Source: a virus
Length of the DNA stretch: 26,471 nucleotides
IMG/VR virus record: IMGVR_UViG_3300047469_000125
Location: 1 to 26,471 of that record
Strand: one strand, 5' to 3'
Below, piece after piece: positions 1 to 26,471 of this stretch. The position numbers and the translations under genes were made by a program. The number at the start of each line of letters is the position of its first letter. Positions within the stretch are counted from its first letter, which is position 1. The notes under the pieces were generated by a model. That model worked only from the letters and a program-made list of their open reading frames with translations, was not told the origin of the DNA and did not search any database.

Positions 1-1
1 G

Positions 2-61
2 GCGCTGGCCCGGGACAACCCCGATGCGTTCAAAAAACTCTTGGCCACCAAAGGAACCTAA
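2..61 (+). CDS. C-terminal end of an upstream head gene (partial)
   Basis: An open frame enters from the left edge and ends in TAA at 59-61, encoding 19 residues that finish in KLLATKGT. It stops 3 bases before the capsid gene, and its last codons supply that gene's Shine-Dalgarno (AAAGGAA). In lambda-type phages the gene before the capsid is usually a scaffold, decoration or prohead protease protein, so one of these is likely. The fragment is too short to choose between them. Confidence 0.6.
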   Translation, partial: ALARDNPDAFKKLLATKGT

Positions 62-64
62 TCC

Positions 65-1042
65 ATGGCAACGACCCAACTGGCGGACATCTTTGTCGCC
101 GACTATTACGGCACTATCGCGCCGGTGAACTCCCCTGAAAAGACCGCGGTCTTTGACTCAGGGATCATCGTCAAATCGCCTGAACTGGACGCCATCGCGC
201 AGAACGGCCAAGGCACCTCGGAAATCAGCTACTGGCAGGATCTGGACGCTGACGAAGAACCGAACATCTCGAACGACAACCCGGACGACCTGGGCGAAGT
301 CGGCAAGGCAGAGCAGGGCACCATGCGCGCCCGTACGCTCTATCTCAACAAGGGCTATGGCGTTGCTGACCTGACGTCCGAGCTGGCCAACACCGAGCCG
401 ATGCAGCACATCCGCAACCGCTTCGGCACCTACTGGACCCGCCGCTGGCAGCGTTACCTGCTCGGCGCGGCCCGCGGCGTGATCGCATCGAACATCGCAA
501 ACGACGCCGGTGACATGGTGGTGGACGCCGGTGCGACCATCAGCGCCGGCGCCTTCCAGGATGCTGCTTTCACCTCTGGCGATGCTGCCGACGTGTTCTC
601 CGCGATCGGCGTGCACTCCGTGGTCATGAACCAGATGGTCAAGCAGGACCTCATCGAGTACCTGCGCGACTCCGACGGTCGCATCATCCTGGCCACCTAC
701 TTGGGCAAACCGGTGTTCATGGACGACAGCCTCGTCTACGGCGCTGGCCGCTACCTGTCGGTGTTCTTCGGTCAAGGCGCGTTCGGCTACGGCGAAGGCA
801 ACCCTGCAAACCCCGTCGAGCTGGAGCGTAAGCCATCTGGTGGTAACGGCGGCGGCGCGGAAGTGCTATGGGAGCGCAAGACTTTCATTCTCCAACCGGC
901 GGGGTTCAGCTGGAAGGGCGGTGAAAACCGGAACCTCAGCCCGACCGCCACTCAATACGCTGCTGCTGCGAACTGGGAGCGCGTGTTCGACCGCAAGCAG
1001 GTTCCGTTCGCTGCCGTGATCAGCGGTACCACCACTCCGTAA
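65..1042 (+). CDS. Major capsid protein
   Basis: The 325-residue product is the main shell protein of the icosahedral head. The N-terminus resembles the coat proteins of Pseudomonas siphophages: an acidic stretch around residues 55-80, then a basic region with HIRNRFGTYWTRRWQRYL around 115-132 and a long central domain with VMNQMVKQDLIEYL. I expect an HK97-type fold from family resemblance; no structural motif proves it. The ATG at 65 has AAAGGAA about 9 bases upstream. A GC-rich stem-loop after the stop separates it from the next gene, as often follows very highly expressed capsid genes. The frame is intact, unlike the tail tube region downstream. Confidence 0.85.
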   Translation: MATTQLADIFVADYYGTIAPVNSPEKTAVFDSGIIVKSPELDAIAQNGQGTSEISYWQDLDADEEPNISNDNPDDLGEVGKAEQGTMRARTLYLNKGYGVADLTSELANTEPMQHIRNRFGTYWTRRWQRYLLGAARGVIASNIANDAGDMVVDAGATISAGAFQDAAFTSGDAADVFSAIGVHSVVMNQMVKQDLIEYLRDSDGRIILATYLGKPVFMDDSLVYGAGRYLSVFFGQGAFGYGEGNPANPVELERKPSGGNGGGAEVLWERKTFILQPAGFSWKGGENRNLSPTATQYAAAANWERVFDRKQVPFAAVISGTTTP

Positions 1043-1054
1043 TCCAAATGCGGC

Positions 1055-1074
1055 GGGGCGTCTTCGGGCGCCTC
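1055..1074 (+). promoter_or_regulatory. UUCG-capped stem-loop after the capsid gene
   Basis: GGGGCGTC and GGCGCCTC pair around a TTCG tetraloop, giving 8 pairs including two G-U. It lies 12 bases after the capsid stop and is not followed by a T run, so it is not a classical intrinsic terminator. It could stabilise the 3' end of the capsid message or reduce read-through into the next gene. Confidence 0.45.
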
Positions 1075-1093
1075 TGCTGCAAGGGAGCAAATC

Positions 1094-1543
1094 ATGAAAG
1101 TGATCTACACCAACAAGCCAGGCAATGAGCCTGGCTTGTGCTATCGACTGCTCAGTGAGTTCTTCGGGGTGATCAGCGCGGCGACAGATGTCTTCGTACA
1201 GGGCGACAACCCCAACATCATCGAGGCCTACCAGCGCGCAGGCATCAAAGTCACCGGCGCCGATGAAAACGGCTTGCGCACTGATGGCCCGACGGTCGCG
1301 GAGTATGTCGAGGCCGGCTACCAGGCGAGCAACTACCCGCCGACCGGCTACGCCTCGCGCAGCACTGCCGAAGAAATCGACGCAGCCATTGCCGCGCAAA
1401 AGCCAAAGGCTGACAACGACACTGAAACCGACCCGCTGAAAATGAAGGTCGACGATCTCAGGGCCTGGCTGACAGCCAAGAACATCTCGTTCGATGCCTC
1501 TGCCAAGAAAGAAGACCTGCAGGCCTTGGTGCCGAAGGAATAA
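1094..1543 (+). CDS. Head-associated protein with C-terminal HeH/LEM-like domain
   Basis: The 149-residue product follows the capsid gene, with GGGAG just ahead of the ATG. Residues 1-90 look like a compact alpha/beta region. Residues 91-113 are a charged linker. Residues 114-148 (DPLKMKVDDLRAWL then ISFDASAKKEDLQALV) fit the helix-extended-helix pattern of SAP/HeH/LEM nucleic-acid-binding domains, which many phages place in a small head gene at this spot. A role in head completion or contact with packaged DNA is inferred from position. The stop lies 10 bases before the next start, and its last codons provide that gene's ribosome site. Confidence 0.6.
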   Translation: MKVIYTNKPGNEPGLCYRLLSEFFGVISAATDVFVQGDNPNIIEAYQRAGIKVTGADENGLRTDGPTVAEYVEAGYQASNYPPTGYASRSTAEEIDAAIAAQKPKADNDTETDPLKMKVDDLRAWLTAKNISFDASAKKEDLQALVPKE

Positions 1544-1553
1544 GGACAAGCAC

Positions 1554-1931
1554 ATGACCGATTTCATCACCGTGGCCGATGTCGATGCTCAGTTGGGTCC
1601 TGACTGGGCTGGCACCGGTGATGCGGTCCTTGCTGTGGCGATGGCGAATGCCTGGCTCACGGCCAAGATTAATAGACCCGTTGCAGATCCGACCCCTGAC
1701 GCCATCAAGCTTGCAGGCGCTCAGGTTGCGAAGGAAGCGGCAGCGGGCAACTTGTACAAAACGACCCAGAAGGAAGTGCTGAGCAAGACGGTATCGGCTC
1801 AGTCGGGCACTTCCGTCAGCAAGACCTACGCTGAAGGCTCGACTGACCTCTCTGCTGGCGAGAACTTCGCCCTCGCGCTATTGGCGCCGTGGGTCAAGCG
1901 CTCGGGCACGATCATGCTCAAACGGGTGTAG
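1554..1931 (+). CDS. Head-tail connector (adaptor-like) protein
   Basis: The predicted product is 125 residues. The frame is open further upstream, but the ATG at 1554 is chosen because AAGGAATAAGGA lies just before it and earlier starts would sit inside the HeH gene. The N-terminus (MTDFITVADVDAQLG) and the helical ANAWLTAKINRP segment resemble the small helical adaptor proteins that ring the portal in siphophages. Its position between capsid and gp10-type genes agrees. No catalytic motif is visible. The next gene starts 2 bases after its stop, so the two are probably translated in succession. The exact connector role is inferred from synteny. Confidence 0.6.
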   Translation: MTDFITVADVDAQLGPDWAGTGDAVLAVAMANAWLTAKINRPVADPTPDAIKLAGAQVAKEAAAGNLYKTTQKEVLSKTVSAQSGTSVSKTYAEGSTDLSAGENFALALLAPWVKRSGTIMLKRV

Positions 1932-1933
1932 CC

Positions 1934-2323
1934 ATGGGAATGCGCGAAGAGATTCAGGCCGAACTGGCCGAAGCGTTTGACGATCCGGACGGGCTTGGCG
2001 ATGCAGTGAAGCCTGTCGAAGGCTCGCGCAAGTCCAGCCCGGTTTACGATCCCTCGACTGGGACTACAACCGGGGGAACAGTCACCTACACCGGGCGCGG
2101 CGTCTTCGGCAGCTACCTTGCCAAGGAAATCGCCGGATCGTTGATCCAGACCACCGACGTGAAGCTGCTGATTCTCCAGAACGAGCTGTTCGTCTCGGTC
2201 GCAGATGCGCCGACACCCACTCCAGCGGAGCCGAAGATCGGCGACACAGTGGGCGGAAAGCGCGTGCTGAATGTGAGCCAGGATCCTGCTGAGGCGACAT
2301 GGACCGTTCAACTGAGGAAGTGA
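1934..2323 (+). CDS. Head closure-like neck protein
   Basis: The 129-residue product begins MGMREEIQAELAEAF, a helical N-terminus, followed by a beta-rich body (GGTVTYTGRGVFGSYL, VKLLILQNELFV, GKRVLNVSQDPAEATWTVQLRK). A helix followed by a small beta barrel is typical of the stopper or head-closure proteins placed between the adaptor and gp10-type genes. An alternative ATG lies 6 bases downstream. The stop is immediately before the next start (one base between). The assignment rests on gene order and general shape, with no sequence signature. Confidence 0.5.
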   Translation: MGMREEIQAELAEAFDDPDGLGDAVKPVEGSRKSSPVYDPSTGTTTGGTVTYTGRGVFGSYLAKEIAGSLIQTTDVKLLILQNELFVSVADAPTPTPAEPKIGDTVGGKRVLNVSQDPAEATWTVQLRK

Positions 2324-2324
2324 C

Positions 2325-2981
2325 ATGGCTTCCAAATATTCGGGACTGAGCGGTGGATTCGCTGCTCAGATTCAGGCCTTTGCCAATCAGGCGCAAGAGG
2401 CCATTGACGCAACGTTACGCGAGATCATCATTGAGCTCGGCAGCAGCGTGATTCGCATGTCGCCCGTGGGTAACCCGGAAATCTGGGCCACCAACATCAC
2501 GCATCGCGAGAAGAACACCCGCGAAGCCGACGACTACGACTTCAAGGTCGCAGCTCGTAACACGGTCATCAACCTGACAGAATCTAATTTCACCAAGTCC
2601 GGTAAGCTCAAGAAGGGCGTCAAGTACGCCAAACCGTTGACGAAAGCCGAACGGGTCCAGAACTTCAACGTGAACGGTCTGGTTTCCGGCAAGGACTATG
2701 TCGGCGGGCGCTTTCGTGGTAACTGGATGTTCAGCATCGGCTCGCCGGACAGCACAACAACAGACGAGGTCGACCCGAGCGGGCGCAAGTCCACCGCGCG
2801 GATCGTCGACGGAGCGATCGAATTTAAGGCGGGCGACACCGCTTACATCACTAACTCACTGCCATATGCCATCCCGCTGGAGTTCGGTCACTCCCAGCAG
2901 GCCCCCGGCGGCATGGTCCGCATCACTGTCGCTCGCTTCCAGCAGATCGTGCTGGAGGCCATTAGGAACAATCAGGTATGA
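2325..2981 (+). CDS. HK97 gp10-like neck/tail-completion protein
   Basis: The 218-residue product has an N-terminal helix (FAAQIQAFANQAQEAIDATL), SPVGNPE typical of the family's substrate-like loop, and a C-terminal ITNSLPYAIPLEFGHSQQAPGGMVRITV. The YA..LE.G.S.QAP.GM.R pattern is characteristic of HK97 gp10/tail-completion proteins, which join the head neck to the tail terminator. It is longer than many gp10 proteins (about 110-150 residues) because of a lysine-rich insert around residues 85-120. The stop overlaps the next start in ATGA, indicating coupled translation. Confidence in the family is good. Confidence 0.75.
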   Translation: MASKYSGLSGGFAAQIQAFANQAQEAIDATLREIIIELGSSVIRMSPVGNPEIWATNITHREKNTREADDYDFKVAARNTVINLTESNFTKSGKLKKGVKYAKPLTKAERVQNFNVNGLVSGKDYVGGRFRGNWMFSIGSPDSTTTDEVDPSGRKSTARIVDGAIEFKAGDTAYITNSLPYAIPLEFGHSQQAPGGMVRITVARFQQIVLEAIRNNQV

Positions 2982-3388
2982 GCCACAAAGTCATCCGCTC
3001 CCTGTTTGAGCAACGCCTCACGGTCTGGGCTGCCGCGCGCGACCTGCGTGTTGCATACCAGGGCGTAACCTTCGAACCGACCGACAACGAAACATACCTG
3101 GCCGCCTTCAGTCTGCCGGCGGGCACGAACACCAACACACTTTCCGGTGACCATCGCGTCTATACCGGCGTGTTCCAGATCAATGTCGTCACGCCTTCCG
3201 GTAACGGAACTGGCGATGCAGAGGGCTTGGTAGATGATCTCGGCGACCTCTTTCCTGCCTATCTGCGATTGAAGCAGGGCGACTTCGAGGTGCTGGTGCT
3301 GACCCCGGTCGAGCCCGGCCCGCCGATTCAAGCTGACAACACACTGACCGTATCCGCGTCGTTTCAGTACCGCGCCGATACCAACTGA
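2978..3388 (+). CDS. Tail terminator protein (DUF4128-like)
   Basis: The 136-residue product starts MSHKVIRSLFEQRLTVWAAA and has the layout of small tail terminator proteins: an N-terminal helix, a strand (RVAYQGVTFEP) and a hydrophobic strand VYTGVFQINVVTP, then a second helix (AEGLVDDLGDLF) and closing strands. Such proteins form the ring that stops tail tube growth and joins the tail to the neck. Its start lies inside the stop of the gp10-like gene (ATGA). The frame is intact even though the tail tube gene it would cap is broken. Confidence 0.65.
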   Translation: MSHKVIRSLFEQRLTVWAAARDLRVAYQGVTFEPTDNETYLAAFSLPAGTNTNTLSGDHRVYTGVFQINVVTPSGNGTGDAEGLVDDLGDLFPAYLRLKQGDFEVLVLTPVEPGPPIQADNTLTVSASFQYRADTN

Positions 3389-3398
3389 GGCAAAATCC

Positions 3399-3611
3399 AT
3401 GAGTGAAACAGACACCAAAAATGGAGAGGCAGGGGGCAGCGATGCCGCTTCTCTTCTGCTGAAGACCTCCGTCAACGGACAGTTATACGTGGCGGGCGTT
3501 GGCCTACCCATCGTCGGCGGATCAATTACGAAGCCGGATTTGATCGTAAAGGCCGAATTCGTCGAAATGCTTCCTGACGGGATGGTAAGGATCAGGTCGG
3601 AAGCTTTCTAA
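3399..3611 (+). CDS. Small protein between tail terminator and tail tube genes
   Basis: The 70-residue protein has a hydrophilic, Gly/Ser-rich first 18 residues and then a short beta-like segment (LYVAGVGLPIVGGSI and LIVKAEFVEMLPDGMVRI). I do not recognise a family. It sits 10 bases after the tail terminator gene and ends just before an intrinsic terminator, so it closes the head/neck transcription block. Similarly small ORFs occur here in related phages. A structural accessory role is plausible but unsupported by any motif. Confidence 0.5.
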   Translation: MSETDTKNGEAGGSDAASLLLKTSVNGQLYVAGVGLPIVGGSITKPDLIVKAEFVEMLPDGMVRIRSEAF

Positions 3612-3632
3612 CCCGCCCATTGGGCAAACCTG

Positions 3633-3655
3633 AACCCGCCATGTGCGGGTTTTTC
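3633..3655 (+). terminator. Intrinsic terminator ahead of the tail tube gene
   Basis: AACCCGC and GCGGGTT form a perfect 7-pair stem around CATGT, followed by TTTTTCTTTT. It falls between the 70-residue gene and the truncated tail tube gene, whose start is only 25 bases downstream. Late transcription must therefore read through or be antiterminated, or the hairpin may act as a message boundary. Confidence 0.75.
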
Positions 3656-3679
3656 TTTTCTGTACGAGGACAAATCCCA

Positions 3680-3976
3680 ATGAGCGCAATTCTTCCCAAC
3701 GGCTCCATCCTGGAGATCGCGTCAACCTACAGCGTAGCCAAGCTGGTGACGGCTATCAGCAACGCGAACCCGGCTGTGGCGAGTGCTGCTGCGCACGGTC
3801 TGGCCGAAGGCGACATCGTAGTCGTGAACTCCGGCTGGACCCGCCTGAACGACAAGGTCGTTCGCGTGGCTGATCCCGATTCTGGCACCTTCGAGATGGA
3901 AGGCATCGACACCACCAAGACCACCGTTTACACGGCGGGCTCAGGCGTTGGCTCGGTTCGCGCCGCAAGTGGCTAA
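3680..3976 (+). pseudogene. Tail tube protein, truncated by deletion
   Basis: The frame gives 98 residues starting MSAILPNGSILEIAS. The block AHGLAEGDIVVVNSGWTRL (about residues 39-57) and a following VVRVADPDSGTFEMEGIDT match the N-terminal half of the tail tube proteins of Pseudomonas siphophages. In intact homologues the chain continues well beyond GVGSVR, with the strands that build the tube ring. Here it reads AASG and stops. The DNA after about position 3962 is instead tape measure sequence in another frame. The product would lack its C-terminal half and is not expected to polymerise. The ATG has only a weak ribosome site (GAGGA). Confidence 0.8.
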
Positions 3977-5681
3977 GCTGGTCGCCTACTACCAGCAGCA
4001 AATCGCGGCAGCCCAGAAAGCCGTCGACCTTCAGCAACAGAAGGCCGCGCTGACTGGACAGGAAGAGTCGAGCCGCCGTCAGCAGATCGCGGGCGAGGAC
4101 AAATGGCTGGCTGATGGCCTGAAATACCTGACCGACCAGCAAAAGATGGAAAAGGAGATCGCCGAGGCTCGCACTCAAGGCCTCAGTTCTGGCCGCTCCC
4201 AGGTGGAGATCGAGCAGCGCATCAGCGACATCCGCAAGTCGTACGAGAAAAAGCTGTCGGGACCGGCGAACCAGCTGGATCTGACCAGTTTCAACGACAC
4301 GCAGAATCAGCTCAAGGCGCTCACTGCTACTTACAGCAACGCCCAAAAGGACCTGGACGCCCAGCAGAAGGCCGGGATCATCTCGCAAGAGTCATATGCG
4401 GCCCAACGCACGGCGCTGATCCAGGCTGAGAAGGAAGAGGTCACCAACGCCTATCAGGCAGAGATCTCGGCACTGGAGGCGACCCGAGACAAATCCTCGA
4501 CCACTGCTCAGCAGCGCATTCAGCTTGACCAGAAGATCGCCGACGCCCGAACCAGCATGGTCAAGGCGCAGCAGGATGCCGACACCGAGCTTTCGGTGCT
4601 GGCGACCAATGAGCAGGGGCGGCTGGCGAAGCAGGAACGGTCGATCAATTCCTACGTTCAGGCGCTGGGCCAGCAGCAGAAAGCGCTGGAGCTCGCAGGG
4701 CAACGCGCCGTGCTGGGCGTTGGCCGTGGTGATCGCCAGAACGCACTGAATGGAGAGCTCAACAGCCAGCAAGACCGTTTTGCTCGGCAATCGCTCGATC
4801 TGGAAAACCAGCGTTCTGATCCGTCACGCAATATGTCGGACGAAGAGTTCGCCAAGAAGTCGCAGGCTCTTGCCGATGCCAACAAAAAGGCAACGGATCA
4901 GATCCGGCAGAACTATGCCGACGTTGAAACTGCACAGGGTGATTGGACGAATGGGGCTACATCGGCTTGGGAAAACTATCTCGACAGCGCCAAGAACGTT
5001 GCCGGGCAGACGAAGAGCCTATTCACCAACGCCTTCAGCAGCATGGAGGACGCAGTCGTCAATTTCGCGCTGACTGGGAAGCTTTCGTTCTCGGACTTTG
5101 CGAAATCTATTCTCGCTGACATGGCGCGAATCGCTACTCGGCAGGCCTCGTCGCAGCTGCTGAGCTCGTTGTTCGGTGCGGGGCTGAGTTACTTTTCTGG
5201 AGGTGCAAACGGCTTTGCATCAGGCTCAGCGGCCGCAACCTCATCAAGTCTGGGTGCTTCTCAGGCGGGTTACTCGTCCACTTACTTTCCGCAGGCGAAG
5301 GGCGGGGCGTGGTCTGGTGGCGCCCAGATGTTCGCCAATGGCGGCGCCTTCACCAACAGCGTGGTCAGCACGCCCACGGCGTTTGGAATGGCTGGGGGTG
5401 GTAAAGGTGTAATGGGGGAAGCGGGGCCTCAGGCGATCATGCCGCTGACCCGAACGTCTGGCGGCGCCTTGGGTGTGCGCGCAATCGGTGGCGGCGGGTC
5501 AAATGTCCAAATCAATGCGCCAGTCAGCATTTCGGTAGAAGACCGGAGCTCCGAGGGCCTGACGCTCGATCAGACAGCACTCGCTCAAAACCTGCAAATC
5601 CAGATCAAACAGGCGGCAGATAAGGCAGTTGCTGATTCATGGCGACCGGGCGGCGTCAGCTTCCGGCAGACGAGGACCTGA
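3948..5681 (+). pseudogene. Tape measure protein, 5'-truncated remnant
   Basis: The open frame covers up to 577 residues but has no credible start; the first possible codon is a TTG inside the tail tube remnant. Residues from about 10 to 330 are long Gln/Ala/Lys-rich heptads of the tape measure rod. Around 343-410 comes the lambda gpH C-terminal type signature (LFTNAFSSMEDAVVNFALTG, LSFSDFAKSILADMARI). A Gly-rich region and GVMGEAGPQAIMPLTR follow, as in lambda-family tape measures. Intact relatives are commonly near or above 1,000 residues, so a large N-terminal part is gone. The 3' end is intact and sits 2 bases before gene M. In this state it probably cannot set tail length. Confidence 0.82.
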
Positions 5682-5683
5682 TC

Positions 5684-6022
5684 ATGGCTATCGAAACTTT
5701 CACCTGGCCGACTCAATTCGGTGATGCGCCGGATATTAACTGGCGGGTTCGCAAATCGCAGTTCGGCAATGGCTACAAACAAACGGTCGGTGATGGGCCG
5801 AACAACAAGGAGCAGTCGTTTCCCATCACCTACACCGGGCCAAAGTCCACAGTGCAGCAGATTATGGAATTCCTCGGCCGTCATGGCGGGGCCAAAGCCT
5901 TCAAATGGACAACACCGCTTGGCGAAGTAGGACTCTACACCTGCGAGAAAGCCGTACCGACGCCGCTTGGCGGTGGCCAGTTCAAACTCACAGCGACGTT
6001 CGACCAAGCATTCCTACCGTAA
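5684..6022 (+). CDS. M: Tail tip protein M
   Basis: The 112-residue product is a lambda gpM-type minor tail protein. MAIETFTWPTQFGDAP, VRKSQFGNGYKQ and the C-terminal FKLTATFDQAF are typical of the family, which forms part of the tail tip ring between the tube and gpL. The start at 5684 lies 2 bases after the tape measure stop; a longer open frame exists upstream but would overlap the tape measure. M, L and K follow in the canonical lambda order. Confidence 0.85.
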   Translation: MAIETFTWPTQFGDAPDINWRVRKSQFGNGYKQTVGDGPNNKEQSFPITYTGPKSTVQQIMEFLGRHGGAKAFKWTTPLGEVGLYTCEKAVPTPLGGGQFKLTATFDQAFLP

Positions 6023-6031
6023 GGATCCACC

Positions 6032-6781
6032 ATGCCGTTAATCAATGACCTGCAGGTTCTCGAACCTGGCAGCGAGGTTTTGCTTTTCGAGTTGGACGGT
6101 TCAGATTACGGCGCGGACGTCTTGCGATTCCATGGTCACTCAATCCCGCACACCCCGGCCGAGATCATCGCAGCTGGCGTTGATGCCGACCAACTGCCGG
6201 CGAAGTCGATTTGGTGGCAGGGCGAGGAGTACGGTGCCTGGCCGATGCAGATCGACGGCATCGAGGCCAACGGCGACGGGACAGCGGTGCGCCCAACATT
6301 GTCAGTCGGCAACTTGAATGGGCGAATCACAGCGCTGTGCCTCGCATTCGAGGATCTGCTCGACTTCAAGCTGACCATGCGGCACACATTGGTGCGCTAC
6401 ATAGACGCAGTGAACTTCCCAGCAGGCAACCCCGAGGCCGACCCCACGCAGGAATCCATCGAGGTCTGGTATCTGGACCAGAAGACCAACGAGGACGGCG
6501 AAACCGTTTCGTGGGAGCTGGCCAGCCCGGGCGATGTCGGCGGCGAGTCAATCGGCAGACAGATGACCACTCTATGCCACTGGTGCCTCACCGGCGGATA
6601 TCGCGGGCCGAACTGCGGTTACACAGGTCCGTACTTCGACAAGGACGGCAAGCCGACTGACAACCCTGAGCTGGACGAGTGCAACGGGCTGCTGACCTCC
6701 GGCTGCGAACCGCGCTGGGGCGCCAACAACGAACTACCTTTCGGCGGCTTCCCGGCTGTCTCGCTGATTGCCAGGAGCTGA
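6032..6781 (+). CDS. L: Tail tip protein L, probable iron-sulfur protein
   Basis: The 249-residue product matches lambda gpL. The N-terminal two-thirds is a beta-rich tail hub domain. The C-terminal third has a cysteine cluster at C182, C185, C195, C217 and C225 (LCHWC, NCGY, ECNG, GCEPR). Lambda gpL and relatives coordinate an iron-sulfur cluster through four conserved C-terminal cysteines, so metal binding is expected here. The fifth cysteine makes the exact ligand set uncertain. The start has a GGATCC ribosome site, and the stop is 2 bases before gene K. Confidence 0.87.
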   Translation: MPLINDLQVLEPGSEVLLFELDGSDYGADVLRFHGHSIPHTPAEIIAAGVDADQLPAKSIWWQGEEYGAWPMQIDGIEANGDGTAVRPTLSVGNLNGRITALCLAFEDLLDFKLTMRHTLVRYIDAVNFPAGNPEADPTQESIEVWYLDQKTNEDGETVSWELASPGDVGGESIGRQMTTLCHWCLTGGYRGPNCGYTGPYFDKDGKPTDNPELDECNGLLTSGCEPRWGANNELPFGGFPAVSLIARS

Positions 6782-6783
6782 CC

Positions 6784-7542
6784 ATGCTCAAACACATCCT
6801 CAAGGCGGTGCAGGCCCATGCCGACGCCGAATACCCGCGTGAGTGCTGCGGGCTACTGATCAGCATTGGACGCAAACAGCAATACATCCCGTGCGCCAAT
6901 ACCGCGACCGACCCGAACGAAGAGTTCCGTATTGCCCCAGAGGATTACGCCGCGGCTGAAGACGAGGGCGAGGTAATCGGCATCGTTCACTCGCATCCGG
7001 ATGCAACCAGCAGACCGTCACCGCGCGATCTGGCGATGTGCGAAGCGACCGAGCTGCCCTGGCACATTCTGAGCTGGCCGGAAGGCGACCTGCGCACCAT
7101 CGTGCCCACTGGTCACACGCCGCTGCTGGGTCGTCCGTTCGTACATGGTGCCTGGGATTGCTGGCAGGTCTGTGCTGACTGGTATAAACGCGAATGGGGC
7201 CTGGTGTTCGAGGCCTTCAAGCGCGAGGACGGCTGGTGGGAGCAGGCGGACGGCCCGAGCCTGTACGAGCAAGCTTACGAGGCTGCTGGCTTTGAGCGTG
7301 TTGGCACTCCTCAACGCGGCGACATGATCGTGATGGACGTAGGACGCACCAAACACCCAAACCACGCCGGAATATTTCTCGGATCTGATCCCGCACTGCC
7401 CGGCGAATCAGCGGCAGTACACGGCGCCGGACCTTTCCTACTGCATCACATATACGGCAAGCCGTCCGAGATCATTGTCTTCGGCGGGCCTTGGCATGAC
7501 AGAACACGCCTGATCCTCAGGCACAAAGACGCAAATCAGTGA
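6784..7542 (+). CDS. K: Tail assembly protein K: JAMM plus NlpC/P60 domains
   Basis: The 252-residue product has both lambda gpK domains. The JAMM/MPN metalloprotease motif is complete: E20, then H69-S70-H71, S79 and D82 in HxHx7Sx2D form. The NlpC/P60 peptidase part has C126 in WDCWQ and H194 in HAGIF, the nucleophile and base expected of a peptidoglycan-cutting enzyme. Family members act in tail tip maturation and possibly in local cell wall opening during DNA entry. The start at 6784 follows the L stop by 2 bases; a longer frame upstream lies inside L. In lambda gene I comes next, but here I is displaced by a 5.4 kb insert. Confidence 0.9.
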   Translation: MLKHILKAVQAHADAEYPRECCGLLISIGRKQQYIPCANTATDPNEEFRIAPEDYAAAEDEGEVIGIVHSHPDATSRPSPRDLAMCEATELPWHILSWPEGDLRTIVPTGHTPLLGRPFVHGAWDCWQVCADWYKREWGLVFEAFKREDGWWEQADGPSLYEQAYEAAGFERVGTPQRGDMIVMDVGRTKHPNHAGIFLGSDPALPGESAAVHGAGPFLLHHIYGKPSEIIVFGGPWHDRTRLILRHKDANQ

Positions 7543-7565
7543 GCGGCGATGCCGCGGGAGAACTT

Positions 7566-7691
7566 ATGAAAATTAAGGTCGTCGTTCTGAGCGAGGGTAT
7601 GAAGGCGGTTGCTGGTTTTGGTTTGGGGGTGCCCGCAACCGCAGGCACTGGTGACGCGGTTACGAAACTCTCGACTGAACCAGCGAAATGA
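7566..7691 (+). CDS. Small 41-residue protein after gene K
   Basis: This short ORF begins MKIKVVVLSEGMKAVAGFG and ends STEPAK. It has a good ribosome site (GGGAGAACTT before ATG) and follows gene K by 23 bases on the same strand. Its 3' end overlaps the end of the leftward 76-residue gene by 32 bases, so the two converge. I recognise no family. It marks the last rightward gene before the inserted region, and is either a small late gene or the remains of one cut by the insertion. Confidence 0.5.
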   Translation: MKIKVVVLSEGMKAVAGFGLGVPATAGTGDAVTKLSTEPAK

Positions 7692-7890
7692 TCTGCTGAT
7701 ACTGGGCATGGTTGCCATTTTCAATTTGCACTGACTTCAGCTCCTCAAGATCCTTATGCAAAGCGGCTTTATCAATGGAGTCTTGTTTATTGAGTGCTGT
7801 CACTACTGCAAGAAGCGCATTCAGTATGGCGGACGGAAGAGTGTTCACGGCCTGCTCAAGAGCTTGTAGGCGTTGATCTACAGTTTGCAT
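7660..7890 (-). CDS. Small helical protein, 76 residues
   Basis: The ATG at 7890 is preceded by AGGAGG with ideal spacing, which decides the start over an upstream ATG in the same frame. The product begins MQTVDQRLQALEQAVNTLP and is almost wholly helical: a first amphipathic helix, a hydrophobic ILNALLAVVTAL segment (about 22-33) and a polar second helix ending near QIISLVQS. A coiled-coil oligomer or a membrane-associated peptide are both possible. It is the last gene of the leftward block. No family recognised. Confidence 0.6.
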   Translation of the reverse strand: MQTVDQRLQALEQAVNTLPSAILNALLAVVTALNKQDSIDKAALHKDLEELKSVQIENGNHAQYQQIISLVQSRVS

Positions 7891-8023
7891 TCGACCTCCT
7901 AGGTCATATTGCCCCGGTCCATGGGCTTGCAGGCAACGGACCGAGGCGGTTCGTTGAAGGCGCAACGCTACTACGGTGTGCGTCGATCCCGTTACTGGGT
8001 ATTTGGACAGGCTGGATGGGTGT

Positions 8024-8788
8024 TCAGTTCGTGTTATCAGTCCGATGTTGGCGGTTCAACCGACTAGGTGAAATCTCTTGTGGGGCGCACGGGAGTGTCC
8101 GCGGTATGCAATTCTGCACAGGCGTTGGCAGAGGCAATTGAATTGCTCGATGCTCATGAGGTCGCCCGTTGTAGGAGACCCATCCCAGATAGCCTCCAAC
8201 TCCGATGATTAAGTAGAACCCGAAAAACACAGTCATCAAGCCAGCTAACCGAATTCGGCGATATCCAAGTTCACCACGCTTGATCGAATTCCAAGTGCTC
8301 TTCAATATTGGCGCAGCCGCAGTCCTGATTTCCTCGCAACACTCAAGAACCTCTTTAAACTCTTTGTTCCCAAGCCTCCGCGCCTTGGACACTGCAGCCA
8401 TAAGCTTTGCTTCTGGACCGTCCGGATTTTGCGAGATGTGCTCTGGGTTAAGCCTAAGTTGAATCCTGCTCAGATTTTCCGCTGCTTTCGCATAGCAATC
8501 TTTGGTTTCCTTGAAGAACTCGATTTGCAGCTCGTGAGCCTCTTGAGCAGTATGAAATTGTTCCGGCTTGAATCTGCCGGGCCTGATGGCTCGCGAGATT
8601 TCTTGAGCGGCGGCGGTGTATTCGGAAATCTCGTTTCGTAGGCCGTCGACCCATCCGAGGCGGAATTCGGAAACCTTATTTTCCTTGGCGCTTACCATAT
8701 TCATGATGGAAAAGAAGCCGGTCAGAAGAGCTGCTGTTATGACGCCGAATGCAACATATACGGTTGATGGAATTACACTAAGATCCAT
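8024..8788 (-). CDS. Two-transmembrane protein, candidate superinfection-exclusion factor
   Basis: The 254-residue product has a transmembrane helix at about 9-31, a long soluble helical region of about 150 residues and a second transmembrane helix at about 181-203, then a Pro-rich polar tail. Directly after the first helix comes SAKENKVSEFRLGWVDGL (33-50). This K-E-N-K-(V/I)-S-E-F-R-x-x-W-(V/I)-D-x-L signature recurs in uncharacterised two-helix proteins of prophages and other mobile DNA. Both helix ends would put the soluble region in the cytoplasm. The gene is leftward, against the late operon. Its place beside repressor and antirepressor genes parallels sieA of P22, so a role in blocking other phages is a reasonable guess. 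Function is unproven. Confidence 0.65.
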   Translation of the reverse strand: MDLSVIPSTVYVAFGVITAALLTGFFSIMNMVSAKENKVSEFRLGWVDGLRNEISEYTAAAQEISRAIRPGRFKPEQFHTAQEAHELQIEFFKETKDCYAKAAENLSRIQLRLNPEHISQNPDGPEAKLMAAVSKARRLGNKEFKEVLECCEEIRTAAAPILKSTWNSIKRGELGYRRIRLAGLMTVFFGFYLIIGVGGYLGWVSYNGRPHEHRAIQLPLPTPVQNCIPRTLPCAPQEISPSRLNRQHRTDNTN

Positions 8789-8909
8789 GACTCTCTCGTC
8801 TGCTGTTGAGCATGATTCCCGCTCCGGACGCCTAGGCGCCGCAGTAGATCCAATTTAGGCATTCCCGGATTTAGGGATTTGTTGGTATATCGCTTATGAC
8901 TAAGCCGGG

Positions 8910-8923
8910 CACTTGCACAAGTG
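8910..8923. repeat. Perfect inverted repeat between two leftward genes
   Basis: CACTTG-CA-CAAGTG is a perfect 14-base palindrome just after the stop of the 85-residue gene. No T run follows on either strand, so a terminator is unlikely. It could be an operator for the downstream two-transmembrane gene or a chance palindrome. Confidence 0.35.
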
Positions 8924-8925
8924 AT

Positions 8926-9183
8926 TCATTTAAAGGACCAATTCGACCATTGAACCGGACCCGCTTTAACTAGGTAGTCAGTTAGGCGCTTCTCACCCCA
9001 GAACGTAAGCCTTCTGTTCTGATCTTGAATCGCAAACACAATCGGGATTTGGGGAAAAAATGGTTGAAAGAAAGCAGTCGTCTCATCGCGAGATCTCTGA
9101 CTGCTGACCGCCCCGGATCCGACTAACAAAACCGCAAATGAAACACCGCTTACTACGTAGTACGACCCGCTATAGCTGCTCAT
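8926..9183 (-). CDS. Single-transmembrane small protein, 85 residues
   Basis: The ATG at 9183 has GGAGGT 5 bases upstream and is preferred to the ATG 30 bases further out. The product starts MSSYSGSYYVVSGVSFAVLL, with one hydrophobic helix at about 9-27 and a polar C-terminal domain of about 55 residues containing IPIVFAIQDQNRRLTFWGEKRL. With few charges before the helix the orientation is unclear; it may be a membrane anchor or an uncleaved signal. It lies in the leftward block between the 100-residue and two-transmembrane genes. No family recognised. Together with its neighbour it could form a small membrane system. Confidence 0.55.
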   Translation of the reverse strand: MSSYSGSYYVVSGVSFAVLLVGSGAVSSQRSRDETTAFFQPFFPQIPIVFAIQDQNRRLTFWGEKRLTDYLVKAGPVQWSNWSFK

Positions 9184-9309
9184 ATTGACCTCCATGGAGA
9201 ACTGATAGCGCAATGCTACATCTGTCGAAGATTTGGCTGTACTGGCCTTTTGTCCACACTGGATGGGCAGACAGCCCGGTGCTACCCTCGGCCCTTTCTC
9301 AATGAGGGA

Positions 9310-9612
9310 TCAGTCGGTCCAAGCTGTCAGCAAAGCAGTGCTGACCGTCATCCAAATGAGATCGTCGGGCGAATCATAACAATTGCTCTCGATCACATCG
9401 GCAAGCCGATGCACGCGATAAACGTGACAACTGGTGATCGGCGGGCATTTGGGGAAAACCTGAGCTGCGATGGCATTCGTATCAACGCCTAGCCCGCTCA
9501 GCGCGTCGTGTAACATCATCCTTGCCCCAAATAGATCGTCAGGATTGGACGAGGCATTGGCCGCGCCTGCGCGTAAAAGTCTGACACGCTCACCAACGGT
9601 TAACGAAATCAT
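9310..9612 (-). CDS. Hypothetical protein, 100 residues, next to the repressor
   Basis: The frame is open upstream into the repressor gene, but the ATG at 9612, preceded by GGGGGT, gives a 100-residue protein starting MISLTVGERVRLLRAGAANA. The remainder is mixed alpha/beta with two cysteines (PKCPPITSC). No signal peptide or membrane helix is visible and I do not recognise a family. It begins 52 bases after the repressor gene on the same strand, so it is likely co-transcribed with it and expressed in the lysogen. Confidence 0.5.
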   Translation of the reverse strand: MISLTVGERVRLLRAGAANASSNPDDLFGARMMLHDALSGLGVDTNAIAAQVFPKCPPITSCHVYRVHRLADVIESNCYDSPDDLIWMTVSTALLTAWTD

Positions 9613-9664
9613 TCGACCCCCAGATGAAGCACGCAAAATGCCAGGTTGGCTGGACTTGGGATAG

Positions 9665-10198
9665 CTACTTCTTAGATGCTCGACCATCAGCATCTTGGCG
9701 CTTGCGTATACCTTCCAAGATGATGGTTTCGTCATCGGTGCCTTGCTGAAGCTCTTTCAAACGGTGCTTGATACGTGATTCCTTCACGCCAGGCTTCATG
9801 CGCGCCTGCGCCTTTACTATCTCTTCCGGTGTGTAAATGGATGGTTGCCGAAGCCCGAGCAGTTCGTCGTGGCTCCAACTAATGAGCCTGGTAAGAAAAA
9901 AAGGCCCGTACTCAGTCATATCCATTCCCGCTTCCGATGCTGCTTCCTCAAGCCGCTTATAGAGCTCAGCAGGTACAGGAACCGAAACCTCATCGCTTTC
10001 GAGAAAAACAGACAACTCGCCCGCGCATCCCAAAGCCTCTTCCAGGGCCCAAAGCGCCTTTTTTCGAGGTTTAGACTTGCCGGATTCATACTTTGATATT
10101 TGAGACCATGACACCCCAACCATTGCAGCAAGCTCACGTTGGGTGAGGCCCTTCTGCGTTCGAAGGCGGATTAGTTTGTCAGCGAATGGGTCGTTCAT
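9665..10198 (-). CDS. Prophage repressor: HTH domain plus RHH-like segment
   Basis: The 177-residue product starts at 10198, chosen because the N-terminus MNDPFADKLIRLRTQKGLT is the canonical start of a Cro/CI-type HTH. That domain covers about 7-59, with helix 2 TQRELAAMVG and recognition helix WSQISKYESG. Residues 71-105 (VSVPVPAELYKRLEEAASEA then GMDMTEY) have the strand-helix-turn-helix pattern of ribbon-helix-helix proteins, an unusual pairing. There is no LexA/CI-type peptidase domain, so RecA-driven self-cleavage is not expected. It is transcribed away from the Arc-like gene and probably represses that operon and itself. Release presumably depends on antirepressors. The far C-terminus is polar and helical. 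Confidence 0.8.
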   Translation of the reverse strand: MNDPFADKLIRLRTQKGLTQRELAAMVGVSWSQISKYESGKSKPRKKALWALEEALGCAGELSVFLESDEVSVPVPAELYKRLEEAASEAGMDMTEYGPFFLTRLISWSHDELLGLRQPSIYTPEEIVKAQARMKPGVKESRIKHRLKELQQGTDDETIILEGIRKRQDADGRASKK

Positions 10199-10334
10199 AG
10201 CTATCTCACAAAGCGGTTTCGCGTTGAAGCGTATTACTCTAGAAGCATACAAAGCAACAAAAGACACAACGGTGTTGACAAGTGAAACAAAGGAAGCAAA
10301 ACTACACAAAAGGAAACAACACAAAGGAAGCACC
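10199..10334. promoter_or_regulatory. Divergent control region with A-rich repeat array
   Basis: This 136-base gap separates the repressor and Arc-like genes. On the minus strand TTGTTG (10260-10255) and TAATAC (10236-10231) are spaced by 18 bases and suit a repressor promoter. On the plus strand TTGACA at 10275-10280 is a perfect -35, but the -10 at 17 bases (AAAACT) is poor. ACAAAGGAAGCA occurs exactly twice (10287-10298 and 10321-10332), with a variant ACAAAAGGAAACA between them (10306-10318) and a weaker ACAAAGCAACA at 10249-10259. These repeats overlap the rightward promoter and the Arc-like ribosome site, so they are likely operators. The second exact copy also supplies the Shine-Dalgarno AAAGGAAG. 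Confidence 0.65.
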
Positions 10335-10496
10335 ATGAGCGCAGTGAAGATCACTACAGCAGTCCGAATGCTTTGCGAAATGAGGGAGCGACTTGAGCGG
10401 AAGGCAGCCGAAAATGGCCGCAGCCTGAGCGGTGAGATAGTTTTCCGTTTGCGTAAGTCGCTGGAGCAGGAAGATGAACAGATCAGACAGGCATGA
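10335..10496 (+). CDS. Arc-like ribbon-helix-helix regulator, 53 residues
   Basis: The 53-residue product is the same length as P22 Arc and aligns with it without gaps: R11 with Arc R13, E15 with E17, and ENGRSLSGEI (26-35) with ENGRSVNSEI. The strand residues that would read DNA by analogy are T7, A9 and R11. Arc represses the ant operon in P22, preventing overproduction of antirepressor. Here the gene is first in an operon with two antirepressor-like genes, so the same job is likely. Translation starts at ATG 10335 after AAAGGAAG. A leftward hairpin terminator begins right at its stop. Confidence 0.78.
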   Translation: MSAVKITTAVRMLCEMRERLERKAAENGRSLSGEIVFRLRKSLEQEDEQIRQA

Positions 10497-10527
10497 AAAA
10501 GCCCCAACCGCGCCAACGGTTGAGGCT
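10494..10527 (-). terminator. Leftward terminator between the Arc-like and Bro genes
   Basis: An 11-base stem with one mismatch (AGCCCCAACCG at 10500-10510 and CGGTTGAGGCT at 10517-10527) encloses CGCCAA. On the minus strand it is followed by TTTTT, so it fits termination of leftward transcripts. In the rightward direction no T run follows, so the operon should be able to pass, though the hairpin will form in its message. Confidence 0.6.
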
Positions 10528-10563
10528 CATGAAGCAGAACGTAAATCTACTAGGAAAAACGTC

Positions 10564-11490
10564 ATGACGAATAATAGCACAGCAGCTTCCAATGTCATCC
10601 CCTTCGACTTTCGTGGTCACAGCGTTCGCGCAGTGACCATTGGCGGTGAGCCATGGTTTGTAGCATCCGACATTTGCCGGGTGCTCGACGTGACTAACAC
10701 TACCCAGGCCATGCAGGCTCTTGATGACGATGAACGGTCTATGTTCAACATAGGTCGTCAGGGTGAGGCGAACATTGTGAATGAGTCAGGCCTCTACACT
10801 CTGATTCTCCGCAGCCGCGATGCAGTCAAAAAGGGCAGCAAGCCGCATGCGTTTCGCAAGTGGGTTACCGCCGAGGTGCTGCCCGCCATCCGCAAGCAAG
10901 GCGCATACGAAGATGCATCGGGCCAGATGAAGCCGCTAGTGCAAGCCATGATCGGGACGTATGGCGCGCAAGCCCTGAGCAATGTGATTCGCTGTCGGGT
11001 GGCCAAGCTTGAAGCTTCGCATCAACGCAGCGCAGTGATGAAACTGTCATCGGCGTTGCATGCTCGGTTCAGTGTTCCTCGCATTGAGCAGATTCCAGGG
11101 GACCAAATGGATGCGGCGTGCAACTTCGTCGCGAGCTATGCGATTGAAGGTGAATACCTTCCGCATGAAAGGAAATCTGACCGCCTGAATCTCAGCTTCC
11201 CGGTTGAAGAACTGGCGCGGCGCCGTCCAGGCATGCTGATCGAGAAGGCCGGCGAACGCCGTTGGCTGGACGTGATGCTGGACGACCTACGCGACATCCG
11301 TGGTGAGGGGACGCCTTGTGAGGAAATCTTGTGGGAGCTGGAAAGTAACGGCTACGAGGTTGAAGGTGCATTGTGCGAACTGAAAACCTATCGCGCCAAG
11401 CTTCGTGAGTTTCAGTCTTGGGTCAGCGGCATGAACGTGCTTTTTACGGAGCCGAAGCGGTACGCGGTCAAGCTGGAGGGTGCAGCATGA
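10564..11490 (+). CDS. Antirepressor with Bro-N and ORF6C-like domains
   Basis: The predicted product is 308 residues from ATG 10564; the frame is open 90 bases further left but that part overlaps the Arc-like gene and the hairpin. Residues about 10-115 are a clear Bro-N domain: RGHSVRAVTIGGEPWFVASD, then a dense ALDDDERS and HAFRKWVTAEVLPAIRKQG. Around 160-200, ALHARFSVPRIEQIPGDQMD resembles the ORF6C segment of phage antirepressors. The last 100 residues are unfamiliar. Such proteins bind DNA or other phage repressors and help induction or establishment. It ends in an ATGA overlap with the next gene. Confidence 0.78.
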   Translation: MTNNSTAASNVIPFDFRGHSVRAVTIGGEPWFVASDICRVLDVTNTTQAMQALDDDERSMFNIGRQGEANIVNESGLYTLILRSRDAVKKGSKPHAFRKWVTAEVLPAIRKQGAYEDASGQMKPLVQAMIGTYGAQALSNVIRCRVAKLEASHQRSAVMKLSSALHARFSVPRIEQIPGDQMDAACNFVASYAIEGEYLPHERKSDRLNLSFPVEELARRRPGMLIEKAGERRWLDVMLDDLRDIRGEGTPCEEILWELESNGYEVEGALCELKTYRAKLREFQSWVSGMNVLFTEPKRYAVKLEGAA

Positions 11491-11705
11491 ACTTCAACAT
11501 CAAAGCAGACGGGCGCGCCCTGATCCTCAGCCCTGAACGTGCGAATCTGATTGGCCGCTCAGGCCAACTCATCCGCAAGGTCGAAGAAAACTGGTTGATC
11601 CTCGTTGAGGGCAAGCGCTACTCGGTAAACGAGAAGAACCTGATGCCTCTGGATGGTTTCAGCCCCAGTGCGGTGGTTTCGGCGGAGTGGAGGAAGACGG
11701 CATGA
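11487..11705 (+). CDS. Small protein between two antirepressor genes
   Basis: The 72-residue product starts MNFNIKADGRALILSPERAN and appears mostly beta with a short helix (SGQLIRKVEENWLILVEGKRY). No domain recognised. Both ends overlap neighbours in ATGA (11487-11490 and 11702-11705), so translation of all three is coupled. That close packing argues it works with the antirepressors, perhaps as a partner or modulator, but there is no direct sign of function. Confidence 0.6.
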   Translation: MNFNIKADGRALILSPERANLIGRSGQLIRKVEENWLILVEGKRYSVNEKNLMPLDGFSPSAVVSAEWRKTA

Positions 11706-12430
11706 GCGCGTTAATGACAGTTCCGTTTCATGGCGTGAATCTTTCTCTAGTTGAGCATGAGGGCCAACCTTACGTGCCAATGCGTCCAATGGTCCAGGGC
11801 ATGGAAATCGACTGGAAAAGCCAGCACAAGAAGCTGACATCAAATGAAAAACGCTGGGGCGTGGTCATGATCACCACTCCCTCTGCTGGCGGGGATCAGG
11901 ATTCTATCTGCATCCCGTTGCGCAAGCTTCCGGGGTGGCTGTCGACTCTGGAGCCGAATCGCGTAAAAAACCCTCGAGCCAAACTAAAAATTGAAGAGTT
12001 TCAGGATGAGTGCGATGACGCGCTTTGGGACTACTGGAATGAAGGCCATGCCGCAAACCCTCGCTCACAGCCGCCAGCGGCTAATGATTCGGCTGTAGAG
12101 TTCGGAAAGCTTGCTCTAGCTCACCTGCCGAACCTTGGCGATACTAGCAAGCAGGCGTTGCTCAGTCATATTTCTGAGCTGGCTTTCGGGCAACGGCTGA
12201 TTCCGCTGCCTAGGGTGGAGGAAAGCCTGAAGTTGGCGGGAGAGGTTGGCGAGTTGTTCGGTGTCAGTGCGCAGAAAATTGGCAGGCTTGCGAATCAGCA
12301 TGGATTGAAGACGGGTCAGTACGGCGAGATCCGCCTCGATAAGTCGAAGTACAGCGATCGCCAGTGTGAGACATTTTTCTACAACGGCGCAGCGGTAGAG
12401 AGATTCCGGGAGATTCTCGGGAGCGACTAA
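11702..12430 (+). CDS. P22 Ant-type antirepressor
   Basis: The 242-residue product has a P22 antirepressor N-terminal domain at about 4-115: TVPFHGVNLSLVEHEGQPYV, PMRPMVQGMEIDWKSQHKKL and ICIPLRKLPGWLSTL are characteristic. The C-terminal part (about 175-240) with SAQKIGRLANQHGLKTGQYG and RQCETFFYNGAA resembles the HTH-like C-terminal domain of other phage antirepressors. P22 Ant binds and inactivates c2-type repressors, so this protein could lift repression of this prophage or of others. It is the last gene of the arc-led operon and is followed by a strong terminator. Confidence 0.82.
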   Translation: MSALMTVPFHGVNLSLVEHEGQPYVPMRPMVQGMEIDWKSQHKKLTSNEKRWGVVMITTPSAGGDQDSICIPLRKLPGWLSTLEPNRVKNPRAKLKIEEFQDECDDALWDYWNEGHAANPRSQPPAANDSAVEFGKLALAHLPNLGDTSKQALLSHISELAFGQRLIPLPRVEESLKLAGEVGELFGVSAQKIGRLANQHGLKTGQYGEIRLDKSKYSDRQCETFFYNGAAVERFREILGSD

Positions 12431-12464
12431 GCCTCCCGCCAAGGACGGCTCACCCACAAAGACG

Positions 12465-12490
12465 AAGCACCCCGCGTAGGCGGGGCTTTC
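12465..12490 (+). terminator. Terminator of the antirepressor operon
   Basis: CCCCGC (12470-12475) and GCGGGG (12480-12485) form a 6-pair core around GTAG, with flanking ACGAA/TTCGT able to extend it. The T run is short (CTTTCG). It lies 35 bases after the antirepressor stop and before the lipoprotein gene. Confidence 0.6.
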
Positions 12491-12556
12491 GTGCTGGCGT
12501 TTCGTATGTCCCATTGCTGGTGGTAGAGTTCGGCCAAACCACAATGAGGGATCATC

Positions 12557-12904
12557 ATGCGAATTCTGATTGGGGCTATGGCTGTTGCCCTGTTGGTTGG
12601 GTGCACATCTCCAAGCGACCTTAAATCAAACGGCCCTGTCTTTTCGGCCAATACGGCGAAGAACCCTAAGCAATACGCCTTGTGCGTATTCCCTAAATGG
12701 CAAGATCTCAACCCAGGGTCAACACTGAGCGAAACAGAATCGGGTTATAGATTGGTGATGTCCAATCCGGGAGTAGGACAAACGGATGAGCTACTGGAGG
12801 TTTCCAAAGCCTCAGCAGGGTCGGTTGTTCGCCATTATCAGCGAATTGCTTGGCAACAGCTTGGACGCGCAGGCGTTTCAGAGGCAGTGAAATCTTGCCT
12901 CTAA
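12557..12904 (+). CDS. Small lipoprotein, possible lysogenic-conversion factor
   Basis: The 115-residue product has a lipoprotein signal: a basic start, hydrophobic stretch and lipobox LVGC with the acylated Cys at 16. Residue 17 is Thr rather than Asp, which suggests outer-membrane sorting. The mature part is about 100 residues with two further cysteines (one in ALCVFP, one near the C-terminus), possibly a disulphide. The gene has its own ribosome site (GAGGGAT) and is bracketed by terminators, the usual form of a moron. Small phage lipoproteins such as Cor and Llp block receptor-dependent superinfection. That role is a guess from type and position. Confidence 0.68.
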   Translation: MRILIGAMAVALLVGCTSPSDLKSNGPVFSANTAKNPKQYALCVFPKWQDLNPGSTLSETESGYRLVMSNPGVGQTDELLEVSKASAGSVVRHYQRIAWQQLGRAGVSEAVKSCL

Positions 12905-12920
12905 ACAATTAAGTAAACAG

Positions 12921-12942
12921 ACCGCCTACGGGCGGTTTTTTA
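12921..12942 (+). terminator. Terminator directly before gene I
   Basis: ACCGCC-TACG-GGCGGT is followed by six Ts. CTGGAGAAAA, the ribosome site of gene I, begins only a few bases after the T run. The same hairpin-plus-ribosome-site arrangement occurs before gene J and before the endolysin. Confidence 0.85.
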
Positions 12943-12960
12943 TTGTCTGGAGAAAATACG

Positions 12961-13575
12961 ATGAGTTCAGCGATCGACTATCACCCAATGACAAAAATCG
13001 AGCTGTGGGGCGCGCTTGGGAAAAAGCTTGGAAAAATCCACCGTCGCTTGCTTGATACGGGCAAGTCTTGGGAGGTTTTCAAGGCACTGGAAGTTTCTTT
13101 GCCGGGCTTCAAAGAGGAGGTGACACGACTGCATCGTCTCGGAATGCGTTTCGCGATATACCGAAACAAGCAAAATGTGGGCGAAAAAGATTTTGATCTG
13201 GGTGGAACAAGGCATCTTCGGATTGTGCCAGTTATTTCTGGCAGCAAACGCGCTGGCGTATTGCAGACCGTAGTCGGCATCGCGATGATCGTTGCATCAT
13301 TCTTCGTGCCGGGCAGCACCCCAGCGGCCCTGGCGGCTTCATCCGCTTTGTTAAGCGGCGGCGTGGCAGTTACTGCAGGTGGAGTGATCCAGTTGCTCAG
13401 TCCTCAAGCCGGCGGACTCCGCACAAGCTCTGCGCCTGAAAACGCGCCATCGTACGCATTCGGCTCGGCTCGAAACACCACAGCCAGCGGCAACCCGGTC
13501 CCGATCTGCATCGGCGAAAGAGACTGGGGTGGCGCGATCATCAGCGCCTCGATCTACGCCGAAGACAAGACCTGA
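12961..13575 (+). CDS. I: Tail assembly protein I
   Basis: The 204-residue product matches lambda gpI-type tail assembly proteins. The N-terminus has a small ubiquitin-like region (IELWGALGKKLGKIH, then VTRLHRLGMRFAIY), and the C-terminal half a long Gly/Ala hydrophobic stretch around 100-150 (SGGVAVTAGGVIQLLSPQ) before a short conserved end with VPICIGERDWGGAIIS. It works with K in assembling the tail tip and is not part of the finished virion in lambda. The ATG at 12961 is preferred over a TTG 18 bases upstream because CTGGAGAAAA lies between them. Gene I should directly follow K but is separated from it by the immunity insert. Confidence 0.85.
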   Translation: MSSAIDYHPMTKIELWGALGKKLGKIHRRLLDTGKSWEVFKALEVSLPGFKEEVTRLHRLGMRFAIYRNKQNVGEKDFDLGGTRHLRIVPVISGSKRAGVLQTVVGIAMIVASFFVPGSTPAALAASSALLSGGVAVTAGGVIQLLSPQAGGLRTSSAPENAPSYAFGSARNTTASGNPVPICIGERDWGGAIISASIYAEDKT

Positions 13576-13594
13576 CCCTGAATCGGAATACCAG

Positions 13595-13617
13595 ACCGCC
13601 GATTGGCGGTTTTTTTA
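13595..13617 (+). terminator. Terminator directly before gene J
   Basis: ACCGCC-GATT-GGCGGT is followed by seven Ts. CCTGGAGAAAA, the J ribosome site, follows within a few bases. It is nearly the same unit as that at 12921-12942, so gene I is flanked by two copies. Confidence 0.85.
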
Positions 13618-13632
13618 TGCCTGGAGAAAACC

Positions 13633-16600
13633 ATGGGCGCAGCTGAAAAGATCGAGATCACTGGCGCCAAGGGCGGAAGCAGCAACCCCAAAACTCCCAT
13701 TGAAGCCTCCGATAGCTTGCGGTCGACAAACGTGGCCAAGCTTCTTATTGCTGTAGGTGAAGGCCCCTTTGCTGAGGCGCCGACTGCTAGAACGATCAAG
13801 CTTGACGGCACGCCGATTGAAGACGCGAGTGGCAACGTCAATTTCCCCAATGTGAAATGGGAGTTTCGTAGCGGGACAGTTGAGCAAAGCTACATTCCTG
13901 GCATCCCGTCGGTCGAGAACGAAACCACCGTCAACGTCGAGTTGCGCAGCGGCACTGCTTGGGTCCGCTCGCTGACCAACACCCAGCTTTCTGCTGTGCG
14001 CCTGCGTTTCGCCTGGCCCGCGCTGCAACAGCAGGATGAAAACGGCAACGTCGGTGGCTACCGAATTGAATATGCCGTGGATGTGTCCACAGACGGCGGC
14101 GCCTATCAGCAGGTGCTGGACGAGGCGGTCGACGGCAAGACCACCACCCGGTACGAGCGATCCCGTCGCATCGATCTGCCAGCGGCTACTAGTGGATGGC
14201 AGATCCGAGTTCGCCGGATCACCCCGAATCAGAACAGTAACAAGGTCGCCGACACGATGCTGGTGGCGGGCTATACCGAAGTCATCGACGCGAAGCTGCG
14301 CTACCCGAACACAGCGCTCCTCTACATCGAATTCGACGCCGAGCAATTTACCAACATTCCTGCCGTGACCTCTGGATGTAAGGCGCGGATGTGGTCAGTT
14401 CCAAGTAATTACGATTCATATGCCCGCACCTACAGCGGAGTATGGGACGGCACCTTCAAGCAGGCGTGGACTAACAACCCTGCATGGGTGACATTCGGTA
14501 TCTGCACGGTGGACCGCTTCGGCCTGGGCAAGCGCATCAAGCCATTCATGGTCGACAAGTGGGAGCTGTACCGGATCGCCCAATACTGCGATCAGTTGGT
14601 GCCGGACGGCATAGGCGGACAGGAACCACGTTTCCTTTGTGACATGAACCTGCAGGGCAAAGCCGAGGCTTGGACGCTGCTACGTGACATTTCGGCTATT
14701 TACCGCGGGATGACGTATTGGGCTCAGGGCCAACTCGTCATGCAGGCCGATATGCCGCGCGCGCAAGACTTCGACTACGTCTTCACCCGTGCCAATGTCA
14801 TCGACGGCAAGTTTTCCTATGGCAGCGCCTCGTCCCAAACTCGCTACACCCGGGCAATCGTAAGCTACGACAATCCGGCGAACAATTACGACACCGACGT
14901 GACGGCCTACGCAGACCCAGTATTGCAGCGCCGATTTGGCGACAAGCCTGTCGAAATCAGCGCTATTGGCTGCACGCGGGCATCTGAGGCACAGCGTCGC
15001 GGCAAATGGGTGGTAATGAGCAACAACCAGGACCGGACCGTTACGTTCAAGACGGGGATGGAGGGCGCGATTCCGCTGCCTGGGTACATCATTCCAATTG
15101 CGGACTCGCTGCTGGCAGGCCGCGAGATTGGCGGCCGTATTTCAGCTGCGGCCGTTCGTGTCGTGACGCTGGACCGTGACACCCTGGCCAAGGCAGGTGA
15201 TCGTCTGATCATCAACCTGCCGAGCGGAAAGGCTGAAGGCCGCACGGTTCAGTCTGTTGCCGGTCGCGCGGTGACGCTGACCACCGCTTACAGTGAGACT
15301 CCGACGGCACAGCTTCAGTGGGCGCTGGATGCGGATGACCTTGCGATCCCGCTTTACCGCGTGCTGAGCACCAAGCGCACCACCGAAGGCGACTATGAAA
15401 TCGCTGCGCTCCAGTTCGAGCCTGGCAAGTTCGCTTTCATTGACACTGGCGCGAAGCTGGAAGAACGCCCAATCAGCGTCATCCCGATCACCGTCGTTCC
15501 GGCGCCTGCCAGCGTTACGCTGACTTCAAACTCTGCAATTGATCAGGGCATCGCTGTCACCACCATGACCATCACCTGGCCTGCCGTTAACGGCGCGGTC
15601 GGGTACGATGTCGAGTGGCGCAAGGACAACGGCAACTGGATCAGGGTCCAGCGTACCGGCAGCACCAGCGTCGACATCACCGGCATCTACTCGGGCGCGT
15701 ATCTGGCTCGCGTTCGCGCCGTGAGCGCCTACGACATCTCGTCGATCTGGCGCTCCTCGAATCTGACGCAGCTGAACGGTAAAGAGGGCCTGCCGCCGGC
15801 GGTGACCTCGCTGACCACTGAAAGCCTGATCTTCGGCATCGGCCTGAAGTGGACTTTCCCACCAGGTGCGGAAGATACCCAGCGCACCGAGCTCTGGTAC
15901 AGCGAAGCGCCTCAGCTTGACAGTGCGACCAAGCTGGCGGACCTGGCATACCCGCAATCCGACTACACCATGCAGGGCCTGCGCGCGGGCCAGTCGTTCT
16001 TCTTCTGGGCGCGCCTCGTCGATCGAACCGGCAACGTCGGGCCGTGGTTCCCGCAAGCTCCAACTGTCGTGAACGGCCAGGCGAGCGCGGATGCCGATGA
16101 CATTCTCGACTATCTGACTGGCGAGATCACTGAAAGCCAGCTGGGTCAGGAGCTGCTGGGGGAAATTGGCAAGATCGGCGGCGACGGCCCGGGTTCAGTG
16201 AACGAACGTCTTGACCAGGTGAGAACCGATCTCGGCGACCAGATCGCCGACGTCAGCAACACCGTGACCGAAGTGCAGACCGAGCTGCAGGCGCAGATCG
16301 ATCAGATCGCCGATCTGGCGGACTCTCTTCCGTATAAAGCGGACCAGACTTACACGACCGGACAGGGCTCGCTCGGCCAAGACGGCATCATTTATCAGGC
16401 GCTTCAGAACGTACCGATCAACACGCCGCCGCCGAACGCAACCTACTGGCTGAACGTTGGCCAGGCAGTTCAGACTGCAAACGGCCTGGCCGCGCGCGTT
16501 ACCACCGCTGAAACCAAGATCACCAGCATCGAGGGCGTGAACACCGCGCAGGCCAGCCAGATTACGGGCTTGCAAACCTCGCTCGACGGCAAGGCTGATT

Positions 16601-19089
16601 CGTCCTTGGTCAGCAGCTTGTCGAGCCGCGTCACGACTGCTGAAAACTCGATCAGCAGCCAGGGCACGGCGATCACCGGCCTGAATAACAGCCTCACGGC
16701 CACCAACCAGAACGTGACCGCAGCACAGAACGCAGCGAACGCGGCGAACACACTAGCGGGCGGGAAGGGCAAGGTCATTGTTCAGTCTTCGGCGCCGGCG
16801 GCTGCCGATCAGTTGGCGCAGAACCTGTGGATCGACACCGCCAACAACGCGAACACCCCAAAACGCTGGACGGGGAGCGCGTGGGCGGCCGTTACAGACA
16901 AGGCAGCGACGGATGCGGCGACGGCGGCAGCCAATGCGCTGGCGCTGGCACAGACCAAAGCCGATGCGAGCGCGGTGAACAGTCTCACCACCCGTGTAAC
17001 CTCGGCTGAAGGCACAATCACCAGCCAGGGCACTCGAGTTACTTCGCTGGAGAACACCGTTAACAGTCCGTCTACTGGGCTTGGGACTAAAGCCAGTTCG
17101 GCGGCAGTCGACGCGCTCACCAGCCGGGTTACTCAGACTGAAACCGGCCTAACGAGCGTGAGTGGTCAACTGACGACGCTGAATAACAGCATCGGTCAGA
17201 TGGGTGGGGACAACCTGCTGGCCAACAGTTCTTTTGAGCAAACGTCATCCACCGGATGGCCGCTCTACTGGCGTGGCGCTGGGAGCGTTTCTCCGACAGT
17301 GACCTCTGTTGATTCAACACTCTCCTCCAGCCTGAAAGCGGTACGGTTGGCGAATTCAGCGATCCCTAACGGTGGCTACGTTGACCTGCAGCTTTACCCA
17401 AGTGAAGGTGCAGACCCGAAGCTGGTAGCGGGGCAGACTTACACCCTCAGTGTGTATGCGAGGCTGTCGAGTCCATCTGCACGCCTGGCTATGTACATTC
17501 AGTGGATCAACAGCAGCGGTGCGGTTATTTCAACGTCGCAGCTTCCGGAAACGGCGGTCGGAACAACCTTTACCCGGATGAGCTTGACGGCCACAGCGCC
17601 GGCCGGAACCGTGGCAGGACATGTCTACGCTGGGCGTCTGCTCAACCGTGCTGGCGCAACGGCAGATATGTGGATTGAGCTGGATAACGTCCAGCTGCAA
17701 GAAGGGGCCGTGCTCACCGCTTACTCGCCATCCGTTCAGGCGGTCACGAACGCCCAGGCTGCCACATCGGCCGCCGTTGATTCGTTGTCGTCGACCGTCA
17801 CTCAGCAGGGCACCACCCTGACCAGTGTCGCGGCACGTACCACGACGCTTGAAAACTCGGTGAACAGCACTACTGACGGCCTTGCTACAAAGGCGAGCTC
17901 CAGTGCCGTGCAGACGCTAACCAACCGTGTAACCGCGGTCGAGGGGGTGAACACTGCGCAGTCGTCGAGCATCACCGACCTTCAGACATCGGTGTCGACC
18001 ATTCAGGGAAGTCTGGGGGCATCGGGGCTCGATCCTGCCGATGGTGGGAGCTGGAACTTCGACAGCGCCGCAGAGGGCTGGGTAGGGGGCAATAGCTCTT
18101 TGTCTTTTCCCTCGGCGGGAGTGATGCGTCAGACGGCAACGGCGGCCGACCCAAGCATTAATGTGTCAGGCCTATCGATCAACGGTGCTCTCTATTCCAA
18201 GATCCGCGTTTCTATCACTCGCCGTGCGGGAACTCCGGCAACTGACTGGGATGGCAGTATTTACTACGTCACCAGTGGGCATGGAATCAGCAGCTCCTAC
18301 ACCAAGAAGCTGACGAACCCAAACCTCGCAGTCGGCTCCAGTACCATTCTTGAGTTCGACATGGGCGCGCTGACCGCTGGCGGTACAGACTGGGTAAGCA
18401 GCACGATTACGGCGCTGCGAATAGACCTAGGCTCAGCTTCCGGGGGCGCGTTCGATATCGACTGGATTGCAGTAGGCAGGGTGGCGCCCTCCGCATCAAG
18501 CCGAGCACTGTCTTCACTGACCTCGACCGTCACACAGCAGGGCACCACACTCAACGCGCAAGCCCAGTCAATTACCGGCTTGCAATCCTCTGTCAGCGGT
18601 AACACCGCCCAGATCCAACAAACTGCGGCAACGGTTGCTGATACCAATAACAGGATTTCTGCCTCCTATACGGTGAAGCTGGCCGCAACTAGCGGCGGCA
18701 CCCAGTACGCAGCTGGTTTTGGGCTGGGTCTGACAAACGAGACAGGAGTGCTGCAATCCCAATTCATTGTCAGTGCCGACAGATTTGGGGTGCTTAACTC
18801 GAACTCCGGGGCGGGGGCCGGGGTGCTGTCCCCGTTCATCGTAGAGAACGGCCAGGTGTTCATGGCAGACGCCGTGATCAAGAAAGCCACCATCGCGAAC
18901 GGGATCATCGGCCAACAGCTCAACTCTTCGACGCTAACCAACTATGGAGTTCCTGTGATGGTTGCAGACTTCAACGTGGGGCAACTGTCGATTAGCAACA
19001 AAACGACATCCGGGAAATACCTTCAGCTCAGGGAAGATGGTCTGTTCGCGATATCCGGCGGGGTGGTGATGCTGGAGTTGGCTCTCTGA
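13633..19089 (+). CDS. J: Tail tip host-specificity protein J, very large
   Basis: The predicted product has 1,818 residues (lambda J is 1,132). Residues about 1-610 are the conserved tail hub region, including a WTLLRDISAIYRGMTYW block. Two fibronectin III-type domains lie near 621-712 and 719-806. A segment near 901-946 (YTTGQGSLGQDGIIYQAL to YWLNVG) resembles chitin-binding-type carbohydrate modules. Repetitive coiled coil follows (about 947-1186), with an inserted NLWIDT/PKRWTGSAW motif. Then come a jelly-roll-like module (about 1192-1369), more coil, a second such module (about 1466-1622), more coil and a DUF1983-like C-terminal domain (about 1672-1818). J recognises the receptor and triggers DNA ejection. 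The frame is intact. The ATG at 13633 follows CTGGAGAAAA. Confidence 0.92.
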   Translation: MGAAEKIEITGAKGGSSNPKTPIEASDSLRSTNVAKLLIAVGEGPFAEAPTARTIKLDGTPIEDASGNVNFPNVKWEFRSGTVEQSYIPGIPSVENETTVNVELRSGTAWVRSLTNTQLSAVRLRFAWPALQQQDENGNVGGYRIEYAVDVSTDGGAYQQVLDEAVDGKTTTRYERSRRIDLPAATSGWQIRVRRITPNQNSNKVADTMLVAGYTEVIDAKLRYPNTALLYIEFDAEQFTNIPAVTSGCKARMWSVPSNYDSYARTYSGVWDGTFKQAWTNNPAWVTFGICTVDRFGLGKRIKPFMVDKWELYRIAQYCDQLVPDGIGGQEPRFLCDMNLQGKAEAWTLLRDISAIYRGMTYWAQGQLVMQADMPRAQDFDYVFTRANVIDGKFSYGSASSQTRYTRAIVSYDNPANNYDTDVTAYADPVLQRRFGDKPVEISAIGCTRASEAQRRGKWVVMSNNQDRTVTFKTGMEGAIPLPGYIIPIADSLLAGREIGGRISAAAVRVVTLDRDTLAKAGDRLIINLPSGKAEGRTVQSVAGRAVTLTTAYSETPTAQLQWALDADDLAIPLYRVLSTKRTTEGDYEIAALQFEPGKFAFIDTGAKLEERPISVIPITVVPAPASVTLTSNSAIDQGIAVTTMTITWPAVNGAVGYDVEWRKDNGNWIRVQRTGSTSVDITGIYSGAYLARVRAVSAYDISSIWRSSNLTQLNGKEGLPPAVTSLTTESLIFGIGLKWTFPPGAEDTQRTELWYSEAPQLDSATKLADLAYPQSDYTMQGLRAGQSFFFWARLVDRTGNVGPWFPQAPTVVNGQASADADDILDYLTGEITESQLGQELLGEIGKIGGDGPGSVNERLDQVRTDLGDQIADVSNTVTEVQTELQAQIDQIADLADSLPYKADQTYTTGQGSLGQDGIIYQALQNVPINTPPPNATYWLNVGQAVQTANGLAARVTTAETKITSIEGVNTAQASQITGLQTSLDGKADSSLVSSLSSRVTTAENSISSQGTAITGLNNSLTATNQNVTAAQNAANAANTLAGGKGKVIVQSSAPAAADQLAQNLWIDTANNANTPKRWTGSAWAAVTDKAATDAATAAANALALAQTKADASAVNSLTTRVTSAEGTITSQGTRVTSLENTVNSPSTGLGTKASSAAVDALTSRVTQTETGLTSVSGQLTTLNNSIGQMGGDNLLANSSFEQTSSTGWPLYWRGAGSVSPTVTSVDSTLSSSLKAVRLANSAIPNGGYVDLQLYPSEGADPKLVAGQTYTLSVYARLSSPSARLAMYIQWINSSGAVISTSQLPETAVGTTFTRMSLTATAPAGTVAGHVYAGRLLNRAGATADMWIELDNVQLQEGAVLTAYSPSVQAVTNAQAATSAAVDSLSSTVTQQGTTLTSVAARTTTLENSVNSTTDGLATKASSSAVQTLTNRVTAVEGVNTAQSSSITDLQTSVSTIQGSLGASGLDPADGGSWNFDSAAEGWVGGNSSLSFPSAGVMRQTATAADPSINVSGLSINGALYSKIRVSITRRAGTPATDWDGSIYYVTSGHGISSSYTKKLTNPNLAVGSSTILEFDMGALTAGGTDWVSSTITALRIDLGSASGGAFDIDWIAVGRVAPSASSRALSSLTSTVTQQGTTLNAQAQSITGLQSSVSGNTAQIQQTAATVADTNNRISASYTVKLAATSGGTQYAAGFGLGLTNETGVLQSQFIVSADRFGVLNSNSGAGAGVLSPFIVENGQVFMADAVIKKATIANGIIGQQLNSSTLTNYGVPVMVADFNVGQLSISNKTTSGKYLQLREDGLFAISGGVVMLELAL
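16471..18650 (+). repeat. Coiled-coil repeat segments inside gene J
   Basis: Three stretches (about 16471-17190, 17743-18020 and 18505-18650) encode variants of the same pattern, with pieces such as LSSRVTTAE, TVTQQGTTL and TSLENTVNS. Some are similar at DNA level too: the 30 bases at about 17790 recur with few changes near 18522, and GTGAACAC(C/T)GCGCAG occurs near 16538 and 17947. The two jelly-roll-like modules sit between them. Confidence 0.75.
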
Positions 19090-19391
19090 TGGCTGGCCTC
19101 ATCATCAGGAACTCAGCGGGGCAGGAAATCCTCAACATAACGATGAGGATCAGCCAGAACATGGGGTGGGTCGATACCAACGGGGCTAACGGTAGTGCAA
19201 CGCTGCCGTCGCCCCCAGCGGGAAAGCAGCTCTACTACGTCGTCGTGCCGCTGGTCGATCTCCAACGCGAGAAGGGGAAGAGGCCGGCGGTTTCTCTCAG
19301 CGGGACAAGTTTGAGCTGGGTCTATTCCTACAACACGAACGGCTGGGGGTATTTCTCAGCCAATTGCCGGATCTTTTATGGATCATATTGA
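19089..19391 (+). CDS. Tail-tip accessory protein, 100 residues
   Basis: The product starts MAGLIIRNSAGQEILNITMR and is beta-rich to its end (YFSANCRIFYGSY). Its ATG overlaps the stop of J by one base (TGATG), so it is translated by termination-reinitiation after J. Small ORFs of this type directly follow J in several Pseudomonas phages and may belong to a DUF6453-like family, though I am not certain. Its N-terminus is similar to that of the next gene, suggesting a common attachment point on the tail tip. A fibre or receptor-contact role is inferred. Confidence 0.6.
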   Translation: MAGLIIRNSAGQEILNITMRISQNMGWVDTNGANGSATLPSPPAGKQLYYVVVPLVDLQREKGKRPAVSLSGTSLSWVYSYNTNGWGYFSANCRIFYGSY

Positions 19392-20257
19392 TGGCGAGTT
19401 TAATAGTCAGGAAGCCTGACGGAAGCGTTTTATTCGACACCCAATACATCACGCACGGGCTCGTGAAAAGCGGGTATCTGCAGGCCGATGAAACATGGCC
19501 GAGGAGATACTTGCGGAGCATCAACTTGGACCCCAACGCGGGATCAAGTTATGACGATTCGACTCGCGCCGGCGATCAGATGTTCTCGATCACGGTGGGT
19601 AACGCAGTCAACCCGATCTGCTTCATTGTTGGCAAGGGCTGCCTGCAGGGAACAGCAAGAACCGCCAACACCGTGAAGTTTTTCTATAGCGGCGGCGACA
19701 CCAACACCAAAGCGTACGTTTTCGACCTGATGAACGATAACGTGGCGGGTAACAAGCCTTGGCTTAAAACTCGGCGCGCTGACGGATCAATATCGTTCAA
19801 CTCACTCCAGGTCCCGCTGAACATCCTTTACACCATCCAGGCGCCGGCCCCAGCTGCGCTTGATCAATACGGCAGGTACACCGGACCGTATTCCGGAGGC
19901 GCGTGGCAAACCGTCAGGTTTCAAACCGCCGCGGTCGACCCACAGGCGCATTACGTCGTCGATGTAGGGCTTCCGGGGGGAGTGGAATACGCAGCGTTCC
20001 TCAACTTCTCAAGAGGCTGTACAGGGTACTGGTCAGGCAACCTGACAGGCGTTAACCCACAAACGGTGGACATGTCGGAGGGCGCCTATGGCCGAGTCGG
20101 CGGCATGAGCTTTATGTTCGGCCCAGCAGGCGCGGGTATCGACGCGGCTTTCGGCGGAATCATGTCGGTACCAGGCTCGGTGGGTGCTCTGATCACCGAC
20201 CGCTATCCAATCGCCCTCGTCATCGCAACAACCGTCCTGCCTTTCCCGTACGGGTGA
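19391..20257 (+). CDS. Fibre-like tail protein, 288 residues
   Basis: The ATG at 19391 overlaps the stop of the 100-residue gene by one base (TGATG). The product begins MASLIVRKPDGSVLFDTQYI, echoing the previous protein's MAGLIIRNSAG. The rest is Gly-rich beta structure (CFIVGKGCLQGTARTANTVK, GYWSGNLTGVNPQTVDMSEG) as expected of a fibre tip or receptor-binding head. There is no enzyme motif. Placement after J as the last structural gene supports a distal adhesin or its chaperone. No named family recognised. Confidence 0.6.
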   Translation: MASLIVRKPDGSVLFDTQYITHGLVKSGYLQADETWPRRYLRSINLDPNAGSSYDDSTRAGDQMFSITVGNAVNPICFIVGKGCLQGTARTANTVKFFYSGGDTNTKAYVFDLMNDNVAGNKPWLKTRRADGSISFNSLQVPLNILYTIQAPAPAALDQYGRYTGPYSGGAWQTVRFQTAAVDPQAHYVVDVGLPGGVEYAAFLNFSRGCTGYWSGNLTGVNPQTVDMSEGAYGRVGGMSFMFGPAGAGIDAAFGGIMSVPGSVGALITDRYPIALVIATTVLPFPYG

Positions 20258-20309
20258 GGCGGGGCTTTCTGCTTCACCACTCAAACCAAACCAAATGATG
20301 GAGATTCAT

Positions 20310-20522
20310 ATGCCTTTTATCGTGATCAATGGCAGCAACTCGTTCGACCCGAACAACCAGGTTGAGTACGCATCCGAAGCCGAGGCTGATGCGAAAGCGC
20401 GCGAGATCCTCGGCGCCTTCCCTCAGTCCCTGATCCGCACTGCACAACTGGTGAAGACCTACCGCGCGCAGGTGACCATTACCGCCGAGGACGTTCCCGA
20501 GCAGGATCAGCCTACCGAGTAA
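20310..20522 (+). CDS. Small protein after the fibre genes, 70 residues
   Basis: The ATG at 20310 follows GGAGATTCAT, which favours it over an ATG 15 bases upstream that overlaps the ribosome site. The product MPFIVINGSNSFDPNNQVEY is followed by an Ala/Glu-rich helix (EAEADAKAREILGAF) and a strand-rich end (LVKTYRAQVTITAEDV). Its acidic, compact alpha/beta appearance suggests a small globular protein. Small ORFs like it are common after the tail fibre genes of Pseudomonas phages. Function unknown; no membrane segment, so not a holin. Confidence 0.6.
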   Translation: MPFIVINGSNSFDPNNQVEYASEAEADAKAREILGAFPQSLIRTAQLVKTYRAQVTITAEDVPEQDQPTE

Positions 20523-20584
20523 CGCCCCGCTGACCCAATGCCCGCCGAGTGCGCTTTGGGCCGTCATAGTTGAACGGACTCTAA

Positions 20585-20905
20585 TCAATACTGCTTACGC
20601 CGCACTTGGATATCGCCACGCTGGTATTGCTGATAACCGGTGTAAGGAATCAGGATCGTGTCCGCGATTGCGGAAGCAACCATATCGAGCGCAATTGGCG
20701 TTACCGCCCAGTGAGGACCGGACCGGGGTGGGCTGTTCAGGTTGCAAAATTGATAACTCATTCCGCTGTAAGTTCGGGGGATTGTGTGGCAGTTGGATTG
20801 CCACTTCGCGAGGTCGTCAGCCGCGCCTTTCTCGTCGTTGAGCGTCTTGATCGTGCCGCAGCCTGACAGTGCTGCAACGAGGCACGAGATAATCCATATC
20901 CTCAT
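20585..20905 (-). CDS. YceK/YidQ-like lipoprotein
   Basis: The 106-residue product has a short signal peptide and lipobox LSGC with the acylated Cys at 16, followed by GTIKTL as in the YceK (DUF1375) family. The C-terminal part AIADTILIPYTGYQQY carries the family's typical D-T-x-(L/I)-x-P-Y-T motif. AAGGAGAAAA precedes the ATG at 20905. It faces against the late genes, just before the endolysin, so it is probably expressed from its own promoter in the lysogen. An envelope-modifying lysogenic-conversion role is likely but not shown. Confidence 0.75.
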   Translation of the reverse strand: MRIWIISCLVAALSGCGTIKTLNDEKGAADDLAKWQSNCHTIPRTYSGMSYQFCNLNSPPRSGPHWAVTPIALDMVASAIADTILIPYTGYQQYQRGDIQVRRKQY

Positions 20906-20952
20906 TGGTTTTTCTCCTTATTTGGCGAAGGCCAATCATAGCTAATTGAACG

Positions 20953-20977
20953 AGCCCGCTGCATGCGGGCTTTTTTT
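20953..20977 (+). terminator. Terminator directly before the endolysin gene
   Basis: AGCCCGC-TGCAT-GCGGGCT is a perfect 7-pair stem followed by seven Ts. TCTGGAGAAAA, the endolysin ribosome site, starts within a few bases. It may terminate rightward transcription or insulate the lysis genes from the divergent lipoprotein gene. Confidence 0.85.
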
Positions 20978-20993
20978 CGTCTGGAGAAAAGTG

Positions 20994-21419
20994 ATGGACG
21001 TGACTGAAAAAGATCGTGATGTGCTGGCGCGGACCCTATGGGGCGAAGCTCGCGGGGAGGGGCTGGCGGGGATGATTGCCGTGGCCTGGTCGATCCGCAA
21101 TCGGGTCGACGACGGCAAGGACAAATCGTGGTGGGGAGAAGGCTACACCGGTGTCTGCAAGAAGCCGTACCAGTTCAGCTGTTGGAACAAGAACGACCCG
21201 AACTATCCGTTCCTGAGTGGTGCGAAGCCGATCCCAGCGGCGGAGTTCACGATGTGCCGTCTCGCAGCCGAGCAGGTCATTGGCGGGCTGAAGCCTGACC
21301 CAACCGGCGGCGCGACCCACTATTACGCGACCACCATGCCGAAGCCACCGGCCTGGGCCGCGAAGGCGAAGCAGACGCTGAAGCTCGGGCACCACATCTT
21401 CTTCAGGGACGTGCCATGA
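20994..21419 (+). CDS. Endolysin, SleB/CwlJ-type cell wall hydrolase
   Basis: The 141-residue product matches the Hydrolase_2 (SleB-like) family: LARTLWGEARGEGLAGMIAV with the presumed catalytic Glu at 18, then AWSIRNRV, and a C-terminal GATHYYATTM as in other members. The family cleaves glycosidic bonds of peptidoglycan. There is no signal peptide, so release would require a holin, and none is recognised nearby. The ATG at 20994 follows CTGGAGAAAA. Its stop overlaps the Rz start (ATGA at 21416-21419), giving the standard endolysin-Rz order. Confidence 0.85.
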   Translation: MDVTEKDRDVLARTLWGEARGEGLAGMIAVAWSIRNRVDDGKDKSWWGEGYTGVCKKPYQFSCWNKNDPNYPFLSGAKPIPAAEFTMCRLAAEQVIGGLKPDPTGGATHYYATTMPKPPAWAAKAKQTLKLGHHIFFRDVP

Positions 21420-21937
21420 GCCCAGCCGCTGCGCTTTACCTGAAGACCGGCGGAGCGCTGGCGGTCCTGCTCATTATCGCGGCGGTTCTCTACGGTGCCT
21501 ATCACCACGGCGAATCGGTGGCCGATGCGCGCTGGCAGTTGAAGTGGGCCGATCAGCAGACGCTTCAGGCGAAAGGCCTCGCCGCCGCCACGACCGAAAA
21601 CCGAACCGAAGAACAGCGCCGCCAGACGGCGGTCAACCAGGTGGGAAATGATGCGAGACAACAACAGGCTGTTGCGACTGCTGACGCTGTCAGTGCTGAT
21701 GCTGCTGGCGAACGGGTGCACGACCAAGCAGGAAAACTGGCTGCCAGCGCAAGCTGCTCCGCCGACGATCCCGGAGCTACCGAACGAAGCAACACAGCCA
21801 CCCGCGCCGCAATGGTGCTCTCCGACCTGTTCCAGCGCGCTGACAAAAGAGCGGGAGAGCTGGCAAGGGCTTATGATAGTGCCCGAATAGCAGGGCTTGC
21901 ATGCGAACGAGCCTATGAGGAACTAATTAACCCCTGA
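21416..21937 (+). CDS. Rz: Inner-membrane spanin Rz (DUF2514-like)
   Basis: The 173-residue product has an N-terminal transmembrane helix at about 8-30 (ALAVLLIIAAVLYGAYH) and a long periplasmic helical domain, Ala/Gln-rich, ending with ARIAGLACERAYEELI. This is the layout of DUF2514/Rz inner-membrane spanins, which with Rz1 fuse the membranes in the last lysis step. It starts inside the endolysin stop and contains the nested Rz1 gene in another frame. Its last 11 bases overlap the end of the leftward 208-residue gene. Confidence 0.85.
   Translation: MSPAAALYLKTGGALAVLLIIAAVLYGAYHHGESVADARWQLKWADQQTLQAKGLAAATTENRTEEQRRQTAVNQVGNDARQQQAVATADAVSADAAGERVHDQAGKLAASASCSADDPGATERSNTATRAAMVLSDLFQRADKRAGELARAYDSARIAGLACERAYEELINP
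21648..21890 (+). CDS. Rz1: Outer-membrane spanin Rz1, nested in Rz
   Basis: An 80-residue frame lies wholly inside Rz in a different reading frame. It starts MMRDNNRLLRLLTLSVLMLL and has a lipoprotein-like signal ending LANGC, with the Cys at 24. The -3 position is Ala and -2 Asn, an imperfect lipobox. The mature part is rich in proline (APPTIPELP, TQPPAPQW), as is typical for Rz1. A second ATG lies 3 bases in, and AGGTGGGAA is a possible ribosome site. Nested Rz1 genes are normal for phages of Gram-negative hosts. Confidence 0.78.
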   Translation: MMRDNNRLLRLLTLSVLMLLANGCTTKQENWLPAQAAPPTIPELPNEATQPPAPQWCSPTCSSALTKERESWQGLMIVPE

Positions 21938-22553
21938 CAGGCATCAGGTGGGCGAAGTCGATTTTTACTACAGGGTGACGGTGCCGCCGAATCACCTCCA
22001 AGAACTCTGCGCGCTTGCCCCACCAGTCATTGATTACAAAAATGTCGTTACGGTAAGTTAGGAAACCACTTGAAATCCTCATCCCTACATTGAGTGGGGA
22101 GACGACGCAGATCGCTAGTAGCGCGAATATTATGCAGTCCGAGAGCTGTACCTTTCCGCTCGAGGCTATCAACGACGCAACTTGATCCTCGTTATTTGCC
22201 TCTTTGAGCAGTGCAAAGCCTTCAGGCAAATCATCGCCATGCCCATGCGTGCATCTGTGAATCCCATAGATTAGATCTGCGATGTCAGCCTGACCTCCGC
22301 TGGCTGATGCCGATCTGATAGAAACCGGCCATCGAGTGTTCTCGATATCGATCCCAGGTACACCCAACGGTCCTAAGATTTCATAATTGTCGCGGAGCAA
22401 GCGTGCGAATCGTAATCCGACTTGCTTTACTTCGGGATAGTGCTTTTTTGCAGTGCCGTCGACCGCCATACAGGCGTGCATCATGGAAAAATCGGTATCA
22501 CCGAGATCGAAATCCGTCAGAGCTTTTCGGATTGAAGCAGCGATGCCTGCCAT
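21927..22553 (-). CDS. Unidentified 208-residue protein beside the lysis cassette
   Basis: The ATG at 22553 is chosen because GGGGGGAA lies 5 bases upstream; the frame stays open for 29 codons more. The product is MAGIAASIRKALTDFDLGDT, then conserved-looking blocks DFSMMHACMAVDGTAKKHY (21-39), ADLIYGIHRCTHGHGDDLPE (89-108) and FVINDWWGKRAEF (172-184). Histidines 26, 99, 103 and 105 with Asp 107 and 108 could form a metal site, but no known nuclease motif is met. The segment IIFALLAICVVSPLN (141-155) is hydrophobic enough to be a buried helix. I believe relatives exist as conserved hypothetical proteins. Its place opposite to the lysis genes near attR is typical for an accessory or defence gene. 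Confidence 0.6.
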   Translation of the reverse strand: MAGIAASIRKALTDFDLGDTDFSMMHACMAVDGTAKKHYPEVKQVGLRFARLLRDNYEILGPLGVPGIDIENTRWPVSIRSASASGGQADIADLIYGIHRCTHGHGDDLPEGFALLKEANNEDQVASLIASSGKVQLSDCIIFALLAICVVSPLNVGMRISSGFLTYRNDIFVINDWWGKRAEFLEVIRRHRHPVVKIDFAHLMPVRG

Positions 22554-22672
22554 GGATTCCCCCCATCCTTCGAGTACCCGACCTGAAGTGGTCGAGCATG
22601 CCATAATCGCGCCAGCATTGCCGTAACAGCCCACATGCATAAAATGCCGCCCACACGTATTTGGGCGAAACC

Positions 22673-22759
22673 ATGGACCCGAGACTTGCTGGCTTATCCT
22701 TTCTGCTGACCCTCTCCTGGGTGGGCATCGTCCTGATCCTGTTCTGGACTTATGCCTAA
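22673..22759 (+). CDS. Tiny single-transmembrane peptide, 28 residues
   Basis: The ORF encodes MDPRLAGLSFLLTLSWVGIV, then LILFWTYA and stop. Almost its whole length would cross the membrane, with an Asp/Arg start. The ribosome site is weak (GGGCGAAACC). It is divergent from the 208-residue gene (120 bases away). Alternatives are a chance frame, a small regulator of a membrane complex, or a hydrophobic toxin peptide. It is too short for firm support. Confidence 0.35.
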   Translation: MDPRLAGLSFLLTLSWVGIVLILFWTYA

Positions 22760-22779
22760 CCCGCAGTCAGCAGACCTCA

Positions 22780-22962
22780 TTAAGGTCGGTCTTCGCTAGA
22801 CGCAACCTCAACTGCGGGACCGAGCAAATCGTAATATCGGAAGTGAAAATCTGCTTCCTGTTTTTTGCCGTCAAGCTTGGCGCGCATTGCCTGACTGAGG
22901 TGCCATTCCCGCATGCGACGCAAACTAGCGAGCTGACGTTGAGATCGATTGTTTTGCGGCAT
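22780..22962 (-). CDS. Small basic helical protein, 60 residues
   Basis: A strong GGGAGG ribosome site 5 bases before ATG 22962 supports it. The product MPQNNRSQRQLASLRRMREW is followed by HLSQAMRAKLDGKKQEADFH, giving two positively charged helices and an acidic tail. Cationic helices of this kind suggest nucleic-acid or RNA-polymerase contact, but there is no named motif. Its 3' end lies 20 bases from the end of the 28-residue ORF, so the two converge. Confidence 0.55.
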   Translation of the reverse strand: MPQNNRSQRQLASLRRMREWHLSQAMRAKLDGKKQEADFHFRYYDLLGPAVEVASSEDRP

Positions 22963-23149
22963 GTTGCCTCCCTGTTATATGCCTCTCCTTGAGCCAAATA
23001 TAAATCCAAACGAGTCACTAACAAAATATGCGTGCGAATGGAAAAAGCTGCTTAGCCACACCTATTTGGCAAGGTTAGCTGGCGCCGCAGGCAGCGAATG
23101 TGTACCACTGATCGAGGCTTCTTGACCAAAAAGCATGAACTCTCGTTAA

Positions 23150-23165
23150 CTGTACGTATGTACAG
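23150..23165. promoter_or_regulatory. LexA (SOS) box
   Basis: CTGTACGTATGTACAG matches the gammaproteobacterial LexA consensus CTGT-N8-ACAG. It is palindromic apart from one symmetric pair, with 6-base arms around a TA centre. A -35-like TTGACC at 23122-23127 lies upstream. The box is 16 bases before the ATG at 23182 of a short gene chain, the right place to repress it until DNA damage. Confidence 0.75.
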
Positions 23166-23181
23166 TATTAAGGCACCGACC

Positions 23182-23331
23182 ATGCATTTCCTTGTAACCC
23201 CGCGACGGCGCCTTGGCGTGGCGCTGACTGCCAAAGAGGTCAGAGACGCAACGCCTATAAAGGGTGACGTCCAGATGAATGATCCGGAAACAGCACACTT
23301 GGCCGCGGGACGGTCGAGGCTTTCATCATGA
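23182..23331 (+). CDS. First gene of a LexA-linked small-gene chain, 49 residues
   Basis: The frame is open further left, but the LexA box lies at 23150-23165, so the ATG at 23182 (preceded by AAGG) is preferred. The product is MHFLVTPRRRLGVALTAKEV and then RDATPIKGDVQMNDPETAHL with a short basic end. It is small, Arg-rich at the N-terminus and has no membrane segment. It ends in an ATGA overlap with the next ORF, so translation is coupled. No family recognised. SOS induction is expected from the box. Confidence 0.5.
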   Translation: MHFLVTPRRRLGVALTAKEVRDATPIKGDVQMNDPETAHLAAGRSRLSS

Positions 23332-23474
23332 GGACCGGAGCTGGACCAGAAATCCTCCCGCGCTTGCTGGACGCCAAAGTCACCGGGTTGGGGACGACGG
23401 GCTTGAACATCACTGGTGTCGAAGAGGTTGACGGGGCTTTTTATTTCCATTCCTGGTGGTGCCGTTTTGGTTGA
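23328..23474 (+). CDS. Second gene of the LexA-linked chain, 48 residues
   Basis: The ORF encodes MRTGAGPEILPRLLDAKVTG, then LGTTGLNITGVEEVDGAFYF, and ends HSWWCRFG. The closing pattern (G-(L/M)-x-(I/V)-x-G-(V/F)-E...W-W-C-R) has the look of a small beta-sheet protein I associate with Pseudomonas prophage ORFs, but I cannot name a family. It starts in the stop of the first ORF (ATGA). Its stop overlaps the presumed TTG start region of the next. Confidence 0.5.
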   Translation: MRTGAGPEILPRLLDAKVTGLGTTGLNITGVEEVDGAFYFHSWWCRFG

Positions 23475-23655
23475 GAACCCTCTGGCTGATTGGCGGGTGG
23501 CGATCAAGGCTCGCGACGATCTGGTGACCGACCCGGACGCTCATCGGCGCAAGCTGGTCGAGCTGGCCATGCTCGCGCGCCGCCGCAATCAGGTCAGCGC
23601 CGAAGAGCTGAATGAAATGCTCGAGCTTTCGGATGCCGCCAGGCTCTGGGGTTGA
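23467..23655 (+). CDS. Third gene of the LexA-linked chain, about 62 residues
   Basis: The start is uncertain. The TTG at 23467 overlaps the stop of the second ORF and gives VENPLADWRVAIKARDDLVT as the N-terminal part; an ATG at 23416 in the same frame would overlap it by 59 bases. The remainder, DAHRRKLVELAMLARRRNQV and SAEELNEMLELSDAARLWG, is two or three amphipathic helices. Its clean charge periodicity suggests a real helical protein. Coupled to its neighbours by overlap; no family recognised. Confidence 0.5.
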   Translation: MVENPLADWRVAIKARDDLVTDPDAHRRKLVELAMLARRRNQVSAEELNEMLELSDAARLWG

Positions 23656-23747
23656 TCGAATGGGAGGAGGCCTATCTGATCGGCCTGTTCTCCCCGGAGG
23701 GTACGATGCACGATGATGGCTTGCAGCAGTTGGTGGGAGAAGGGTGA
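23652..23747 (+). CDS. Fourth possible gene of the chain, 31 residues
   Basis: A TTG at 23652 overlaps the previous stop (TTGA) and opens a 31-codon frame reading IEWEEAYLIGLFSPEGTMHD then DGLQQLVGEG. The non-ATG start and small size make it doubtful. The same end-overlap pattern as in the preceding ORFs is the only argument for it. Confidence 0.3.
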   Translation: MIEWEEAYLIGLFSPEGTMHDDGLQQLVGEG

Positions 23748-23963
23748 ACGTCGGCTGAACACCGGGGAAGGGATGGTGAATCTCGTACCAATTTCTGTAC
23801 CAATTGGCGGGGAAAGCAGGGGTAAACAGTGCCTTTCAGGAGCGCCAGACGCTCATTAAAGGCGCATCTGGCATACACCAGCAATTACGTATGGTGGCCA
23901 CTATTTTGATTTCACTAATCATTCATTTTGGTGTAGATTTTTTGGCGTCAAAAAGGAGGCGTC

Positions 23964-24170
23964 ATGAAGGCTTTGTACATCGTATACGTGATTTTAACGG
24001 TCGCGGTTCTCGCCCTGATTGGGTATTTCGTTAAAGGTGAATACGAAATAAATTCCAAAGCAACTAGCTGTCTGAGGCTGGAACTTCCGGAGCAGGACAA
24101 GTGCTTCAGCGACTTAGGACGGCAAGCTGCGAACCTGGCAAAGGTAGCAAAGGCAGTGACTCCGCGATAA
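23964..24170 (+). CDS. Small membrane-anchored protein, 68 residues
   Basis: A near-perfect AAGGAGG lies 5 bases before ATG 23964. The product MKALYIVYVILTVAVLALIG has one transmembrane helix (about 4-22), then YFVKGEYEINSKATSCLRLE and a polar helical tail with two cysteines. It could be an anchored or exported small protein; no lipobox is present. The gene stands alone between the SOS chain and attR. A local dip in GC upstream (TTGATTTCACTAATCATTC) may contain its promoter. Confidence 0.6.
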   Translation: MKALYIVYVILTVAVLALIGYFVKGEYEINSKATSCLRLELPEQDKCFSDLGRQAANLAKVAKAVTPR

Positions 24171-24358
24171 TGAGGCTGGAGTGGGGCGGGGCAGTTAACA
24201 GCTCGCCTCTTGTCCTGATTATGCGAGCGCAGCATGGCGCAAAACCTCCGCCGGAAGCCGCGTGTTTACGTTTGCAAAATCACAGGAAACGCCGTATTTT
24301 GCCTGCTCCGTTAAGGGCTATTTTCGTTATTAATCAAATGGTTGTGTGCCTCAAGGCC

Positions 24359-24408
24359 CCAGCATGGGGTGCTAGGGGTCGAGTGTTCGAATCACTCCGT
24401 CCCGACCA
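24359..24408 (+). other. 3' half of tRNA-Pro(GGG): right attachment site
   Basis: From about 24359 the DNA reads as the 3' part of a tRNA: anticodon loop ATGGGGT with anticodon GGG at 24366-24368, 5-base variable region GGGTC, T arm GAGTG-TTCGAAT-CACTC, acceptor half CGTCCCG, discriminator A and CCA at 24406-24408. No D arm or acceptor 5' half exists upstream, so it is not a functional tRNA. Phages that insert at tRNA 3' ends leave exactly this duplicate at the far end, so this is the probable attR. The intact tRNA should lie left of the prophage, outside the window. The left limit of the core is uncertain. Confidence 0.82.
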
Positions 24409-24413
24409 TATTT

Positions 24414-24484
24414 TTCAATGACTTAGCCCAATCTTTTCAGGTTGGGCTTTTTCATGCTTCGGGGGAATTTCGGGACTTCATCCT
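24414..24484 (+). repeat. Attachment-flank direct repeat, copy 1
   Basis: This segment holds the tRNA terminator and the last codons of the integrase remnant. It recurs in decayed form at 25400-25467: shared blocks include TTCAAT, CCCAATC, TCAGGTT, GGCTTTTTCATG, TTTCGGGAC and TCATCCT, in the same order. Confidence 0.65.
24425..24452 (+). terminator. Intrinsic terminator after the tRNA fragment
   Basis: AGCCCAA (24425-24431) and TTGGGCT (24442-24448) pair around a 10-base loop, followed by TTTTT. It lies 16 bases after the CCA end and is evidently the tRNA gene's terminator, or that of the element using the site. Confidence 0.75.
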
Positions 24485-24988
24485 ATCTTCCTCTTCAAGA
24501 TCGTCAGGACCGGCCCGCGTGAGTCGGTAGCTGTTACCATATTTGCAGTCTCAATCAGCTTTCCAAGCTCCGCGCCGGAGTAATGGCTGGTGATGCTGCC
24601 GTTCTTGTGCCCGAGCAAAGCCTTGCGTTCTTCCTCTGTGACACCCGCTGCCCGGGTGCTGGGTTCCGGTACCGGTATCTCGCAGCCCCGCCCTCAATTT
24701 GCACACCTCCTCCTCGCGACAGCCCGTGCTCACCTTGAACAAAGCCATCGTTTGCAAGTGCGCCGGCAACTCGCCGGACATAATCGACCTCTTATCCCGT
24801 GACATCGGGTACGGCTTGCGGCTCGACTTCTTCTTCTTCTCCTCCAGCTTGGTGAGCATCCGGGACCAGTGTGCGGTGAGTATTTGATTAGGACGATTGG
24901 CAAAGACATAGGCGTTTCCTGCCCGTAGTCGAATACGGGATATAGTTGCAGATGATGTAACCGCTCGTCGGAACCCTAGCACTATCAA
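24478..24988 (-). pseudogene. Tyrosine integrase, broken C-terminal remnant
   Basis: Leftward frames together encode parts of a tyrosine recombinase. One gives ELPAHLQTMALFKVSTGCRE then EEVCKLR, containing the first catalytic Arg block (TGCRE). A +1 shift near 24688 moves into a second frame, EIPVPEPSTRAAGVTEEERK then ALLGHKNGSITSHYSGAELG, with the LLGH and SHYS (Tyr nucleophile) blocks, ending in TGA at 24478. The stretch between, including the HxxR box, has been deleted: STR joins directly to AAGVTEEER. The N-terminal part is also degraded. It cannot be active. Its 3' end faces the tRNA fragment, the usual layout for an element in this site. Confidence 0.82.
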
Positions 24989-24992
24989 GAGG

Positions 24993-25016
24993 TTGGCTAC
25001 TCAATGGGGTAGCCAA
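24993..25016 (+). repeat. Stem-loop overlapping a ribosome site
   Basis: TTGGCTAC and GTAGCCAA form a perfect 8-pair stem around TCAATGGG. The right arm ends at 25016, overlapping the AAAGGA ribosome site of the 75-residue gene. It is not followed by a T run. Confidence 0.45.
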
Positions 25017-25021
25017 AGGAA

Positions 25022-25249
25022 ATGGAATTTATGCGACCGAAAGTTTGTGATGCACCTAACGCGCTCGACCTCGTCAAAGAACTGGATGACGCAACCGAGC
25101 AGATGATGGCCCTGGGCGTGGACCAGGTCGGCACTGTGGAATGGCAGGAAGCCTTTGATCGGCAGCAGCGCGCCTTTCGAAGTTGGCGCGATTACCTGTA
25201 TCTCAAAGCCGATGAAAAGCCCCCCGCAAAACTCCTCAGCATCGCTTGA
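25022..25249 (+). CDS. Hypothetical protein, up to 75 residues
   Basis: Two starts are possible, 25022 and 25031; the second (MRPKVCDAPNALDLVKELDD) has a better-spaced GGAA. The product has helices ALDLVKELDDATEQMMALG and EWQEAFDRQQRAFRSWRDYL. No domain recognised. It is just downstream of the broken integrase on the opposite strand and may be left from the same element. The hairpin at 24993-25016 could control its translation. Confidence 0.5.
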   Translation: MEFMRPKVCDAPNALDLVKELDDATEQMMALGVDQVGTVEWQEAFDRQQRAFRSWRDYLYLKADEKPPAKLLSIA

Positions 25250-25399
25250 TCACCCCCCGTAGATCGGCAGACATGTGGATAGAGGGGGGGTAATCAGCGC
25301 GAGTGAATTGGCGCTCGAAGTCAGTTATATGGACGATGGGCGACTGGCACCCAGCACTGAATTATTTTCGTCTGCTTACGCGCTGGGTCCATCGTTTAG

Positions 25400-25467
25400 T
25401 TCAATAACTATCCCAATCTGTCAGGTTAGGCTTTTTCATGGCTGGGACTTTTTCGGGACATCATCCT
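25400..25467 (+). repeat. Attachment-flank direct repeat, decayed copy 2
   Basis: This resembles 24414-24484 along its whole length, with about four of five positions matching by eye. The terminator stem is damaged (TATCCCAATC against TTAGGCT). No tRNA sequence remains in front of it. Between the last stop at 25249 and the next start at 25518 I see nothing else except a run of Gs at 25283-25290. Confidence 0.6.
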
Positions 25468-25517
25468 TTCGGTGGGGCGGTGCTATGCTGCTCGCTCATC
25501 GTTCAGGAGCTGCGCCA

Positions 25518-25655
25518 TTGAGAGCTTTCGCTTTTTTTCGCGATCCGACGTTTGTCATCGGGGTGCCCGTGCTGGCCGTCGGGCTCTTTTACAACATTCC
25601 GGCTTTTACGGGTTTGGGGCTGTCGCTGATCGCCTGCGCGCTGATCATCAACTGA
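25518..25655 (+). CDS. Small hydrophobic protein, 45 residues, TTG start
   Basis: AGGAG at 25505-25509 with 8-base spacing precedes TTG 25518. The product (M)RAFAFFRDPTFVIGVPVLA continues VGLFYNIPAFTGLGLSLIAC and ends ALIIN, enough hydrophobicity for one or two membrane helices with an Arg-rich start. A longer frame upstream is open but has no ribosome site. I believe similar short proteins occur in Pseudomonas chromosomes, which would put the host side of the junction left of here. Function unknown. Confidence 0.5.
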   Translation: MRAFAFFRDPTFVIGVPVLAVGLFYNIPAFTGLGLSLIACALIIN

Positions 25656-25942
25656 ACAGCGGTCTGTTTCTCGGGGATCTGTTCGATCGTGATCCGCATG
25701 CTCTTGCGCTCCGTATCTTCTGTGCGATGGCTGTTCGGTCCAGTAATACAAGGTCGTTGGCGAGTCACTGTTTGCGGCGGACATGAATGCTGCCGCGCTC
25801 GCCCTGCTGATGGAGGGCATGTGGGCTACCGGTGACTCATTAAAGGCTGTAGACCATTCGTCCACTCACGGGCACTCTCGTCCAGCCTTCTTATCCCAAT
25901 CCTGAACGTGCATGCCACATGCACTCAGCAGGGAGACTCGAG
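25656..25942. other. Region without a confident gene
   Basis: Short frames exist on both strands here, but none has a good ribosome site or familiar sequence. A possible relic reads GESLFAADMNAAALALLMEG from about 25759 on the + strand, lacking a start. It could be the C-terminal end of a decayed gene. Confidence 0.3.
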
Positions 25943-26134
25943 ATGGCTATTAATCCTGACGCACCGGGCAATTTTTCACAGAAGGGCGGAGACAGTCATG
26001 AAGATGGCGTCGACGATGAGCTCGGATTCGATCCGGATTCACCTGATCTGTCCGACCCGCAAGTTGATCCGCCACACCCGGCGAGGACCAGCAATGACCC
26101 TGTCCGGCCCGGCAAACGCTCTGTGGATGAATAA
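25943..26134 (+). CDS. Small acidic protein, 63 residues
   Basis: GGGAG 6 bases upstream favours ATG 25943 over an ATG 24 bases earlier. The product MAINPDAPGNFSQKGGDSHE continues with repeated Asp-Pro-Asp units (FDPDSPDLSDPQVDPPHP) and ends RPGKRSVDE. It is strongly acidic and proline-rich and probably disordered. A terminator follows, indicating a single-gene unit. It has the look of a conserved small Pseudomonas chromosomal protein; I cannot give a function. Confidence 0.6.
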   Translation: MAINPDAPGNFSQKGGDSHEDGVDDELGFDPDSPDLSDPQVDPPHPARTSNDPVRPGKRSVDE

Positions 26135-26188
26135 AAGAGGTCATCTTTCGGGCCGGTTGTTTGAACGTGTGTCATAGAAAAGAAGGTA

Positions 26189-26214
26189 AGCCCGGCCGTG
26201 AGTCGGGCTTTTTT
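26189..26214 (+). terminator. Terminator after the acidic protein gene
   Basis: AGCCCG (26189-26194) and CGGGCT (26204-26209) pair around a 9-base loop and are followed by TTTTTT. No gene is seen between here and 26344. Confidence 0.78.
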
Positions 26215-26343
26215 ATGGGCGCACTTTTATCGGATCCGGTTATCGCGACGGGCTCAACGGTTTGACCACAGAGGCCGTGCAAAAACGGTGTTCGAACTCG
26301 CCCTTTGCAGACGGTAGACTCCCAGATTGTTCGAGGCCTACGG

Positions 26344-26471
26344 ATGGCCTTCCAACTTGCGATAGTGACCGACTCTATGATGCTGTGGTGGTATGAGCTA
26401 AAAAAGACATTGAAGCCCGCTGAGTACGTTCGGTTGCTCAGTCGCTACGACCTCGGCAAGAAGAAAAGCAA
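26344..26471 (+). CDS. Start of a gene running off the right edge (partial)
   Basis: The frame opens at ATG 26344 and stays open for 42 codons to the window's end: MAFQLAIVTDSMMLWWYELK, then KTLKPAEYVRLLSRYDLGKK. No clear Shine-Dalgarno is seen (only GAGG about 10 bases upstream). The N-terminus is hydrophobic, then amphipathic and basic. No family recognised from this portion. Confidence 0.45.
   Translation, partial: MAFQLAIVTDSMMLWWYELKKTLKPAEYVRLLSRYDLGKKKS

What the first reader, a model, noticed from the sequence alone, without database searches (positions are those of the whole stretch)
7566..12940. P22 immI-like immunity module inside a siphovirus tail operon
Genes K and I, normally adjacent in lambda-type phages, are 5.4 kb apart. 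Between them lie a leftward repressor with membrane-protein genes and a divergent rightward operon of an Arc-like protein and two antirepressors, one with the P22 Ant N-terminus. P22 immI also sits among late genes and combines mnt (leftward), arc-ant (rightward) and sieA (leftward). Here the Mnt position is taken by a HTH-type repressor and a second antirepressor is added. Such a module could control this prophage, disarm other repressors and exclude superinfecting phages.
Basis: partly seen in the sequence, partly recalled or inferred. Interest (0 to 1): 0.85.

Follow-up and report, generated by a model that had tools for sequence, protein, structure and literature searches.

The report
Prophage antirepressor switch with antisense RNA
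A Pseudomonas prophage carries, inside its tail-gene operon, the kind of switch that Salmonella phage P22 uses to disarm phage repressors, including a relative of P22's small antisense RNA (sar), and this RNA proves to be common in Pseudomonas prophages, where its protein-coding neighbours have been exchanged many times.

Summary
Its geometry matches P22 almost base for base (arc stop to ant ATG 68 vs 69 nt). Rfam sar matches full length but below cut-off (21.7 vs 43 bits); a model from 15 Pseudomonas junctions finds P22 sar (31 bits); an intermediate in a Pseudomonas P22-like prophage exceeds the Rfam cut-off (44.8). Covariation and wobble asymmetry (75 G-U vs 7 A-C cells) show selection on the minus strand. 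Of 399 Pseudomonas species genomes, 26 carry strong copies, each between a small, mostly Arc-like gene and an exchangeable gene (Bro-N, Rha, P22_AR_N, AntA, ORF6N or DUF3077). All 50 loci examined have a divergent repressor: 30 HTH, 20 Mnt/Arc-like. Corrections: K-I is a general insertion hotspot (adjacent in 2 of 70 loci); homologues of the membrane-protein and lipoprotein genes occur there without the module; superinfection exclusion is unsupported. Function is inferred. New variant of a known kind.

The parts
9665..10198 (-). leftward HTH_3 repressor in the mnt position
   Evidence: PF01381 6e-16, no peptidase domain; divergent repressor present in 50 of 50 loci, 30 HTH and 20 RHH
10231..10250 (.). 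imperfect palindrome GTATTACTCTAGAAGCATAC, candidate operator of the HTH repressor
   Evidence: aligned in relatives as TGTAYGYCTCTAGAAGCGTACA; function inferred
10275..10303 (+). candidate Pant promoter (TTGACA, N17, AAAACT; weak -10 here, TAAACT in relatives) with repeats around it
   Evidence: conserved in 15 relatives; function inferred
10335..10496 (+). Arc-like ribbon-helix-helix protein
   Evidence: PF03869 1.3e-8
10494..10563 (-). sar-type antisense RNA, opposite the Shine-Dalgarno (10551-10555) and leader of the first antirepressor
   Evidence: Rfam RF00262 21.7 bits full length; model R1 76.5 bits; covariation and strand test
10500..10527 (-). terminator hairpin of the antisense RNA, T run at 10500-10496
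10571..10598 (-). promoter of the antisense RNA (ATGACA, N16, TATTAT, extended TG), inside the first codons of the antirepressor
   Evidence: only sigma-70-type site found in 7500-13000; aligned with P22 Psar; extended -10 in 40 of 51 loci
10564..11490 (+). first antirepressor: Bro-N domain, C-terminal half related to P22 Ant 162-201
   Evidence: PF02498 1.6e-20; BLASTP 9e-5
11487..11705 (+). 72-aa ORF overlapping both antirepressor genes, kept in relatives
   Evidence: 72-84% identical in L085, L132, L142 and others
11702..12430 (+). second antirepressor with P22_AR_N domain
   Evidence: PF10547 4e-36; 36% identity to P22 Ant 15-131, 8e-21

Best explanation
A mobile, P22 immI-type antirepressor switch set into the late tail operon. 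Core parts: a leftward repressor (HTH here), a rightward promoter Pant driving an Arc-like repressor and two antirepressors, and a leftward antisense RNA of about 70 nt (sar type). The RNA starts opposite the base before the first antirepressor's ATG, covers its Shine-Dalgarno and ends at a terminator beside the arc stop codon. Shown by sequence: the genes, an RNA structure with minus-strand-specific covariation, its conserved promoter, and its conservation between unrelated arc and ant neighbours. Inferred from P22: in the lysogen the HTH protein shuts Pant and the RNA blocks translation of antirepressor mRNA, including mRNA read through from the late promoter. On infection of a cell without this repressor, Pant fires at once, the antirepressors inactivate CI-type repressors, and Arc then shuts Pant off. 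Only the first antirepressor's ribosome site is covered by the RNA; the second could be controlled only through Pant, translational coupling or mRNA decay.
For: Rfam sar match at the right place. P22 geometry reproduced. R1 finds P22 sar (31 bits) and five junctions not used in training, and nothing above 23.8 bits in 73 control loci. Intermediate above the Rfam cut-off in a P22-like podoprophage. Covariation 0.58 vs 0.29 shuffled; 75 G-U vs 7 A-C cells and T run on the minus strand in 38 of 49, on the plus strand in 0 of 49. Extended -10 in 40 of 51 vs 0.2% expected. Codons for the promoter fixed against codon bias. All 26 strong genus loci read lie between a small ORF and a slot gene. Divergent repressor in 50 of 50. 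Sar function in P22: PMC12197685, PMC12111858.
Against: No expression or binding data. The window RNA alone is below the Rfam cut-off. Pant's -10 is weak in the window. The main repressor lies outside the window, and the prophage looks damaged. Some slots hold DUF3077, whose function is unknown, so the slot is not always a known antirepressor.
Confidence: 0.8

Rival explanations
1. The conserved junction element works on the plus strand, as a hairpin in the arc-ant mRNA (cis attenuator or translational coupler), and no antisense RNA is made.
For: The same inverted repeat would also form in the mRNA; in a few loci the plus strand scores weakly with the model.
Against: Wobble asymmetry 75 to 7, T run only on the minus strand, a minus-strand promoter at fixed distance in 40 of 51 loci, and homology to a proven antisense RNA.
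Confidence: 0.07
2. The element is only a terminator that stops leftward transcription from entering arc, plus a shared recombination joint; conservation reflects exchange of modules, not an RNA regulator.
For: The element is shared between unrelated neighbours, as a joint would be.
Against: The RNA 5' part and the promoter are conserved as well as the terminator, and the start lies exactly at the next gene's start codon in all 26 strong genus loci read.
Confidence: 0.08
3. The module is an SOS-linked induction switch: DNA damage relieves Pant and the antirepressors induce this prophage, as in Gifsy phages, with no role against incoming or resident foreign phages.
For: Gifsy antirepressors are LexA-controlled (PMC7067206).
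Against: Pant lies between genes for an HTH and an Arc-like repressor, with repeats and a palindrome, and the parts match P22 immI. A LexA box was not formally searched for, so this is not excluded.
Confidence: 0.15
4. The whole 5.4 kb is one immunity-and-exclusion unit, with the leftward membrane genes excluding superinfecting phages like sieA.
For: The leftward genes lie where sieA lies in P22, and two have hydrophobic segments.
Against: Homologues of these genes occur in K-I gaps without the module; no significant similarity to SieA.
Confidence: 0.1

Closest known systems
Salmonella phage P22 immI (mnt, arc, sar, ant)
   Same: Same order and strands, same RNA position and promoter offset to within 1-2 nt, Arc domain, Ant N-terminal domain, placed among late genes.
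   Different: HTH repressor instead of Mnt; first slot is Bro-N and the P22_AR_N protein is a second gene; siphovirus tail operon; no SieA homologue.
Rfam RF00262 sar RNA
   Same: Full-length match, antisense to the arc-ant junction, terminator hairpin; linked by an intermediate above cut-off.
   Different: Window copy scores 21.7 bits against a cut-off of 43; 5' hairpin weak or different; the Rfam model passes cut-off in only 1 of 399 Pseudomonas genomes where R1 finds 26.
Pseudomonas phage Medea1 K-I region
   Same: HTH, Arc-like protein (79% identical to the window's), the RNA (89% identical) and an antirepressor between K and I.
   Different: The antirepressor is Rha-type; the record calls the Arc gene 'hypothetical' and has no RNA annotated.
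C4 antisense RNA of phages P1 and P7
   Same: A phage antisense RNA that represses an ant gene and bears on heteroimmunity (PMC12197685).
   Different: Different position and structure (own knowledge); no Rfam match to it was returned in the window.

Membership tests
P22 immI region | rightward Arc-domain repressor followed by an antirepressor gene | tested here: met
P22 immI region | leftward Mnt (ribbon-helix-helix) repressor | tested here: not met
   HTH_3 in the window; Mnt/Arc-like in 20 of 50 relatives
P22 immI region | sar antisense RNA gene at the arc-ant junction | tested here: met
   position, promoter, terminator, homology
P22 immI region | gene after sar is a P22_AR_N antirepressor | tested here: not met
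   Bro-N in that slot; P22_AR_N two genes later
P22 immI region | sieA beside it | tested here: not met
   no significant similarity of any leftward protein to SieA
P22 immI region | lies among late genes | tested here: met
   between tail genes K and I
Rfam RF00262 sar | score above the curated cut-off | tested here: not met
   21.7 vs 43 bits; met by relative L122, 44.8 bits
Rfam RF00262 sar | about 70-nt RNA antisense to the ant leader, ending in a terminator hairpin | tested here: met
   sequence anatomy and covariation
Rfam RF00262 sar | RNA is expressed and represses ant translation | not testable with these tools
   needs RNA and reporter data

The most novel reading that the evidence does not exclude
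The sar-type RNA gene is the conserved adapter of a mobile regulatory cassette spread through Pseudomonas prophages of several morphotypes. Its left repressor (HTH or RHH), its Arc-like repressor and its effector (six protein families, including DUF3077) are exchanged around it. RNA-RNA pairing between resident and incoming phages then helps set which prophages can disarm which, and DUF3077 proteins would be an unrecognised class of phage regulator.
Probability: 0.35. Interest if true: 0.75.

Novelty: new variant of a known kind. Interest (0 to 1): 0.66.

Why it matters
The sRNA review read here lists sar only for phage P22 (PMC12197685), and the papers read on Medea1, related Pseudomonas phages and Pf prophages describe no such module. 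The data here show a large homologous family in Pseudomonas prophages: 26 of 399 species genomes carry strong copies. The RNA sits at a fixed place in a four-part switch whose protein parts change while the RNA stays. That gives a sequence tag for finding antirepressor operons, a natural set of RNA variants for studying how antisense specificity evolves, and a basis for predicting which prophages can trigger one another. It also corrects the annotation of Medea1-type phages.

Tried and rejected
Exact DNA pattern of the leader in viral contigs: one hit, a near-copy of Medea1. One genome-contig scan with the Arc alignment gave only two loci, so genus-wide work used the RNA model. Mechanical promoter and terminator scan: the number of promoter sites is not above chance, so only position and conservation were used. 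NsiR1 matches at the same place were rejected as a generic terminator match below cut-off. Genus hits at 42.4 bits or less that were read (L126-L128) had no arc-like gene and no antirepressor-like slot gene and were treated as chance; L125 (42.5 bits) has a DUF3077 slot gene but no arc-like ORF was found. Class-wide sample: no strong copy outside the genus, best 37.6 bits; gene context of those hits was not read. Considered and rejected: membrane genes as sieA equivalents. Structure prediction was not used, because the open questions are regulatory.
Full report
What is there. Coordinates are window coordinates. The window is an IMG/VR virus record of 26,471 bases. K ends at 7542 and I begins at 12961. 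Between them, leftward, lie four ORFs and an HTH_3 repressor (9665-10198). Rightward lie an Arc-domain protein (10335-10496), a Bro-N antirepressor (10564-11490), a 72-aa ORF, a P22_AR_N antirepressor (11702-12430) and a lipoprotein-like gene.

At the arc/ant junction the minus strand carries an RNA gene. Rfam's sar model matches 10563-10494 over its full length 1-68, at 21.7 bits (E 3.7 for the whole window, 0.07 for 500 bases; cut-off 43). The only sigma-70-type site found in 7500-13000 is ATGACA-N16-TATTAT with an extended TG at 10598-10571, minus strand (the number of such sites is not above chance, so the argument rests on position and conservation). The RNA folds better than shuffles (z -4.4) and ends in a hairpin followed by T residues.

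Geometry against P22. In the P22 record arc stops at 15022, sar is 15021-15090 (minus), ant starts at 15091 and Psar is 15097-15125. In the window arc stops at 10496, the RNA is 10494-10563, the antirepressor starts at 10564 and the promoter is 10571-10598. Arc stop to ant ATG is 69 nt in P22 and 68 here; the promoter lies at +6..+34 in P22 and +7..+34 here.

Homology. A covariance model (R1) built from 15 Pseudomonas junctions finds P22's own sar as its best hit in the P22 genome (31 bits, E 2.4e-4). It also finds the junctions of L028, L041, L072, L073 and L097, which were not used in training. It gives nothing above 23.8 bits in 73 related tail loci outside the module set. In the other direction, the Rfam model finds one Pseudomonas copy above its cut-off (44.8 bits). 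That copy lies in a P22-like podoprophage, between a virion-protein gene and a tail-protein (tailspike-like) gene, with a Mnt/Arc-like protein, an Arc-domain protein, a P22_AR_N-type antirepressor and a further regulator gene around it, as in P22. R1 scores the same site at 48 bits. The window RNA and P22 sar are therefore linked by reciprocal matches and by an intermediate.

Which strand. Across 49 distinct copies the helix is 97% paired. Seven of 12 pairs show changes on both sides, and the covariation score is 0.58 against 0.29 for shuffles and at most 0.17 for slid versions (an alignment fitted to the model; the MAFFT alignment of 15 gives 0.595 against 0.305). There are 75 G-U cells and 7 A-C cells, so the helix is kept for the minus-strand RNA. 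The T run follows the stem on the minus strand in 38 of 49 and on the plus strand in none. An extended -10 sits 4-7 nt ahead of the RNA start in 40 of 51 loci, against 0.2% expected; most exceptions have DUF3077 in the slot. The first codons of the antirepressor contain this promoter: 30 of 32 early Ser-Thr pairs are spelled AGC ACA, although ACA is 11% of Thr codons further downstream (the loci are related, so this is not 30 independent events).

The RNA is kept while its neighbours change. L091 and L133 share 99% of the RNA but 23% of the Arc-position protein and 2% of the antirepressor N-domain. In 597 pairs with both neighbours below 32% identity, the RNA averages 72% identity against 57% for shuffled sequence. 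Slot proteins match Bro-N, P22_AR_N, Rha, AntA, ORF6N and DUF3077. Eight of ten diverse small upstream proteins match Pfam Arc, seven above cut-off. All 50 loci have a divergent repressor gene, 30 HTH and 20 RHH.

Distribution. In 399 Pseudomonas species genomes R1 gives 30 hits of 44.8 bits or more in 26 genomes. One locus of each genome was read; all 26 lie between a small ORF and a slot gene whose start is 0 or 3 nt from the RNA's 5' end. A class-wide sample has no strong hit outside the genus. Of 37 regions examined, about 11 are in the K-I gap and about 9 lie between the neck gene and the tape-measure gene. The rest are elsewhere or unclear, including early regions with DUF3077 in the slot (L149, L161), a contractile-tail cluster (L157) and the podoprophage (L155). 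Assignments to early and contractile-tail regions rest on reading the translations. The closest isolate phage is Medea1; the papers read that treat it do not mention the module.

What is not part of it. The K-I gap is an insertion hotspot: 70 loci, median gap about 1.5 kb, 2 adjacent. Homologues of the 254-aa, 85-aa, 76-aa and lipoprotein genes occur there without the module. The 254-aa protein has no significant similarity to SieA.

Regulatory region. In 15 relatives the HTH-Arc interval holds a conserved TTGAC-type -35 with a TAAACT-like -10, three repeats of the type CACAAAAxGCA around it, and a palindrome centred on CTAG next to the repressor gene. In the window the -10 is weak (AAAACT).

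How it probably works (inferred). The HTH protein holds Pant off in the lysogen. The antisense RNA pairs with the leader of the first antirepressor, as sar does in P22 (PMC12197685), and stops translation. This would matter most where late read-through crosses the module: in P22-like phages arc and ant are also transcribed from the late promoter and sar acts on that transcript (PMC12111858). On entry into a cell without the HTH protein, Pant fires, antirepressors are made, and Arc then closes Pant. P22 Ant's N-terminal domain is found in the second antirepressor and a stretch of its C-terminal half (162-201) in the first, so the two may share the work of one P22 Ant; this is speculation.

Limits. 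No expression or binding data. The main repressor is not in the window. The prophage looks damaged: the tape-measure protein matches its family only from position 548, and an integrase-like remnant lies in two frames (the integrase call is by eye). Literature searches covered only the open-access papers held.

Noticed in passing
L105, L119 (Pfam-tested); L135, L138, L144, L145, L149, L151, L152, L161, L162 (by likeness): A DUF3077 gene sits in the antirepressor slot behind the same RNA; in L149 and L161 the module lies in what reads as an early region, followed by a Rha-like gene and CI/CII-like genes.
   Followed up: partly
L155 (G023), 9356-11473: A Pseudomonas P22-like podoprophage carries a Mnt/Arc-like gene, Arc-domain gene, sar, Ant and a further regulator gene between virion-protein and tailspike-like genes, as in P22.
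   Followed up: yes
window 3948-5681: The tape-measure protein (577 aa) matches its family only from position 548 of 1151, and no room for the N-terminal half lies upstream: a likely deletion.
   Followed up: partly
window 24478-25000 (-): An integrase-like C-terminal remnant appears broken over two frames, so the prophage end is probably damaged (by eye).
   Followed up: no
L157 (G257), 9950-10023: The module lies in what reads as a contractile-tail gene cluster, between sheath/tube-like genes and a tape-measure-like gene.
   Followed up: partly
G214, G268, G362, G367 (L133/L151, L134/L158, L140/L150, L139/L142): Genomes with two copies of the RNA have diverged copies (70-84% identical), not identical ones.
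   Followed up: partly
window 1094-1543 (+): A 149-aa protein after the major head gene has a C-terminal match to an Arc-like repressor PHROG (3.7e-11) next to the head-tail connector genes.
   Followed up: no
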